DNA from: Desulfobacteraceae bacterium
GTDB lineage: Bacteria > Desulfobacterota > Desulfobacteria > Desulfobacterales > Desulfosalsimonadaceae
Direction: 5' to 3'
NCBI GenBank assembly: GCA_014237465.1
Contig: JABZFM010000021.1
Span: forward strand, 1-64,000
Length of the DNA: 64,000 nucleotides
Made by a program: the position numbers and the translations under genes. Below are positions 1 to 64,000 of the stretch, one piece after another; position 1 is the stretch's first letter, and every line of letters begins with the position of its first letter. Below the pieces are notes generated by a model. That model had not been told where the DNA came from. It did no database searches and saw only the letters and a list, made by a program, of their open reading frames with translations.

Positions 1-20
1 CCCCCCCCCCCCCCCCCCCC
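1..20. other. Poly-C run at the window start
   Basis: Twenty consecutive C residues open the window and run directly into coding sequence from base 21. No comparable homopolymer occurs elsewhere in the 64 kb. The most likely reading is a contig end or assembly artefact rather than biology, so sequence left of base 21 should not be trusted. Confidence 0.75.
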
Positions 21-923
21 AATACTGATTACGAAAGGTATTACCCGAAATATGTAGATTCAAAAGAGTCTTTGACTGCCATTCAATTTAGAGATCTCCA
101 GGCGGTAAGAAAAGCTGAACGGGTCATCTGGTTGAAATGGCCGATATCGCATGAAACAATTCCATACGGACGATTGCAGATTCAAAAGCTCGATATCTAT
201 AAGTTGCCGGGAGATGCTCATGACCCGGTAATATTTTTTATACATGCAGGTAATGAGGATAAAGAAACGGTTACATTTGCGGCTCACACCTGGCTGTCTT
301 TGGGCTATACCGTCGTCTCCATCAATCACCGCTGCGCGCCGGAAAATTCATTTCCTGAAATGGTTGAAGATTGCAATATGGCATTAAAATGGGTAATGGA
401 CCATATTCAGGACCATGGTGGAGACCCGGAGAATCTCGCGGTAACGGGTTTTTCATGCGGCGGGCATATGGCCGCCCTGCTGGTGACGGACACAAAATCG
501 CACGAAAAATATGGGATTGACATTAGTAAGGTAAAATGCTGGTTTCCCATGAGCGGTTTTTACGATATGGACTTAAAAGAAAATTTGATATCTCCCGTGA
601 TTAAACAATATATCGAATGGATATGCGTTCCTTATAAACAAGCCGCTTCTCCGTCAGCGATGACAACCGGAAAAGAGCCGCCCTGTTTGATCGTTCATGG
701 CGGCGATGACTGGTGTGTGCCGAAAACAAATGCGGTTTCACTATATAACCAATTAGACAAAGAAAAAACAACACTGGCCATCATCAAAGGCTATATGCAC
801 GCCAATATTTTTTATTGTTATTTAAATTCGGATCATGAGCCCGCCAAATTAATCAAAAACTTTCTGGCGACCCACCTTCCAACCAAGCAGAACCCGAAAC
901 CGGAAAAAGGGTACAAGAAATAA
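21..923 (+). CDS. Alpha/beta hydrolase (esterase/lipase-like), 5' end missing
   Basis: The protein belongs to the alpha/beta hydrolase fold, close to Aes/BD-FAE-type carboxylesterases. The nucleophile elbow reads GFSCGGH (Ser nucleophile). A later HGGDDWCVP supplies the acid residue and the His in GYMHANIF completes a plausible triad. The oxyanion segment is FFIHAGNE instead of the usual HGGG, so substrate preference may differ. The frame is open back to the C run at base 21, and no ATG precedes the conserved region. The first usable start is a TTG at 72, so the gene is probably truncated by the sequence edge. It converges on the minus-strand operon that ends at 1001. The natural substrate cannot be told; an acetyl or feruloyl esterase acting on glycans is one possibility. 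Confidence 0.8.
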   Translation, partial: NTDYERYYPKYVDSKESLTAIQFRDLQAVRKAERVIWLKWPISHETIPYGRLQIQKLDIYKLPGDAHDPVIFFIHAGNEDKETVTFAAHTWLSLGYTVVSINHRCAPENSFPEMVEDCNMALKWVMDHIQDHGGDPENLAVTGFSCGGHMAALLVTDTKSHEKYGIDISKVKCWFPMSGFYDMDLKENLISPVIKQYIEWICVPYKQAASPSAMTTGKEPPCLIVHGGDDWCVPKTNAVSLYNQLDKEKTTLAIIKGYMHANIFYCYLNSDHEPAKLIKNFLATHLPTKQNPKPEKGYKK

Positions 924-924
924 A

Positions 925-974
925 CCGGCGGGAGTTCTTCTCATTCCCAGGGTCTGCCCGGGAATACCTGCCGG
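925..974 (-). terminator. Nested hairpin between convergent genes, likely terminator
   Basis: Arms CCGGCGGG (925-932) and CCTGCCGG (967-974) enclose an inner stem (943-965) in which ATTCCC-A-GGG pairs with CCCGGGAAT. Read on the minus strand, the hairpin is followed by a U-rich stretch, which suits termination of the operon ending at 1001. On the plus strand there is no clear T run. The assignment is structural only. Confidence 0.45.
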
Positions 975-1000
975 AGGCCTTGCCCCTTGTTATATGCCGG

Positions 1001-2839
1001 TTAAGGGTTTTTTGGACTGTTTTCTGACCTTTTCGGCAAATTGTTGTCCACATAGCATCGAATGATGTGGTCCTTTGATATCTTAAACGTGGACGCCGGC
1101 GTCATATGGGTTTTGACATAGTTTGAAATCGGATCCGGGGATGACATGAAATCAAATTCTTTGGAGGAAATAGACACAGTGCCCTGTTCAAGTGAAACTG
1201 GAAAAAGCTTCAACTTCAGTTCAAAAATAAACGCAATTTTCGGTTCACGACCCCTTTGCTCCATTTTTTTAATGCATTTTTCGTAATAACTTCTGGGCTT
1301 TTCAAAGGTAATGAATGTGTCGTCAAGGGATGGCCGTAGCCTGGTTATCATGTGCACCATCGGCGACACAACATATGAAATGGCGTAATCATCCAGCTGA
1401 GTGAAGGCCTTTGCGTTGGCGATCAGCCAGTCATAGAGCTTGGAATATACTTGATTGGTGTAAATGCCTCTGCCGAAACCGGTTTCTATTTTCACATTCG
1501 TCAGTCTGGGTTGAACATCAAAAAAAGTGAAGTTCCAGTCGTGTCGGGCTGTTGTATAATAGAAAGGCCCTAGAAGCAGTGTTAATATCAGTATCGCGAC
1601 CGGATGTTGGTATCTCATGTTTTTTAATTGTGATGTCAACATGTAAGAGATGGCCACTACGGAGGGAATGGCGCTTTGTGCCACCGACACGGCCCCCAGG
1701 CCTGAAAATACGCCCATCGTCAACGAGCAAATTGTAAAGGGAACCATCAAAATGATGGAAAGCTCCTCTTCCTTGCTGAATATTTTTTTTAAAATATATT
1801 TCCGTATCGTATGCATCCAGAAAAGAATAGTGAATGACATGAGCAGTGATGAAAACCACATCGGCTTACCAAACCCGCCTTTATAGTAGGGCACCAGGAA
1901 GACGAAAAGCGACGTGTTGATTATTAAAAAAATGATCAGGGACAGGAGCGCGCATCCTGCGGTGAAAAACTGAACCGGCAGTTTTTTTATTGCAACAAAA
2001 AACAGCGATAAAAAAACCATGGATATCGTTATTTGTTTGATGAACTCCCAGTTGATGTTGATTAACCCCCCGGAAACAGAGGGCATGGATAAAACAACGT
2101 CCAGGGAGTCGAAGATGTTTAATAAATACGATTTGTTGAATACCGCGAGAAACAATATCCAACAAACCGCAAAGGGGAATAGGACATACAATAAATCCTT
2201 GGAAGTAAAAGGATAATCTTTAGATTTGAATTTGCGGGAAAGTACGAGAATAATTATGGGCGATAAAATAATAAGGCCTAAATGGAGCAGGCTCAGGCTC
2301 ATCAGCCAGAGACACAAACCAGACAATACATATGAAATTTTTTTAATCGCTGTGTTTTCGGATTGAAAGCCAAAGAGCATGAAAGACAGGTAAAGCACGA
2401 GAAATAAGTGGGGATATGTCTGGTAATACAAGTTCGAAATCATACCCACCGGGTCCAGCCCGGTAAACGCAAACAGCGAAAATACAAACGGCAGCCAGGC
2501 GTATTGCCGGCTCTGCCGAAAAAGCGCGACGCTGAATATCAGCAGTGAGGCAAGGGTCAGTATGAATTGAATCTGCCGCAATTGAAGCAAAGAAATGTCC
2601 GGATAAATTTTAAAGATGATGCGGGTGATCAGCGTATAATGCGCCAACGCCCCGGTGATTTTGTCTTGAAGAAAATGGTCGCCTGCAGCAAGCCGCCAGC
2701 TTTCTGTCGCGTGATAACCCTCATCAATGAAATTAAATCCGTACTGGAGCTTGATCCAGCCGAAACAGGCAACAGCCGTAAACAGTATCATACCGATTAT
2801 AAAAATCGGCATCTGGTAATCTGATGGCCTTGTTTCCAA
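1001..2839 (-). CDS. GT-C-like polytopic membrane glycosyltransferase, paralog A
   Basis: A 612-residue protein with about ten hydrophobic segments. After the first helix comes KLQYGFNFIDEGYH (residues 30-43), whose Asp-Glu pair sits where GT-C enzymes carry the catalytic acidic motif of the first external loop. A soluble C-terminal part contains FGRGIYTNQVYSKLYDWL and MVHMITRLRPSLDDTF. The same blocks recur in the proteins at 9873-11744 and 14339-16201, so these are three paralogs. I infer transfer of a sugar from a polyprenyl-phosphate carrier outside the membrane, as in Gtr or ArnT systems. The TTG start at 2839 is preferred because AGGGG lies about six bases upstream; an ATG at 2812 is the alternative. 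This is the last gene of module 1. The acceptor is unknown. Confidence 0.7.
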   Translation of the reverse strand: METRPSDYQMPIFIIGMILFTAVACFGWIKLQYGFNFIDEGYHATESWRLAAGDHFLQDKITGALAHYTLITRIIFKIYPDISLLQLRQIQFILTLASLLIFSVALFRQSRQYAWLPFVFSLFAFTGLDPVGMISNLYYQTYPHLFLVLYLSFMLFGFQSENTAIKKISYVLSGLCLWLMSLSLLHLGLIILSPIIILVLSRKFKSKDYPFTSKDLLYVLFPFAVCWILFLAVFNKSYLLNIFDSLDVVLSMPSVSGGLININWEFIKQITISMVFLSLFFVAIKKLPVQFFTAGCALLSLIIFLIINTSLFVFLVPYYKGGFGKPMWFSSLLMSFTILFWMHTIRKYILKKIFSKEEELSIILMVPFTICSLTMGVFSGLGAVSVAQSAIPSVVAISYMLTSQLKNMRYQHPVAILILTLLLGPFYYTTARHDWNFTFFDVQPRLTNVKIETGFGRGIYTNQVYSKLYDWLIANAKAFTQLDDYAISYVVSPMVHMITRLRPSLDDTFITFEKPRSYYEKCIKKMEQRGREPKIAFIFELKLKLFPVSLEQGTVSISSKEFDFMSSPDPISNYVKTHMTPASTFKISKDHIIRCYVDNNLPKRSENSPKNP

Positions 2840-2854
2840 TGGTATCCCCTGATT

Positions 2855-3688
2855 TTATTTTTTGCCTGTTATAAGAAACCCACTGGCGATTTTTTCAGCA
2901 TTTGGAAAATGAACGAGCAGAACATCCGCCAGTTTGATTGGCGCTGTAATTACCATCAGAAGCATGAAGAGGATGTCATGGATTGTCCTGCTGCCAAATG
3001 AAAAGAGAATCGCCAGCCATTCCTGGACCACCCACAGCATGCCGGATGTGGGGCCGGCACCAATTGTAACATCGGCTTGACAAAAGATTTGAAAACAATG
3101 CCTGACGCCTTCAATTGACCATCGGTGAAAATCCCACGGTGCCGCGTGAAAGGGTTGAATAAAAGGTAAAAAACAAAAAAAATCTCCATCTTTTTTTAGC
3201 ATCCGGTGCATCTCGCGTATGATTGTTTCAGGATTTGCGACATGTTCCAGCATGGCCGTGTTGATGATCACATCCACCGAATGGTCTTTAATCGGTAGAT
3301 CAACGGCATCAGCAACAATATCGACCTCATTGAATGTGAAAATATCAATATTGATGATATCTGTCCGGTTGCTCAGTATGGCTGGTCCGCTGCCAAGATT
3401 GACGATTATTTTTGTCTCATCATGCCTTTCCAGCAGGGACTTTAATCGGCCTTTAAATGTGGCGCTGGCCATGACCGGAGCGAAAATTTTGAGCAAAAAG
3501 TAATAGGTACGGCTGAATCTTTTAAGGAATCCCTGGATGTCTGCCAAAAATCCGTTGCCTGCACTGTTGCTGGGACTTCGATCATCCGGCAGAAAACAGA
3601 ATGCGTGGTTCTGGATCGTAAACGGTCTTTCAGGCTTGCGGATCTGATCGATTTTCTGTTTTTTGAGAGGTTTCAATCGTGTCACCAC
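2855..3688 (-). CDS. Class I SAM-dependent methyltransferase
   Basis: The central part matches a Methyltransf_11-type Rossmann fold. Motif I is VNLGSGPA, followed by an acidic strand end (INIDIF), then DLPIKDHSVDVIINTAMLEH, typical of motifs II-III in small-molecule methyltransferases. A hydrophobic segment near the C-terminus may be a membrane anchor. The start is GTG at 3688 and overlaps the stop of the wecE-like gene by seven bases, showing translational coupling. In this context it probably methylates a sugar or the glycan made by module 1. The position modified cannot be deduced. Confidence 0.75.
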   Translation of the reverse strand: MVTRLKPLKKQKIDQIRKPERPFTIQNHAFCFLPDDRSPSNSAGNGFLADIQGFLKRFSRTYYFLLKIFAPVMASATFKGRLKSLLERHDETKIIVNLGSGPAILSNRTDIINIDIFTFNEVDIVADAVDLPIKDHSVDVIINTAMLEHVANPETIIREMHRMLKKDGDFFCFLPFIQPFHAAPWDFHRWSIEGVRHCFQIFCQADVTIGAGPTSGMLWVVQEWLAILFSFGSRTIHDILFMLLMVITAPIKLADVLLVHFPNAEKIASGFLITGKK

Positions 3689-4827
3689 TTTTTGAAAAAT
3701 TTTTTGATGACTTCAACTACGATTTCCACATCCCCATTCGTCATTTCATAAAACAGCGGCAGCCGTATCAGGCGTTCGCAGAGATCATCCGTGCATTTTA
3801 ATGTGCCGCCGGGCCTGCCATACTTTTTCCCGGCCGGGGATGAATGGAGCGGAATATAATGAAAAATGGTGAAAACACCTCTGTCCTTTAGGTGTTGTAT
3901 CAAGCGGGTTCGTGTTTCAGGGGTGTTTGTAATTATATAAAAAAGATGGCCATTGTGCGAACCGACAGCCGGGTCGATGGCCGGCAATCGGATCAGGTTT
4001 TGGTCTTCGAGCGGGCGCAGCAATTCATAATATAAGTTAAAAATCTGTGCCCTCCGTGAGTTGATCTTATTTGCCTGTTCGAGTTGCGCATAAAGAAATG
4101 CTGCGGTCAATTCTCCTGGCAAATAGGATGACCCAATATCCATCCAGGTGTATTTATCCACTTCACCCCGGAAAAATTGTTTTCGATTGGTCCCTTTTTC
4201 CCAGATGAATTCGGCCCGTTCAATATATTTTTCCCTGTTTATCATCAGCGCCCCGCCTTCTCCGCTGATAATGTTTTTGGTTTCATGAAAACTGATAGCC
4301 CCAAAATCACCGATGGTGCTAAGATGTCTCTCTTTATAATTGGAGAGCAGAGCCTGGGCCGCGTCTTCTATGACAAAAAGCCCATGCCTGGCTGCAATAT
4401 CCATGATTTCGTCCATAGCACAAGGATTGCCTGCGTAATGGACGGGAACAATGGCCTTTGTTTTTGGCGTAATGGCGGCTTCGATCCTCGTTTCATCAAT
4501 GTTGAGGGTATCCGGCCGGATATCAACAAAAACAGGAACCCCACCCCGCAGCACAAACGCATTGGCCGTTGAGACAAACGTGTAGGACGGCATGATGATT
4601 TCATCGCCGGGTGAAATATCACACAGCATCGTTGCCATCTCGAGGGCCGCAGTACACGAATGGGTTAGCAGTGCCTTGCGGCAGCCGAGGTTTTCCTCCA
4701 GCCATGTCTGACATTTTTTAGTGAAAGGGCCATCACCGGCGATTTGACGATTCTCAATAACAGCTTGCGCAATATAAAACAATTCTTTGCCGACGATGAA
4801 TGGCTTATTAAAGGGAATGTTGTTCAC
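3682..4827 (-). CDS. wecE: dTDP-4-amino-4,6-dideoxygalactose transaminase (WecE/RffA type)
   Basis: A DegT/DnrJ/EryC1-family PLP aminotransferase very like enterobacterial WecE along its length: SCTAALEMATMLCDI, VIMPSYTFVSTANAFVLRG (here IIMPSYTF), PVHYAGN, FHETKNI with the PLP lysine, GTNRKQFFRGEVDKYTW and FHYIPLHSSPAG. WecE converts dTDP-4-keto-6-deoxyglucose to dTDP-4-amino-4,6-dideoxygalactose using glutamate. I place the start at GTG 4827 because GAGAGG lies seven bases upstream and the product then begins N-N-I-P-F-N-K-P, aligning with the usual MIPFN start. A TTG at 4866 would add thirteen residues. The acetyltransferase-like gene just upstream probably acts on the product. No rmlA or rmlB is present in the window. 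Confidence 0.88.
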   Translation of the reverse strand: MNNIPFNKPFIVGKELFYIAQAVIENRQIAGDGPFTKKCQTWLEENLGCRKALLTHSCTAALEMATMLCDISPGDEIIMPSYTFVSTANAFVLRGGVPVFVDIRPDTLNIDETRIEAAITPKTKAIVPVHYAGNPCAMDEIMDIAARHGLFVIEDAAQALLSNYKERHLSTIGDFGAISFHETKNIISGEGGALMINREKYIERAEFIWEKGTNRKQFFRGEVDKYTWMDIGSSYLPGELTAAFLYAQLEQANKINSRRAQIFNLYYELLRPLEDQNLIRLPAIDPAVGSHNGHLFYIITNTPETRTRLIQHLKDRGVFTIFHYIPLHSSPAGKKYGRPGGTLKCTDDLCERLIRLPLFYEMTNGDVEIVVEVIKKFFKKW

Positions 4828-4947
4828 ATTTAGCCTCTCAAATATATGGGAGCAATTGTTGTCCAACAGAACAGATCGCAGATGGACAACAACAGGGCAA
4901 CTTTTTTAATATTCTTCGAATTTGTCAATATCTTGATTTTTCAAACT

Positions 4948-5514
4948 TCAATGTTTTGCCCCCCTATATACTGTGGCAGCCTTGATAAACGTCCCATCAG
5001 GAACATCAACATGGTCAGCTACAACGGCACCTGCCCCGACAAAACAGCTTTCACCAACGTTCGCAAAACCGCAAATCGTTGCAGATGGTGAAATGAATGT
5101 ATTTTTGGAAATTCTGCTGTCGTGGTTGACCACAACCCCCGGCCAAAGAACAGCGGCTTTGCAAATCACGGCATTGAAATCAACAGTTGCATTTGCCATC
5201 ACGATTGCCCCTTCGTGAATGTTGGCGGGATTCCTGACATATGCATTACGGTGAATCAGAGTTGCCACTTTGAAGCCGGCTGATTTGATACGCTTGAACG
5301 CATCAAGACGTCCCCGCAGATTTTTATATCCAATTCCAAGAACGATTTCATGGTCGGAGGGGTGATAACGATCAATAACATCTGCAAAGGGGCCGACGAT
5401 CATATCGTCTGCCCTGAAATCATTAATGAAACCGCTGAAGCGCATCTCGTGGAGTTCAAGAAAATCTTTCAGAACCAATGCAAAATCGTTCGATCCGTAA
5501 ATCAGGTAATTCAT
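4948..5514 (-). CDS. NeuD/PglD-type sugar O/N-acetyltransferase
   Basis: Residues 1-80 form a small nucleotide-sugar-binding Rossmann-like domain (MNYLIYGSNDFALVL). Residues 85-188 form a left-handed beta-helix of hexapeptide repeats (for example AIVMANATVDFNAVICKAAV) ending in FVGAGAVVADHVDVPDGT. This is the architecture of PglD/NeuD acetyltransferases that use acetyl-CoA. Next to a WecE-type transaminase, the simplest role is N-acetylation of the 4-amino group, giving dTDP-Fuc4NAc; that is inference. The ATG overlaps the upstream gene stop by four bases (ATGA). The 120-base gap to wecE holds no recognised signal. Confidence 0.78.
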   Translation of the reverse strand: MNYLIYGSNDFALVLKDFLELHEMRFSGFINDFRADDMIVGPFADVIDRYHPSDHEIVLGIGYKNLRGRLDAFKRIKSAGFKVATLIHRNAYVRNPANIHEGAIVMANATVDFNAVICKAAVLWPGVVVNHDSRISKNTFISPSATICGFANVGESCFVGAGAVVADHVDVPDGTFIKAATVYRGAKH

Positions 5515-6311
5515 AATGTCCTTAATCCGGCAAAAGTACGGTCAACCGTCTCGGAAAAGTCTAAAATCATATCACCCCAAATACCGTCGGCCAGTTCATG
5601 ATGAGCCTGCCCGATATCGATCATGGGCGCCCCAATGACCCCTTCGACGGAACGCAATTCCATCGGCATACCCGGGAGATCAATGTCCGGTAAAGTAGTT
5701 TTGCCATAGCAATTACTGAAATTCTCCAGGGCCGTAAGCACGTCGGGCCTGAAGAAATCCGTTCCTAATACCTTATACAGAAGCAGAAACTCGCGGTAGT
5801 CTGCATGTTTTCCTTCCAAGGAACCCAGCCAACGCTGAAACACTCCACTAAGGCGCGAAACGCCTAGGACAATGATTGGCCGCACGTCGCCTCCTAGCTC
5901 GAACTGTTTTTGATTGAACTGAAAGGCTATCTCGATCAGAGACGGCTCAGCCGGACCATGCATGCAGATTATCACCAGGGCATCGAAACTGTGACGCAAT
6001 ATTGAATGGCAGACTTCTGCGCTGTAAGACCGGAATACATCTTCAGCAACCGTTGTTGACCCGGGATAATTGGCATTGGAGCGCGATGGGGAAAAAGCAA
6101 TCCCGGGGTAGACAATCCCGTCATTATCTTTGCCGTTCCGGAAAGTGCTGAGATCCTCGGCAAGCTTTTTAGCCACCAGAGTGTCTGTTCCCATGGGAAG
6201 AATCGGCCCATGCTGTTCCGTGCATCCAACCGGAAGATATGCTATTCGCAAAGACGCAGTTCTGGCCAAAACCGTTTCAACCTGCTTATATGAAGAATTT
6301 TCCGCGTTCAT
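5511..6311 (-). CDS. Creatininase-family protein with altered metal motif
   Basis: The N-terminus carries the creatininase signature YLPVGCTEQHGPILPMGTD (residues 25-43), including Glu, His and Asp that normally bind metal. The His usual in GPHLPLGTD is Ile here. The later NGHGGN-type motif is replaced by ICMHGPAEP, and the region normally reading HAGExET is GKHADYREF, so part of the metal site may be missing. Family members hydrolyse cyclic amides or small peptides (creatinine amidohydrolase, FAPy deformylase ArfB, MftE). Its position in a four-base-overlap operon with a methyltransferase and a radical SAM enzyme suggests a tailoring role or an amidohydrolase on an amino-sugar acyl group. 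The function is not known. Confidence 0.75.
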   Translation of the reverse strand: MNAENSSYKQVETVLARTASLRIAYLPVGCTEQHGPILPMGTDTLVAKKLAEDLSTFRNGKDNDGIVYPGIAFSPSRSNANYPGSTTVAEDVFRSYSAEVCHSILRHSFDALVIICMHGPAEPSLIEIAFQFNQKQFELGGDVRPIIVLGVSRLSGVFQRWLGSLEGKHADYREFLLLYKVLGTDFFRPDVLTALENFSNCYGKTTLPDIDLPGMPMELRSVEGVIGAPMIDIGQAHHELADGIWGDMILDFSETVDRTFAGLRTL

Positions 6312-7147
6312 TTTTGCGCAATAATCCTTAAATATTTAAACAAATGCCGGGTCAACGGCAGCTGCTCATTGAGAATACGACTGATTTGCTCCGCACAATC
6401 ACATATGTCAGCTGAGTGGATGACGTACGCCTCGCCGATATACCATTCATAAAAGACCTTGACTTCGGAAAAACCGATGTCATAGAGCAATTTTTCAAGC
6501 TCTTCGGCCTTGAAACCGCCGCTATCGTGCTTCAGGATTTCAGCCGTACACAGCATGTCGGGGGGAATTCCGAATTTCTCCTCCAGTTCGCGATCCTTGT
6601 ATCGAACAGCATCAAACTCCCGTTGAACAATCGGCGAATATTTTTTACCTTCCGGTAGATTACGGATTGCTTCCCAGAAATAGTAATTGGGGTCCGTATC
6701 CGTGTATAAGTACCCCCCCTGTTTCAGTACCCTGAAGGCCTCTGCGAATGCTGGCTTAAGGGCGTGAAGGTGATGGATTACTGCATATGCCGTCGCTACG
6801 TCAAATGATGCGTCAGGAAACGGCATGCGTTCAACTTCGGCGACTTTAACCGAAATTTCGCAGGTCTCGGCTTTTTGGTTCACTTTCTCAAGCATTGCCT
6901 CGGTGATGTCAATCCCGGTAATTCTGCGGAAATGACGCTTAGCTATGTCAATGATGAACCCCATCCCGCAACCGATATCAAGCAGCGAACCGTTACCGGC
7001 CATTTTTGCCAGTTCCATGAGGATGCCCTCAACCCGTTTCTGGTTCTCCGGGCGGTAATGTGGTTCAGTTTCCTTATAGACTTCTGCAAGCCTGGTATGC
7101 AGATCAATATTTGCCTGCAATACCTGGTCTCTGGTAATCATCTTCAT
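6308..7147 (-). CDS. Class I SAM-dependent methyltransferase
   Basis: A clear Methyltransf_11/25 core: motif I LLDIGCGMGF at about residue 56, ITGIDITEAML, ERMPFPDASFDVATAY and RVLKQGGYLYTDTDPNYYF. The C-terminal third (about 100 residues) is helical and has no recognised domain; it may select the substrate. It overlaps both neighbours by four bases, in one translationally coupled series from 9.7 kb to 4.9 kb. Likely substrate: a nucleotide- or lipid-linked sugar of module 1, or the product of the adjacent radical SAM enzyme. An ATG two codons in (7141) is an alternative start. Confidence 0.78.
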   Translation of the reverse strand: MKMITRDQVLQANIDLHTRLAEVYKETEPHYRPENQKRVEGILMELAKMAGNGSLLDIGCGMGFIIDIAKRHFRRITGIDITEAMLEKVNQKAETCEISVKVAEVERMPFPDASFDVATAYAVIHHLHALKPAFAEAFRVLKQGGYLYTDTDPNYYFWEAIRNLPEGKKYSPIVQREFDAVRYKDRELEEKFGIPPDMLCTAEILKHDSGGFKAEELEKLLYDIGFSEVKVFYEWYIGEAYVIHSADICDCAEQISRILNEQLPLTRHLFKYLRIIAQK

Positions 7148-8076
7148 CGGCTTTCCACCTTTTCAGGATAGAAGAAATATGATCGTCCGGCAAGCCAATC
7201 CTTACAGGATTTGCAAGGTTCGAAATCATAATCTCCTTTCCAGTGGCGTTTTCTTCTTTCTGCCAGCGCCCCGTCCCACACCTCCTTGATGGTATTTGCG
7301 TTGAGATTACCAGGGGAGTGAGAACCCTCATAGTCGGCATCGCATTGAGAAAAGGATCCATCCCAATGGATCGATACGGTACGGGTAAGCCATGCACAGG
7401 GAAAGCGCTCGGTTTTTTTTGCGACATTATCAAGCAATGAAGACTGGATAGCGTTTCCCCATCCCAACTTCGGTCGAATTTTCACTATCGCTCCTCGTTC
7501 CAGCCAGTGAGTCTTAAACGTTTCGACCTCATGTTCATTTTCATCCATAACGATGAACTGGGTAATCACATCCAGGTGTTCATTGTTATTTTTCTCCTTG
7601 ATATCAAGTAAGCGTTCGACGTTGCTACGTACACATTCGAAATCACCCCCAACTCGAATCTTGTCATAAACCGCCTTCGACGCGGCATCGATACTTATCA
7701 ATATCTTATCAAGACCACTCTCCACCAGCTTCCCGGCAAGATTCCCAATCATAAGGTTTGCATTTGTGTTCAGGCATATTTCTTTGATGTCCTTTTCTTT
7801 CGCATATCGAATAAGCTCAACAATCTGCTCCCCAAGCATGAGCGGTTCCCCCATTATTGCCAGCCAAATCCGTGCTTGAGGATTTTCTTTTGCAGTCTCG
7901 TCGACTATTTTTTGAAATGTGCTGAAATCCATATTCCCCTTGGCCCGTTTCAAATTCGGGTAAGGACACATTATACACCTCAGATTGCAATATCCGGTAA
8001 CTTCTACGATGATGTCCACTGGAAATCGATATTCCTCCAGGGTTTTCTTCACCCCTTCGAGGTTTGGTTTAATCAT
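7144..8076 (-). CDS. Radical SAM protein with SPASM-like C-terminus
   Basis: The CxxxCxxC cluster motif is CNLRCIMC (residues 30-37), binding the SAM-cleaving 4Fe-4S cluster. It is followed by GEPL, a SAM-contact strand (ICLNTNANLM) and ILISIDAASKAVYDKIR. The C-terminal part has a SPASM-type cysteine set: FPCAWL, WDGSFSQCDADYEG, and FEPCKSCKDW with an auxiliary-cluster look. Such enzymes in surface-polysaccharide loci often modify sugars or amino acids, and relatives modify peptides. No precursor peptide is visible beside it. Overlaps of four and eight bases with its neighbours show it belongs to the module 1 operon. Confidence 0.85.
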   Translation of the reverse strand: MIKPNLEGVKKTLEEYRFPVDIIVEVTGYCNLRCIMCPYPNLKRAKGNMDFSTFQKIVDETAKENPQARIWLAIMGEPLMLGEQIVELIRYAKEKDIKEICLNTNANLMIGNLAGKLVESGLDKILISIDAASKAVYDKIRVGGDFECVRSNVERLLDIKEKNNNEHLDVITQFIVMDENEHEVETFKTHWLERGAIVKIRPKLGWGNAIQSSLLDNVAKKTERFPCAWLTRTVSIHWDGSFSQCDADYEGSHSPGNLNANTIKEVWDGALAERRKRHWKGDYDFEPCKSCKDWLAGRSYFFYPEKVESR

Positions 8077-9007
8077 TTTTCAGCTCCTTTCTTGTGAATA
8101 TCGATCTGACAATCGTGAACGGTCGATTTTTGACTTCGTTGAAGATTTTAGACATATATATCGCAATGACTCCAAGTGATATAATAATAATCCCTGACAT
8201 GAACAGTATAACAACAATCAAAGACGTCCATCCGCTAATCACCTCAGCATAGAAAACTTTTTTGACAGTAAAAAAAATACTCAGGGTAATTGAAAACAGA
8301 GTCGTAAAAATGCCCAGGTGGAATATCATCCGCAACGGCATACTGCTAAATGACGTTATTGCATTTAGCAGCATTTCTATTTTTTTTCGGAAAGTGTAAC
8401 TGCTGAGGCCTTTCGAATGTTTTGTTATGGGTACGGGAACCTGATTAAAACCCGCTATGTGCCAAAGGCCTCCGATATATATATCTTTTTCTGTAAACCG
8501 TAACAGGCTGGAAATATATTTTTTTGTTGCAAGCCTTGAAAAAGCGATATCGGTAGGCATTTTTTCTCCGGAAAGAAAATTCAACAGCCGATAGAATAAA
8601 CCACCCGTCAATTTTTCCCAGAATGTGCCTTTTCGTTTCATCAGTTTTCCATACACAACATCTGTATCTTTGTTTTTACTTATTTCATCCCAGTAAACTT
8701 CAAGCAGTTCCGGCGCCTCCTCCAAATCCGAATCTATCATAAGAACATAATCGCCATTGGCATATTCGAGGCCGGTCATCATCGCTTTGTGATGCCCAAA
8801 GTTTCGGGACAACTCCACAACAGTGATATTTGGGTCATTATTAAAAAGATCGACAACGATAGCCAAGGAATTGTCTGGAGAACCATCATCAACGAAAATA
8901 ATTTCATATTCTGTTCCAAGCTTGATGATAGATTTTATCAGCCTTTTATAAAACTCTGCAATATACGGGCTTGATTTATATAATGTCGTGACAATCGATA
9001 TTTTCAT
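8069..9007 (-). CDS. Family 2 glycosyltransferase, DPM/GtrB type
   Basis: The GT-A domain (about residues 1-215) starts MKISIVTTLYKSSPYI and has IIFVDDGSPDNS and MIDSDLEEAPE, the nucleotide-sugar and metal-binding acidic motifs. Two hydrophobic helices follow at about 225-250 and 260-295, then a basic tail, KNRPFTIV. This is the layout of enzymes that load a sugar onto undecaprenyl phosphate on the cytoplasmic face (GtrB, ArnC, DPM1). The usual QDPP is E-E-A-P here, a divergence from the other two DPM-type proteins in the locus. It is the proposed donor-forming enzyme for paralog A in module 1. It overlaps the WbqC-like gene by 32 bases. Confidence 0.85.
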   Translation of the reverse strand: MKISIVTTLYKSSPYIAEFYKRLIKSIIKLGTEYEIIFVDDGSPDNSLAIVVDLFNNDPNITVVELSRNFGHHKAMMTGLEYANGDYVLMIDSDLEEAPELLEVYWDEISKNKDTDVVYGKLMKRKGTFWEKLTGGLFYRLLNFLSGEKMPTDIAFSRLATKKYISSLLRFTEKDIYIGGLWHIAGFNQVPVPITKHSKGLSSYTFRKKIEMLLNAITSFSSMPLRMIFHLGIFTTLFSITLSIFFTVKKVFYAEVISGWTSLIVVILFMSGIIIISLGVIAIYMSKIFNEVKNRPFTIVRSIFTRKELKND

Positions 9008-9698
9008 GGACTTGCACCTTCATATAGCGCCTCGCATCTTTGCCGCAGTTGAACAGCAAATCAAGTATTGAGACATTATGGGTAAATTCACCCCAGAGCT
9101 GAGGGTATTCCGGATAACCAGCGTAATTGAACCAGTTTAGCTTGATACCGCGTTCAGCAAACAGGCTCTCGTCAATATAATCTTTAGCAGCAGGACCGGA
9201 AATATATTCCGTGCCCCCGGCCTGCGTGCAAAGATCGACCAGGCGCTCGATTTTGCCGTCTATCAAACAATAGTCCCAGGAGTTGCTGATCTTGGTGGTA
9301 ATACATAGATAGGCGCATATAGCCTCGATCATTTCACGGTTAAGTGCCGATAAGTTTGTGTACTGGTGCTGCCTGTATAGTGGTTCGAATAAGGCTGCAA
9401 CTTCTTCAAAATGCGGCGCACGGCGGTAGTTGCTTTCGATCGTCTTCCAGTGCTTATTCTGCCAATAGTTGTTTGGCAACTCGACATCACGAATACGGCG
9501 CCTAATGTTTTGACCGACCGGAACACTAATCCATTCGATGCCTTTAGGTGTCTTTATCTTATTGCGATTCCGCCAATCGTTTTTAGTGAATTGCATATCA
9601 TCATAAAGGATAAACTCATCCACTGCGGCAATTAAATCGAAATAACCCTTCCATGGTATATAATTTGATTGTACTATCGCAATTTTTTTTCTTTTCAT
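8976..9698 (-). CDS. WbqC-family protein
   Basis: The N-terminal IAIVQSNYIPWKGYFDLI and the following EFILYDDMQFTKNDWRNRN are the hallmark of the WbqC family, often found in O-antigen and lipopolysaccharide clusters, biochemical role poorly defined. Later conserved parts include GGTEYISGPAAKDYI and LNWFNYAGYPEYPQ. I chose ATG 9698 (product starting MKRKKIAIVQ); a TTG at 9713 would add five residues, and neither has a clear ribosome site. The gene heads the translationally coupled module 1 operon. A role in transferring an unusual amino-acyl or sugar group is only a guess. Confidence 0.8.
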   Translation of the reverse strand: MKRKKIAIVQSNYIPWKGYFDLIAAVDEFILYDDMQFTKNDWRNRNKIKTPKGIEWISVPVGQNIRRRIRDVELPNNYWQNKHWKTIESNYRRAPHFEEVAALFEPLYRQHQYTNLSALNREMIEAICAYLCITTKISNSWDYCLIDGKIERLVDLCTQAGGTEYISGPAAKDYIDESLFAERGIKLNWFNYAGYPEYPQLWGEFTHNVSILDLLFNCGKDARRYMKVQVHENIDCHDII

Positions 9699-9778
9699 AA
9701 AGTCAAATATCAAACATTAAATTTATTTGCATATCCGGTTCGCTCAAGTGAATCATAGAAATTGCATCTTGCGACAAC

Positions 9779-9846
9779 GTAGGGTGCATTCCATGCACCA
9801 TTTCAGAGCCGGTCAGCTTTCAAGTGGTGCGTGAAACGCACCCTAC
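9779..9846. repeat. GTAG-ended palindromic pair (REP/BIME-like), family 2
   Basis: Left arm GTAGGGTGCATTCCATGCAC and right arm GTGCGTGAAACGCACCCTAC face each other across about 25 bases. Each arm is GTAG plus its own short palindrome (GGTGCAT..ATGCACC and GGTGCGT..ACGCACC). This matches the layout of REP sequences arranged as an inverted pair. It sits between the end of paralog B and the start of the WbqC gene, at the boundary between modules 2 and 1. Confidence 0.7.
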
Positions 9847-9872
9847 TTAAGCGAAATGGATAACCACATGTA

Positions 9873-11744
9873 TTAATTTTGATTTAGTATTTGACTGCCT
9901 TTTGGTATATTTTTTGAGAGTAGATGCATTTTTTTCTTATCAACAAAAAATCTTATTTTATGGTCGTCTGAAATTCTAAATTCTGCTGTCAATACCATAT
10001 TCTGCTTGATATAATTTAATAACGCATTGTCGGAAGGTCTGCTATATATAATCTGTTTTGAAGGGAGGCCATATTTACCACTTTTTAATGATCCGGGGAA
10101 CATTATCGGCATTCTTTCAAAAACATAAGCTATAGTGGGATATCTTTCCTTTGATTTCATAGAATTTAAATATCTTTCAATTTTTTCCGGCGATATTGTA
10201 ATATCGAGATACGTATCATCCACCGACGGTCGCCGTTTAGCGATCATATGTGTCATGGGAGACACGATATAAGATATCATAAAGTCTTCTGATGATGAAA
10301 ATTTTTTTGAGGTGGATTCTATCCATTCATATAATCTGGCATAGAATTTATTGGTTTTAATTCCTTTACCAAAACCACTTGTAATGGTTTGGTCCATTTG
10401 TTCCGGGATAACGTCGAAGTAGGTATATCGCCAGTCCGCCCAAGCTGTTGTATAGTAAAATGGGATGAGTATAAACATTAGTATTATTAATTTTGAAAAG
10501 TAAATTTTTTCAACAAGCTTTTTATTATATATAATATAAAGTGAAAATGCTGCTACCAAAGGGATAGAGCTATGCAGGACTGTTAGTGGTCCGAGACCCG
10601 AGAAGATAGTGGAAGCAATGGATAGAATGGTTGCAGGGATTAATATTATAATAATCAGTTCGTCAATTTTGGTTAAATTCTGTTTAAATTGGATTTTTTT
10701 TATAATATCCAACCCGAATATGATACTAAATGCGATTAAACAAGCTGACAACCACATCGGGCGGTCAAACCAGCCACGGTAATACGGTTCAATTAACCCC
10801 AAAAATGATGTTTCAATTATAATGTACACCAAAAAAGACAGGCTGGATAAAAGTGCTATTAATATCCGGAAAGCTAATTTTTTAATGGCAAAAAAATAAC
10901 ATGATAAAATTACAGCCGCTATGATGGTATAAGCAAGCGGCACCCAATTAAATTTTACTAATGATGTTGCTGAATAATTTTCGCTCGAAAGGAAATAATT
11001 AATTGAGTTAAATACCGCATCCCAAAAAGTATTTTGATAAATAAAGATAAATCCAATCCAGCAAAACATGAATGGCAGTAAAATATAAAGCAAATCTTTA
11101 AAGTTAAAAGCGATGGAAGTAAAATTTAATTTTTGCTTAATTAAAAGAAATATCGGGGGGAAAATAATAATAACGCTTAAATGAAGTAGACTGATGCTTA
11201 TTCCCCATAAAAAAAAACCAGTTATAATAAAAAATAATTTTCTGTAGAACTCATTTTTTAGCTGCAGTCCGATGATGAAACAGGAGACAGATAATGCTAT
11301 AAATAAATGTGGATATGTATAGTAATTTAAATTTGGAATCATGCCCACAGGATCAAGTCCTGTAAAGGCAAATATTGAGAAGATAAAAGGGTAATACCAA
11401 TAATCTTTAGTAACCAGATACAAAGCAGTGCTGAAAAAGCATAAAGCAATGAGTGCAAGAATAAATTGAATCTGCCTGAAACCAAGTAATGTGATGTCCG
11501 GGTTTATTCTAAAAATTAGACTGTTAAAAATTGTATAAGATCTTAGGATGCTTGTATATTGATCATCTAATAAATGATCGCCCACCGTTAACCGCCAGCT
11601 TTTTGTCATATGATAGCCTTCATCAATGAAATTAAAACCATACTGGAGCTTAACCCATCCGCCAACGGCAATAATAACAAAACAAATTATTCCAAGGGAA
11701 AATATAATTTTTTGGTTATCGAAATTTTTTATCTTGTTCATCAT
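9873..11744 (-). CDS. GT-C-like polytopic membrane glycosyltransferase, paralog B
   Basis: About 623 residues and at least ten membrane segments. It shares with paralogs A and C the blocks GGWVKLQYGFNFIDEGYH (acidic pair near residues 41-42), FAFTGLDPVGMIPNL, GFGKGIKTNKFYARLYEWI and MTHMIAKRRPSVDDTYL. The inferred job is transfer of a lipid-linked sugar on the periplasmic face. I chose the ATG at 11744, which aligns its N-terminus with the paralogs; a TTG at 11819 overlapping the next gene would add 25 residues. The DNA is much more AT-rich than paralog A, so the copies are old or were acquired separately. It is the last gene of module 2. Confidence 0.72.
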   Translation of the reverse strand: MMNKIKNFDNQKIIFSLGIICFVIIAVGGWVKLQYGFNFIDEGYHMTKSWRLTVGDHLLDDQYTSILRSYTIFNSLIFRINPDITLLGFRQIQFILALIALCFFSTALYLVTKDYWYYPFIFSIFAFTGLDPVGMIPNLNYYTYPHLFIALSVSCFIIGLQLKNEFYRKLFFIITGFFLWGISISLLHLSVIIIFPPIFLLIKQKLNFTSIAFNFKDLLYILLPFMFCWIGFIFIYQNTFWDAVFNSINYFLSSENYSATSLVKFNWVPLAYTIIAAVILSCYFFAIKKLAFRILIALLSSLSFLVYIIIETSFLGLIEPYYRGWFDRPMWLSACLIAFSIIFGLDIIKKIQFKQNLTKIDELIIIILIPATILSIASTIFSGLGPLTVLHSSIPLVAAFSLYIIYNKKLVEKIYFSKLIILMFILIPFYYTTAWADWRYTYFDVIPEQMDQTITSGFGKGIKTNKFYARLYEWIESTSKKFSSSEDFMISYIVSPMTHMIAKRRPSVDDTYLDITISPEKIERYLNSMKSKERYPTIAYVFERMPIMFPGSLKSGKYGLPSKQIIYSRPSDNALLNYIKQNMVLTAEFRISDDHKIRFFVDKKKMHLLSKNIPKGSQILNQN

Positions 11745-11815
11745 TAATTTTAGAATCCGGAAATAATGGTTAATGGCGTAATCTGATATCCGTGGGGATG
11801 AATTTGTCGACAAAA

Positions 11816-12385
11816 TCAATCAAGTTGATTTTTTTTCTGTAAGTTGAATTTTTCTTCCATTTCAAGTAAACGGTTTTGATTTCTCTTTCCGATTTTTCGG
11901 GTCGGAGTTCCGGCCACTATCGTGAATTCCGGAATATCAGTATTTACGAAACTCAGCGCACCGACAGCAGCCCCCATTCCTAATGTCACCCCCGGCATGA
12001 TCACACTTCCGCAACCAACGATCACTTGTTTTTCAAGCTTGACCGGCGCGATTGATACCTTTTTGAATGCATCGGGAATTGTCGGGTTGGTAAGGTAGCC
12101 CTCGGAATAATCATCTGACGTTGTAAATATTGAACAACGGGAGGATAAGTTGCAAAAGCTGTTAATTTCTACACCACCAGTACCAAATATATGAACTCCA
12201 GCTCCTATATGGATATTGTTTCCCAATACAATCGGTTCATTTGATGTAATCACGGAATAACAGTCAATTCTTACATCAGAACCGATTTGAATATTGTTTC
12301 CAAAGAATAATACGGATCGATGTATTTGGACATTTCTACCGAATTTTATGCCCATCTCATTCAATTCATCTTTTGAATAATACAT
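11816..12385 (-). CDS. Hexapeptide-repeat acyltransferase (LbH fold)
   Basis: The 189 residues are largely left-handed beta-helix turns (for example NIQIGSDVRIDCYSVI, NNIHIGAGVHIFG and VIVGCGSVIMPGVTLGMGAAVGAL) ending FTIVAGTPTRKIGKR, the usual close of acetyl-CoA-dependent sugar O-acetyltransferases (galactoside/maltose acetyltransferase type). The lid-like insert around STTSDDYSEGY-type sequence (FTTSDDYSEGYLTNP) may hold the active site. It lies between a DPM-type transferase and the paralog B gene, so it probably acetylates the module 2 sugar. Confidence 0.8.
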   Translation of the reverse strand: MYYSKDELNEMGIKFGRNVQIHRSVLFFGNNIQIGSDVRIDCYSVITSNEPIVLGNNIHIGAGVHIFGTGGVEINSFCNLSSRCSIFTTSDDYSEGYLTNPTIPDAFKKVSIAPVKLEKQVIVGCGSVIMPGVTLGMGAAVGALSFVNTDIPEFTIVAGTPTRKIGKRNQNRLLEMEEKFNLQKKNQLD

Positions 12386-12398
12386 ATTCTTTCAAATA

Positions 12399-13358
12399 CT
12401 AATCAAATATTTTATCAATAATATATTGTGGCCTGTTTCGGACCTGATCAAGCGCTCTCCATAGATATTCACCAATTATGCCCAACATAAGCATCTGAAT
12501 CCCTGATAAAATTAAAATAATGATCATGATGGGCGCCCATCCTTGGATTGGAATATCTCCAAAAATTTTTAAAAAAGTAATTATTAATGCATATGCAAAC
12601 CCCAGGAAGGAAATGATTATTCCAATTAAAGTCATTAAACGTAATGGTAAATAGGAATATCCCATTATGCCGTCTATTAAGTATTTTATTTTTTTTGACA
12701 GGCTCCATTTAGATTTCCCGGATATTCTTTTTTCGCGGTCATACGGGATAAATTTTTTTTTGAAACCGGGCCACAATACTTTACCCTGTAAAAATGGATT
12801 TGATTCATTACTTATTAAGATACAGTTTTTAACCCGTTTACTGATCAAAATAAAATCAAATCCGCCGGCGGGCATATCCGGAAAGCTTAATTTTTTCATC
12901 ATCCAGTAAAATATTTGAGAAGTAAATTTTCTGAAAAGTGATTCATCTCTGGATTTTCGATAACTGATAACAATATCAAAGTTTTCATCATAGAAAGAAT
13001 TTAACATTTGATTGATTAACCGGGGCGGGTCCTGCAGGTCGGCTGAAATATTGATGATACAATTACCTTTTGCATGCTCGTATCCTGCTAAAATGGCAGG
13101 CACCTGTCCGAAATTTCGTGAAAATTTTATGATTTTAATATGCGTGGGATTTTGTTTTTTTAAATCAAGAATTTTTTCAAGGGAGGCGTCATGTGATCCG
13201 TCGTCAATAAAAATAATTTCATATGATTTGGATCCATTTTGCTGAACCACGTCAGATTGGATTTTTATATAAAGGTCTTCAAGTGAGCCTTCATTGCAAT
13301 ATACAGGCACGACAATTGAATAGTCTATATTTTCATTTTTTAAGACAGCATCAGCCAT
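12399..13358 (-). CDS. Family 2 glycosyltransferase, GtrB/ArnC type
   Basis: A textbook polyprenyl-phosphate sugar synthase layout: SIVVPVYCNEGSLEDLY, IIFIDDGSHDAS, FSRNFGQVPAILAG and SADLQDPPRL in the GT-A domain. Two helices follow at about 240-265 and 275-300, and the tail ends ALDQVRNRPQYI. It transfers a sugar from a nucleotide donor to a polyprenyl phosphate on the inner face. It is the donor-making partner for paralog B, with an acetyltransferase between them and a methyltransferase upstream (seven-base gap). Confidence 0.88.
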   Translation of the reverse strand: MADAVLKNENIDYSIVVPVYCNEGSLEDLYIKIQSDVVQQNGSKSYEIIFIDDGSHDASLEKILDLKKQNPTHIKIIKFSRNFGQVPAILAGYEHAKGNCIINISADLQDPPRLINQMLNSFYDENFDIVISYRKSRDESLFRKFTSQIFYWMMKKLSFPDMPAGGFDFILISKRVKNCILISNESNPFLQGKVLWPGFKKKFIPYDREKRISGKSKWSLSKKIKYLIDGIMGYSYLPLRLMTLIGIIISFLGFAYALIITFLKIFGDIPIQGWAPIMIIILILSGIQMLMLGIIGEYLWRALDQVRNRPQYIIDKIFD

Positions 13359-13365
13359 AACACAA

Positions 13366-14010
13366 CTAATCCTTCCAACATTTAAGGATGCAGGCCGTCA
13401 TCGGCACAGTGCCGATATCGTGAATAATATGAGTTTCAATATTCGCAAAACTCGATTCAGCAATCTTTGAATAATCTTTAGGGAATCTTACATGCCGACC
13501 CCTGTCAATGGAACTGATAAATTTAGCAATGCGGTTTTGATTTTCAATAAATGCCGGGTCACTGGTTAGCATAAATCCATTTTTTTTTAAACTCTTATAC
13601 CCTATCTGAAAGAGTTTTTTGGCCTCACTGTCATTTAGATGGTGTACCAAACCGTCTGCAAGGATGACATCATATGGCTCGGATTTTAATAATGTCATTT
13701 GATTTACACGTTTATTATGAAAAACAGCTCTGTGCCCATATTTTTTTTCGGCAAAATTTATATAAGCCGGGTTTATATCATAACCTTCATAAAAAACACT
13801 TGAAGGGAGGTAATCAAGGATGGTCGAAGTTCCGCAACCAATATCAAGTATTCTCATATTGTCGACCGGTTTCATGAATTTACCGATATACATTCGATAT
13901 TTACCCGGCATTCCAGCTATTCGCCCGAAAAAATTATAAATAACAGGATGGCCCAAAACCGCTCGAAGACCATTATTGATTTCATCCTGGCTGTGTGTTG
14001 CGGAAGACAT
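13366..14010 (-). CDS. Class I SAM-dependent methyltransferase
   Basis: The 214-residue protein has motif I RILDIGCGTSTIL, YEGYDINPAYINFA at the acidic loop and DVILADGLVHHLND. It resembles small methyltransferases found with glycosyltransferase operons. It is the first gene of module 2 and is preceded by a 98-base tandem repeat, so transcription may start close by. The likely substrate is the module 2 sugar or its carrier. Confidence 0.75.
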   Translation of the reverse strand: MSSATHSQDEINNGLRAVLGHPVIYNFFGRIAGMPGKYRMYIGKFMKPVDNMRILDIGCGTSTILDYLPSSVFYEGYDINPAYINFAEKKYGHRAVFHNKRVNQMTLLKSEPYDVILADGLVHHLNDSEAKKLFQIGYKSLKKNGFMLTSDPAFIENQNRIAKFISSIDRGRHVRFPKDYSKIAESSFANIETHIIHDIGTVPMTACILKCWKD

Positions 14011-14059
14011 AATTTTCAGTCCTATTCATACATGCGGCATTGGAATTTTCCGATACCCA

Positions 14060-14335
14060 TGTAGCGGAAGGCTTCAGCCTTCCAAATTTCCATGACCTGC
14101 GGTCACGGTCGTGGAGACCTGAAGGTCTCCGTTACATCAAGTGGTGGCATATCACCATGTAGCGGAAGGCTTCAGCCTTCCAAATTCCCATGACCTGCGG
14201 TCACGGGTGTGGAGACCTGAAGGTCTCCGCTACATCAGGTGGTGGCATATCATCGTGTAGCGGAAGGCTTCAGTCTTCCATATTCCTGTGACCTGGGGTC
14301 ACGGTTGTGGAGACCTGAACAGGCTGTCCGCTACA
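14060..14335. repeat. Three-copy 98-bp tandem array of REP/BIME-like elements
   Basis: This fills the 328-base gap between modules 3 and 2. Copies start at 14060, 14158 and 14256, an exact 98-base period. Each begins TGTAGCGGAAGGCTTCAGCC, has a middle hairpin (TGACCTGCGGTCA) and ends GGAGACCTGAAGGTCTCC followed by GCTACA (GTTACA in copy 1). Thus each unit has three palindromes bounded by GTAG and CTAC. The third copy is altered near its right arm (GACCTGAACAGGCTG). The same element occurs near 30.5, 32.4, 35.0 and 39.2 kb. The last copy ends four bases before the stop codon of paralog C. Confidence 0.95.
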
Positions 14336-14338
14336 TTG

Positions 14339-16201
14339 TTATTTATTGAGATCGCACAACAACCTTTCATTTTTTTTATCGACAAAACATTTTACGTCGT
14401 TATTCGGGGAAAATCTAAAATTCTCAACATATTTCATATTTGTTTTGATGTAGATTGACAACGGATCTGTGGCTGTCGAAAACTGAAAACATTTCCCTAC
14501 CCAGCCATACATATCTTTGTTTGTCAGGGAACGCAGCAGACTGGGGGGAGATTCAAAAACGAACGCGATCTCAGGTTGGCGAACGGATCTTATCATTTTA
14601 TCTACAGCATTGGTAAGGTACTCTATAGATACAGAACTATAATTAATAAATGATTTGTCCAGGGATGGGCGCCGTTTGGTAATCATATGGGCCATGGCTG
14701 TTGTAGTGTAAGAAATCATAAAGTCATGTTCTTTTGTATATTTATCCGACGTTGTTCTTATCCAGTTATAAATCCTGCTATAAGCTTCGTTGGTTCTGAT
14801 TCCTTTTCCAAACCCGCTTTGTATGGTAGTCGTCATATCTTTTGGTCTTACGTCAAAATATGTAAATTCCCAGTCAGTCATCGAAGTTGTATAATAAAAT
14901 GGCGTAAACAGAAAAATTAATATCAGTAATTTTACAAAAACAGATTTTAGATGTATCTGTTGATTATTAATAACAACAAATGCCATGGCGGTTACAGCAG
15001 GGATAGAATAATATGAAATCGAAAGTATCCCGGTGGTGGAAAAAAGGCTCCTGCTGGCAGCCATTAAGATTATTGGAATCAGTAAAATGACAGAGAGTTC
15101 TTCACTTTTGGTATAATTTTGTTTCTTAAAAAATTTTACTATAACGTTGAACCAGAAAATTATAAAAAACGCGATCAATAACGATGCGAACCACATGGGC
15201 TTGGCAAACCATCCATAAAAATAAGGGGAAATTTTTCCCCAAAAGGAGGTTTCGATGAAAACATACATAGTAACCGACGAAACAGCTAACACAGGCATTA
15301 AAAAAACAGGCCGACATTTTCTGCTTGCAATAAATATTGCCAAAAACACCCCTGAAACGCCAATGTGTTTTAATGCCTCCCAATTTATATGAATCGTTCT
15401 TCCAACTGAATTAGACTCTAATGATAGAGCATAAAATACAGATTTTAAAATGAGTTCGATATAGTAGTTATAAATCGCAACAAACAAAGACCAGCAGAGT
15501 ATAAATGGGATTAATACATAACATAAATCTTTAAATGAAAATGAAAAGAATTGGAATTTTAATTTGCGCATACAAATGTATAATAATATTGGAGAGAAAA
15601 AAACCAGACTTAGATTAAGAAGGCTGAAACTGATTCCCCACAGCATGATACCGGATATTATAAACATAAGTCGTTTGATGGTTGGTCTTTTCTGATGAAA
15701 ACCAAAAAGCAAGAATGATAATGACAACGTGATGAATAAATGCGGGTATGAGTAATAATTTAAGGTATCAAAACATCCCATTGGTTCAAGACCGGTAAAA
15801 GCAAATAATGATAAAATATAAGGTAAGACCCAATATTGTTTTGTTACCTGGAATAATGCGGTACTGAAGATCACAAGTGCTGAGATTGTCGCTATATACT
15901 GTAATTTTCTAAACTCAAGGAGCGTGATGTCGGGGTAAAATTTAAATAAAAAACTATTGAATATTTTGGAAAGAGCTAAAATCTCGGTTTCTAAAAAATG
16001 ATCACCTGCAGATAGACGCCAGGCACTTGTCATATGATAGCCTTCGTCTGTGAAATTGAAGCCGTATTGGAGTTTTTGCCAGCCAAGAACAGCAAGAAAA
16101 GTAAAAACAAGTAGGCCAAGGAAAAAAAATGAAAAGCGAATTATCGCTTCCTCATTGGTTGAAATAAAATTTTGTAATTTTATTTTGGTAACGTTAAGCA
16201 T
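14339..16201 (-). CDS. GT-C-like polytopic membrane glycosyltransferase, paralog C
   Basis: 620 residues, multi-pass. Shared blocks are GWQKLQYGFNFTDEGYH (acidic pair at residues 52-53), FAFTGLEPMGCFDTLNYYSY, KPMWFASLLIAF, GFGKGIRTNEAYSRIYNWI and MAHMITKRRPSLDKSF. It follows directly on a GtrB-type transferase (28-base gap), which makes module 3 the minimal pair: one donor synthase plus one membrane transferase. The stop codon lies beside a REP-like array. It is probably an integral-membrane sugar transferase with the same chemistry as paralogs A and B but a different donor or acceptor. Confidence 0.72.
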   Translation of the reverse strand: MLNVTKIKLQNFISTNEEAIIRFSFFFLGLLVFTFLAVLGWQKLQYGFNFTDEGYHMTSAWRLSAGDHFLETEILALSKIFNSFLFKFYPDITLLEFRKLQYIATISALVIFSTALFQVTKQYWVLPYILSLFAFTGLEPMGCFDTLNYYSYPHLFITLSLSFLLFGFHQKRPTIKRLMFIISGIMLWGISFSLLNLSLVFFSPILLYICMRKLKFQFFSFSFKDLCYVLIPFILCWSLFVAIYNYYIELILKSVFYALSLESNSVGRTIHINWEALKHIGVSGVFLAIFIASRKCRPVFLMPVLAVSSVTMYVFIETSFWGKISPYFYGWFAKPMWFASLLIAFFIIFWFNVIVKFFKKQNYTKSEELSVILLIPIILMAASRSLFSTTGILSISYYSIPAVTAMAFVVINNQQIHLKSVFVKLLILIFLFTPFYYTTSMTDWEFTYFDVRPKDMTTTIQSGFGKGIRTNEAYSRIYNWIRTTSDKYTKEHDFMISYTTTAMAHMITKRRPSLDKSFINYSSVSIEYLTNAVDKMIRSVRQPEIAFVFESPPSLLRSLTNKDMYGWVGKCFQFSTATDPLSIYIKTNMKYVENFRFSPNNDVKCFVDKKNERLLCDLNK

Positions 16202-16229
16202 ATGGATTATTTTTCGGCACTAAACAAGT

Positions 16230-17171
16230 TTAATCAGTGGAAGGTAGATCATTAATAAGTGTATTTTTTTCTATCACATAGTTTGGACGACTTCGAGTCT
16301 CATCATAAGTCCTCCAGATATACTCGCCCAATAAACCCATCATTACCAATTGGAAACCACCTAATATGAGGATAACAATCATCATAGTTGCCCAACCCTG
16401 AACAGGCAGTCCTCGAAGTCCATTAATGAAAATGATAACTCCATATAAAAATCCACATAAAGCGGTTATTATACCTATCAAGCTCATAAATCTCAGTGGA
16501 ATATAACTGAATGAAATAAGCGAATCAAAAAGTATCTTTAAACGTCTTGAAAAACTCCACTTTGACGAACCAGCATATCGCTCCTCTTTGATGTAGTCAA
16601 TATAAGTCTGCGGGAAACCAAGCCATACAATCAGCATAAAAACCGAAATATTTTTCTCAACGGATTGTTTAAACGCATCAATCACAATCCGATCCACCAA
16701 AACAACATCAGCGCCGGTGGAAGGCCTTTTTACCGTTGTCATGCGATTCATCAAGAAATAAAAAAACCGTGACAATAATTTCGTGTGAATTTTTTCTCCT
16801 TTTCGCTCTTTACGTACCCCCCAGACGACTTTAAACCCTTTGCCCCATTCGTTCAGAAGGTCCGGTATGATTTCAGGCGGGTCCTGAAGATCGGCAGCAA
16901 GAACAACAGCGATATCGCCCCTGCAGGCAGACAAACCCGCAGTTATTGCAGCATGACTTCCGCTGTTTTTCGAAAATCGAATTACATGAAGCCGTTTATC
17001 AGTATTGCGCAAGTTGAGCAGTATGGAAAAGGTTTGATCTTTCGAGCAATCATCTACAAAAATAAACTCAAACTCATGGTCGGAGACTTTTGAAGCTACT
17101 GAAATCAATCTCTTATATAACGACATAATATTATCTTGTTCATTAAATGCTGGAAAGATAACCGATATCAT
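16230..17171 (-). CDS. Family 2 glycosyltransferase, GtrB/ArnC type
   Basis: Motifs in order: SVIFPAFNEQDNIMSLYKR, FIFVDDCSKDQT, FSKNSGSHAAITAGL and AADLQDPPEI, then two membrane helices (about 230-258 and 265-292) and the tail TYDETRSRPNYVIEK. This is a polyprenyl-phosphate hexose synthase type. It is the only partner of paralog C in module 3. The gap upstream to the flavoprotein gene is 68 bases and shows no clear terminator, so regions 1 and 2 may be co-transcribed. Confidence 0.88.
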   Translation of the reverse strand: MISVIFPAFNEQDNIMSLYKRLISVASKVSDHEFEFIFVDDCSKDQTFSILLNLRNTDKRLHVIRFSKNSGSHAAITAGLSACRGDIAVVLAADLQDPPEIIPDLLNEWGKGFKVVWGVRKERKGEKIHTKLLSRFFYFLMNRMTTVKRPSTGADVVLVDRIVIDAFKQSVEKNISVFMLIVWLGFPQTYIDYIKEERYAGSSKWSFSRRLKILFDSLISFSYIPLRFMSLIGIITALCGFLYGVIIFINGLRGLPVQGWATMMIVILILGGFQLVMMGLLGEYIWRTYDETRSRPNYVIEKNTLINDLPSTD

Positions 17172-17239
17172 TTTTATCCTTTATGTTCATGCCTATTCAA
17201 GGTTATATTGTAGGGATCGCTAACGTTTTAACTTTCAAA

Positions 17240-18535
17240 TCAACTGGTGTAACCGATTGGCTTGTACAAATATTCAAAATTACTTATTTTGGAACGCCGG
17301 GCTTTAGCCATCTTTAATGTATACAACTCTAACCTTTTCGCAAAAAAATCCAGACCAATATTTGCATCAAGACAATCACCTGTTTTGTCAACAATTTCTT
17401 TATAAAAGGGTCCTAATATAAACATATTATGCCGTAAAAAACTGCTCAATGCGCGAATGTGGGTTATATCCGTCATGGAACTGGTACAGACAAATACAGA
17501 AAAAAGACGATCAGAAAGAACATAATTGTCACGACGCAAACATCTCGTTCTTTCAATAAATGGTTGATAATTATCTTTTCCGGCATCATTCCCGTTATAA
17601 CTGGTTAAAACAATCGTATCCGCCTTAACCATCTCATGTTGGATAAATCTCATATCATCATTTTCTGCTTTTCCGGAATCAGACGGGATGATGCATTTGT
17701 ATTCACTTTCAAGATTACCATTAGGACAGATATTGCAGGCAATGCATCTGTGAATATGTAATTCTGAAATATCCAAAACTTTTAATTCAATCTTTTCGGA
17801 AAATGGCAGACTCTCAATTTTGCGGATAAGTTTTTTGTGTTTATCTTTACAGGTTACTAAAAATAATATTCTCGCTGTAGATGAAATTTCTTCAATATTT
17901 AAACATTTAGAAAGTATGCTGACACGCTGTCCTGTTCCCATCGAGGTCATCAAACCAAAATTGTCATCAATAATCGTACCCATATGACCTGCCCAACCTG
18001 TTCCGCCATATTGCGAGGTAGGCGGACCATTCCCAACAACAGCGGCACCCATCTCTAATACATCTGAAAGAAAAAAAATATTGGTTGTTTCCTGGCCGCC
18101 GTTACGTTTTGCGCCCACAGACACAACCCCTGCGGCTTTCCCGTCAAGGGGGAGTAATTTTTCTTGCTGAAAATTTAAACTTTTGAGCCAATCAGCAATT
18201 AAGGAGGATCGATCACCGAAATAAACAGGACTGGATATTATATAACCATCTGCTTCAATTTGAGAATTTTTTATTGAAGGTTTATGTGCCGCACAATTTA
18301 AGGGGAAAAGATCCTTTAACTTGAAATATTTTATATCAGAGCCTGCATCAATAGCGCCATAAAGCGCAGCAACCAATAACGCCTCCGAATTACTGATTTT
18401 ACGATCTCCACCTTCTTTATAAATTAAATTAAATAAATCTTCAAAAGAACGACAATTTGTAATCGTGTTGATTACTCTGTCAGCATTCATCCGGCTTCTT
18501 ATACTTCCAGATAATCCTGTAATGATATTTTTCAA
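17240..18535 (-). CDS. Protein with two flavodoxin-like (FMN reductase/ISF-type) domains
   Basis: Residues 1-205 resemble an NADPH-dependent FMN reductase or iron-sulfur flavoprotein: TGLSGSIRSRMNADR near the N-terminus, GYIISSPVYFGDRSSLIADW and VSVGAKRNGGQETTN (flavin-binding loops). Residues 222-400 repeat the fold with ARILFLVTCKDKH, a cysteine cluster CIACNICPNG and ADTIVLTSYNG. Two flavodoxin-like domains in one chain are unusual. The TTG start is supported by CGGAG seven bases upstream. The first domain may bind FMN and the second an Fe-S cluster, giving an electron-transfer or reductase role. It is the last gene of an odd cassette with an enolase-like enzyme and ATP-grasp proteins. Confidence 0.7.
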   Translation of the reverse strand: MKNIITGLSGSIRSRMNADRVINTITNCRSFEDLFNLIYKEGGDRKISNSEALLVAALYGAIDAGSDIKYFKLKDLFPLNCAAHKPSIKNSQIEADGYIISSPVYFGDRSSLIADWLKSLNFQQEKLLPLDGKAAGVVSVGAKRNGGQETTNIFFLSDVLEMGAAVVGNGPPTSQYGGTGWAGHMGTIIDDNFGLMTSMGTGQRVSILSKCLNIEEISSTARILFLVTCKDKHKKLIRKIESLPFSEKIELKVLDISELHIHRCIACNICPNGNLESEYKCIIPSDSGKAENDDMRFIQHEMVKADTIVLTSYNGNDAGKDNYQPFIERTRCLRRDNYVLSDRLFSVFVCTSSMTDITHIRALSSFLRHNMFILGPFYKEIVDKTGDCLDANIGLDFFAKRLELYTLKMAKARRSKISNFEYLYKPIGYTS

Positions 18536-18569
18536 AATTTATCTCCGATCCGATCAATGAATGTTTTTT

Positions 18570-19574
18570 TTACTTTTCAACCATTATATTGTATTTAATC
18601 TGATTTTTGAGCCTTAAAAACCCAACGCTTTCTGAAGCCCCAAATATTCTGTGCTTGTTTTGATAATAAAAAACAAGTTCGTAATAGTTTGATATATCCG
18701 ATGCAACACCGTTACCTATGACGACGTTCATATGACTTTTTTTGGCCAATTCCAATGCATGTTCCAGCCTTGAGATACTGCCGAACTTGCATAGTTTTAA
18801 TTTAATAAAATGGACACCGGCATCATATGATTTAATGATATCAGACTCCGTATAAATTGATTCATCCAGCATTTGCGGAATCTTCAAATTTAATTTGTTA
18901 ATCTGTGCAACTTCTTCCCAACGATGCCTTGGCAACGGCTGTTCCAGATACTCTGCATGATCAGGAAGTTTAAGGGATAATAATTTTAGAATTTTTACAC
19001 TTTGATTAAATGTAAACCCGCAATTTGCATCAAACCGCAGCCGAATATCTTTCAAATCCAGTTCAGACAACTTGTAAATTGTTTCAATATCGCATTGAAC
19101 ATCTCTTCCAAATTTAATTTTAAAAACCCTGAATCCCTTTTCATATAAAGTATTTATTTCATACTTAATATTACCAATTGTTTTATTGCTGCATCCGATA
19201 GATTGAATTAAATCCTTTGTTCTTACAGCAACATGCCCGAATTTTCGTTGGTAGGACTCGATTGGAGGGACAAGGGAAGACATGGCAAAACTATTTTCAG
19301 GACCGATATGTTGATCGAAAAAGTTCAACGAAAATTCAACACTTTTCCCGATAACCGCCTTTGCAAACTGGTTTAATGAGTCGATTGAACTTTCCACGGT
19401 TTCTTCGGTATACCCTGTGAGGGGCGTGACTTCACCGTACAGAAGGGTTTCATCATCCAATTCAATCGTCACTACAACGGATTCAAAGCAAGTTAAAACA
19501 CCATATGATAATGCATAATCAGTCCTTAACTCATTACAGAGCGTTTTAATCTCAATGTTTTTAATATCAGGCAT
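18570..19574 (-). CDS. Enolase-superfamily enzyme (MLE/dipeptide epimerase-like)
   Basis: The barrel has the expected catalytic order: FKIKFGRD (KxK at the end of strand 2), RFDANCGF (metal Asp), YLEQPLPRHRW (metal Glu), QMLDESIY (third acidic residue) and HFIKLKLCKFG (Lys on strand 6). Lys on both sides is the muconate-lactonizing/OSBS/dipeptide-epimerase pattern. The N-terminal capping domain is normal in length (total 334). Next to an ATP-grasp ligase, an L-Ala-D/L-Glu-type epimerase or a related racemase is the most attractive function; o-succinylbenzoate synthase is unlikely because no menaquinone genes are near. The substrate is unknown. Confidence 0.8.
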   Translation of the reverse strand: MPDIKNIEIKTLCNELRTDYALSYGVLTCFESVVVTIELDDETLLYGEVTPLTGYTEETVESSIDSLNQFAKAVIGKSVEFSLNFFDQHIGPENSFAMSSLVPPIESYQRKFGHVAVRTKDLIQSIGCSNKTIGNIKYEINTLYEKGFRVFKIKFGRDVQCDIETIYKLSELDLKDIRLRFDANCGFTFNQSVKILKLLSLKLPDHAEYLEQPLPRHRWEEVAQINKLNLKIPQMLDESIYTESDIIKSYDAGVHFIKLKLCKFGSISRLEHALELAKKSHMNVVIGNGVASDISNYYELVFYYQNKHRIFGASESVGFLRLKNQIKYNIMVEK

Positions 19575-19613
19575 ATTTTAATAAAATTTAAAGTAAAAAT
19601 CAGAAAATAATCT

Positions 19614-20618
19614 TTAGATCATTTCTTCGTCTGTTATCCATTTTTCAACGATTCTTTCCCTGAAACCAATAATAAAGTTTGCCTCTTCATTACACTTTTC
19701 AATTGAAAGATAATCGGTTTTACCGGTTGATAACAGTTCAATCACAGCTGCTGGGTAATTTAAACCGGCCAGGGTAGTAAAATAACTGTATCCATTTAAC
19801 CGGCAGTTAACTTCCATTAAATAAAAATGTCCATTCCCTGAATGTTTTTTAAACTCAAGGTTAATCGGTCCACACCAGCCGCCCATTGATGAAATAATTT
19901 TTTTTGAAAAATTCAAAAGGTCTGGTTCCACAGCCAATGTCCCGGCATTCCCATAGCCTCCCCATGTCATAAAAGTAAGTTGGGATTTCGTGACAACTTC
20001 ACCATAGATATTACCGTCATTCCCATACAAAAGAAGGACGACATGAATACTGCCCGCGTCCCCGGGAATGAATTCCTGAAGTACGATTTCACTGCCAAAA
20101 TTTCTTGATATCGATGAAATATATTTTAGAAGATCTTTTTCATTGACTGCAACGCTGACCCCTTTTCCCCCGGCTTCACGACATGGTTTTACGACAACAG
20201 GATACTCGACTTCAGAAGGATTGTTGTAAATCAACGGAACTCTGAAGCCTTTTTCATGAAGTGTTTCCATAACCTTTTTTTTGTGTGACAATGTGTGAAA
20301 AATATTATAATCCGGTTTAAAAAAGTTGACAGGCGTGTCCCAGCCTCGATTGACCAGTTCGAGAACACCTTCCATGTCGTAATCGGACGTTGGTATCAAA
20401 ATATTGATCCTGTATTGTTTAATAATTTCATCTAATTTATTCCGATAATTTTCCAAATCTCTCGCCGGAGGTATTGTCACCGGGGTAATCGTTTCATCGT
20501 ACAAACCACTTGCATATTTATTACAGTCAGTAACAAATAACTGCATATCATAGCGTTTCTTCAAAGATCTGATGTAGTTAATTGCAGAGGCTTCTGCTGA
20601 AAGCACAAGTACGTTCAT
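19614..20618 (-). CDS. ATP-grasp carboxylate-amine/thiol ligase-like protein
   Basis: ATP-grasp features in order: N-terminal Rossmann-like part (MNVLVLSAEASAINYIRSL), YPVVVKPCREAGGKGVSV (ATP-binding Lys and Gly-rich loop), IVLQEFIPGDAGSIHVVLL and the metal-binding end FYLMEVNCRLNGYSYFTT (Glu, Asn). Such enzymes form amide or peptide bonds through an acyl-phosphate. The gene lies two bases from the one upstream and 39 bases from the enolase-like gene, so the two probably work in one pathway, for example dipeptide formation and epimerisation. Amino-acid partners cannot be predicted. Confidence 0.8.
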   Translation of the reverse strand: MNVLVLSAEASAINYIRSLKKRYDMQLFVTDCNKYASGLYDETITPVTIPPARDLENYRNKLDEIIKQYRINILIPTSDYDMEGVLELVNRGWDTPVNFFKPDYNIFHTLSHKKKVMETLHEKGFRVPLIYNNPSEVEYPVVVKPCREAGGKGVSVAVNEKDLLKYISSISRNFGSEIVLQEFIPGDAGSIHVVLLLYGNDGNIYGEVVTKSQLTFMTWGGYGNAGTLAVEPDLLNFSKKIISSMGGWCGPINLEFKKHSGNGHFYLMEVNCRLNGYSYFTTLAGLNYPAAVIELLSTGKTDYLSIEKCNEEANFIIGFRERIVEKWITDEEMI

Positions 20619-20620
20619 AT

Positions 20621-21466
20621 CTATAGCCTTTTATAGCTCGAATAAGTTGGGGTTGCGATATACTTTATTCCACTTCTCGCAATGTGGACACCTGGTTCAC
20701 TAATTGATAGGCAATCAATGCCACTCTTGGTGAAAACACCAAAGACTCCTTTTGGAACCGGTCGAAAGGATGAAATAAAATAATTATTTTTCTGCTCTAT
20801 CCAGTTGAACGTAAAAAACCCCAAATGATTCATGGCAGATAACGCAGCCACCGATTTATCTATCATCAATGGGTGGTAAACGGTTTCTCCGGCAAAAAGG
20901 AAATCCTCCCTGCCAAATGCCTGGCGATGAATCAGAAATACAGCTAAAGAGATTGAGCGACTATTTGTTCGATTGCCGGTCACAACGTAATCTGTTGTGC
21001 CATCTAAATATTTTTGAAATACGGTTCCACACTCATAAGCCTTATAAGACGAAATGACATCCAAAGGTTTCCCTGTCAAGGCTTCATCAGGGTGGTGAAA
21101 TAGATTGCCCTTTCGAATCCAGTCTTCATTTTTTGGCGGTTGGTCATATACAGGCAGAATAATATCCGAGAATTCCTGAGACAAATAATTCATAACAGTT
21201 AACAGCTCAAATCGACGGAATTTATTTAAAGGATATTTACTTTTTTCGTTAATCCATCTTGGACAGAGCGGGAGATGATGATCACTTTCAAAATCATCAG
21301 ATTGCGGATAACACGGTTTATCAACTTTAAAAATTTCAACATTTGGCAGGTCCCAGCCATCAATTATCGGCTGGTCCGTAAAAAAAATGAAATGCCTGTC
21401 CGGCCAGGCCTGAGCAGCTGAAACAGCAGCCTGCTTTTCTGCACCAAGAAGAATGTATTTATTCAT
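20621..21466 (-). CDS. Unrecognised protein, possibly a divergent ATP-grasp partner
   Basis: I do not recognise a family with confidence. The N-terminus MNKYILLGAEKQAAVSAAQ and FIFFTDQPI look like a small Rossmann domain. Later FQKYLDGTTDYVVTG and FFTFNWIEQKNNYFISSFRP resemble, in order and spacing, the lid and metal-binding strands of ATP-grasp enzymes, but the usual VKP lysine motif is not evident and the metal Glu-Asn pair is altered. It may be an inactive paralog or a binding subunit for the ligase two bases downstream. It is found in the same operon as the enolase-like and flavin proteins. Confidence 0.5.
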   Translation of the reverse strand: MNKYILLGAEKQAAVSAAQAWPDRHFIFFTDQPIIDGWDLPNVEIFKVDKPCYPQSDDFESDHHLPLCPRWINEKSKYPLNKFRRFELLTVMNYLSQEFSDIILPVYDQPPKNEDWIRKGNLFHHPDEALTGKPLDVISSYKAYECGTVFQKYLDGTTDYVVTGNRTNSRSISLAVFLIHRQAFGREDFLFAGETVYHPLMIDKSVAALSAMNHLGFFTFNWIEQKNNYFISSFRPVPKGVFGVFTKSGIDCLSISEPGVHIARSGIKYIATPTYSSYKRL

Positions 21467-21530
21467 TTGCTTCCTTTTGTAAAAATAATATCGATATCCC
21501 CAGTGTACTCAGTGAAATTTAATGCCTTCA

Positions 21531-22481
21531 TCACTTTGGGCTTATAATCGTTTCAATTATATTCAACGCTCCACCAATCCCGCCAATGGCAAAACGATTC
21601 AAACAAACCAACATTGAGAAAGTGACTGCGTCTGATGCAGAAATTCCAAACATTGTTAGCAAAAAAACCAACGTTCCTTCACGAACGCCAAGCCCCCCAA
21701 GCGAAATTGGTAGAAGTGCTGTAAAATATGCCAATGGGATGATTAAAAAAAAAATTTTTAGGGACAATGATAGATGTATTGCGTAAGACAACAGAAAAGA
21801 TACAAAAATATCCGTAGATTGGAAAAGTGCTGACAGGATTAAGGCTTGAAATAAAATACCACCTCTAATCGTGCTAAATGGCAACACTGCTTTTTGAATA
21901 TATCCGAAGATTCCCTTAAATTTTTTTTTCTGGAGAATATGCCTTCCCATACGACAGCCGAATATAAAAAGGATGATTCCCATGATACCGGCGGCAGCAA
22001 AAGGAAGCATTCGTTGTGTGTTGACAGCAGGCGTAAGATTCGTCAGTGTTGATGGGGGGCAAATAAGTATATAGAAAATCATGGAAAATAAGACAAGGAC
22101 GCCACAGACACGTTCTAAAATGACAATTGATGTGGCAGTACTGATTTTACACTTTGTTTGACGAACACATAGCTGGATGCGAAATATGTCACCGCCTAAA
22201 TTTCCCGGCAAAAAAGTACCATAAAAGAACCCCACCATATACCCGTAAAAGGCATACCAACTGGAAATTATCAGATTGTTGCTCGATAGTAGAATTTTCC
22301 AACGTGACGACGCAAACCAGAAACCGATCAAAGAAATAACGGGTGCAATAAATATAATACAAGAACTCCTTTTTAAAGTGGCTAATACCTTTTCAGTGTC
22401 AACCAGACAAATTAAATATATCAATAAGAACACACTCAAAAAAATTTTAAAATAAAACCAAAGTTTTCTTTTTTCTATCAT
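21531..22481 (-). CDS. YbhN/LPG-synthase-TM-like integral membrane protein
   Basis: About seven to eight hydrophobic helices with the two hallmark motifs of the lysylphosphatidylglycerol-synthase membrane (UPF0104/YbhN) family: FLPGNLGGDIFR and LPISLGGLGVREG. Family members include flippase-like domains for lipids, and many relatives sit in glycan or lipid-modification loci. I chose ATG 22481 (MIEKRKLWFYFK); a TTG at 22532 would add a non-conserved 17 residues. No synthetase domain is attached. It could export or flip the product of the neighbouring cassette or a lipid-linked sugar of region 1. Confidence 0.75.
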   Translation of the reverse strand: MIEKRKLWFYFKIFLSVFLLIYLICLVDTEKVLATLKRSSCIIFIAPVISLIGFWFASSRWKILLSSNNLIISSWYAFYGYMVGFFYGTFLPGNLGGDIFRIQLCVRQTKCKISTATSIVILERVCGVLVLFSMIFYILICPPSTLTNLTPAVNTQRMLPFAAAGIMGIILFIFGCRMGRHILQKKKFKGIFGYIQKAVLPFSTIRGGILFQALILSALFQSTDIFVSFLLSYAIHLSLSLKIFFLIIPLAYFTALLPISLGGLGVREGTLVFLLTMFGISASDAVTFSMLVCLNRFAIGGIGGALNIIETIISPK

Positions 22482-22554
22482 AAAAACTACCAATCTCGCC
22501 GACAATGGGATGGAGATGAAAAAAACATTCAACTCTTATTTGAAGGGATATGAT

Positions 22555-23964
22555 TTAATCTGCTTTTTTAACTTCTGAGCAAGGAAACCATTCCATAGGA
22601 TTTTCAAAATTAACATCTGAGCGTATATATATCTTTTTAACTTCTCCCAAAAACATTATATGAGTGCCAAGCATTACCTCCTTTGTAACTTGGCAAATAA
22701 AATTTATCGGCAATGCCGGTAAAATTGGAACATCTTCATCCGTATACCATTCGAGACCTGCATTCTTTATTTTATCAGGATCTTCTGAAAAAGATATGTT
22801 TCCTGAGAATTGAATTGCATCAATAATTTTTTCATTAATATAGGGCACCCCACAACCAAACTTCTTCGTTTTTTTAATGATATTTAAAGTCGCTCTTGGC
22901 TTATATCGTTCATTAATAGCGGCATAGGCAATACAGACCGCAATGGTCATAGGATGCCGGCTGACTACCATCGTAGACCCGCAAGGCATTATATTCGGAT
23001 TTCCATCATCAGCCCATGTATTGACAAAAGAAAGTGGTGAAGGGAAAAAACACGGCCAGCGCGCCCTGTCATTATCAACTTCCACCTGATCTTTCGGCAG
23101 CGGTGGAAGATACTTAACAGCCATTCCATTTTGAAGTTCGTCGAATTCAAAAGCAGTCGTTGATGATGAGGGAAATCGATAATGAGGTGTATATCCTTTC
23201 TGGTATTTTTGTTTAAAAACTTTGTTTTTGTCTGTTGGTGTAAGGAATCCCAAATCCTTAAAAAGTGGATTCCAGGCAGGCAGGCTCCGCCAGCAAACCT
23301 GGCTTTTACATCCGGCAATATCTTCTCTCAGCTGAATGGCATTTATTTCGAAAAAATATAAGCGATGGCTGTCCACATCTTTCCAGGGATTTTCAAAAAT
23401 TTTGCCCCCCAGAAAGTCTTTTCCAGGTTTGACAAGCTTCGCCTCATATACCATATAAGAATCTTCAAAAACCGGGGCGGGGTTGGTTAAAGCCGTCCGC
23501 ACCTTCAATCCCGAAGCAGTTATTCGATCATATATCTGATCATCCGAAAATTCAGCAACCGCATCTAACGCCTTATCAAAATTTTTTCCTGGTGGCAGAA
23601 ACTGTACATTTACAGTTTTACTTTGTTCAATCATCTTCATAAATTTTTTACGAGGATAATGTCTGTCGGAAATGAGCTCTGTGCAGAAACTAAGGGCGAG
23701 TATATAGGGAAATCTGTTTACAATCGTAGCGCCAACGCTTCTTTCCATGGCAACCTTCGATCCATCGGAAGTTGTTACAAGACATATGGGAGCTGGAAAA
23801 AAAGCCGGCCAGCGGCTATCATTTGCCAGATTTTCTTTAGTTTCCGGCAATTCTCTAACAAAAAAATCTCCATTTAATGATGTTTTCCATGCATGAGTTT
23901 TTGTTAAGTCTAAGTCCGGCCAATGATATTTATATTTTCTTATGCCATTAAAATCCATTATCAT
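22555..23964 (-). CDS. Tandem flavin-reductase-like (split-barrel) protein
   Basis: Two flavin reductase-like FMN-binding split-barrel units in one 469-residue chain. The first begins around residue 50 (RWPAFFPAPICLVTTSDGSK, then MERSVGATIVNRFPYILAL). The second begins around residue 300 (RWPCFFPSPLSFVNTWADDG, then MPCGSTMVVSRHPMTIAVCI). Single-domain members bind FMN and pass electrons or carry out reductive steps. A doubled version is unusual, and the cassette also holds a doubled flavodoxin-like protein. It is the first gene of the cassette; the gap of 39 bases to the aminotransferase upstream allows co-transcription. Confidence 0.7.
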   Translation of the reverse strand: MIMDFNGIRKYKYHWPDLDLTKTHAWKTSLNGDFFVRELPETKENLANDSRWPAFFPAPICLVTTSDGSKVAMERSVGATIVNRFPYILALSFCTELISDRHYPRKKFMKMIEQSKTVNVQFLPPGKNFDKALDAVAEFSDDQIYDRITASGLKVRTALTNPAPVFEDSYMVYEAKLVKPGKDFLGGKIFENPWKDVDSHRLYFFEINAIQLREDIAGCKSQVCWRSLPAWNPLFKDLGFLTPTDKNKVFKQKYQKGYTPHYRFPSSSTTAFEFDELQNGMAVKYLPPLPKDQVEVDNDRARWPCFFPSPLSFVNTWADDGNPNIMPCGSTMVVSRHPMTIAVCIAYAAINERYKPRATLNIIKKTKKFGCGVPYINEKIIDAIQFSGNISFSEDPDKIKNAGLEWYTDEDVPILPALPINFICQVTKEVMLGTHIMFLGEVKKIYIRSDVNFENPMEWFPCSEVKKAD

Positions 23965-24003
23965 CCTATGAATGTGTTATATGAATAATATTGAGTAGCA
24001 GCA

Positions 24004-25245
24004 TTATTGATTTAATACTTTTCGAACTTTATTAACTACAGTTTCGACTTCCTGATCTGTCATATCCGGATAAAGGGGTAAAACGATGCTGTGATTCATT
24101 GCATTCTCACTTTCCAACAGTTTGCCGTTCCGCCAACTATCTTTATAATGTGCCTCCATATGCGCACACATCACCCCACGCCTTACGGCAATCCCTTCGG
24201 CTTGCAGGGCTTCCATTACTTCAAACTGATTATAATCCGGATTTAGTCGTACAATATAGCTTTGCCAATTAGTACGCGCATAAGCCGGCTCAACCGGGAT
24301 ATCAATTCCATCAACACTTGAAAGCAGTTGGTTATACAGATTCCCCAAATGCCTTCTTCTCTCAATTATAACATCTAAGCGCTTTAGCTGTTCAATACCA
24401 ACCGCCGCCTGGATGTCAGTGAGGCGATAATTAAATCCCAGAGCAGGATATTCTTCTATAATCACCTGATCTGATTTAAACCGATCAAAATCAGAAACGC
24501 TCATCCCCTGATGTCTTAACAATCGAAACTGCTTGTCAAAATTGCTGTTATCCGTGGTAATCATACCACCATCACCAGTTGTTAAGACCTTTCTGGGATG
24601 GAAACTGAAACAGGCCACATCACCATGGGGTCGACCGATTCTTTCCCACGTCATACCCTCATCAAAAGTGATTTCACTACCGATTGCGCAGGCGGCATCT
24701 TCAACTATGGGAATCTTGCAATACTCTGCGACAGGCAGAATTTTCGAAAGATCTGCCGGCATACCCATTTGATGAACCGCTATTATTGCTGATAAACGCC
24801 CACCTGGCGCCTCCTGGTTGCACAGAGGACTTGTTTTTGAACACAATCGGTGAATATCTTTATACCGGTAATGACTATCTTTAAAATAAAAGTCGTTTTC
24901 AATGACCCGAAAAAGTTCGTCAGGATCGACGTTATATGTATCAGGATCAATATCGATAAATATGGGCTCAGCACCGCAATATCGAACAGCATTCGCAGAA
25001 GCTATAAAACTGTGACTGACAGTAATGACCACATCGCCAGGCTTAACGCCGACGGCCAGTAAAGAAAGATGCAAGGCTGCAGTGCAGCTTGAGACGGCAC
25101 ACGCATGAGTCGCATTAACAGATTTTGCAAAAGCTTTTTCAAATAATTTGACTTTTGGGCCCTGGGTTACCCATCCAGACAATATAGTGGAGGCAGCAGC
25201 ATCTGCTTCATTTTGCCCTAAAACCGGCTTTGCTAACGGGATCAA
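24004..25245 (-). CDS. DegT/DnrJ/EryC1/StrS-family sugar aminotransferase
   Basis: Type I fold PLP enzyme: SGWVTQGPKVKLFEKAFA, CAVSSCTAALHLSLLAVG, IVEDAACAIGSE and FSFHPRKVLTTGDGGMI with the PLP lysine. There is a long insert of about 40 residues (residues 110-150, containing a Cys-rich CSKTSPLCNQE) before the usual AIIAVHQMGMP, not found in the three other family members in this window. The TTG start has GGGAGG about eleven bases upstream. It probably makes a 3- or 4-amino sugar; the precise substrate is not deducible. It follows the epimerase gene by five bases. Confidence 0.82.
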   Translation of the reverse strand: MIPLAKPVLGQNEADAAASTILSGWVTQGPKVKLFEKAFAKSVNATHACAVSSCTAALHLSLLAVGVKPGDVVITVSHSFIASANAVRYCGAEPIFIDIDPDTYNVDPDELFRVIENDFYFKDSHYRYKDIHRLCSKTSPLCNQEAPGGRLSAIIAVHQMGMPADLSKILPVAEYCKIPIVEDAACAIGSEITFDEGMTWERIGRPHGDVACFSFHPRKVLTTGDGGMITTDNSNFDKQFRLLRHQGMSVSDFDRFKSDQVIIEEYPALGFNYRLTDIQAAVGIEQLKRLDVIIERRRHLGNLYNQLLSSVDGIDIPVEPAYARTNWQSYIVRLNPDYNQFEVMEALQAEGIAVRRGVMCAHMEAHYKDSWRNGKLLESENAMNHSIVLPLYPDMTDQEVETVVNKVRKVLNQ

Positions 25246-25250
25246 AATTC

Positions 25251-26255
25251 TTAAACCTCCCAGTTGCGAGCGACTTCATCTTTTAATAAATTTTTTATCC
25301 CTATCGGGTGGTTACGAAAGTATTCAACGGTCCGTTTCAACCCTTCTTTAAATTCAATATTCGGCTTCCATCCACAAAATGACATAAATTTTTGCGAATC
25401 AGCATAAAGCCTTAATACGTCTCCGGGGCGGGAGTCGATAAAATCAATCCTTACTGTAGAATTTGAGACTATGCGTGCAATACTGTTCACTAAATTTTTA
25501 ATGGAAATTTCAAAATTACTTCCAATATTTAAGGTTTCACCGACAATATTGTCATTCTCAACAGCCGCCACCAAAGCGTCTGCCGTGTCTACAACATAGG
25601 TAAAATCCCTTGTTTGACTTCCATCTCCAAAAACAACAATTGGTTGATTGTTTAATGCTCTTACAATGGTTTTGGGGATTACTTCTCCGGCATCTCCTTC
25701 ATGGTGTGATCGAGGTCCAAAAGTATTAAATGGTCGGATCACGGTAACCGGCATACCATATGTTTTATGATAAGCCCTTGCATAAGACTCACCTGCCAAT
25801 TTACTGGCACCGTATACTGTGCATGGCAATGTCGGATGAGATTCAGGCATGGGTACATATTCTGCAGTTCCATAAACTTCAGAAGATGAACAATAAATAA
25901 AACGTTCAATATTATTGCGATATGCACTATCTAAAATAAGCAACGTGCCTTCTGCATTCACTCGATGATTCTCAAATGGATGAGCGATGGAATGCCTAAC
26001 GCCTAAACATGCAAGATGAAATACAATATCAATCTTTTCCATCGCCCGGCCGACATCAACAGGATCTGTAACGCTGCCGCGATGAAACTCAAAGGCTTTT
26101 GTATTAAAATGGTGGGAAATATTCTCAAGATTGCCGTTGACCAGATTATCAAGTACTCGCACCGAATAGTGCTTTTTCATGAGTGCGTCAACTAAATGAG
26201 AACCGATAAAGCCGGCTCCACCGGTCACAAGACATTTTTTCCCTTCATTTAACAT
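25251..26255 (-). CDS. NAD-dependent epimerase/dehydratase (extended SDR)
   Basis: An extended short-chain dehydrogenase: NAD loop VTGGAGFIGSHLVDAL, FHLACLGVRHS, catalytic YCSSSEVYG and YGASKLAGES (YxxxK), and RPFNTFGPRSHHEG. It resembles UDP-glucose 4-epimerase or 4,6-dehydratase relatives of O-antigen loci. The SSSEVYG in place of T-D-E-V-Y-G argues against a dTDP-glucose 4,6-dehydratase, favouring an epimerase or decarboxylase type. It overlaps the downstream-coordinate aminotransferase by seven bases and supplies a keto-sugar or epimer to it. Confidence 0.82.
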   Translation of the reverse strand: MLNEGKKCLVTGGAGFIGSHLVDALMKKHYSVRVLDNLVNGNLENISHHFNTKAFEFHRGSVTDPVDVGRAMEKIDIVFHLACLGVRHSIAHPFENHRVNAEGTLLILDSAYRNNIERFIYCSSSEVYGTAEYVPMPESHPTLPCTVYGASKLAGESYARAYHKTYGMPVTVIRPFNTFGPRSHHEGDAGEVIPKTIVRALNNQPIVVFGDGSQTRDFTYVVDTADALVAAVENDNIVGETLNIGSNFEISIKNLVNSIARIVSNSTVRIDFIDSRPGDVLRLYADSQKFMSFCGWKPNIEFKEGLKRTVEYFRNHPIGIKNLLKDEVARNWEV

Positions 26256-27370
26256 TCCTCAACTCCTTCATTGATAGCAGAGATTAATTCTTCAGAAACG
26301 TATCTAATCTGTGCTTTTGTCAATTCCGGGTACATAGGCAGGGAAAGAAGTCGTTCGGCTGCTTGTTCGGTAATTGGAAATGAACCGGGATGCAGGTTCA
26401 TATATTTATAGGCTTTTTGCAGATGTAATGGAATAGGATAATGGAGTCCGGTAGAAATTCCTTTTTTGCTTAACCTTTTCTGTACCTGATTTCTATTCTC
26501 AACCTGAATCACAAACAAATGAAAGACCGAAATACAATTATTATCGATGCGTGGCAGTACAATACAGTCTATGCTCTTTAGAAGATCAAAATAAAGATTC
26601 GCATTTTTTCTTCTGGATTCATTCCAAGCAGTTAAATGTTTAAGTTTAACGCGTAACGCTGCAGCCTGCAAAGCATCACAACGGCCATTATATCCTTCAA
26701 TATCATGATAATATTTTTTTGATTGACCGTGGTCACGGATTTGTTTCACTTTTTTAGCCAGATCACCATTATTTGTAGTCACAGCGCCACTTTCACCACA
26801 GGCTCCAAGGTTTTTTCCGGGATAAAATGAAAATGCCCCTGCAGTTCCGAATGAACCGGTTTTATGTCCTTTATATTCAGCAAGATGTGCCTGACAGGCG
26901 TCTTCAACTACCCATAATCCATGTTTATCAGCAATTGATAAAATTGAATCCATATCTGCCGGTTGTCCGTATAAATGAACAGGAACAATTCCTTTTGTTC
27001 TTGATGTAATGGCTGCTTCAAGCTTTCTATGATCCATGTTATATGTAATCGGATCAACGTCCACGAAAACCGGTTTTCCGCCAGCCTGTGTAATCGCTTC
27101 AGTTGTTGCTATAAATGTATTGGGAACAGTTATTACTTCATCATCCGATTTTAAACCCAACGCAATAAGAATAAAACGTAATGCATCAGTGCCGCTGTTA
27201 ACCGCTATACAATGACGAGTATTGCAGGCTTTTGCGAATTCATCTTCAAAAGCATCTATATGTTTTCCTCCAATAAATCCTGCTGATTCTAAAATTTCTT
27301 CCCATAACGGAAAAATTTCAGATTTAAGCGAACGATTTTGTGCTTTCAGATCAATAAATGGTACTTCCAT
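26249..27370 (-). CDS. DegT-family aminotransferase, WbpE/WlbC-like
   Basis: The protein begins MEVPFIDLKAQNRSLK, has VNSGTDALRFILIALGL, VEDACQAHLAEYKG and SFYPGKNLGACGESGAV with the PLP lysine, and GLHYPIPLHLQKAY. These are features of the 3-oxo-sugar aminotransferases (WbpE/WlbC) making UDP-3-amino-sugars. It is one gene from a WbpD-like acetyltransferase (one-base TAATG overlap) and two from a WlbA-like oxidoreductase, so the trio probably forms UDP-GlcNAc(3NAc)A or a related 2,3-diacetamido sugar. The UDP-GlcNAc 6-dehydrogenase (WbpA) is not in the window. Confidence 0.83.
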   Translation of the reverse strand: MEVPFIDLKAQNRSLKSEIFPLWEEILESAGFIGGKHIDAFEDEFAKACNTRHCIAVNSGTDALRFILIALGLKSDDEVITVPNTFIATTEAITQAGGKPVFVDVDPITYNMDHRKLEAAITSRTKGIVPVHLYGQPADMDSILSIADKHGLWVVEDACQAHLAEYKGHKTGSFGTAGAFSFYPGKNLGACGESGAVTTNNGDLAKKVKQIRDHGQSKKYYHDIEGYNGRCDALQAAALRVKLKHLTAWNESRRKNANLYFDLLKSIDCIVLPRIDNNCISVFHLFVIQVENRNQVQKRLSKKGISTGLHYPIPLHLQKAYKYMNLHPGSFPITEQAAERLLSLPMYPELTKAQIRYVSEELISAINEGVEEC

Positions 27371-27846
27371 TATTTGCTGACCTTTCTTAAAAACCGAGCA
27401 GGATTACCAGCCCATATTTCATTGGAAGGAATATCTTTTGTTACAACCGCCCCTGCACCTATAAGAGCACCTTTGCCAATGTTCACACCGCAAAGAATGG
27501 TTGTTCCGGATCCAATCGAAACGTCATTCTCTATGATAGTAGTAATAACATTCCAGTCATTATCATTCTTCATTGAACCATCAGCATTGATAGATAAAGG
27601 AAATTTATCATTAATGAATGTTACGTTGTGCCCGACAAATACATTATTTTTAATTTTAACACCTTCACAAATAAAAGAATGGCTGGAAATTTTACAATTC
27701 CGGCCTATTGAAACTCCTTTTTGTATTTCAACAAAAGTTCCAATCTTAGTGTTGTCACCTATTACACATCCATAAAGATTTACAAAGGCATGTAATAAAA
27801 CGTTTTGTCCTAATTTAACATCTGGTGCTATTCTGCAAAAATCCAA
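27370..27846 (-). CDS. Hexapeptide-repeat N-acetyltransferase, WbpD/WlbB-like
   Basis: 158 residues of left-handed beta-helix: FCRIAPDVKLGQNVLLH, CVIGDNTKIGTFVEIQ, FVGHNVTFINDKFPLS and IGAGAVVTKDIPSNEIWAGN. The FINDKFP motif is typical of WbpD/WlbB enzymes that acetylate UDP-3-amino sugars. The TTG start is well supported by GGAGG eight bases upstream. Its position between an aminotransferase and a Gfo/Idh/MocA oxidoreductase matches the wlb/wbp gene set. Confidence 0.85.
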   Translation of the reverse strand: MDFCRIAPDVKLGQNVLLHAFVNLYGCVIGDNTKIGTFVEIQKGVSIGRNCKISSHSFICEGVKIKNNVFVGHNVTFINDKFPLSINADGSMKNDNDWNVITTIIENDVSIGSGTTILCGVNIGKGALIGAGAVVTKDIPSNEIWAGNPARFLRKVSK

Positions 27847-27875
27847 AAATAACCTCCGATATAACCTTTATAACC

Positions 27876-28886
27876 TTAGATACGAACATTCGCCCCGTCG
27901 GCCTTAATAGATTTTTCAGCTGCTTCTAATATTTTCACAACCCTTAACCCTGCATAGCCGTCCGTCAGCGGTTTTCGATTTTCAATAATAGATTCGGCAA
28001 ATTCCAAAGCAACTAAAGATAAGGCCTCACTACTTTCAAATCGAGGCGCATGCATATCACCAGAGCGATATGAAACCAGAAGTTTTCTTTTTATTTCTTG
28101 TTCGCCATTTTTAATTATAATTCCTTTGTTATAAATTTTTATCTTTTCATCGGCATCCAGATCATTCCAGACTATCATCTTTTCATCACCGCCTATTATT
28201 GTTTTACGAATTTTAACAGGTGATAACCAGTTAAGATGGAGGTGAGCGATAAAATTATTGTTGTATCTAATCGATACATAGGCAATATTTTCAATGTCAT
28301 TGCCTGCATGACAAACTCCATGAGTACTTACCATTACAGGTTGTTCCTCAAATAAATAGTCCAGTATGGATAGATCATGAGGGGCTAAATCCCATACAAC
28401 ATTGACATCATGCTGAAATAGTCCCAGATTCACCCGCACCGAGTCATAATAAAGCGCAGAACCCATCTCTCCTGAGTCCATTATTTCCTTAATCTTTCTC
28501 ACTGTCCCGGTATAGCAATAGGTATGGTCGGTCATAATATTTAAGCTTTTTTTGTTTGCAAGAGCGATTAATTCCATGGCATCCTCAACACTTGAAGCCA
28601 TCGGTTTTTCAATTAATATATGTTTTCCATTTTCAAGGCACGCTTTTGCAATATCAAAATGAGTTCCCACCGGTGTTGCAATTGCAACGCCATCAACTTT
28701 CTTATCATCTAAAATATTTTCTAAATTCACTGATGTTTTTATCGAAGGGTATGGCTTAACAACTGAATGAAGAGTTTTATCATCCTTATCGCATACCCAA
28801 CGAACGTCTGTTTTAGGGCATAATATAAAATTACGAATTAAATTAGGCCCCCAATAACCGCATCCAATTACCGCAACATTTATCAT
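27876..28886 (-). CDS. Gfo/Idh/MocA oxidoreductase, WlbA/WbpB-like
   Basis: The NAD-binding start is MINVAVIGCGYWGPNLIRNF, with ATPVGTHFDIAKACLENGKH, catalytic EKPMASSVEDA (Lys), DHTYCYTG and WDLAPHDLSILDYLF (His-Asp). This set is characteristic of WlbA/WbpB, which oxidises UDP-GlcNAcA at C3 to the 3-keto sugar. It feeds the aminotransferase (26249-27370) and acetyltransferase (27370-27846). The 170-base gap upstream contains a palindromic repeat, which suggests a promoter or processing site there. Confidence 0.85.
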   Translation of the reverse strand: MINVAVIGCGYWGPNLIRNFILCPKTDVRWVCDKDDKTLHSVVKPYPSIKTSVNLENILDDKKVDGVAIATPVGTHFDIAKACLENGKHILIEKPMASSVEDAMELIALANKKSLNIMTDHTYCYTGTVRKIKEIMDSGEMGSALYYDSVRVNLGLFQHDVNVVWDLAPHDLSILDYLFEEQPVMVSTHGVCHAGNDIENIAYVSIRYNNNFIAHLHLNWLSPVKIRKTIIGGDEKMIVWNDLDADEKIKIYNKGIIIKNGEQEIKRKLLVSYRSGDMHAPRFESSEALSLVALEFAESIIENRKPLTDGYAGLRVVKILEAAEKSIKADGANVRI

Positions 28887-28966
28887 AAATTAATTATTCC
28901 TATAATAAAAAAGTGAATATGCTTAATATTTAAATAGTGGTTGACCGAAAACCCATACAAAGGATT

Positions 28967-29072
28967 TGTTGGGTTTCGCCCTTTGGAATCCTATTTTGTT
29001 AAATGCTTGATTCCCGTAGGTTGGGTAGAGGCACGAAACCCAACATGTCAGAGCGGGCTCAACCCAACCTAC
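28967..29072. repeat. GTAG-ended palindromic element (REP/BIME-like), family 3
   Basis: Two interlocking perfect inverted repeats: TGTTGGGTTTCG (28967-28978) with CGAAACCCAACA (29034-29045), and GTAGGTTGGGT (29016-29026) with ACCCAACCTAC (29062-29072). The outer ends again carry GTAG/CTAC like the other families. The right arm overlaps the 3' end of the aminotransferase gene at 29059-30180 and supplies its stop codon context. Confidence 0.85.
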
Positions 29073-30180
29073 ATGATGTGCCGGTGGGTAAAATTAATAT
29101 TTTTTTCGCAATATTTTCTGTTTCCGGCAATAAAAGTTCTGAGTGGGGAAAGTATGACCTGTAGGGCTCCATTTTATGGCATCCGGGATAAAAATAACGA
29201 CGGGCAAGAACATTTTCAGCATGAAGAATATGGATAATATGATCCCGGGTGAGTGGTGAAATATTCGGGTCAATTTCAGCGACAATATACTGATAGTTAT
29301 TTTTTTCTTTTTCATGATAATCAACCAGGCGAACACCGGGAATATCTCCAAGTTCTAATCGGTACTGCTTATAATTTTTGTAATTGATGTCAATGAAATC
29401 CTGCATACTTTCCAGTGATGTCAACCCCATGGCCGCGCTAATTTCATTCATTTTGCCGTTTGTCCCGATATATTCTACTTGATCATATCCTGCAAATCCG
29501 AAGTTTTTCATCAGACGGATCTTTGTCGCGAGTTCATCATTATTGGTTGCAACCATACCCCCTTCAAACGAATTAATAAATTTGGTGGCGTGGAAACTAA
29601 AGATCTCGGCATCACCGAAAGAACCGATCATTCGGCCATTATATGAGCATCCAAACGCATGGGCGGCATCAAATATTATTTTCAGATTATGGTGTTGTGC
29701 AATTTCATTAAGTTCGTTTATTTCACAAGATCTTCCCCACAGATGGACTCCGATAATACCGGTTGTTTTAGGCGTAATCATCGGTTCGATTTTGAGCGGG
29801 TCTATGGTATGGGTTAACGGATCGATATCGCAGAATACCGGTGTTATTTCCTGCCATTGCAGGGCATGAGCCGTGGCAATAAAGGTAAAAGCCGGCACAA
29901 TAACCTCACCGGTAAGCCCAAGGCCTCTGATGGTGATTTCAAGTGCGACCGTGCCGTTGCACATGGCAATACAGTGTCTTACCCCAATTATTTCGGCCAT
30001 TTTATTTTCAAATTTCTGGACAAAAGGACCATTATTGGTGAGCCATCTATTATCCAGAATTTCATTGAAATAATCGGTAAGTATCTTACGGTTGCCGATA
30101 TTGGGTCGTCCCACATGGAGGGTTTCGTTGAATGCAGGTGGGCCGCCGCATATTGCCAAATCGGAAATACTGTTTTTCAT
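29059..30180 (-). CDS. DegT-family aminotransferase, C-terminus cut at a repeat arm
   Basis: A PLP aminotransferase: RWLTNNGPFVQKFENKMA, CNGTVALEITIRGLGL, DAAHAFGCSYNG and FSFHATKFINSFEGGMV with the PLP lysine. Near the end the normal ILPTGT motif is followed by only S-C-R-L-G and a stop. Those last five codons read directly into the arm GTAGGTTGGGT of the palindromic repeat at 28967-29072. Family members usually continue about 25 residues (final helix) past this motif. The gene may thus have lost its end to a repeat insertion or deletion, or the helix may be dispensable. I chose ATG 30180 over TTG 30201. It is the first gene of the minus-strand series. Confidence 0.75.
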   Translation of the reverse strand: MKNSISDLAICGGPPAFNETLHVGRPNIGNRKILTDYFNEILDNRWLTNNGPFVQKFENKMAEIIGVRHCIAMCNGTVALEITIRGLGLTGEVIVPAFTFIATAHALQWQEITPVFCDIDPLTHTIDPLKIEPMITPKTTGIIGVHLWGRSCEINELNEIAQHHNLKIIFDAAHAFGCSYNGRMIGSFGDAEIFSFHATKFINSFEGGMVATNNDELATKIRLMKNFGFAGYDQVEYIGTNGKMNEISAAMGLTSLESMQDFIDINYKNYKQYRLELGDIPGVRLVDYHEKEKNNYQYIVAEIDPNISPLTRDHIIHILHAENVLARRYFYPGCHKMEPYRSYFPHSELLLPETENIAKKILILPTGTSCRLG

Positions 30181-30424
30181 AAATGATATTTTATTACACA
30201 ATTATTGTGGGAAAGGCATTTAATTCGAGCATTCAGATAGCATGGATTTGATATTAATGTAAAGAATTATATTTTTTTTGCGCTGATGCGGTATACTGTG
30301 AAATCCCGATCATGGTCGCAATGTCGTAAACTTAATGTTTTTCCGTTTTTTTTTAATATGTTTTTGATGTGTTGGACTGCTCAATAAATCCGATCAAATT
30401 TTTTTGGGTTCCCACCCAAAAACC

Positions 30425-30701
30425 GTGACCATAGGTCACGTTGATGGAAGGCTAAAGCCATCCGCTACATGGCGGGTCGGCAACGCCCAATATGGGTCGC
30501 CAAATTCCAATGTAGCGGAGACCTTCAGGTCTCCATAAACCCCTGGAAGGCTAAAGCCATCCGCTACATGGTGTTTCGGTAAATCCCGGTAATCGGTAAA
30601 TTTCAATGATCGGCAAATTCCAATGTAGCGGAGACCTTCAGGTCTCCACCCGTCCATAATCTACAGGCCAAGGCACTGGAAGGCTAAAGCCTTCCGCTAC
30701 A
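30425..30701. repeat. REP/BIME-like elements, family 1 (two full, one half)
   Basis: Within the 758-base gap before the TPR gene are one half element (30425-30469) and two full elements (30511-30568 and 30624-30701). They run TGTAGCGGAGACCTTCAGG..CC then TGGAAGGCTAAAGCC..TCCGCTACA, the reverse orientation to the array at 14 kb. The spacer between the first two (GGCGGGTCGGCAACGCCCAA) matches, in reverse complement, spacers near 32.4 and 39.3 kb. The remaining parts of the gap (30202-30400 and 30702-30926) hold nothing I recognise. Confidence 0.92.
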
Positions 30702-30938
30702 TTAAGCTATTTGCATATTGAAGCCGGATGATCTGTAACGGATCGAAAATTTGATGTGAGTGAAATGCGTTTGGAATTTTTCCATAAAAGAGTTGAAATA
30801 AATCGTGACCATTGATATCAAATGATATCAAAAAAAAGATTTATAAAAATAGATTTTGAGGGTTTTTATTTAAGACTTTCATTTCACTGATGGCACACCG
30901 GTTGTTTATTTTTTTTATGTTTAACAATGGAGGAAAGA

Positions 30939-31883
30939 ATGAGGCATTTTTTGAGAATGGTTTTGGTTATCTTGTCATTTATGACGATTATTTCCGGATG
31001 CTCCACAGAACCGGATAAGACAGTTGAGGAACTTAATAACGATGCCATTTCTTTATTGGAACAGCAAAACATATCAGAGGCTCTGAATGTCGCTGAAAAA
31101 GCATTAAAAAAAGCAGAAGATGAATATGGATTTTATGATCCGGCGGTATTAAAATCTTTACAGATCATTGCCATTATTTATCAAGCGAAAAAGGATTATT
31201 TGAATGCCGAGTTTACATATAAACAGGCATTGTCTGCCAGTAAAGTGATTAGTGGGGAAAACAGCCTGCATTCTTTAAAGATTATGAATAATATCGGGAG
31301 TATTAAATACTTGCAGAATCAATTTGAGCCGGCCTTGTCGATTTATAAACAGGCCCTTAGCATAGCTGAAAAAGAACTTGGATCTGATGATCCGCTCCTG
31401 CTACAGATACAGAACAATATGGCCACCTGCGAATCGGCTTTAAAATCAGGAAAAACTCCCGGAGCTGACATTGAAGAACCGCCGGCTGCTTCACTTAAAA
31501 AGGGAACGGATTTTGTCCCGGATGAAGTCAAAAGTGCTGCGCTAAAAAAAATGGCCAGTCAAAATATTTTACTTGATAATCCTCAGGCATTATTGCCGAT
31601 TCAAATTGGAGACCAGGGGATGGTATTTCCGTATCTTTACACCCAAAATATTGAAGAAAGCGAAGGGGGAGGCGGGGTAAAAGTGGTATTGTTGTTTGCC
31701 GCGATTAAAAATAAAGATAAAAAAGATGTCCCAGGGTCAGAAGAAGGCTCCTTTTATGTTTTCAATGCATGCCGCATGGTTTCTTATGAAAGTTATGTGG
31801 AAGAAATTGAAAAAGGTTCCCAGGAAACTGCCATACCGGCAATAATCAGTGTGTTTCCAAATTTATATTCACAGGATGGATAA
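30939..31883 (+). CDS. TPR-containing lipoprotein
   Basis: A lipoprotein signal peptide ends in the lipobox IISGC about residue 21, so the mature protein is probably membrane-anchored. Residues 25-160 form TPR repeats of the kinesin-light-chain kind (EALNVAEKALKKAEDEYG, NAEFTYKQALSASK, PALSIYKQALSIAEKELG). The C-terminal half has no recognised domain. I chose ATG 30939 because GGAGG stands five bases upstream; an ATG at 30927 would add four residues. Role unknown; partner binding at the envelope is likely. Confidence 0.75.
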   Translation: MRHFLRMVLVILSFMTIISGCSTEPDKTVEELNNDAISLLEQQNISEALNVAEKALKKAEDEYGFYDPAVLKSLQIIAIIYQAKKDYLNAEFTYKQALSASKVISGENSLHSLKIMNNIGSIKYLQNQFEPALSIYKQALSIAEKELGSDDPLLLQIQNNMATCESALKSGKTPGADIEEPPAASLKKGTDFVPDEVKSAALKKMASQNILLDNPQALLPIQIGDQGMVFPYLYTQNIEESEGGGGVKVVLLFAAIKNKDKKDVPGSEEGSFYVFNACRMVSYESYVEEIEKGSQETAIPAIISVFPNLYSQDG

Positions 31884-32024
31884 AAAAATCTGGCTTATTG
31901 CTGTTACTTCAACGGCATTTAAAGAGGCCAGGTAAAACATTTATCATTTAACCGGCTTAACCGGCTTAAACGGGGGGTGGCGGAGTTTACGACTCAGGCC
32001 TTATGCCCCAATGAACTGGATAAC

Positions 32025-32201
32025 ATGAAGCTCGCAGACATCAAAGAGAATATCCTGAAAATGGTTCCGAATATTTTTGAAGTATCTCCGGTGCTTTTTG
32101 CCTATGTGTATGGGAGTATTGTGATAGACCAGGCACATCCGTTCAGTGATCTGGATATCGCCATATATGTTCCGCGAATGTCCATTAAAAATAGGGTGTA
32201 A
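32025..32201 (+). pseudogene. Truncated MNT-type nucleotidyltransferase fragment
   Basis: The short frame contains FAYVYGSIVIDQAHPFSDLD, the GSx10DxD signature of minimal nucleotidyltransferases (MNT antitoxins and relatives), followed by IAIYV. It stops after about 58 codons (or 74 from a GTG at 31977), where full members need 100-140. The DNA after the stop belongs to an antisense aminotransferase remnant (32210-32341). The joint at about 32200 looks like a deletion or recombination scar. No HEPN partner is present. Confidence 0.6.
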
Positions 32202-32209
32202 TGCTTTCG

Positions 32210-32341
32210 TCATCCCCCGAAAGATTCAAGCACCCTGATAACCCTGTTTAATTCTGCTTCTCTCAATCCCGGATGGTTCGGCAACCCGATCACATTTCCC
32301 GCTATTTTTTCAACATGGGGATGGTTTTCCTTGGGGAGTGG
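32210..32341 (-). pseudogene. C-terminal remnant of a DegT-family aminotransferase
   Basis: The minus strand reads in one frame to a TGA at 32210-32212 with ENHPHVEKIAGNVIGLPNHP followed by GLREAELNRVIRVLESFGG. That is the usual closing helix region of a sugar aminotransferase (LPxHPxL..E.L.RVI). Upstream coding is lost where a REP-like element begins at about 32342. The remnant overlaps the LP motif region of the truncated aminotransferase at 29059, so it is not simply that gene's missing end but the tail of another copy. Confidence 0.72.
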
Positions 32342-32498
32342 CCTGGCCTTCGGCCAGGGGTTATGGAGACCTGAAGGTCTCCGCTACATTGGAATTTGCC
32401 GATTCACATTGGGCGTTGTCGACCCGCCATGTAGCGGATGGCTTTAGCCTTCCATTCCCTCGGCCCTGGGCCGAGGATTTATGGAGATCTCCGCTACA
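32342..32498. repeat. REP/BIME-like elements, family 1
   Basis: A half element (32342-32388) starts with the hairpin CCTGGCCTTCGGCCAGG, then TGGAGACCTGAAGGTCTCCG and CTACA. A full element (32430-32498) runs TGTAGCGGATGGCTTTAGCC to GGAGATCTCCGCTACA, with the right palindrome shortened. Its middle hairpin is CCTCGGCCCTGGGCCGAGG. It lies directly against the aminotransferase remnant. The rest of the gap to 32661 shows nothing recognised. Confidence 0.92.
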
Positions 32499-32661
32499 TT
32501 GGAATTTGGCATCCCGTCGGATACTGAGCAACGTTTTGCCCGGTTTACTGAGATCGTATAGCTTCCCATCCAATGATGTTTTTTAATTTCTGGCAATTAA
32601 TTCGATAATCTCTTCTGTCTGAAGGGTTGCCTGGATTGATTTTGATTTCACCTTATGGGTA

Positions 32662-34644
32662 TTATTTTTTTTTTAGAATCGTCAATAATTTTTCCAGATT
32701 GGACCGGGCATTTGCATATCCGGGCCTGAGTCGGATGGCGGTTTCAAAGTGTGTTTTTGCCTCGTCAGACTGGCCTTTTTGTAAAAGCAGTACGCCCAGA
32801 TTATTGTGAGCTTCCGCAATTTCCGGTGCAGCCTTCAGCGCTGCCTGATAATGGGTGATGGCCGCATCGATTCTGTTTAAACGGATCAGTGCAACTCCCA
32901 TATTAATGTTGGCTTCAATATGGTACGGATCATCATTTAATATAATATTGAAGTGTGAAATCGCTTCGTTGGGCATGTTTTTTTGCAACAGCGCATTGCC
33001 AATATTGTTATGTATTTCTGTAATTTGAGGTGCTGCATGTAATGCCCGATTAAAGTATATAATCGCATTGTCAGGTTCGCCCATTTCAAGAAAAACATTC
33101 CCCATGTTATTCAGTGCCTGATGGTTGAGCGGATTTTTCTTTAATGCAATATTGATGTGTTTGATGGCCTGATCAATTTGCCCTTTTTGAGCGAGTGCGT
33201 TGCCGAGATTGTTGTGAACTTCGTCGCTTTCTTTTAATGCCAGGGATTGATAATAATGATCAATTGCCTGATCGATTTGGCCATTGGTCGCCAGCGCTGC
33301 ACCCAGATAAAAATGGGCCACCGGGTTGTTCTCGGTTACATCAAGGTTGTGCCTGAACAACGTTGCGCTGTTTGCCCAATAGGACGCCTGGTGCCGGGAT
33401 ACCAGCATAAGGGCAATAATTATTGCGGGAGTAAGAAATGAAACAATTGTCTTATGCCGGGGCACTCTGGATATAATTGCAAAACTGCCCCAACTGAAGA
33501 TTATAAAAAGACCGATCTGCGGGACATATGCCCAGCGATCGGACATTTCAGGCCAAAGCCCCTGCTGAAAAATACCAATGACCGGGAACAGAGTCCCCAG
33601 GTACCATAACCATCCGGTCAACAGATACGGGGCTTTTTTGATTTTCAAGAGTATTCCGATTGAGATGCCCGTCAGAATCAGGCCGGCTGCTGCCGGCTGC
33701 CAGGCAGGGATGGCAGCCGGAAACGGATAAAAGACTGCCAGGTCATGGGGCCAGATGATTTTTACGATGTATTTTATATAGGAGACCAGGGCGTTTGCCG
33801 TCCGAAGGGACATGGGGATGGCATCATCTGGAACGATCTGCTGGGTGATATGGACCGAGAGAACAGATATGCCGACAGTTATAAAAGAAAGAATAAAAAG
33901 AGGTATTTTTTCCAGGATTAAATGACGGACCGGTATTTCCTGAAAAGAAAGTCGACCGCTATCAAGATCAAAATGGTTTCCGGATTGAAAAAGGTTCATC
34001 CGGCCAAGGGGCCAGAAATCGATCAGCAGTAATACACACGGCAGAGTGACGAGCATGGGTTTGCTTGCAAGGCCTAACATAAACGGAATGATGATCAGCA
34101 GGTATCTTCGAAATCCCGGACGCCGGGCATAATAGATATATGCCAGCATAGTGATCATCCAGAAAAGGGTGTTCAGCACATTCTTCCGCTCGGCAATCCA
34201 GGCGACCGAGTCGACATTGATGGGGTGAACGGCAAAAAGGGTAGCTATCAAAGCGCTTCTCCAGAATGCCCCGGTCATTTGGTGAAAAATAAAGAACAAG
34301 AGCAGGGTATTGAAAATATGAATCAGCAGGCTTGTCAGGTGATGCATACCGGCATTCAGGCCGAAGAAGTGGCAGTCCGTCATATGAGATATCCACGTGA
34401 GCGGATGCCAGTAAAAGTTAATGGCTTCCTTTGAGAAGCCAAACGCCCATTTGATATTATCTAATGAAATGCCTTTTTGAACAAACTGATTTTCAGCTAC
34501 GTATTGATCGTCGTCAAAATTAATGAAATCAAATGACTGGATATTCCAGTATACAAAAAGGGTAACGGCAATGATGAAGATTGGGATTATTGTTTTACGA
34601 AAAGAACTTGAATATACAGATATATCAGTGAAGAGTTGATTCAT
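32662..34644 (-). CDS. TMTC-like GT-C membrane protein with C-terminal TPRs
   Basis: 660 residues. The first external loop after helix 1 has FDFINFDDDQYV (acidic cluster at residues 44-46), followed by FYWHPLTWISHMTDCHFFG and FAVHPINVDSVAWIAERKN, as in TMTC-family O-mannosyltransferases (GT105-type) and their bacterial relatives. About ten membrane helices precede six TPR repeats (about residues 440-650; for example IDQAIKHINIALKKNPLN, PDNAIIYFNRALHAAPQ). The ATG has AGGAG seven bases upstream. It probably transfers a sugar from a lipid carrier to a periplasmic protein, with the TPRs selecting the substrate; this is inferred from the family. REP-like elements flank it on both sides. Confidence 0.8.
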   Translation of the reverse strand: MNQLFTDISVYSSSFRKTIIPIFIIAVTLFVYWNIQSFDFINFDDDQYVAENQFVQKGISLDNIKWAFGFSKEAINFYWHPLTWISHMTDCHFFGLNAGMHHLTSLLIHIFNTLLLFFIFHQMTGAFWRSALIATLFAVHPINVDSVAWIAERKNVLNTLFWMITMLAYIYYARRPGFRRYLLIIIPFMLGLASKPMLVTLPCVLLLIDFWPLGRMNLFQSGNHFDLDSGRLSFQEIPVRHLILEKIPLFILSFITVGISVLSVHITQQIVPDDAIPMSLRTANALVSYIKYIVKIIWPHDLAVFYPFPAAIPAWQPAAAGLILTGISIGILLKIKKAPYLLTGWLWYLGTLFPVIGIFQQGLWPEMSDRWAYVPQIGLFIIFSWGSFAIISRVPRHKTIVSFLTPAIIIALMLVSRHQASYWANSATLFRHNLDVTENNPVAHFYLGAALATNGQIDQAIDHYYQSLALKESDEVHNNLGNALAQKGQIDQAIKHINIALKKNPLNHQALNNMGNVFLEMGEPDNAIIYFNRALHAAPQITEIHNNIGNALLQKNMPNEAISHFNIILNDDPYHIEANINMGVALIRLNRIDAAITHYQAALKAAPEIAEAHNNLGVLLLQKGQSDEAKTHFETAIRLRPGYANARSNLEKLLTILKKK

Positions 34645-34731
34645 TGAGAGACTCCTGCAGAAATAATTTTTTCTGCTTATCCGGTTTACTCAAGTTGAGT
34701 TCGAAATAAGCATTGAGCCAAAAATATGGCA

Positions 34732-34784
34732 CTGGATTCCCGACACCCGCCTTCGCTGGGGTATGCTTTTTTTCGGGAATGACA
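34732..34784. repeat. Degenerate VIPAKAGIQ-type hairpin repeat
   Basis: ATTCCCG (34736-34742) pairs with CGGGAAT (34774-34780) around a core CACCCGCCTTCGCTGGGGT that can fold. In translation on the minus strand it reads VIPEKKHTPAKAGVGNPV, the familiar peptide shadow of a widespread bacterial intergenic hairpin repeat. It lies upstream of the TMTC-like gene. Confidence 0.6.
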
Positions 34785-34910
34785 TAACTTTTATTTATAC
34801 ATTTTTTTACCGGGTTTGACACCAATAACTTTTATTTTAATCTCATCCGGAGAATATTCATTTCAGGCGTAACCTTTCAATAAGTCCGGGCTGAAATATG
34901 TCAGTTCATA

Positions 34911-35015
34911 TATAATTCAATGTAGCGGATATAATTCAATGTAGCGGATGGCTTCAGCCTTCCAGTGCCCTGGCTGAAGGCCAGGGGAAATGGAGACCTG
35001 AAGGTCTCCGCTACA
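34911..35015. repeat. REP/BIME-like element with a 19-base duplicated edge
   Basis: A full family 1 element (34940-35015) has arms TGTAGCGGATGGCTTCAGCC and GGAGACCTGAAGGTCTCC plus GCTACA, and the middle hairpin CCCTGGCTGAAGGCCAGGGG. On its left a 19-base unit, TATAATTCAATGTAGCGGA, is repeated exactly head to tail (34911-34929 and 34930-34948). The duplication covers the element edge plus flanking DNA, as slippage or an insertion footprint would leave. The rest of the 698-base gap (34645-35342) holds the VIPAKAGIQ-like hairpin and AT-rich DNA. Confidence 0.92.
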
Positions 35016-35248
35016 TTGGATTTTGCCACAACACCTTGTTTTCGGGATTGAAATTCCTTTCTGCAATTTGTTTTAATCACCATCAATTATGATGTTATTT
35101 CATCAGGTTAACATGGTTTGGATTAATCATCAAGTCCATATTTAAAATTGGCTCATCGAATATTGAACACAACAATTTGAATCAGATTGCATATAACAAA
35201 TCCGATGTTGGATTTTTTTAATTAGCTTTTTTGAATTTTAAATTAATC

Positions 35249-35276
35249 TTGCATTTTTTACTTTTTATGTTAAATT
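35249..35276 (+). promoter_or_regulatory. Weak sigma70-like promoter candidate
   Basis: TTGCAT (35249-35254) and TAAATT (35271-35276) are separated by 16 bases in AT-rich DNA, about 66 bases before the start of the VWA lipoprotein gene. AT-rich DNA yields such matches by chance, so this is tentative. Confidence 0.3.
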
Positions 35277-35342
35277 AATAAAATCTATAAGTAATAATTT
35301 TCATTGATATTATTAAAAATACGAAAAAGGGAGTAATAAACA

Positions 35343-38300
35343 ATGAGGAATAAAAGAGTAAGCCTGAGTACTCTTTATCGAATCTGCCTGGTTTCCGTGT
35401 TTGTTTTTTGCCTGGTTACAGTTGCCGGAACAATTGGTTGCAGTGATAGCGGGGGAGATAATAGACCAGTGTATTATATGACCGGGTATGATGGGGTTGA
35501 TAGTGGTTTGGCAATAAATCCGCTTTCTATTGTTTCTGGAAGCGGAAGTGATTCCCTTAATTTCTATTCCGATTTTCCCTGGTTCGTGAATGTGACATAT
35601 CAGGTTTTTGATGAAGATTTGTGGGGATATTCGGATTTAGTGGTTGAAGATTTTAATATATTGGAAGACAACGCAGAAGTTGATCAAGATAAATCCGAAA
35701 TGAACATCAGGCAGAGAAATACTCTCCCACCGGAGTATGAATATACCTTAAAAACTGTATTGCTCGTGGATAATACACCTAGTGCATCTTTAGGGCTTGA
35801 GAAATCGATAGAAGCAGCACAAGTCGTTGTCGATAATATTGATGAACTGCAACAACAGGAAATTGCAATTGTTGCCTATGATATGGCTGGTGATCCGATT
35901 TTAATTCAGGATTTTACAAGTGATGTTAGTCAATTAAATGAAAGATTGCTGGAACTGGAACCTTCATTTGGCACTACCAATTTTTATGGGGCTGTGATTG
36001 CATCATTATCACTTTGGGAAAATATTGAATCATCGGCAAATACATCATTTGTTCAGGGGATTCTGGTGGCAATTACTGATGGTCTTGATACATCAAATTT
36101 ATATGATATCGACGATGCGCTTGCGGCAAGAGGAAACCAGCAGGTTATTACTGTAGCGGTGGGGCCTGACATTCCGGATGAAGTTTTAAATGACCTTCAG
36201 ATACTGGGGAATGCCGGGTATTATCCTGTTCCTAAGCCAAATATCGACCCCGACGAATCAAATGATGTGCTTGTTGATGAAAATTTATGCGAAAATCTGT
36301 TAGTGGTACAAAATCAAATGCTTGCATATGCGGATGCTTTTTACTGGTTGCAGTATAAATCATTTACAACAAGTATTGATCAGAATTTAGAACATTCTTT
36401 AGTTTTAACCATCAAAAATAACGGCAATGAAGGGGTTTCCTCTGCTGTTACTAATAATTATGATTTGAAAAGTGCGGATGTTACCGGTTTTTTTGACAGT
36501 TCAAATCTATTTTCCGGATTAGATGGTATATATTTTGATGCATCAGCAGCGAACCCGGATGGAATTGCAGAAAAGATTATAACGATTGAATCGGGCGAGG
36601 ATGAAGTAACTTCCGAAATTACCGCCTTGACTTATTCAAATAGCGGAAACAACCCGTCTCAATATGAATGGCATTCCGGCAATGAGGACATTATTACAGT
36701 GACGCCGGATGAAAATGACAGCTCAATAGCCGTCATTTCAGTGGTTGCACCTGGCCAAACAGAAATTACGGTGATAGATACGCAAAACAACAACCTTCAG
36801 GTTAATCCGTTGGACAACGTTCAAGCTGTGCTTGCGGTAACTGTGGAGCTCCAATCACCTTCTTATGAATTTCTTCAGTATGTGGTTGATTCCAAGGCGC
36901 CCTGGTTTGTGGATGCTACATTTCAGGTCAGGAACGAGTTGAGTGAGAATAATCAATGGGACTGGGCCACAGATTTGATTTCTGACGAATTCACTATTAA
37001 AGAAGGCCCTGAAAATGATCAGAATACGATTGATTCAGCTGCATCAGAAGTTAATCTGCGAAAGCGTGACTGGCTCCCTTCTGAATTTTCATATACTTTA
37101 AACACCGTGTTATTGATTGACAATACGCCAAGTATAGATGGTAATCTTGAATTGATTAAAGAAGCTGCAAAAGCGTTTGTGAACCGAGCCTATATTAATA
37201 ATCCGAAAGATGATACCGACTCAGGACCGCTTTTGGGTGCAGAAGGAAATAACCAGCAGGAAATAGCCGTTTTTACATTTGATGAATATGGTGATGATCT
37301 GCTCGTGCAATCTTTTACTTCAGATGTTGAAGAGTTATATAATGCCATTGATTCAATAGTTGCAGGTTATAGTTCAACTGACTTTTACGGTGGTATGATC
37401 GAATCTCTCAATCTTTGGAAAAATGATGCATCCCCCTGGGATGAAGATAATGATGCTTTTCAACAGGGATTTGTTATTGCTTTATCAGATGGGTGGAATT
37501 CTTTTCAAGGGTTTGTAGATAGTGATGGTGTATTGAGTGAGATTGGTGACAAGCAGGTAATATCCGTCAGTGTTGGAAATGATTTGGTTTCGCGTAACAG
37601 TGATGATCTTATCAAGTTTGGAAATTCCGGGTTCTATTCAGTCCCTGATCCTGGAGAAACTGAAACCATCACCATATATTCTGATGAAATCGATCCCTAT
37701 ACCCATCAAAAAGATGTGACAACTGTTATATATACCTCTTTAGAAATAATTTTGATGGACATACAGGAAAAGTTGCTTGATTTTGCGAATAGCTTTTACT
37801 GGTTGGAATACAAGAGTTATGTAGTTCCTGCAACAAATTGCAGCATGCTGGAGGATGTTGAAATTACAATCAACAATAATAGAAACACTGGGACCGGCCA
37901 TAACATTGTCGGCCAGTTTTCAAGCTGTGAATTTTTTCAGGGTGATCAAGGGATGATTTATATTAATTCGACGCCATCAAACCCTCAGGGAGAAGACGCG
38001 ATTGAATTAATTTTTGAGTCAGCCGGGATTCTATATGAAAATCCAACATATGATTTGGTTGCGTTTACATATTTTCATGAGAATCCCCCTGATTATGACT
38101 GGCATTCCGGAAACGAAAATATTGTAAAGGTGGTAGTGGATGAACGTTTTTCGGATAACTCCAGAGCAACACTTGTCCTTCCGGAAAACGCAAGTGCCGG
38201 AAGTACGGAAATACTTATTACCGACAGGGGTAATGGTCATGTGCGAACATTCATTACCGTAAATGTTGTCGAGGATCACACTGTCGTTGCATATTATCCA

Positions 38301-39017
38301 TTTAATGAAAATGCTAGGGATGAGAGTGGTAATAATTACCATGGTCAGGTTTTTGGGGCAGTTCCAGCGCTTGATCGATTCGGTGAATGTGATTGTGCCT
38401 ACTCCTTTGATGGTGTTGATGATTACATTGCGTTGCCATTACATTATGGGGCTGATGCAGGCGCATATACAGATGAGATTGATGAAATTACGGTTTGTGC
38501 CTGGGTTAAAGGCTCAGCTGGATCTTCGGCTCAGCGGATTGTGTCGTTTGACAGCAACGAATATTGGAACTTGTCCTATGATCGTTATCACGGGAAAACA
38601 AATGGTTACAAATATCCCTACTTCTCGTTTGATTGGATTACCAATCCTGCTACAGGCGATGTGAATTATTTAGATGCTGGTATGAGGGGAGTATCCTCAT
38701 ATATGGATGGGGGCTGGCATTTTGTATGTGGGTGGTTTAAAGTCTCCGGAGGAGGAGTCGTCAGTTTGACAGACAAAAAAATATATGCTGACGGTATTCT
38801 CCGTGGTTCGGAAGCTTGTCACAACTGTCAACCTTTGGGATCCGGAGCAACGCGATACGGATTTATTGGTGCCGGATCACTGGCCAGTAGTTTTAATGGT
38901 CTTTTAGAAACAGACACTTTTTTTATGGGTGTAATTGATGATGTTCTTATTGTAAACAGGGCGTTGACTGATGAGGAAATTTTGGGATTGTATCACCACG
39001 GTGGCTGGAAAGAATAG
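35343..39017 (+). CDS. Large lipoprotein with two VWA-like domains and a LamG-like end
   Basis: 1224 residues. A signal peptide leads to Cys33 (AGTIGCSDSGG), a weak lipobox. Two homologous halves follow. Each starts with PWFVNVTYQVFDED-type sequence (PWFVDATFQVRNE in the second), then a VWA-like strand with the MIDAS-type motif LLVDNTPSAS (residue 140) or LLIDNTPSID (about 590), then LVAITDGLDTSN or VIALSDGWNSF. D-x-T-P-S replaces the usual D-x-S-x-S. From about residue 980 there is a concanavalin/LamG-like domain (VAYYPFNENARDESGNNYHG, YSFDGVDDYIALP). GGGAG lies upstream of the ATG. It is likely an outer-surface adhesin or glycan-binding protein. The duplicated halves show an internal gene duplication. 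Confidence 0.8.
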   Translation: MRNKRVSLSTLYRICLVSVFVFCLVTVAGTIGCSDSGGDNRPVYYMTGYDGVDSGLAINPLSIVSGSGSDSLNFYSDFPWFVNVTYQVFDEDLWGYSDLVVEDFNILEDNAEVDQDKSEMNIRQRNTLPPEYEYTLKTVLLVDNTPSASLGLEKSIEAAQVVVDNIDELQQQEIAIVAYDMAGDPILIQDFTSDVSQLNERLLELEPSFGTTNFYGAVIASLSLWENIESSANTSFVQGILVAITDGLDTSNLYDIDDALAARGNQQVITVAVGPDIPDEVLNDLQILGNAGYYPVPKPNIDPDESNDVLVDENLCENLLVVQNQMLAYADAFYWLQYKSFTTSIDQNLEHSLVLTIKNNGNEGVSSAVTNNYDLKSADVTGFFDSSNLFSGLDGIYFDASAANPDGIAEKIITIESGEDEVTSEITALTYSNSGNNPSQYEWHSGNEDIITVTPDENDSSIAVISVVAPGQTEITVIDTQNNNLQVNPLDNVQAVLAVTVELQSPSYEFLQYVVDSKAPWFVDATFQVRNELSENNQWDWATDLISDEFTIKEGPENDQNTIDSAASEVNLRKRDWLPSEFSYTLNTVLLIDNTPSIDGNLELIKEAAKAFVNRAYINNPKDDTDSGPLLGAEGNNQQEIAVFTFDEYGDDLLVQSFTSDVEELYNAIDSIVAGYSSTDFYGGMIESLNLWKNDASPWDEDNDAFQQGFVIALSDGWNSFQGFVDSDGVLSEIGDKQVISVSVGNDLVSRNSDDLIKFGNSGFYSVPDPGETETITIYSDEIDPYTHQKDVTTVIYTSLEIILMDIQEKLLDFANSFYWLEYKSYVVPATNCSMLEDVEITINNNRNTGTGHNIVGQFSSCEFFQGDQGMIYINSTPSNPQGEDAIELIFESAGILYENPTYDLVAFTYFHENPPDYDWHSGNENIVKVVVDERFSDNSRATLVLPENASAGSTEILITDRGNGHVRTFITVNVVEDHTVVAYYPFNENARDESGNNYHGQVFGAVPALDRFGECDCAYSFDGVDDYIALPLHYGADAGAYTDEIDEITVCAWVKGSAGSSAQRIVSFDSNEYWNLSYDRYHGKTNGYKYPYFSFDWITNPATGDVNYLDAGMRGVSSYMDGGWHFVCGWFKVSGGGVVSLTDKKIYADGILRGSEACHNCQPLGSGATRYGFIGAGSLASSFNGLLETDTFFMGVIDDVLIVNRALTDEEILGLYHHGGWKE

Positions 39018-39056
39018 CTGTTGTAACCGAAGTTGATTGATTGGTTACTGTTTTTA

Positions 39057-39111
39057 ATAGTTTCTGATGCTCATCAATAAAGAAAATTGAGCATCAGAAA
39101 CTATTTTTTTT
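39057..39111 (+). terminator. Strong Rho-independent terminator
   Basis: A 17-base perfect stem, ATAGTTTCTGATGCTCA (39057-39073) with TGAGCATCAGAAACTAT (39088-39104), around a 14-base loop, followed by a run of eight T (39104-39111). It stands 40 bases after the stop of the VWA lipoprotein gene. Confidence 0.92.
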
Positions 39112-39179
39112 GTCTGTTTGGGTACTTCTATGGGTCACTTCTATACGGACTATTCCGGGCATTTATTTGCCATGGATTA

Positions 39180-39363
39180 TGGAGACCTGAAGGTCTCCGC
39201 TACATTGGGTTTTGGCACCCCGTCGTGTATGTAGCGGATGGCTTTAGCCTTCCAGTCCCCTGGCCAAGGGTTGGAGACCTGAAGGTCTCCGCTACATTGG
39301 AATTAGCCGACCCACATTTAGGCGTTGCCGACCCATTATGTAGCGGATGGCTTTAGCCTTCCA
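39180..39363. repeat. REP/BIME-like elements, family 1 (one full, two halves)
   Basis: A right half (39180-39204), a full element (39230-39296) and a left half (39339-39363) fill much of the 533-base gap. The spacer (GCCGACCCACATTTAGGCGT) resembles that near 32.4 kb. The flank from 39372 (TTTTGTCGCAATACCTTGAA) resembles the flank at 35021 (TTTTGCCACAACACCTTGTT), so the copied unit extends beyond the palindromes. 39390-39550 holds nothing recognised. Confidence 0.92.
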
Positions 39364-39550
39364 TTACATTGGGATTTTGTCGCAATACCTTGAAATCGGG
39401 TTTTTTCCCAGGCAAATGGAACATGTCAATCGCCGGGTAATCCCTCTTGGCGGGGCGACCTGCTATTATATATATAGCTCTATCGAAGTTGTTTTTTGAT
39501 ACAGCGGCACAGGGCGGCGTCACAACGCTTTTTACGAAGTCGTCACGATT

Positions 39551-41446
39551 TTATTTGGACAGTTCGGGATAGATCATATTAATAAAGCAACTGCTGCCGC
39601 CTGATCCAGAGTCTTTTTCTTGAGGTTTCGGTTCCGTAGTAAATTGCCACGAAAAGGTTTCGAATGGTTCGGATTCAGATAGATCCTCATCGCCGGAGTA
39701 GGAGATTGATGCTAAATATGAGGTTCCATATTCTATTTGTTCATCAGGATTAAGTATTTCAAAAATTGCCGTGGCAATATATGCCGTATTACTAAATCGA
39801 TTTGATTCCAGAAAAGATTCGCCCTCAATGGTTTCATTTTGAGACTCAGTAATCATCTTTTCAAGTTTGAATGAATCGATTTGGATTCGGGAGGAGTCGA
39901 TGTCTGGAGAAAAATTAATTTTAACTTGTGAGGTGTCAATACTCACATAAATACTGTTAACAACCGGAAATGTCGAAATTACATCAGAAATTGTTATATC
40001 CGATGCCATACCATTATGATCGGGCGCCTTGTGAAACATAGGCCATGAACTTTCTGCAAGATTCATATTCCCAGGATTGACGGCATAAACATTGTTATCC
40101 CTTGAACCAAAATAGATAGTCCCGTTAGAATCAATAACAGGTGAGGAGTCTAAAATGGGGTCACCGGTTAAAAATGCCCAGTCCTCTCTATCCTCATCTT
40201 CAATTTCAGATGATTGAAGTCCATAGAACGCTCCGTTTTTACATCCCACATATATAACACCGTTTGAGCCTACAGCCGGAGAGGAATTGATATCAGCAAG
40301 CGGATTCGTGGTTATAGACCAATTTACTTTTCCACCTGGATAAAGGGCATAAAACCTACCATCCCAGGAACCCACATAAATTATACCATCAGGACCAATG
40401 GCCGGAGATGAATAGAATCCGGTGCCGCCATTAAATTCCCATAATTTTGTACCATCGACATTAATACTGTAAAATTTGAAATCATATGTATCAGAATCTC
40501 CAGTTCGGCATTCTCCCACATAAATTTGACCGGTTGAAGAAACGGCAGGTGACCCATAAATTTCAGCATCGGCTTTAAATTTCCATTTCAAATTAAGGTT
40601 GTCAGCTGCCAAAGCATATAGATGGTTATCTAAAGATCCGATATAAACAACATCTTCAATTCCATCATTCCCGATAACAGGGGAAGAAACAATTTTGCCT
40701 TCGGTTGGAAATGTTTTGGCTATTACGCCACTTCTAGTAATTTTATAAAGGTTGTTGTTGCTGGCGCCCACATAAATGCTGCTGCCATCGGCACTGATCG
40801 CGGGAGACGAAAAAATATAGTCATCAATATTTAGCGCCCATTTCAAGGCGCCGTTTAATGTTAAAGCATACAGGCGATTGTCTAAGGACCCAAAATATAT
40901 TGCATTCGGTCCAATGGCCGGCGATGATCGAATTGCATCTCCGGTTGTAAATCGCCAGATTTCTTCTCCGGTATCCGGATTGATAGCGTACATATTCCCA
41001 TCGTCAGAGCCCACGTAAACAGTGCCATCAGGTCCTATAGCCGGAGAACAGTCAATGTCTCCGCTGGTTTCAAATTTCCATTTTGCAACAATTATATTTC
41101 TAGATTTTGACTGGCTCACTTGCCCCATCTCTGATTTAACTACATCGCATATCGGTTTAAAAAATCCATCCTGATAAGTATGTGTAAATGTATGAGAATA
41201 ATTACTCGATTCTACTGTTTCCTCTTCGCTGCCATCCCCAAAATTTATGGTATAGGAGGCAGGCACACTGGTTTTGAGGTCTACCACGCAATTCAGTTCT
41301 ACCACTAATGGTGCTATCCCGGATGACGGATTCGGATAGATTGCAACAGAAGCAGATTGAACAGTATCAGCCGTGAAAATATATAAAGTGAAGAGAAATA
41401 ATTGACAAATTAAAGCCGGATTCAATCGTTTAAATGGGTTAACCAT
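39551..41446 (-). CDS. Secreted PKD plus PQQ-type beta-propeller protein
   Basis: A signal peptide (to about residue 31) precedes a PKD-like domain (SSGIAPLVVELNCVVD, INFGDGSEEETVE). Residues 120-475 form seven or eight PQQ/BamB-like blades with the repeated pattern SSPAIGPDGTIYVGSDDGNMYA (for example DCSPAIGPDGTVYVGSDDGN). An Ig-like SbsA-type domain follows. The C-terminus ends GSGGSSCFINMIYPELSK, recalling the G-rich CFI tails found on many secreted proteins of this group, which may be a processing or anchoring signal. It is divergent from the next gene. It probably works on the surface as a binding scaffold; no enzyme motif is seen. Confidence 0.8.
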   Translation of the reverse strand: MVNPFKRLNPALICQLFLFTLYIFTADTVQSASVAIYPNPSSGIAPLVVELNCVVDLKTSVPASYTINFGDGSEEETVESSNYSHTFTHTYQDGFFKPICDVVKSEMGQVSQSKSRNIIVAKWKFETSGDIDCSPAIGPDGTVYVGSDDGNMYAINPDTGEEIWRFTTGDAIRSSPAIGPNAIYFGSLDNRLYALTLNGALKWALNIDDYIFSSPAISADGSSIYVGASNNNLYKITRSGVIAKTFPTEGKIVSSPVIGNDGIEDVVYIGSLDNHLYALAADNLNLKWKFKADAEIYGSPAVSSTGQIYVGECRTGDSDTYDFKFYSINVDGTKLWEFNGGTGFYSSPAIGPDGIIYVGSWDGRFYALYPGGKVNWSITTNPLADINSSPAVGSNGVIYVGCKNGAFYGLQSSEIEDEDREDWAFLTGDPILDSSPVIDSNGTIYFGSRDNNVYAVNPGNMNLAESSWPMFHKAPDHNGMASDITISDVISTFPVVNSIYVSIDTSQVKINFSPDIDSSRIQIDSFKLEKMITESQNETIEGESFLESNRFSNTAYIATAIFEILNPDEQIEYGTSYLASISYSGDEDLSESEPFETFSWQFTTEPKPQEKDSGSGGSSCFINMIYPELSK

Positions 41447-41609
41447 AAATATTGTAATCCTCTGTTAATGCAATTAAAATTTTGGTAATTTATCATTTTG
41501 ATATGTTAATCCTTATTAAAATATTACAAATTCAAAGATTAGTCAAAGAAAAAGTAAAATTTGAATTTCACGAATTAATTGAAGTGGATAATGCAATAAT
41601 ATATATTGT

Positions 41610-41639
41610 TTGACAATGAACAGGGGGATTGTTTATTAT
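41610..41639 (+). promoter_or_regulatory. Sigma70 promoter
   Basis: TTGACA (41610-41615), an exact -35 consensus, and TATTAT (41634-41639), with an 18-base spacer. Transcription would start near 41646, about 53 bases before the ATG at 41699. This supports expression of the signal-peptide-bearing frame. The remainder of the divergent gap (41447-41609) is AT-rich and must also hold the promoter of the beta-propeller gene. Confidence 0.75.
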
Positions 41640-41698
41640 TTAAAATTCATTGAGTTTGGATTTTTTCAATCATTTCAGACAAGGAGAACATAATTATA

Positions 41699-44137
41699 AT
41701 GCAACAAGATGTCAAACGTTTAGATTTCGGATTTTTGTTTATTATTTCTTTTTTAATTATTACATCATTATTTTTTATGTCTCCGGTAACTGCGGACGGG
41801 GGGTGATGCCCCTCTCCAGTGCTGACCGTGAATGTCAGCCCCGCAGGAAGTGGTTCGATTACAAGTCCTTCATTTAGTGTTCCGGTAGAAACTTCTGCAA
41901 GTTTTTCAGGCAGCAGATCGTATGAACTGACAGCAGTTCCCAATACAGCTGTCGGGTATAGATTTTACCAGTGGGGCGGCAGCGTAACCGGAAGTACAAA
42001 TCCAATTACTGTAAATGTGGATGTGGGAAAGACAGTCACAGCTTATTTTGTCTTAAAAGTACAACCCATATCTCTTATAGGGGCATATAATTCAAAAGCG
42101 CTTGTTGTTGATGTAAGTTCTTCAACTGACTATGAAAACAGTCATATGCTATGTGCGAAGAATTATGCATGGAATCCATCGCAGCAAAAATTTGACACAT
42201 CTCTTTCCGGATTAAACCAATTTAATGATGACGATGTCCTGATTTATGACCAGAATGGAACCATGAGTAATGATGCCGCTGATTATTTAGCCGATCAGGG
42301 CTTTTTTAATTCTGTTTTTTATATGACGGATGGTTTGAATGATTGGATTGCCGAAGGTTATGAAACATTCGCGACAGCAGAGGATGCTGATGTTTGTACA
42401 AGCCTTGCACCAATGGCAGATGCAGGCTCTGATAAAACAGTAAATGAAAATATTACAATTGCTTTGAATGGGTGGGGGCTTGATCCGGATGGGGGCCCAG
42501 TGACTTATTTGTGGACACAGGTCCAGGGCCCGGATGTTACCTTGTCTAATACTTCCATGGATCAACCGATATTTACGTCGCCGACTTTAAATGGAAATGA
42601 TGCGTTAATTTTTCATCTGACGGTAACTGATGATGAAGGAGATAAAGACACTGACAGTGTGACTGTCAATGTAAACTGGAATAATACACCACCCTCGGCA
42701 AATGCAGGCCCGGATCAATTGGTTGCCTTTGGCACGGTGGTCACCCTCAATGGATCCGGTTCAACGGATCCGGAAAACGCGATTGCGTCTTATAGCTGGC
42801 GATTTAAGGGGGGGACGTTAAACACTTCATTATTGAATGCTTCAACAGTTTCCCCGTCTTTTACTGCGCCCAGTAAAGCCGGTTTTGTTTTCTATGAATT
42901 GACGGTGACGGATAGTGGCGGTTTGTCAGGAACGGATATGGTGCGAATTGATGTTCAGGCAGGTGCCAATAATCCGCCCACAGCAGACGCGGGAAGTAAT
43001 CAGTCAGTCACGGAAGGCGCTACCATCACCCTGGATGGATCCGGTTCAACGGATTCCGACGGAACCATTGCCAGTCGGCAGTGGACACAGACAACCGGGC
43101 CGGGCGTGGTATTATCTAACAAGTTTGCGGTTAAGCCGACGTTTACCGCTCCGAATGTCACCGTGTCAACCGCATTAACCTTTTCCCTGACTGTAACAGA
43201 CAATGACGGGGCCACAGATGCGGATACCGTCACTGTCACGGTAAACGACTCCGGCGGAACCCAGGTTGATCCGCCACCAGCGCCGACCGGTGTTGCCGCC
43301 ACGGACAATACGCCTTTCAATAAGATCCAGGTGACCTGGAAAGCTGCATCAGGCGCCGATTCATATGATATCTATCGCTCGGATATGCCGGCGTGGGCCG
43401 GAGCAAGTCCCGCAAGGATCGCATCATCTGAGGCCGGGCTTTCCTATGATGATATCACTGCGGTGGCCGGCAGCCGTTATTATTACTGGGTCAAAGCCAG
43501 AAATTCCGGGGGAGTCAGTAAATTCAGTAATTTTGATACCGGATACCGGGGGGCTGTGGGATCCATACCTTCGGTGCCTACGGGTGTTGACGCGGATGAT
43601 GGGGGGACCGGAAGTGTCACCGTCACATGGATCGCTTCGTCCGGTACCCTGGTATATGAAGTATACCGGGCAGATATTCCGGCGTATCTGGATTTTAACC
43701 TTACAAAGATAGCCACGGTGACGGATACATTGTATGATGATACTGCTGCAGTGGAAGGAAATCGTTATTATTACTGGGTAAAGGCCCGGAATTCCTGGGG
43801 TATCAGTAGATACAGCAAGTTTGATACCGGATATATCGGAACCGCGTCCTCACCACCGGCTGCTCCTCTGGGGGTAACGGCTACCGACGGGACGGTGTCT
43901 GGCAAGGTATCAATTTCCTGGGAGGCATCGGCCGGAGCGGTAGGTTATGAGATATGGCGCGCCACCAAGCTGGTCTCTGCCGACGGCAAGCCGGTCAGGG
44001 TCGGTTACTTGTCCGGAACCTCATTTGATGACACAACCGGAACCTGTGGCACACCACCCTATTATTACTGGGTCAAGGCCAGGCATTCCTGGGGTTCCAG
44101 CGGGTATAGCGTTTACGATACAGGATTTTGTGATTAG
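41699..44137 (+). CDS. Secreted PKD/FN3 protein with in-frame UGA (candidate selenoprotein)
   Basis: The frame starts at ATG 41699 behind AAGGAG, encodes a signal peptide (LDFGFLFIISFLIITSLFFM, then SPVTA) and meets TGA at codon 36 (41804-41806), followed by Cys and 776 more residues in the same frame. Translating through gives ADGG-U-CPSPVLTV. Domains: a bacterial-repeat Ig-like domain (residues 40-120), a rhodanese-like domain (about 122-200; VVDVSSSTDYENSH, VLIYDQNGTMSNDAADYL, where the catalytic Cys is Asp), three PKD domains (about 205-490) and three FN3 domains (about 500-810; each with YYYWVKARNS). A SECIS-like hairpin follows the UGA. A lone GTG at 41819 could restart translation but would lack a signal peptide, unlikely for PKD/FN3 domains. 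Alternatives are a nonsense mutation or a base-call error. Confidence 0.65.
41804..41839 (+). promoter_or_regulatory. In-frame UGA with SECIS-like hairpin
   Basis: UGA (41804-41806) is followed after 14 bases by a perfect 6-base-pair stem GCUGAC/GUCAGC (41821-41826 and 41834-41839) with a 7-base loop CGUGAAU. The loop starts 21 bases after the UGA and has G as its second base. Spacing and the G near the loop start agree with the relaxed consensus for bacterial selenocysteine insertion elements. A 6-base stem can arise by chance, so the call is provisional. Confidence 0.45.
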
Positions 44138-44187
44138 CTTTTTGTTATTATAAGATTAATTAAAATTGCATAATGAATATAAAAAAG

Positions 44188-44222
44188 TCCTGACAGGCTG
44201 CCTTCCTGTCAGGATTTTTTTT
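44188..44222 (+). terminator. Rho-independent terminator
   Basis: Stem TCCTGACAGG (44188-44197) and CCTGTCAGGA (44205-44214) with a 7-base loop, then eight T (44215-44222). It stands 50 bases after the stop of the PKD/FN3 gene and isolates it from the glycosyltransferase cluster. Confidence 0.92.
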
Positions 44223-44337
44223 GCCATGTGAGGTGAAAATTTCTTTATAAAATAGATTGTAAAATCTCCCCCCATATTTAAAGGAAGCATTCAGTTCAAT
44301 TATAATTCAATTATAAATATTAATTTCTATCTCAAAT

Positions 44338-45480
44338 ATGAAGTTTTTTTTTAAAAAAATATTTTGTAATCCAAAAAAGATGCCAGTCCTTATGGAAAAT
44401 ATATTTCATACTGATTACAAAAAAAATGCTTTAATTTCATATTTAGAGGAACCTTTTAAAAATAAAAATCTGCCATTGACTCATTCTAATTTTCGAGAAG
44501 TTCTGTATATCGTTAAATTGATTTCTGAATTTGGATATAATATTGATTTAATAAATTATTTAGATCAAGGGGGTGTTAATTATGAAAAATATCAATTGTT
44601 ATTTGGTTTTGGGTTTCCATTAGAAAATAGTTTTAAGCAAAAAATTAATATTGATAAAAGAATTTTTTATGCAACAGGCGCTCATTCAACCCAGCGAAAT
44701 GCAGCTGAAATTTATCGAATATTAGCATTGAAAAAAAGAAAAGGAACTCTTTTATATCCACAACGAATCAAAAAGTATCCAGATAATTTATCTGCATCCT
44801 TCAGTAATGTGATTTTTTGTACAGGAAATAATTGGACAATCTCTACTTATCGACCTTTTTTTGATGGCTCTATTCTCAGTGTTCCCGTTAGTGTATACAT
44901 GTTTTATCCACATCAAAAACTTAGTAGGAAATGGGCAACAGCGAAAAAGCATTTTTTATGGTTTGGAGGAAAAGGGTTAGTGCACAAGGGACTTGATCTT
45001 TGTATTGAAGCTTTCGCCAAACTGCCTGAATATACATTGCATATATGTGGGCCAAAGGAAGACGATTTTTTTTCTGTATATCGTAGAGAACTTTTTTCCC
45101 TGCCGAATATAATTTTTCATGGGTATGTCGATATTTCTTCTCTTGATTTTAAATGTATTGTTGAAACATGCGGGTATGTTATTTTCCCAAGCTGTTCAGA
45201 GGGTGGCGGCGGAAGTGTGTTAACTTGTATGGGAACCGGATTGATTCCAATTGTTACAGTTGAAGCAAGCATTAATGTAAATGACTTTGGGTTCATTATA
45301 GAAAATACGGAGATTTTAAATATCATTAATCTGGTGAAGTATGTGGCAGGCTTACCTGAAAGCGACATTAAAATTCGGTCACAAAAAAGTTATGAGTATG
45401 TTTTGAATCATCATGATTTCAATAAGTTTAAAAATAATATCAGAAATGCTTTAATTAAAGCATTTAATATTATAACCTGA
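44338..45480 (+). CDS. GT4-type glycosyltransferase (GT-B fold)
   Basis: 380 residues. The C-terminal half has WFGGKGLVHKGLDLCIEAFA followed by LHICGPKED and FPSCSEGGGGSVLTCMGTGL, the donor-binding motif of GT-B (Glycos_transf_1) enzymes. The N-terminal half has FATGAHSTQRNA-type acceptor-domain sequence (FYATGAHSTQRNAAEIYR). No ribosome site is obvious before the ATG, and the DNA is very AT-rich (about 30% GC by eye). It starts the plus-strand sulfotransferase/glycosyltransferase series. Confidence 0.75.
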   Translation: MKFFFKKIFCNPKKMPVLMENIFHTDYKKNALISYLEEPFKNKNLPLTHSNFREVLYIVKLISEFGYNIDLINYLDQGGVNYEKYQLLFGFGFPLENSFKQKINIDKRIFYATGAHSTQRNAAEIYRILALKKRKGTLLYPQRIKKYPDNLSASFSNVIFCTGNNWTISTYRPFFDGSILSVPVSVYMFYPHQKLSRKWATAKKHFLWFGGKGLVHKGLDLCIEAFAKLPEYTLHICGPKEDDFFSVYRRELFSLPNIIFHGYVDISSLDFKCIVETCGYVIFPSCSEGGGGSVLTCMGTGLIPIVTVEASINVNDFGFIIENTEILNIINLVKYVAGLPESDIKIRSQKSYEYVLNHHDFNKFKNNIRNALIKAFNIIT

Positions 45481-45616
45481 CAGTGTATTGTTAAGTTAGC
45501 TCAATCATTGGATTTGTTATAAGTATATTCAAACTTGATAAATGTTGGCATTCTGAGATTTTCTTTTAATGAGGCTACGAATATTTTAATCACAATTTTT
45601 TTTGAATTTTTCTTCA

Positions 45617-46435
45617 ATGCAAAACAATACCCGATATATATTTTGTATTAGTTCTGGACGCTCCGGTACTGGTTATTTAGCAAAACTGACTGGAACGGCA
45701 GAAAATGTTCGTGCTTTTCATGAAGCCGATCCAACAATGTCTGGATCGTATTTACGGATGATCGACCATTTTGCATACTCTGAGACAGCAGATCAAAGAA
45801 CAATAAAAGTAAAAAAAATTAATCAAATAATAGAGTCTTTTAAGCGAAAGCCATGGTTTTTATCGAAGTCGAATATGATTTATGTGGAAACTAATCATAT
45901 GTTTATCAAAACATTTCATGATGTTGTATGTAAATATTTTAAGAATGTAGAAGTTATAATTCTAAGAAGAAGAATCGCCGAGACATTAAAAAGTTTTATT
46001 CAGCTTAATTATTTTACACCATACAATCCTGTTTCATTCGAATGGATGAGCAGCCCGAATGCAATAACCGCAGCCATTCCTGCAATCGATCAGGACGACA
46101 AGCTGGATTCATGTGATAAAGCAATCGCTTATCTGATAGACATCGAGGCTCGTTCTCAGCGGTTTAAAAGAGAGTTTCCAGATATTCCGACATATGAGTT
46201 AAAATTGGAAATGCTGTCAGAGAAAAGTTATATCCAGAATTTTTTTAAAGTTGCACAATTAAATTATACTGAAAAAACAGACAGTTTTATTGGTGAAAGA
46301 ATTAACGAACGAAAACGGAAAAAAGAAATCCATGGAATTCATGTTGATTTAACGTATTGCCAAGAAAGAATAGAAATCTATCTTAGAAAAGCTCAAAAAA
46401 AGGGAATTCAGATTCCAACCACACTATACATATAA
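45617..46435 (+). CDS. Sulfotransferase-family P-loop protein
   Basis: The N-terminus carries CISSGRSGTGYLAKLTG (residues 10-26), a 5'-phosphosulfate-binding P-loop, and a later IILRRRIAETLKSF fits the 3'-phosphate-binding strand and helix. The remainder is helical without other known domains. These enzymes transfer sulfate from PAPS, usually to a carbohydrate hydroxyl. I chose ATG 45617; a TTG at 45602 would add five residues. The 122-136-base gap upstream is the largest early in the series. Confidence 0.72.
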   Translation: MQNNTRYIFCISSGRSGTGYLAKLTGTAENVRAFHEADPTMSGSYLRMIDHFAYSETADQRTIKVKKINQIIESFKRKPWFLSKSNMIYVETNHMFIKTFHDVVCKYFKNVEVIILRRRIAETLKSFIQLNYFTPYNPVSFEWMSSPNAITAAIPAIDQDDKLDSCDKAIAYLIDIEARSQRFKREFPDIPTYELKLEMLSEKSYIQNFFKVAQLNYTEKTDSFIGERINERKRKKEIHGIHVDLTYCQERIEIYLRKAQKKGIQIPTTLYI

Positions 46436-46458
46436 GAATTTTATTTTATAATTATTTT

Positions 46459-47301
46459 ATGAAAAAAAAATTTGATGCCAGTATTATAATGGTCGACGGG
46501 TCATTCCGAGAGAATTTCCATTCCGTTGATTTTTTTTCCCATCAGACATTAGCCCCTGAAGATTATGAACTGATTTGGGTTGAGTATTATAAACAAGTCC
46601 ATCCTGAATTGGAAAATAAGATATCACGATATCCAAATGCAAGAATTGTTAAATTAGGAAAAGAAGGAGAATATCATTCCTCCTATTGTTTTAATGCGGG
46701 TATTAAAGAGAGCCGGGGGGAAATCCTGTTTGTCCCTGATGCAGATGTGGTTGTTGAAGGTAATTTTCTTGAAAAGGCTTTAAAAGAACATGAGACAAAT
46801 TCCAGGTTAGCGCTTTATTTCTATCGGAAAGATGAATCTCAAACTTATCATACTGATGATATAGATTTAAATCATTTAAAACAGGTATGTGCCTTAAAAT
46901 CTTCCAATAATTTCGGGGGATGTCTTTCTGTAAAAAAAAAATGGTTGCTGGAAATTAACGGTTATGATCAGCATCCGGTTTTCGGGTCCGGTTTTCATGC
47001 CAACGGTCTGGATGTTTATACCCGTTTAAAAAACCTCGGACTACATATCATGTGGCATCCGGATTTATTTTTGTATCATCCGTGGCACCCCTTAAGCAGG
47101 GTAACAGCTTCGAATTATAAGCTTCAGCATTTAATAATTCAGCATCATGCTCTGAACTTGGAAACAAGCGCTTTCCAGGGCATTGATTCGTCAAAAAACC
47201 TTAAAATATCTGATGAACTGATTAAGAAGCTTCAAAGAAAACAAAGAGTCAACCTGATAGGTGTTTTTAAAGAAAAATTAATGCAATTGTCCGGAAAGTA
47301 G
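46459..47301 (+). CDS. Family 2 glycosyltransferase (galactosyltransferase-C-like)
   Basis: MKKKFDASIIMVDGSFREN begins the GT-A domain. CFNAGIKESRGEILFVPDAD supplies the acidic DxD, and FGGCLSVKKKWLLEINGYDQ then GLDVYTRLKNLGL resemble the Glyco_transf_7C acceptor region. It lies 23 bases after the sulfotransferase and 15 before the next one. It probably adds a hexose or hexosamine to the sulfated glycan. Confidence 0.78.
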   Translation: MKKKFDASIIMVDGSFRENFHSVDFFSHQTLAPEDYELIWVEYYKQVHPELENKISRYPNARIVKLGKEGEYHSSYCFNAGIKESRGEILFVPDADVVVEGNFLEKALKEHETNSRLALYFYRKDESQTYHTDDIDLNHLKQVCALKSSNNFGGCLSVKKKWLLEINGYDQHPVFGSGFHANGLDVYTRLKNLGLHIMWHPDLFLYHPWHPLSRVTASNYKLQHLIIQHHALNLETSAFQGIDSSKNLKISDELIKKLQRKQRVNLIGVFKEKLMQLSGK

Positions 47302-47316
47302 AGATTCTGATTCAAT

Positions 47317-48087
47317 ATGAGAAATATTTTAATCCTGGGTGCGGGAAGAAGCGGCACAAGTATGGTGGCCGGCACATTGGCAAAGGCCGGATATTTTATG
47401 GGCGAACAACTTATTAAAGCCAGAGAAACCAATCCCAAAGGATTTTTTGAAGATATTGAAGTCAATTCAATCAATGAAGATATTTTAGCCCGGGTTGTAC
47501 CGCGACGACCTCAATTTATCCCCAGAAAAATTAGAAAATATTTTTTTCGCAAACGACCTGCAAGGGGCCAAAGATGGTTGGCAAAGGTCCCGTTGAATAC
47601 AAAAATACCTTTGACTTCAGATAGTAAGCATCGCATTGAAAAATTGACATCGAATATATCGTATTGTTTTAAAGACCCGCGTTTTTCTTATACTCTTCCG
47701 AACTGGCGGCCGTTTTTAGACAATACCTTTTTTGTGTGCGTATTTCGGGAACCTTCAATTACCGTCGAAAGCATTTTAAAAGAATGTCGCCGGGCCAAAT
47801 ATCTTCATAGCCTTGCCATTAACAGGGAAGATATTTTTGACGTGTGGACGCTTATGTATTCTCATATTCTTGAGACGCATTGCTTTACAGGAAAATGGCT
47901 GTTCCTTCACTTTGACCAGGTGGTGACAGGCAATGGGTTGGAAAGGCTTGCCGGTTTTGCCGGCGCAAATGTAGATACTGATTTTCCTGATATTAAGCTT
48001 AAACGCTCTAAACAGTATTTTGAGAATCGTTCTGATTCGTGGCAATGCTATGTTAAATTGTGTGAACTTGCGGATTATAAAATCTGA
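47317..48087 (+). CDS. Sulfotransferase-family P-loop protein
   Basis: MRNILILGAGRSGTSMVAGT at the start is a PAPS-binding P-loop, followed by GYFMGEQLIKARETNPKGFF (typical for Sulfotransfer_3-type proteins), and VFREPSITVESILKECRRA as the 3'-phosphate site. 256 residues is normal for the family. Its tight spacing between two glycosyltransferase genes suggests that it acts on the same glycan. Confidence 0.8.
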   Translation: MRNILILGAGRSGTSMVAGTLAKAGYFMGEQLIKARETNPKGFFEDIEVNSINEDILARVVPRRPQFIPRKIRKYFFRKRPARGQRWLAKVPLNTKIPLTSDSKHRIEKLTSNISYCFKDPRFSYTLPNWRPFLDNTFFVCVFREPSITVESILKECRRAKYLHSLAINREDIFDVWTLMYSHILETHCFTGKWLFLHFDQVVTGNGLERLAGFAGANVDTDFPDIKLKRSKQYFENRSDSWQCYVKLCELADYKI

Positions 48088-48117
48088 TTTTGTTAAATCT
48101 GTAATTGATATTATTCA

Positions 48118-49137
48118 ATGAATAAAACCAACGAAAATTCATCATCAACGGGTGTATCGTTTGTCTTATGCTGTTATAACAGTGAAGCACTGGTGGCCGA
48201 CACCATTAACGCCTTGAACAACCAAATAAACAATGGGATTCCTTTTGAGGTAATTTTAGTTGATAATAATTGTACGGATTATACGGTATCCGTAGCTGAA
48301 TCGGTTTGGGCGAGATCGGATGCGAAGCTTCATGTGGTCAAGGAAAAAACGCCAGGCTTGTCTTTTGCCAGAAAACGCGGTGTGAGAGAAACAAAATATT
48401 CCATCATTTCATTTGTCGATGATGATAACATTGTTGAACCTGAATGGGTAAAAAAAGTATTCTATTTGTTCGAAAACAAGCCGGATGTTGGCGCGGTGGG
48501 GAGTTATAACTTGCCGTTGATTGAGACAAAAGAGCCTGCATGGTTTGAACAGTATATGCATAATTATGCATGCGGTAAACTCTATCCTGCTTCAGGAATT
48601 GTGTCCGGCAATAAAAAAAAACATCTATGGGGAGCGGGGCTTTCAATTCGATCGAAAATTATTAAAAAAATCTATTCCGCTGATTTGCCCCTGTATTTGA
48701 CCGGTCGAAAAGGCAATCTCATCCTGGCAGGCGATGACAGTGAAATTTGTTTTTATTGCTGTCTGCTCGGTTGGGATTTATGGTATGAACATGATTTAAC
48801 ATTGCATCATAAAATACAGCCATCCAGATTAACCTGGAATTATTTGTGCAAAATGCACGAGGGGTTTGGGTATTGTTCCCCGATCCTGGAAATATATAAA
48901 CGGTTAATTGATAACCAATTTTCTTTATCATTCAGCGCGCTGTTCTTCAATAAATTGATGACTTTCTGTTATATTGTTATGCGATATAATGTTCGTTTGA
49001 TGGTTAACCGGGAAGGACAGCATTTTCAGGTATTGTTTTATTCTGCCTGGGGAAGTTTGAAGGGAACTTTTGGATTAAGAAAATCATATGGTCGAATGGT
49101 AAAACAGATTCGACAGTTTTTTTCAACACAGCGTTAA
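48118..49137 (+). CDS. Family 2 glycosyltransferase
   Basis: VSFVLCCYNSEALVADTINA, VILVDNNCTDYTVSV and ISFVDDDNIVEPEWVKKV mark a GT-A family 2 enzyme with a D-D-D metal motif. LWGAGLSIRSKII and LAGDDSEICFYCCLLGW match the acceptor region of SpsA-like enzymes. A hydrophobic stretch near residue 280 may touch the membrane. Position in the series and 30-base spacing suggest shared transcription. Confidence 0.83.
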   Translation: MNKTNENSSSTGVSFVLCCYNSEALVADTINALNNQINNGIPFEVILVDNNCTDYTVSVAESVWARSDAKLHVVKEKTPGLSFARKRGVRETKYSIISFVDDDNIVEPEWVKKVFYLFENKPDVGAVGSYNLPLIETKEPAWFEQYMHNYACGKLYPASGIVSGNKKKHLWGAGLSIRSKIIKKIYSADLPLYLTGRKGNLILAGDDSEICFYCCLLGWDLWYEHDLTLHHKIQPSRLTWNYLCKMHEGFGYCSPILEIYKRLIDNQFSLSFSALFFNKLMTFCYIVMRYNVRLMVNREGQHFQVLFYSAWGSLKGTFGLRKSYGRMVKQIRQFFSTQR

Positions 49138-49158
49138 ATATCAGGCATATGCGTTTTG

Positions 49159-49977
49159 ATGTCATACTATTATAAAAAAATCCGGAAATATTTATGGCGG
49201 CCGGTTGCAGTGGCAAAATCTCCGTTAAGAGCTTTTCGGCCGGGCAATATTGTAATGTTCCACATCGGGCGATGCGGAAGTACAGTGCTGGGAAATCTTT
49301 TAAATCAACATCCGAATGTTTTCTGGGATGGAGAGATTTATGAGAAATTCAAAGTTAAATCCTCTGGTTTAAATGCAATAAAAGGTGATCCGATTGGCTT
49401 GCTGAAAAGTCGAATGAATTTAGCCGGTAGGCGGTTTTACGGGTTTGAAATTAAGTTTCTTCAGCAGCAGCACCTGGATTTGATTCATTTTGAATTAGAT
49501 GGTTTTATTGATCAACTACTGCAACTCGGATATTTAAATTTTATTATTCTTGAGCGCCGGAATTATTTAAAACGTAATGTGTCCCATGTAATTGGCCAGA
49601 CGACAAAAAAATATCACCAGCCAGAACAGGATAAAGCCCAGCTGACGCGCGTGGAGATTGATGTGAATAAACTGACCATTGGATCCGGTACAAAGACTTT
49701 AATTGAATGGCTTTATGAATTCCGGAGTGAATATCTTCATCTGCAAAAATTATTGGAAGAAAAAAATTGTTTATACCTGACATATGAAAATGATATTTTA
49801 TCTAATCCAAGGGCCGGTTATCATAGGATATGCAACTTTTTAAATATACAGCCGGTTAAAGTCGACTTAAAAAACAGCAAAACAAATCCATTTGAGCCGG
49901 TGCAGGTTGTTATTAACTATAACGAGGTAAAAGATAGGCTGTCCGGCACCCCATTTGAGTGGATGACAAGCCAATAG
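49159..49977 (+). CDS. Sulfotransferase-family P-loop protein
   Basis: FHIGRCGSTVLGNLLNQHPN (about residues 34-53) is the phosphosulfate P-loop with GRCGST. IILERRNYLKRNVSHVIG gives the 3'-phosphate-binding region, and YLTYENDILSNPRAGY is the usual Sulfotransfer_1/3 C-terminal strand. I use ATG 49159; a TTG three bases earlier is possible. A 183-base gap with a small frame follows. Confidence 0.78.
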   Translation: MSYYYKKIRKYLWRPVAVAKSPLRAFRPGNIVMFHIGRCGSTVLGNLLNQHPNVFWDGEIYEKFKVKSSGLNAIKGDPIGLLKSRMNLAGRRFYGFEIKFLQQQHLDLIHFELDGFIDQLLQLGYLNFIILERRNYLKRNVSHVIGQTTKKYHQPEQDKAQLTRVEIDVNKLTIGSGTKTLIEWLYEFRSEYLHLQKLLEEKNCLYLTYENDILSNPRAGYHRICNFLNIQPVKVDLKNSKTNPFEPVQVVINYNEVKDRLSGTPFEWMTSQ

Positions 49978-50005
49978 CTTAATTATTGAAAATAAAGCTT
50001 AGTTA

Positions 50006-50155
50006 ATGGTTGTTGTTTATACATTAAGTAATTGTAATGATTATTTTTCGTCGGTTATTCAAGAAATTTGTTGTGGACGGGCATTTTACAAGGTTAACGA
50101 TCTTCTTATTATTACCGGAAAACAGGATGCAAGACATAAAAAAATGGGTTACTGA
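50006..50155 (+). CDS. Small uncharacterised reading frame
   Basis: A 49-codon frame (MVVVYTLSNCNDYFSSVIQE, with a CC pair shortly after) occupies the gap between the sulfotransferase and the next glycosyltransferase and ends five bases before that gene's ATG. No clear ribosome site precedes it. It could be the eroded start of another protein or a translational leader. Weak call. Confidence 0.3.
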   Translation: MVVVYTLSNCNDYFSSVIQEICCGRAFYKVNDLLIITGKQDARHKKMGY

Positions 50156-50160
50156 ATGGT

Positions 50161-50985
50161 ATGATTTCTAATATAGCTGCTAAGAAAAATAAAATAACCA
50201 TCATTACACCATGTCTGAATGCAATGGATCTTTTAAAGGATACAGTTTTGTCGGTTCTTTCCCAAAAAGCGGTCCTGGAAAACAATGTTGAACTTGAATA
50301 TATTATTTGTGATGGCGGATCAACAGACGGGAGCCGGCAATGGATAGAATCCCTGAATAGTCCGCTGGTTCACCTGATCAGCGAGAGTGATAACGGCATA
50401 TATGATGGTCTGGTTAAAGGTCTGCAGATTGCCAGTGGAGAGATTATCGGTTATCTCAATGCCGGCGATTATTACAGCCCTTACGCATTTAATATTTTGA
50501 AAGATGTTTTTTCCAACGCGAATGTGAAATGGGTTACAGGATTTAACGTTTGTTATAATAATGAAGGATTTTTGATTTCCGTAAACCTGCCGGGTCGATA
50601 CAGACGACGATTCATAAAAAAGGGGATGTACGGTTCTTTTTTGCCATGGATTCAGCAGGAGTCAACATTCTGGCGGCTCGAGCTCAACTCGTTGATTGAC
50701 TTGAAAACACTTTCTCGATTTAAACTGGCTGGAGATTATTATCTCTGGAATTGTTTTGCCGAACAGACTGACCTGAAGATTGTTAAAGCATATCTATGCG
50801 GTTTTCGGGAACATATTGAACAGCTTTCAGAGAATAAGGCATTATATAAATCTGAACTTTTGAAGATAAGCGGTCAACGTCCAAATGCCTTTGATTACGT
50901 TCAGGCTTTTTTTGATTATATGATATGGTGGTTTTTACCGGACAGACTGAAACTGATTATGAACACGGATATAATCCAGTTGTAA
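50161..50985 (+). CDS. Family 2 glycosyltransferase, WcaA/colanic type
   Basis: IIITPCLNAMDLLKDTV-like start (ITIITPCLNAMDLLKDTVLS), IICDGGSTDGSRQWIESL, ESDNGIYDGLVKGLQIASGE and YLNAGDYYSPYAF are the typical motifs of this subgroup, in which N-A-G-D replaces DxD. FRLAGDYYLW-type sequence (FKLAGDYYLWNCF) matches the acceptor helix. It continues the glycan assembly series. Confidence 0.85.
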   Translation: MISNIAAKKNKITIITPCLNAMDLLKDTVLSVLSQKAVLENNVELEYIICDGGSTDGSRQWIESLNSPLVHLISESDNGIYDGLVKGLQIASGEIIGYLNAGDYYSPYAFNILKDVFSNANVKWVTGFNVCYNNEGFLISVNLPGRYRRRFIKKGMYGSFLPWIQQESTFWRLELNSLIDLKTLSRFKLAGDYYLWNCFAEQTDLKIVKAYLCGFREHIEQLSENKALYKSELLKISGQRPNAFDYVQAFFDYMIWWFLPDRLKLIMNTDIIQL

Positions 50986-51073
50986 AATTTAACTTTGAAG
51001 CCGGACTGCTCTCCTGATTCGGTTTTAATTTTGTGTTCGCATATCTAAATTTTTGAATATAGGGTGGTAATGA

Positions 51074-51946
51074 GTGTTTGACGTGCGAAAAAGCAAAATA
51101 GGGGGACCGCTTGTTAATAGCATTCAAAAACTTGCCGCTATTGCTTTGGTTAATTATCATTTAATTACATTGAAGGACAGTCCGGTCTTAATCTACCAAA
51201 TGGGTAAAGTCGGATCCAGTTCTGTTTATAAATCATTAAAATCCGAAAGATTGCGTAATCCGATATTTTTTGTACATTTTTTATCTAATGATTTAATCCA
51301 TTATAAACAGGTGTATCAAAATTCCGGCATCCAGGCTGCTCCCTATCATCTTGAATTGGGCATGGTACTGCGAAATTATATTTTGAAGAATAAAAGAAAA
51401 CTAAAATTCAAGATTATTTCAATGGTCAGGGATCCTATTGCGCGACAGATTTCAGATGTTTTTCAAAATCCCGAAATAATGAAAATAGATATTAAGAACC
51501 AGAATGGCTTGATTAATAAAAATAGAGCAATGGCTCTTATTCAGGAAAACTTTTCTAATTTAAGAACTTTTGATTATATTTTCAAATGGTTTGACAGAGA
51601 AATTAAATCCGTTTTTGGCATTGATGCTTTTTCAAAACCTTTTAACCGGGATTCCGGCTGGACAATAATTAATGGTGAAAATGCTGAAGTTCTGGTCCTT
51701 CGGCTTGAAAATTTATCTCAGATCGGACCTGAGGTGATTTCAGATTTTTTGACCCTGCCCAATCAGATATCTCTTGTTGAATCAAATGTGAGAGCATCCA
51801 CCAAAGATGTACTGAGCTATAATTATGTTAAGAACAATATTAGGATCGATCGTTCAATTTGCAGAGAAATATACGCTTCAAGGTTTTGCAGTCATTTTTA
51901 TGGAGACAAAGAAATTAATAAATTTATGAAGAGATGGGCAGGATAA
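51074..51946 (+). CDS. NKWYS-type putative capsular polysaccharide synthesis protein
   Basis: A P-loop IYQMGKVGSSSVYKSLKSE (about residues 39-57), ISMVRDPIARQISDVFQN and FKWFDREIKSVFGIDAF fit the capsular-polysaccharide-synthesis (NKWYS) family, related to sulfotransferases. The start is GTG 51074, with AGGGTGG eight bases upstream; the nearby ATG 51070 is out of frame and hits a stop. It probably acts with the next gene on the same glycan. Sulfate transfer is inferred, not proven. Confidence 0.72.
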   Translation: MFDVRKSKIGGPLVNSIQKLAAIALVNYHLITLKDSPVLIYQMGKVGSSSVYKSLKSERLRNPIFFVHFLSNDLIHYKQVYQNSGIQAAPYHLELGMVLRNYILKNKRKLKFKIISMVRDPIARQISDVFQNPEIMKIDIKNQNGLINKNRAMALIQENFSNLRTFDYIFKWFDREIKSVFGIDAFSKPFNRDSGWTIINGENAEVLVLRLENLSQIGPEVISDFLTLPNQISLVESNVRASTKDVLSYNYVKNNIRIDRSICREIYASRFCSHFYGDKEINKFMKRWAG

Positions 51947-51988
51947 ATTTCAAAGTATAAATTATACTTTAAATTTTTATCTGAAGCA

Positions 51989-52747
51989 ATGATCATCAAT
52001 CACAGGTATAAATATATATTTATTGAAATCCCGCATACCGGTTCAACGGCAATCAGCAAAGAATTATGCGAAAATTACGGTGGTGAACGGGTGTTACACA
52101 GACATGCGCATTTTTTTGAACTAAAAAGGATCTTCGGTGAAAAAATAAAATCTTATTTTGTTTTTGCGGGGGTTCGGAATCCCTTAGATGATGCTGGCAG
52201 CGTTTATATGAAGTTTCTGAACAATCATCGGAGTAATTATACAAGCGAAAAAAAACAATTGAAATTCGGCGGGTATGTTACAAAAAGAAAGCTGAATAAG
52301 TTTAAATTTGTACATGATAAGAGTAATGATTTTAGTGATTTTTTATTTAAATTTTACCGGTTTCCATATACTAGCAATATATGCGTCAGTAAAAAATATT
52401 GCGATTACATTATCAGGTTTGAAACTATAGATGAGGGTTTTGCCAATGTTTTAGAATTGATAGGGATAAAGCCGGTCAGGCCCTTACCACTTCTAAACAA
52501 AACGGAGAACAAGAAGGCGTTTCTTGATTATTATAATAAAAATAATTTAGATTTCTCAGTCTCTAATTTTGGACCGTTTATGGTTGAGTGGGGATATTCT
52601 TTTCCTGACGCATGGTCCGGTTCGAGAACATATGGTTTTGATAAAATCAAATATGAAATTCTGAAAAAAATTCGTAGTATATATTGTCAATATGTACAAA
52701 CCGGGCCATTAAAAAAGGCAAATTTTATTAGAGAGATTATCGAGTAG
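51989..52747 (+). CDS. Sulfotransferase-family protein (Sulfotransfer_2-like)
   Basis: YKYIFIEIPHTGSTAISKEL gives the P-loop-like PHTGST, YFVFAGVRNPLDDAGSVYMK the 3'-phosphate region (RNP..S), and IIRFETIDEGFANVLELIGI the conserved late strand and helix. This is the pattern of carbohydrate sulfotransferases such as the Sulfotransfer_2 group. It is the fifth sulfotransferase-type gene in the cluster. Confidence 0.72.
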   Translation: MIINHRYKYIFIEIPHTGSTAISKELCENYGGERVLHRHAHFFELKRIFGEKIKSYFVFAGVRNPLDDAGSVYMKFLNNHRSNYTSEKKQLKFGGYVTKRKLNKFKFVHDKSNDFSDFLFKFYRFPYTSNICVSKKYCDYIIRFETIDEGFANVLELIGIKPVRPLPLLNKTENKKAFLDYYNKNNLDFSVSNFGPFMVEWGYSFPDAWSGSRTYGFDKIKYEILKKIRSIYCQYVQTGPLKKANFIREIIE

Positions 52748-52773
52748 TAACCATTGATTGTTGAGCAAATATT

Positions 52774-53736
52774 ATGAAATTAATCGTACAGATTCCCTGC
52801 TACAACGAAGAAAAGACGCTTCCACAGACGGTTCGAGATATCCCCCGTGAAATTGAAGGGATTGATACTGTTGAAATTCTTGTAATTGATGACGGCAGCA
52901 GCGACTTGACTATCAAAGTAGCTCAGGAATTAGGCGTTGATCATATCGTCAGGAACAAAGGGAATAAAGGGCTGGCTTTCTCTTTTATCACAGGGATAGA
53001 AGCCTCTTTGAGACTTGGAGCAGACATTATTGTGAATACGGATGGCGATAATCAGTATAAGGGCAGTTATATTCCAAAACTGATAACTCCGATTCTTAGC
53101 GGTGAGGCAGACATTGTTGTAGGGGATCGGAAAACAGATGCAATTGAACATTTCAGCTTTATCAAGAAGCAGTTCCAGAAATTGGGCAGCCGCGTTGTCC
53201 GCATGTTGTCTAATACGGATGTGCCGGATGCCGTGAGCGGCTTCAGGGCATTCAGCAGGGATGCTGCGATGCAGCTTAACATTGTCTCCGAATATTCCTA
53301 TACCGTTGAAACCATAATCCAGGCAGGGAAAAAACAGCTGTGCGTAAAGAGCCTTCAGATTGGCACTAATCCGAAAACCAGGGAATCAAGACTCATGAAA
53401 AGTGTTCCCCGGTTTGTGTTGAATCAATTGAATACGATGGTTAGGATGTATACCATGTTCAAACCGTTGCGGGTATTTTTTTTCATCGGGTGCTTATGTA
53501 TCATTTTGGGCTTGATACCTTCGGTCCGGTATCTGTACTTTTTTCTGGAAGGGGATAGCGCAGGTCACATACAATCCCTGATTTTTGCGGCAATAATGTT
53601 TATTGTCGGGTTTCAGGTGATTATTCTGGGGCTTCTTGGGGATGTCATTTCGTTTAACCGTAAACTGATTGAAGAGACGTTGCTCCGGGTGAGACGGATT
53701 GAACTCGATTTTTTAAACGAAAATGATGAAAAATGA
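52774..53736 (+). CDS. Family 2 glycosyltransferase with two C-terminal membrane helices
   Basis: IVQIPCYNEEKTLPQTVRDI, ILVIDDGSSDLTIKVAQ, NKGLAFSFITGIEASLRLGA and IVNTDGDNQYKG are DPM-type motifs, followed by hydrophobic segments at about residues 228-250 and 262-290. The protein may load a lipid carrier or extend a chain. It overlaps the next gene by four bases (ATGA). It is distinct from the three GtrB-type proteins of region 1, which have QDPP-like motifs. Confidence 0.85.
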   Translation: MKLIVQIPCYNEEKTLPQTVRDIPREIEGIDTVEILVIDDGSSDLTIKVAQELGVDHIVRNKGNKGLAFSFITGIEASLRLGADIIVNTDGDNQYKGSYIPKLITPILSGEADIVVGDRKTDAIEHFSFIKKQFQKLGSRVVRMLSNTDVPDAVSGFRAFSRDAAMQLNIVSEYSYTVETIIQAGKKQLCVKSLQIGTNPKTRESRLMKSVPRFVLNQLNTMVRMYTMFKPLRVFFFIGCLCIILGLIPSVRYLYFFLEGDSAGHIQSLIFAAIMFIVGFQVIILGLLGDVISFNRKLIEETLLRVRRIELDFLNENDEK

Positions 53737-54869
53737 AATTTGTATTAATCGGTCCATCCTATCCTTTCAGGGGCGGAATTGCTCATTATACGACGTTGCT
53801 CAACCAATACCTTCAAAACCGGCATGATGTCCGGTTTTTTTCCTTTAAACGTCAGTATCCGCAATGGCTGTTTCCGGGAAAGACGGATATTGACCCCAGC
53901 AAAGAAAATATCAGCTCTCCGGGAACAGAAAGAATAATAGATTCGATAAATCCGCTTTCCTGGGTGATTGCTGCAAGGAAAATCATTCAATCTGATCCTG
54001 ATATCGTTATTTTTCCCTGGTGGGTATCGTTCTGGGCGCCGCAGTTTCTGTTTATTTCATTAATTGTAAAGCAGTTTTGCCGCGCAAAAATTCTTTTTAT
54101 CTGTCATAATGTTGTCGCGCATGAATCCATGTTTTTTGACAAACTATTGACAGGCATGGTGTTTCGGCAGGGTGATTTTTTTGTCGTTCATTCGGGCGAG
54201 GACAAGCGGAACCTTTTACAGATGATTCCGGGTGCCAACGTAAAAAAGAATGTTCATCCAATCTATGATGTATTTAAAATATCGACTCAGAAATTAAAGG
54301 CACGCAATAAGAAATCTGGATTAACAGGGCACGTTTTATTGTTTTTTGGATTTGTAAGAGAATATAAGGGGTTGAAATATCTTTTTGAAGCGATGCCGGA
54401 AATATTGAAAGATATGCCGGCCACATTAATGGTTGTCGGTGAATTCTGGAAAGATAAAACAAAGTATCTGGATTTAATCAAGTCACTTGCTATTGAAGAT
54501 CATGTTGTCATTGTGGATGAATATATCCCGAATGAATCTGTCGGGGAGTATTTTAGTGCAGCGGATGTGGTGGTTCAGCCTTATGTTTCTGCTACAGGGA
54601 GCGGGGTGGTTCAAATAGCATTCGGATTTAATAAGCCGGTAATTGCGACAAATGTCGGATGTCTACCGGAAGTGGTGCGTGATGGTGAGACCGGATATCT
54701 GATAGCGCCGCGATCTCCATCAGAAATAGCTGAAGCGGTGATTAAATTTTTTAAGGAAAATAACGGCCCGGTGTTTTCCGAAAATATTAAAAAAGAAAAA
54801 TACCGGTTTTCATGGGATCGTTTGGTGGATGTGATTGAATCATTTATACCTGATAAGGGGCCCAATTGA
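53733..54869 (+). CDS. GT4-type glycosyltransferase
   Basis: MKFVLIGPSYPFRGGIAHYT opens a GT-B N-terminal domain. HVLLFFGFVREYKGLKYLFE and VVQPYVSATGSGVVQIAFGF with NVGCLPEVVRDGETGYLI are the donor-binding motifs of Glycos_transf_1. It overlaps genes on both sides by four bases and thus forms a tightly coupled trio (52774-55783). Confidence 0.87.
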   Translation: MKFVLIGPSYPFRGGIAHYTTLLNQYLQNRHDVRFFSFKRQYPQWLFPGKTDIDPSKENISSPGTERIIDSINPLSWVIAARKIIQSDPDIVIFPWWVSFWAPQFLFISLIVKQFCRAKILFICHNVVAHESMFFDKLLTGMVFRQGDFFVVHSGEDKRNLLQMIPGANVKKNVHPIYDVFKISTQKLKARNKKSGLTGHVLLFFGFVREYKGLKYLFEAMPEILKDMPATLMVVGEFWKDKTKYLDLIKSLAIEDHVVIVDEYIPNESVGEYFSAADVVVQPYVSATGSGVVQIAFGFNKPVIATNVGCLPEVVRDGETGYLIAPRSPSEIAEAVIKFFKENNGPVFSENIKKEKYRFSWDRLVDVIESFIPDKGPN

Positions 54870-55783
54870 ACTTTAACTCAAAAGAAATTCAGAGATTTGT
54901 TTCAGGGTTTCATGATGATTCGACCAGACATCATGAAGTCAGGAATTTGAGTCCTAAGATTTCAATTGTCGTGCCTTCATTTAACCAGGGGCGTTTTTTA
55001 GAACGCACCATACTGTCCATTCTCAATCAGAATTATCCTGCTATTGAGTTGATAATTATTGACGGCAGATCAACAGATCAAACTTTATCCATAATTCAGA
55101 AGTACGAAAAAAATATTTTTTACTGGATCTCTGAGCCGGATAATGGCCAATCCGAAGCTTTGAATAAGGGGTTCTTAAAAGCAACCGGTGATATTTATGG
55201 ATGGCAGAATAGTGATGATATATATTTGCCGGGGGCTTTCAATAAAGTTTCAAAAGTTTTTACAAATAATACAAATATTGAAGTCTGTTATGGTAACTGG
55301 TATACAATAAATGAAAAAGATCATATAATAAATAAGCATTACGCATTAAATCACCGAATCCCTCATTATCCTTATGAAAACCTGGATGCCTTTAATCAGA
55401 CCATATTTTGGAAACATTCAGCGCATAAGCGGTTGGGAAACTTTGATCCGAACCTGTATCAATTGATGGATAATGATTTTATAATTAAATTGTTATTAAA
55501 TGAGGGGCCTTCAAAATTTTATAAAACTGATGCATTTCTGGGCGCGTTCAGAAATCATGAAGAACAGAAGACGGATAACAGCCGGTCCACGCAGAAATAT
55601 TTTGACGAAGAAGAATATCTGGTCCGGAAATATAATTTTAAACCTGCAGATTCAATAATCGGAAAATATTACCGCTTAAGATACCGGCTTGCTCAATTAT
55701 TTGAATCACTGAAGGATGGCGGTGTATCATATATGTTAAAACGATTTGTGGTTGAATATAAACGCAGGGGACGATTTATTTAG
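54866..55783 (+). CDS. Family 2 glycosyltransferase
   Basis: ISIVVPSFNQGRFLERTILS, LIIIDGRSTDQTLSI, ISEPDNGQSEALNKGFLKAT and GWQNSDDIYLPGAF give a family 2 enzyme with N-S-D-D at the metal site. The start is TTG 54866, four bases into the previous stop (TTGA), behind AAGGGG. It ends 54 bases before coaBC and closes the glycan cluster. Confidence 0.85.
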   Translation: MNFNSKEIQRFVSGFHDDSTRHHEVRNLSPKISIVVPSFNQGRFLERTILSILNQNYPAIELIIIDGRSTDQTLSIIQKYEKNIFYWISEPDNGQSEALNKGFLKATGDIYGWQNSDDIYLPGAFNKVSKVFTNNTNIEVCYGNWYTINEKDHIINKHYALNHRIPHYPYENLDAFNQTIFWKHSAHKRLGNFDPNLYQLMDNDFIIKLLLNEGPSKFYKTDAFLGAFRNHEEQKTDNSRSTQKYFDEEEYLVRKYNFKPADSIIGKYYRLRYRLAQLFESLKDGGVSYMLKRFVVEYKRRGRFI

Positions 55784-55837
55784 AGAGTTGTGGTAATATA
55801 ATTTTTTATTTGATTACAAAACAAGGTTGGTTCTTTG

Positions 55838-57061
55838 ATGAAAAGTATAATTGAAGGGAAAAATATCATTCTCTGCGTTTGCGGCGGAATCGCGGCTTAC
55901 AAAAGTGTGGAACTGTTGAGGCTGTTTCAAAAAGCCGGGGCGGATGTGAACGTGGTCATGACCGGCAATGCGGAACATTTTGTGGGTTCCATGACATTTG
56001 AAGCCATATCCGGTCATCCGGTGTTCAAGGGAATGTACGGCGGTCACCCGGATGCGGACATGCGGCATATCGTCTGGGCTGAAGAAGCCGATGCGGTGGT
56101 GATTGCCCCGGCAACTGCCAATATTATCGGAAAACTGGCTAACGGAATCGCGGACGACGCCATGACCACACTTATGCTGGCGGTCACAGCGCCAAAGATC
56201 GTATGCCCTTCAATGAATACGAACATGTATGAGAACCGCGTGGTTCAGAGAAACCTGGATACCCTTGAAGGGGATGGGTTTATTATTGTTGATCCCGGGG
56301 AAGGGGAGCTGGCCTGCGGCGCGGTGGGTGCCGGACGACTACCGGAGCCGGATTATATTTTTGATCGGGTGGCCAATATCTTTTTCTCGAAAGATTTTAA
56401 AGACAGGAAGGTGGTTGTATCTGCCGGCCCCACGAGAGAAGCCATTGATCCGGTGCGCTTTGTCAGTAATCCGTCTTCCGGAAAAATGGGATATGCGGTG
56501 GCAAAAGCCGCAGCTGACAGGGGAGCTGACGTCATTCTGGTTTCCGGGCCCACAGCTCTTAAGGCTCCTTTTGGCGTCAGCAGGATCGACGTGGTGACAG
56601 CCGGTGAAATGGCGGATGCTGTTTTTGAGCAGATGGATCATGCGGATATTATTATCAAGGTTGCGGCTGTTTCAGATTATACGCCATCAGAAAAAGCGGA
56701 CCATAAAATTAAAAAGGGAGAGAGCGGCATTTCCATAACAATGGAAAGAACCGTTGATATTTTAGCGGAACTGGGCAAGCGAAAAAAACATCAGTTCCTT
56801 GTCGGATTTGCAGCTGAAACCCAGAACTTGAAAGAAAATGCGGTTGATAAACTGAACAGGAAAAACCTGGACATGATTGCGGGCAATCTTGTCGGTGATC
56901 CGTTATCCGGGTTTAATGCAGATACCAATAAAATTAACCTTTTTTATAAAGACGGGAGCATGGAGGAACTGCCGGTGATGGATAAGGATTCTGCAGCGCA
57001 TGTGCTGCTGGATAGAATTGTCAGTCGGATTATGACGACGAACACAGAGCAAAAACTTTAA
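55838..57061 (+). CDS. coaBC: Bifunctional phosphopantothenoylcysteine decarboxylase/synthase
   Basis: The N-terminal CoaC flavoprotein part has VCGGIAAYKSVELLRLFQ, DADMRHIVWAEEADAVVIAP (active-site His) and CPSMNTNMYENRVVQRN (substrate Asn-containing PxMNxxMW-like motif). The CoaB part begins near residue 188 (VVVSAGPTREAIDPVRFVSN, SSGKMGYAVA), with AAVSDYTPSEKADHKIKKG and the C-terminal NLVGDPLSGFNADTNKINLF. It makes 4'-phosphopantetheine from phosphopantothenate and cysteine for coenzyme A. Length 407 is normal. The ATG at 55838 is preferred to the TTG three bases earlier. Confidence 0.95.
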   Translation: MKSIIEGKNIILCVCGGIAAYKSVELLRLFQKAGADVNVVMTGNAEHFVGSMTFEAISGHPVFKGMYGGHPDADMRHIVWAEEADAVVIAPATANIIGKLANGIADDAMTTLMLAVTAPKIVCPSMNTNMYENRVVQRNLDTLEGDGFIIVDPGEGELACGAVGAGRLPEPDYIFDRVANIFFSKDFKDRKVVVSAGPTREAIDPVRFVSNPSSGKMGYAVAKAAADRGADVILVSGPTALKAPFGVSRIDVVTAGEMADAVFEQMDHADIIIKVAAVSDYTPSEKADHKIKKGESGISITMERTVDILAELGKRKKHQFLVGFAAETQNLKENAVDKLNRKNLDMIAGNLVGDPLSGFNADTNKINLFYKDGSMEELPVMDKDSAAHVLLDRIVSRIMTTNTEQKL

Positions 57062-57064
57062 TTA

Positions 57065-57096
57065 GCCGCAGACACACGCAGATGAGCGCAGACAAA
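57065..57096 (+). repeat. Left arm of inverted repeats around the GxxExxY gene
   Basis: GCCGCAGACACACGCAGATG followed by AGCGCAGACAAA. The start codon of the GxxExxY gene (57082) lies inside this arm. An inverted copy follows the gene (57472-57500) and a direct copy stands just after (57510-57541). Confidence 0.88.
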
Positions 57097-57468
57097 GAAA
57101 TTAATAATCTCACATATCAAATTAATGGCGCAATTTTTCAAGTCAGCCGTACCCTTGGCGCTGGGTTTCTGGAAAAGGTATATGAAAAAGCGCTGCTGAT
57201 TGAATTACGTGAAAGGGGTTTAAAAGCTGAAAGTCAGGCCCCAATTAAGATTTCATATAAAGGGCAAGCTGTTGGTGAGTATTTTGCCGATATTCTTGTT
57301 TGTAACAAAATTATTATAGAATTGAAATGTGTTGAGAATTTTAGCAAATTAAATGAAGCACAGATTTTAAACTATTTGAAAGCAACGGGACTCCAAGTCG
57401 GTCTTTTGGTAAATTTTAAATATCCAAAGGCTGAAATTAAACGCATGGTTTTGGGTCTGAAAGAATAA
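57082..57468 (+). CDS. GxxExxY-family protein (PDDEXK-like)
   Basis: Residues 20-36 carry LGAGFLEKVYEKALLIEL, the GFLEKVY (GxxExxY) signature. ADILVCNKIIIELKCVENFS resembles the D..ExK core of the PDDEXK nuclease fold. 128 residues is the usual length. The gene starts within a repeat arm and is followed by an inverted copy, so gene and repeats form one cassette of a kind often dispersed in environmental bacterial genomes. The biological role of the family is not established. Confidence 0.85.
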   Translation: MSADKEINNLTYQINGAIFQVSRTLGAGFLEKVYEKALLIELRERGLKAESQAPIKISYKGQAVGEYFADILVCNKIIIELKCVENFSKLNEAQILNYLKATGLQVGLLVNFKYPKAEIKRMVLGLKE

Positions 57469-57471
57469 ATC

Positions 57472-57541
57472 ATCTGCGTTTATCCGCGTGTGTCTGCGGC
57501 AAATTATTAGCCGCGGACACACGCAGATGGACGCAGATAAA
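57472..57541. repeat. Right-hand repeat copies of the GxxExxY cassette
   Basis: 57472-57500 (ATCTGCGTTTATCCGCGTGT plus GTCTGCGGC) is inverted relative to the left arm. 57510-57541 (GCCGCGGACACACGCAGATG plus GACGCAGATAAA) is direct. The two face each other across nine bases and can fold into a long hairpin just downstream of the gene. Confidence 0.88.
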
Positions 57542-57589
57542 AGTATTGATGATCTAACATAATTTTTAAATGCAACAGGTGCCTAATTT

Positions 57590-58327
57590 TTGAAGAATAA
57601 AAAACCCGATAAACATCCGGTTGATGCAATATTTGAAGGGCTTACCGCTCACCTGAAATTTCTTTCGGAACTTGGCTGTGCGGGGATGGAGTGCTCGGAT
57701 AAAAGTCTTGAAACCATTCAAAGCTGGGGTGCTGCAGAGATAAAGGAAAACAGGTTTTCATCCGGAATATACAGTAATTTCATAAAATGCCGGGATTGTT
57801 CGTTGTTAAAAGATCCTAAACAGATCGTCTGTGGGGACGGAAATCAAAAAGCGCGCCTGGCCATTGTCGGCGGGGTTGCCAGTCCGGATGACATGCAGGC
57901 AGGAAAGCCATACAGCGGCAAAGCGGGAGATCTTTTAAATAAAATTCTTGTGGCGATGAACCTGACACGGGATCAGGTTTATATTACACATGCCGTAAAG
58001 TGCTGCCTGCCGGCAAATCAAAAACCGAAAATCACAGATGTCAATACTTGCAGGTCGTATCTCGATAAGGAACTCAGGTTGGTAAAGCCGGATGTTATTT
58101 GTGCGTTTGGCGAAATTGCAGCTATGTCCTTGCTTGAAACCTCGGTACCGCTCTCCAGGCTTCGGGGATATTTTCATGATTACAGAGGAATGCGAGTGAT
58201 GCCGACATATTCACCGGAGTATCTGATCCAAAACACGGAGGCCAAGCGGGTTGTGTGGGAGGATCTCAAGCAGGTGATTGGTGAGATGGAAATACTTGCG
58301 AGCGTAAATAAAAGAATTGACAGATAA
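57590..58327 (+). CDS. Uracil-DNA glycosylase family 4-like protein with altered active site
   Basis: Four cysteines in the family-4 pattern (C67 and C70 in KCRDCSLL, then AVKCCLPAN and VNTCRSYL) suggest the 4Fe-4S cluster is kept. KPYSGKAGDLLNKIL is the conserved GRAGxLL-type helix. The catalytic segment, normally GEAPGxxED, reads VGGVASPDD, and the normal HPxxLLR end motif reads TYSPEYLIQN. The key acidic and uracil-binding residues are therefore changed, so activity may differ from canonical UDG. The start is TTG 57590. The N-terminal 55 residues have no recognised domain. It follows coaBC as in related genomes, aside from the inserted cassette. Confidence 0.78.
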   Translation: MKNKKPDKHPVDAIFEGLTAHLKFLSELGCAGMECSDKSLETIQSWGAAEIKENRFSSGIYSNFIKCRDCSLLKDPKQIVCGDGNQKARLAIVGGVASPDDMQAGKPYSGKAGDLLNKILVAMNLTRDQVYITHAVKCCLPANQKPKITDVNTCRSYLDKELRLVKPDVICAFGEIAAMSLLETSVPLSRLRGYFHDYRGMRVMPTYSPEYLIQNTEAKRVVWEDLKQVIGEMEILASVNKRIDR

Positions 58328-58393
58328 ATAGATTTTTTACATAGCCTAACTATATGTATTGATATATATTGCTAATTAAAGGAGGAGTTCTTT

Positions 58394-58582
58394 ATGGCAA
58401 CGCAAAAAATAAATATAATAAATTATTTGGATGAAAAAGATAAAAGCAAAATTTTGTTCTTTGCCGAAGTTCTTTTTAAACATTCAAAATATGAAAAATT
58501 AAGAACGGAACTCGAGGTTCGGCGAAAAGAAATAAGAGAGAGCAATATCATTTCTCATGAAAATTTCTGGCAGGATTTTTAA
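58394..58582 (+). CDS. Probable antitoxin of a RelE-type pair
   Basis: A 62-residue charged protein (MATQKINIINYLDEKDKSKI, then VRRKEIRESNIISHENFWQD) with no strong domain match, preceded by a strong ribosome site AAAGGAGGAG nine bases from the ATG. Its stop overlaps the toxin start by one base (TAATG). By position it is the antitoxin. Confidence 0.65.
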   Translation: MATQKINIINYLDEKDKSKILFFAEVLFKHSKYEKLRTELEVRRKEIRESNIISHENFWQDF

Positions 58583-58836
58583 TGTTTGAGATTTTTTATG
58601 CTAAAAGCGTGGCTAAAGATATAAAACGTGTTGATGGGAATACTCTACACAAGATAAAAAAAAACATTGAAGGGTTGAAGAATTTTCCAGACATAAGCAA
58701 CATTAAAAAATTGTCGGCACATCCGTTGGCAGATTTTCGGTTAAGAGTAGGAGAATACCGGATTCTTTTTGATGTTGACTGGAATGAAAAAATAATTTTT
58801 ATATTGAAAATTGGTCATCGGAAAGATGTTTATTGA
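58582..58836 (+). CDS. RelE/ParE-superfamily toxin
   Basis: 84 residues: MFEIFYAKSVAKDIKRVDGN, LKNFPDISNIKKLSAHPLAD and DFRLRVGEYRILFDVDWNEK are RelE/YafQ-type features (LxxHPLxxxRxRVGxYRxxF). It ends IGHRKDVY, with a late His-Arg-Tyr set. It likely cleaves mRNA on the ribosome and is held in check by the upstream protein. The pair is recently inserted or locally maintained between the UDG-like gene and a Rho_N-type gene. Confidence 0.85.
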   Translation: MFEIFYAKSVAKDIKRVDGNTLHKIKKNIEGLKNFPDISNIKKLSAHPLADFRLRVGEYRILFDVDWNEKIIFILKIGHRKDVY

Positions 58837-59046
58837 TAATTATTTTACGACATGTAAATTCTTTGAAAGCCGAATAAGTGAACCGATTATATTCCGAATG
58901 TGCTATATAAATATTCATTGACAATCCATAAAAAGATTGCTTTAAAAAATAATAATTCAAGTAGTTATATCACATGGCGGGGGCGGCTGGCCTCCGCTTT
59001 GTATTTTTTTGGAACATAAAAAATAGAAAGGAGTTAAAAGAGGCAT

Positions 59047-59376
59047 ATGGGTAATGAAAAAAAACAGACCAAAGAAAAATCACTTGAAAAAATGACTGCT
59101 ACTGAACTCCGTGATATTGCAAAAGAATTACCGGATATTACCGGCGCTCACGGAATGAAAAAAGTCGAGCTGCTTACAGCTATTAAAAAGGCAAAAGGAA
59201 TTGAAGATACCACTTCAAAAAAAGGCCCTGGTGCTTCGGTCCGGGACATTAAATTAAAAATCAAAGAATTAAAGAAACAGCGTGAAGAATTTAATGCTCA
59301 AAACAATAAAAAAATGGTCGGAATTTTCAAGCGGAGAATCAACAGGTTAAAGAAACAGACGCGGAAAGCCGGATAA
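59047..59376 (+). CDS. Small Rho_N/SAP-like domain protein
   Basis: Residues 12-55 (SLEKMTATELRDIAKELPDI, GMKKVELLTAIKKAKG) match the Rho termination factor N-terminal helix-extended-loop-helix domain, a nucleic-acid binder. Residues 65-109 form a lysine-rich coiled coil (VRDIKLKIKELKKQREEFNA). It is probably a nucleic-acid-binding regulator. AAAGGAG sits upstream of the ATG. The 210-base gap before it holds GC-rich GGCGGGGGCGGCTGGCC, otherwise nothing recognised. Confidence 0.75.
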   Translation: MGNEKKQTKEKSLEKMTATELRDIAKELPDITGAHGMKKVELLTAIKKAKGIEDTTSKKGPGASVRDIKLKIKELKKQREEFNAQNNKKMVGIFKRRINRLKKQTRKAG

Positions 59377-59406
59377 ATTTAAATGTAAGAAAGAGGTGCC
59401 CGGTTG

Positions 59407-59979
59407 ATGATCCATCCGTCGGAATTGGCGTTTGACATTGATGGTGTGATTGCAGACACCATGACATTATTTATTGATATTGCCGGAAAAAATTTCGGGA
59501 TTCATGATATTCGGTATGAAGATATCAAAGAATACAGTCTGCACGGAATCGCCGGTATTGATGCGCTGACTATGGTGAAAATCATTGATTGCATCCTGGG
59601 AGGAAAATATTCCGGCACCCTGGATCCTCTGGACGGCGCTCCGGCAGTTTTGCAGAAGTTGAATCAGAAACACTGTCCCACACTTTTTGTGACGGCTCGG
59701 CCGGATGCGGACCAGGCCAGGGAGTGGATATTAAATACATTGTCCCTTGCGCAGGAATGTTTTGAAGTTGTTGCTACCGGGTCTTTTGATGATAAGCGGG
59801 AAGTCCTTTTAAGCAGGGGAATTAAGTATTTTGTTGAGGACCGGTTGGAGACCTGTTTTACATTAAGTAAAGCCGGTATTCATCCCATTGTTTTCAAGCA
59901 GCCGTGGAATCGAAAGCCGCATCCTTTTTGCGAGGTTGAAAACTGGCAGGAACTTGAATCTTTGATTTTTTTGGGTTGA
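59407..59979 (+). CDS. HAD-superfamily hydrolase, nucleotidase-like
   Basis: LAFDIDGVIADTMTLFIDIA (residues 8-27) is the DxD nucleophile motif I, LFVTARPDADQAREWIL is motif II (Thr) and KYFVEDRLETC is motif IV (acidic). This matches NT5C/YqfW-type HAD phosphatases acting on nucleotides. GAGGTG lies ten bases upstream. It follows the Rho_N gene by 30 bases. Physiological substrate unknown. Confidence 0.8.
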   Translation: MIHPSELAFDIDGVIADTMTLFIDIAGKNFGIHDIRYEDIKEYSLHGIAGIDALTMVKIIDCILGGKYSGTLDPLDGAPAVLQKLNQKHCPTLFVTARPDADQAREWILNTLSLAQECFEVVATGSFDDKREVLLSRGIKYFVEDRLETCFTLSKAGIHPIVFKQPWNRKPHPFCEVENWQELESLIFLG

Positions 59980-60089
59980 GCGATTGTTGAGGTTGCCGCA
60001 TATACAAGGAAAATGCTTTTCCGCTATAGGCGTTTATGCGGTGATGCATTTGACGCAGTAGATGCGGTGAGATCGGCAATGCCGAAGGG

Positions 60090-60161
60090 TTTTAAATTTT
60101 GAACCATAAAAAATAGGTCAACATCCTTAATTTAAAAAAATAATTTTTTCAAAATTTAAAA
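60090..60161. repeat. Perfect 14-base inverted repeat before xerC
   Basis: TTTTAAATTTTGAA (60090-60103) and TTCAAAATTTAAAA (60148-60161) are exact reverse complements across 44 bases in the 206-base gap before xerC. It could be a terminator-like stem, a regulator site or simply AT-rich symmetry. No gene is seen here. Confidence 0.5.
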
Positions 60162-60185
60162 CGCTCAATTTAGGATTGAGTTTGA

Positions 60186-61130
60186 ATGAACTATACTTCA
60201 TTAAAACAATTATTAGATACATTTGTGGATTTTCTTTCCACGGAGAAAGGGTATTCTGAAAATACCTGCCGGGCATATACCAATGACCTGGAGGATTTTA
60301 TTGCATATTTTTTAACGAACCGGGCGCTGGCAATAACAGATGATGATGAAAAAGATATTGATACCCAGGATGTTGCTGCCGTGAGCGGATTGATCATACG
60401 AAGCTATCTCGGTTTTTTGCATAAGCGGAACATTAAAAAATCATCAGTGGCCCGGAAGCTGTCATCCATTCGATCTTTTTTAAAATTCCTGGAAAGACAC
60501 GGGGTGATTTCAGAAAACCCGGCAACTTCCGTGATAACCCCGAAACAGGATAAGCCGATCCCCAGGTATCTGACGGTTGATGATATGTTCCGGCTTCTGG
60601 ATTCCATCAAAACAGATAACCTGACCGGTAAAAGGAACCGGGCATTGTTGGAAACAATGTATTCCACAGGTATCCGCGTTTCTGAACTGGTGGGGCTGAA
60701 CGTGGGGGATGTGGAATTTTCAGGAAAGGTTATCCGGGTGACCGGAAAAGGCAATATGGAACGGATTGTTCCGATTGGTCAAAAATCATTGGAGTTTATC
60801 AAGGATTACCGGAAAGGCCTCCACTTGCAAAAGGCGGTTCCGGTCAACCACAAAGGGGCGTTATTTTTAAATAGAAACAAAGGCCGGCTGACAGCGAGGT
60901 CGGTTGCCAGGATACTTGATAAATCCTCCCGAGAGGCAGGTTTGGCGATACCGGTAGCACCCCATGATCTAAGGCATTCATTTGCAACGCATATGCTGGA
61001 TGCCGGGCTTGATTTACGGGTAGTGCAGGAGTTACTCGGTCATAAGCAGCTGTCCACAACCCAGAAGTATACGCATGTCAGTATTGACCGCTTAATGGCG
61101 GCATATGATTCTGCGCACCCAAGGAAGTAA
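60186..61130 (+). CDS. xerC: Tyrosine recombinase XerC
   Basis: 314 residues. An N-terminal SAM-like core-binding domain ([33 protein letters not shown]) precedes the catalytic domain with [15 protein letters not shown] (Arg about 163), [14 protein letters not shown] (Lys), [15 protein letters not shown] (His-x-x-Arg about 259) and [16 protein letters not shown] (His and nucleophile Tyr about 295). It resolves chromosome dimers at dif together with XerD and FtsK. It is directly followed by hslV (two-base gap), a common arrangement. Confidence 0.9.
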
Positions 61131-61132
61131 AA

Positions 61133-61678
61133 ATGATGAATTTTCATGGTACAACCATTCTTGCTGTCAGGCATAATGAAAAAGTGGCAATTGCCGGGGA
61201 CGGTCAGGTCACATTAAATAATTCGGTGGTGAAACATCATGCCAGAAAAGTCAGGCGGATCTACGATGACCGGATTGTCGTGGGGTTTGCCGGAGCGACA
61301 GCCGATGCTCTGACACTTTCCGAAAAACTTGAAAAAAAGCTGGAACGGTATAATGGGAATTTAATCCGCTCCGCAGTGGAGCTGGCCCGTGACTGGCGCA
61401 CGGATAAATATTTGCGCCGTCTGGAAGCTATGATGATAGCCGTGGATGCCTCGCAAATGCTCCTTATTTCAGGAAACGGAGATGTGATTGAGCCGGATGA
61501 AGGGTCAATTGCGATCGGTTCCGGCGGTATTGCGGCGCATGCTGCTGCAACAGCCCTTTTAAAGCATGCGGATGCCTTAAATTTAACTGCCCGTGACATT
61601 GTTGAGGAATCAATGAAGATCGCGGCCAGTGTTTGTGTTTTTACAAATGATGTTATTTGTATAGAAGAATTTGGATAA
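61133..61678 (+). CDS. hslV: ATP-dependent protease peptidase subunit HslV
   Basis: The propeptide MMNFHG precedes the catalytic Thr in [20 protein letters not shown], the proteasome-beta-like Ntn-hydrolase start. [20 protein letters not shown] and [14 protein letters not shown]-like sequence ([20 protein letters not shown]) agree with HslV. Length 181 is normal. It forms the proteolytic core with HslU. Two adjacent ATGs can serve as start (61133 or 61136). Confidence 0.95.
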
Positions 61679-61680
61679 TT

Positions 61681-61733
61681 AGGTAGAAGGTTTAAGGTAG
61701 AAGGCTGAAGGTGGAAGGTAGAAGGTAGAAGTT
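61681..61733 (+). repeat. Short direct repeats between hslV and hslU
   Basis: The 108-base gap contains a run built from GGTAGAAG-like 7-10-base units (AGGTAGAAGGTTTAAGGTAG, then AAGGCTGAAGGTGGAAGGTA and GAAGGTAGAAG). It splits an otherwise tight operon. Such runs can act as a soft mRNA spacer or simply mark slippage. Confidence 0.85.
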
Positions 61734-61786
61734 AAAATTTAAATTATAATTAAAAAACAGTGAAATAAAATTCGGATAATTAATAA

Positions 61787-63166
61787 ATGAGTGATTTAAA
61801 ACCATTAGAAATAGTCAGCGAACTGGATAAATATATCATCGGCCAGGACAGGGCAAAACGCTCTGTTGCCATTGCATTGAGAAATCGATGGCGGCGTCGG
61901 AATGTGGATGCAGAACTTCGCGAAGAAATTGCACCGAAAAATATTATTTTAATCGGCCCCACAGGAGTGGGCAAGACTGAAATTGCCAGGCGCCTTGCCC
62001 GGCTGACGGAATCCCCGTTTATTAAAGTGGAGGCCTCGAAATTTACGGAAGTCGGGTATGTCGGCCGTGATGTGGAGTCAATGGTCCGGGATCTTCTGGA
62101 ACTGAGCATTAATATGATCAAGGCCCGTGAACAGGAGACAGTAAAGATTAAAGCCCGGGAAATTGCAGAGGAACGGATTCTGGATATACTTCTTCCGGAG
62201 CCCAAAGACAGGCAAAACAGCAATGTTCATGAATTAAACGAACCACATATAGATATTAAACCGGTTGGTGAGGAAAAATTCACGCTTTCAACGCGGGAAA
62301 AACTGCGTAAAATGCTCCATGACGGTAAGCTGGATAACCGCTATGTTGATTTGGAAGTCCCGGACCGATCGATGCCCATGGTTGAGATTTTTTCGGGCGC
62401 CGGCATAGAGGAAATGGGGATCAATTTTAAGGATATGCTCGGCGGAATGATGCCTAAGGGATCATCGAAGAAAAGAAAGGTAACCGTTTCAGAGGCCTTG
62501 GAAATACTGGCCCAGGAAGAAGCGCAGCGTCTTGTCGACATGGACAAGGTGGTTAAGGAAGCCATTGAAAAGGCCGAGCAGTCCGGTATTATTTTTCTTG
62601 ATGAGATTGACAAAATTACCGGAAAAGAAGGGGGCAGTGGTCCTGATGTATCAAGGGAAGGGGTCCAGCGGGATTTGCTGCCGATTGTTGAGGGAAGTAC
62701 GGTGACGACCAAGCACGGGCCGGTTAAAACAGATCATATTCTGTTCATTGCTTCCGGTGCATTTCATATGAGCAAACCATCGGATCTGATTCCTGAGCTC
62801 CAGGGCCGGTTTCCCATTCGGGTTGAACTCCATTCATTAGGGAAAAAAGAGTTCACCCGTATATTGACCGAACCCAAAAATGCATTGCTGCTGCAGTATA
62901 TTGCGTTGCTGCGGACTGAAGGGGTTCATGTATCGTTTGAAGAAGAAGCGGTTGAAAATATTGCCCAGGTGGCTGAAGACGTCAATAATCATACTGAGAA
63001 TATCGGTGCCCGGAGACTCCATACGCTTATGGAACATCTGCTGGAAGACATTTTATTTGACGCCCCGGATATTGAGGACAAAAATATTGCCATAAACAAG
63101 GCGTATGTGGATAACAAGTTTAAGGATATCCGGGAGGATGAGGATTTAAGCCGATATATTCTTTAA
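61787..63166 (+). CDS. hslU: ATP-dependent protease ATPase subunit HslU
   Basis: A Clp/HslU-type AAA+ ATPase of 459 residues: the family box [20 protein letters not shown], Walker [10 protein letters not shown] (residues 57-65), [18 protein letters not shown] (pore loop GYVG), an intermediate domain (about 110-240), Walker [11 protein letters not shown] (about 270) and [12 protein letters not shown] sensor region. The C-terminus DEDLSRYIL inserts into HslV. It unfolds substrates for the protease. Confidence 0.96.
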
Positions 63167-63178
63167 TTAGGAAAGAAC

Positions 63179-64000
63179 ATGACACCAAACGTTGCCGATA
63201 TACTGATTGAGGCATTACCGTATATACGATTTTTCTCCGGAATGACCATTGTGGTTAAGTACGGTGGTCATGCAATGGTTGACGAACAGTTAAAAACGGA
63301 CTTTGCCCGGGACATTACGCTGATGAAATATATCGGGATGAATCCGGTTGTGGTTCACGGGGGCGGACCCCAGATCAACCAGGTGCTTGACCAGATGGGA
63401 ATTACCACGAAATTCATCAACGGCATGCGGTTTACCGACGAGCAGACCATGGATGTCGTGGAAATGGTCCTCGGCGGCAAGGTTAATAAAGGAATAGTCG
63501 CCCAGATAAATCGTCAGGGGGGGAAATCAGTCGGTCTCAGCGGTACAGACGGTGAATTGATATTAGCTGAAAAACTTCAGCTCATGCATCAGCCGGATGA
63601 AACAAAACCGCCTGAAATTATCGACCCCGGCCATGTGGGTAAAGTGACCAAAATCAATCCGTCGATTATCAAAACGTTGAGTGAGCAGGGATTTATCCCC
63701 GTGATTGCACCGGTCGGCATCGGGGTTGATGGTGAAACTTATAATATCAATGCGGATCTTGTGGCTTCCGAGGTTGCCTGCGCGCTTTCGTCCGGCCGAT
63801 TGATTTATTTAACAGATGTTGACGGCGTGATGGATGCATCCGGAAAGTTGATTTCATCAATTGATGCAAGAACCATTAAAAACATGGTGGATGAAAAAAT
63901 TATTTCCGGCGGTATGATTCCAAAAATTGAATATGCGTTGAATGCGTTGAAAAATAGCGTGGAAAAAGTCCAGATTGTCAATGGCACCAAACGCCATGCG
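63179..64000 (+). CDS. argB: Acetylglutamate kinase, 3' end outside window
   Basis: The ATG at 63179 follows TTAGGAAAG. The product begins MTPNVADILIEALPYIRFFS and has VVKYGGHAMVDEQLKTDFAR, VVVHGGGPQINQVLDQMGI and VDGVMDASGKLISSIDARTI, the amino-acid-kinase motifs of ArgB. It phosphorylates N-acetylglutamate in arginine biosynthesis. 274 codons are present; the last 20-30 lie beyond the window. Gene order hslU-argB supports the identification. Confidence 0.94.
   Translation, partial: MTPNVADILIEALPYIRFFSGMTIVVKYGGHAMVDEQLKTDFARDITLMKYIGMNPVVVHGGGPQINQVLDQMGITTKFINGMRFTDEQTMDVVEMVLGGKVNKGIVAQINRQGGKSVGLSGTDGELILAEKLQLMHQPDETKPPEIIDPGHVGKVTKINPSIIKTLSEQGFIPVIAPVGIGVDGETYNINADLVASEVACALSSGRLIYLTDVDGVMDASGKLISSIDARTIKNMVDEKIISGGMIPKIEYALNALKNSVEKVQIVNGTKRHA

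Follow-up and report, generated by a model that had tools for sequence, protein, structure and literature searches.

Bacterial selenoproteins such as formate dehydrogenase and SelD carry selenocysteine (Sec) at an in-frame UGA that is followed by a small hairpin, the bSECIS. In the available part of PMC13188914, this element is delimited by a loop of 3–9 nt, a stem of 4–16 bp, a distance of 16–37 nt from the UGA to the loop, a G among the first two loop bases and an MFE ≤ -7.5. According to the same part of that paper, most characterized bacterial selenoproteins are Trx-like redox proteins, and the prokaryotic catalogue (its Table 1) comprises 119 families and subfamilies. The gene described here lies in a 64-kb stretch of DNA that was analysed as a whole (hereafter the window). 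It shares with the known bSECIS selenoproteins an in-frame UGA, a small hairpin loop with an early G within 16–37 nt downstream, and the presence of selA, selB, selC and selD in the genome, but differs from them in that Sec would sit close to the N-terminal end of a mature surface-type protein, for which one Cys homologue was found. The U-G-x-P motif of its family resembles UGxP of CoA-disulfide reductase and UxGP of HesB-like proteins, as given in the available part of PMC13188914, in letters only. Rhodanese-like selenoproteins (forms 1–5, including NF041203 and TsoB, NF045694) also combine Sec with a rhodanese-like domain; in contrast, Sec in the window protein precedes by about 85–95 residues a rhodanese-like domain whose loop carries Asp, and the protein scored 14.2 bits against a cut-off of 115 with NF041203 and 12 against 805 with NF045694. 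The domain behind Sec matches the divergent InlB B-repeat PF18998 (Flg_new_2), from which the family differs in that the Sec-less copies found here are internal repeats, besides one protein with a signal peptide (G165). Finally, 14 of 29 complete family members end in CFI or CFV (by pattern), like the CFI-box putative sorting motif (NF041763), and three of ten scanned (L067, L089 and L091) have a choice-of-anchor U domain (NF041766) over its cut-off, whereas the window protein has neither: no Gly-rich CFI motif was found at its C-terminus, which ends DTGFCD. The sole NF041763 match, in L014, is under its cut-off, and a literature search on the CFI box found nothing.

The gene begins at an ATG at position 41699 of the plus strand, reaches a TGA at codon 36 (41804–41806) and continues in the same frame for 776 sense codons up to a TAG stop codon (44135–44137), exactly as the preliminary description had stated. 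The promoter-like sequence TTGACA-18-TATTAT (41610–41639, plus strand), the ribosome-binding-like AAGGAG (41681–41686, plus strand, 12 nt upstream of the ATG) and the signal peptide that it had pointed out were all recovered. The first of these is a consensus match only (11 of 12 positions), and 14 such sites occur in the window against 7.1 in shuffles. The signal peptide, covering codons 1–35 (41699–41803), was judged by eye from a hydrophobic N-terminus to which the N-termini of relatives are similar. A likely transcription terminator, an inverted repeat between T runs (44188–44214), lies 3′ of the gene; it is listed for the minus strand, and a plus-strand T run is visible. Six same-frame stop-split reading frames were found by scanning the window, two of them with TGA; the other TGA-split frame (minus strand, 34692) has an ATG 16 codons past its TGA and looks ordinary. 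The Sec gene adjoins a divergent gene on the minus strand (39551–41446) for an exported protein whose CFI-box-like end is SGGSSCFINMIYPELSK.

Judged from comparative sequence evidence, this gene very probably encodes a selenoprotein. To the explanation as a whole, that of an exported selenoprotein built on a Sec-tail-plus-domain module and belonging to an undescribed family, we assign a probability of about 93%. Selenium would be inserted when SelB, directed by the hairpin 14 nt past the UGA, brings Sec-tRNA(Sec) to codon 36; the signal peptide would be cut just ahead of Sec, and the mature protein, presumably located at the cell surface, would begin with a short flexible Sec tail (...DGG-U-C-P...). 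Behind this tail would come an InlB-B-repeat-like beta domain, a rhodanese-like domain devoid of catalytic Cys, and PKD and FN3 domains, and in the family as a whole the Sec-tail-plus-domain module would be joined to varied surface modules. The sequence features that point to this reading are the conservation of the UGA, the hairpin with its covariation, the Sec machinery, the Cys homologue and the domain architecture.

Relatives were collected by a starting search with the downstream protein as query (60 relatives, 44 loci fetched). Upstream translation at the N-terminal matches on these loci revealed a TGA in each case that included the region; the match in L013 is interrupted by the contig end. 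A first count gave 32 modules from 16 genomes and four families of one order, and re-examination of the codons upstream of 115 distinct domain matches returned the same 32 plus one in G725, a genome of another order. The fetched loci hold 33 distinct N-terminal modules with a stop at the Sec site, spanning 17 genomes, five families, two orders and one phylum, and because this stop is TGA in all 33, never TAA or TAG, the observation goes beyond chance. A profile of 16 N-termini was also run over 389 genomes of the order. Among the matches listed, those that span the Sec column contain exactly one TGA each, save G144:C9:15781 and G165. The former is a natural homologue that has Cys (TGT) in place of Sec and a TGA paralogue in tandem; the latter has the same repeat domain after a signal-peptide-like start, with no residue at the Sec place. 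This tandem Cys paralogue, on locus L084 (2213–3232, G144:C9), has a CFI-box-like C-terminus and an N-terminal domain without other Cys. Homologues aligned at codon 36, a comparison that the preliminary description had proposed, have TGA or in one case Cys, and no orthologous N-terminus with another sense codon was found. Two proteins bear on the refuting condition of the preliminary description without being such N-termini: G165, and the G725 protein (L122 / L153, G725:C81), which repeats the domain in tandem, with Gly (GGA) in the second copy where TGA would be expected and with the hairpin pairs present.

Several copies per genome occur in some cases, and the window's genome contains three modules. 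FN3 repeats 60–68% identical to the C-terminal part of the window protein were seen at contig ends in the same genome (L036, L037, L038 and L044, on G000 contigs C34, C66, C7 and C9); assembly may therefore have fragmented additional family members there. Scanning named genomes turned up 17 loci, four of them with modules (L099, L100, L101 and L103), all from Desulfobacteraceae or Desulfobacterales metagenome-assembled genomes; among the other loci, L102 ends at a contig edge, and no TGA module was found in the remainder. No further module-bearing genome emerged when the families of G144 and G194 (3 and 9 genomes, respectively) were searched. The phylum search (395 genomes), which shows stops only within a match, listed such an internal TGA for the window's genome alone, and the G725 module emerged from the upstream codons. 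Since upstream codons were covered on the fetched loci only and the profile matches are partly listed, the family is probably larger than counted. Open reading frames around seven loci revealed no common partner beyond apparent synteny.

The hairpin GCTGAC/CGTGAAT/GTCAGC (41821–41839, plus strand) starts after a gap of 14 bases from the TGA. Its 7-nt loop, 6-bp stem, G as second loop base and 20 nt between UGA and loop all lie within the bSECIS limits quoted above from the available part of PMC13188914, in agreement with the bacterial SECIS type claimed for it beforehand. The folding energy is -7.8 kcal/mol over 27 nt, likewise within the limits, and -7.0 for the 20-nt hairpin alone; a 47-nt fold is not unusual (z = -1.34), being equalled or surpassed by 18 of 200 shuffles. 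Taken from the window sequence alone, the hairpin is suggestive only. A hairpin-only search of the window's genome with ≤2 mismatches performed poorly: it returned nine matches, of which three are real, and the reversed-pattern control returned six. The Rfam scan here gave only three matches, all chance-level.

Comparison across the family was decisive. The hairpin core, which the Leu-Thr-Val-x-Val-Ser codons specify, has its five pairs complete in all 33 modules (the 32 and that of G725). Among Sec-less segments, this holds for 2 of 45 under a loose comparison and for none of the 13 that strictly match LTVx[VI]xP. The exception is the Sec-less second repeat of G725, a tandem duplicate that retains all five pairs. 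Covariation was assessed on an ungapped alignment of 22 columns and 32 rows (24 distinct), with six pairs including the outermost one. Paired cells amount to 98.6% in this alignment, and to at most 54.2% when it is slid. Two-sided changes occur at three of the six pairs, outermost included (five cells), most tellingly in the G016 row (TTTGAC...GTCAAA); two pairs are invariant and the outermost is broken in two rows. The covariation score was reached by none of 500 shuffles and the count of further pair types by 178 of 500, in a test that related sequences can beat without any structure. The distance from UGA to loop varies from 17 to 26 nt across the family, the stem moving with inserted codons. 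In addition, the hairpin codons are nearly frozen (GTG in 32/32, CTG in 31/32, ACC for 28/28 Thr and GTC for 31/31 Val), while the same codons make up 30–45% of their synonymous sets further along the same genes; the logarithms printed for this effect presuppose an independence that related genes violate.

The genome of the window (5.09 Mb, 70 contigs) encodes the four components of the Sec machinery that the preliminary description had wished to see, all over curated cut-offs: tRNA-Sec (selC, 75.1 bits against 47), SelB (369 against 242.25), SelD (362.2 against 125) and SelA (531.4 against 22.8). Its selD gene itself contains one in-frame TGA (L118, G000:C63:107176–108096). Among the 16 module-bearing genomes tested, a set without G725, tRNA-Sec was found in 15, the remaining one (G009) being 76% complete. 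As tRNA-Sec is present in 297 of 389 genomes of the order, the machinery is necessary and little discriminating.

By eye, the signal-peptide-like N-terminus extends up to Sec or to a few residues short of it, and 29 of 32 modules have Ala or Gly immediately before Sec. A cleavage site placed in this way would put Sec among the first few residues of the mature protein. This position just behind the signal peptide, after Gly or Ala, is also that of a lipobox Cys, and Sec could then be the lipidated residue of a seleno-lipoprotein anchored through its N-terminus. The lipobox consensus has Leu, Val or Ile at -3 from the modified residue. In the modules this place is occupied by Leu in 2 of 32, never by Val or Ile, and by charged residues in 11 of 32 (Asp in the window protein); moreover, the CFI-like ends and choice-of-anchor U domains of other members suggest another mode of anchoring. 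Lipidation of Sec is hence disfavoured by the residue at -3, and we consider it improbable. At the C-terminus of L089 (G194:C1), the CFV motif comes before a hydrophobic stretch and basic residues, an arrangement that resembles a three-part sorting signal.

Downstream of the flexible Sec tail of an exported protein, the preferred reading, the N-terminal beta domain (41807–42057, plus strand) is InlB B-repeat-like, as indicated by PF18998 in relatives and by an AlphaFold model; a scan of the window protein itself for PF18998 gave no match. Among ten relatives scanned, seven have a PF18998 match behind Sec at E ≤ 0.001, five of them over the Pfam cut-off. It is followed on the plus strand by a rhodanese-like domain (PF00581, 42095–42352), recognized by domain match, fold search and model, by three stretches of PKD-type domains (PF22352 and PF18911, 42407–43243) and by a fibronectin type III region in two stretches (PF00041, 43280–44134), in which the penultimate residue is Cys. 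The exported PKD/FN3/rhodanese-like protein described earlier was borne out for all three domain types, except that the rhodanese loop has Asp (IYDQNG) and no catalytic Cys. The other modules vary among members and include rhodanese, PKD, FN3, a MopE-type metal-binding motif and SdrD_B. AlphaFold, run on seven sequences, predicted a confident beta domain and then a rhodanese-like fold (mean pLDDT 81.4, pTM 0.64); the first four residues, Sec among them, have a pLDDT below 50, so that no contact of the tail can be read from the model. With Foldseek, the best solved match was a rhodanese, with one hit at E ≤ 0.001, and only the rhodanese part was confidently recognized; by sequence, the solved structures included nothing usefully related to the Sec domain (best E 0.0087).

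The loss of the rhodanese nucleophile raises the idea that Sec cooperates with this domain and replaces the missing residue. At the loop position that we take to hold the catalytic Cys of rhodaneses, a pattern that favoured Asp loops and missed Cys-bearing ones found Asp in eleven proteins, the window protein included; three more (L035, L040, L095) likewise have Asp, and L029 (a minus-strand gene) has Gly. However, L067, L091 and two of the four L089 domains retain the canonical Cys, and no rhodanese match accompanies the Sec module in L054, L068, L085, L094 and L098. With the module found apart from any rhodanese and some members keeping the rhodanese Cys, a partnership of this kind is quite unlikely. 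The Asp-loop rhodanese-like domains (window 42095–42352 and relatives) have a Cys elsewhere (SHMLCAKNY), and distant members keep the loop Cys.

The residues following the UGA speak to whether the codon is translated at all. Were UGA a true stop, a leader peptide would be made, translation would restart downstream, for example at GTG 41819, and the hairpin would serve re-initiation or regulation. A GTG-started frame does exist at 41819, but its product would be without a signal peptide. Past the UGA, Gly comes first in 23 of 32 modules, with GGC, GGT, GGG and GGA all used, U-G-x-P is found in 18 of 32, and third codon positions are variable. Such conservation at the protein level right after the UGA, with free third bases, is expected from in-frame translation and not from a later restart. 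The exclusive use of TGA, the Cys homologue that reads through the site and a hairpin geometry that matches bSECIS argue in the same direction, and a restart, disfavoured above all by the conservation directly past the UGA, appears very unlikely. The TGA lies directly behind a run of six G, yet it is shared by 32 further modules and the 776-codon frame beyond it is intact, so that a pseudogene or a sequencing error in this run is hardly credible, as the preliminary description had argued for an indel.

The translated selenoprotein may use a Cys near Sec as Se-S partner, as the sequences suggest. Such a Cys is located 21–42 residues past Sec in 26 of 32 modules. The window protein has none in this interval and carries one at +1, the sole such case among the 32, and the first Cys is found at +3 in G016 and at +67 to +88 in four others. 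The U-C pair claimed for the mature N-terminus is accordingly present in the window protein and peculiar to it, the Cys of its relatives standing mostly at +21–42. All 32 modules have a Cys at most 95 residues past Sec; the 33rd, the G725 domain, has none, and the Cys homologue of G144 has no second Cys in that domain. A strict Sec-Cys pair is weakened because the position of the partner is not fixed, the G725 domain lacks it and the Cys homologue has no second Cys. As to function, we tentatively propose that an exposed selenol might pair reversibly, through a selenenylsulfide bond, with a Cys in the same domain, which in the window protein would be the adjacent one, or in a partner, and would thereby serve extracellular thiol exchange or redox sensing. 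A more doubtful possibility is that Sec is a non-catalytic chemical handle for cell-surface building, a selenol tail on varied surface proteins that would attach covalently to other components of the surface, for example by Se-S bonding with the Cys of CFI-box proteins or by an acyl transfer at the N-terminal Sec that resembles native chemical ligation.

The product had been put forward as undescribed, and the searches agree. No family of such architecture was found among the 119 entries of Table 1 in the available part of PMC13188914, and no selenoprotein model of NCBIfam 20 was over cut-off in the 19 of 33 members scanned; the plain rhodanese model NF001195 was over cut-off in L089. In a literature search by title and start of abstract, whose scope lay outside most subscription papers and preprints, none of the papers listed describes the family. 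According to the available part of PMC12013277, deep-Sep may miss selenoproteins lacking Cys homologues, which fits a family with one Cys homologue found. Within the literature and catalogue searched, we could not find this Sec-tail surface family described, and genes of this kind are probably annotated as truncated. The finding would add to bacteria a multi-copy family of surface-type selenoproteins with Sec near the mature N-terminus, ahead of a beta domain. If Sec did act as a chemical handle in surface building, selenocysteine would have a role beyond redox enzymes. In either case, the family raises the question of why an anaerobe would spend selenium on a surface stalk.
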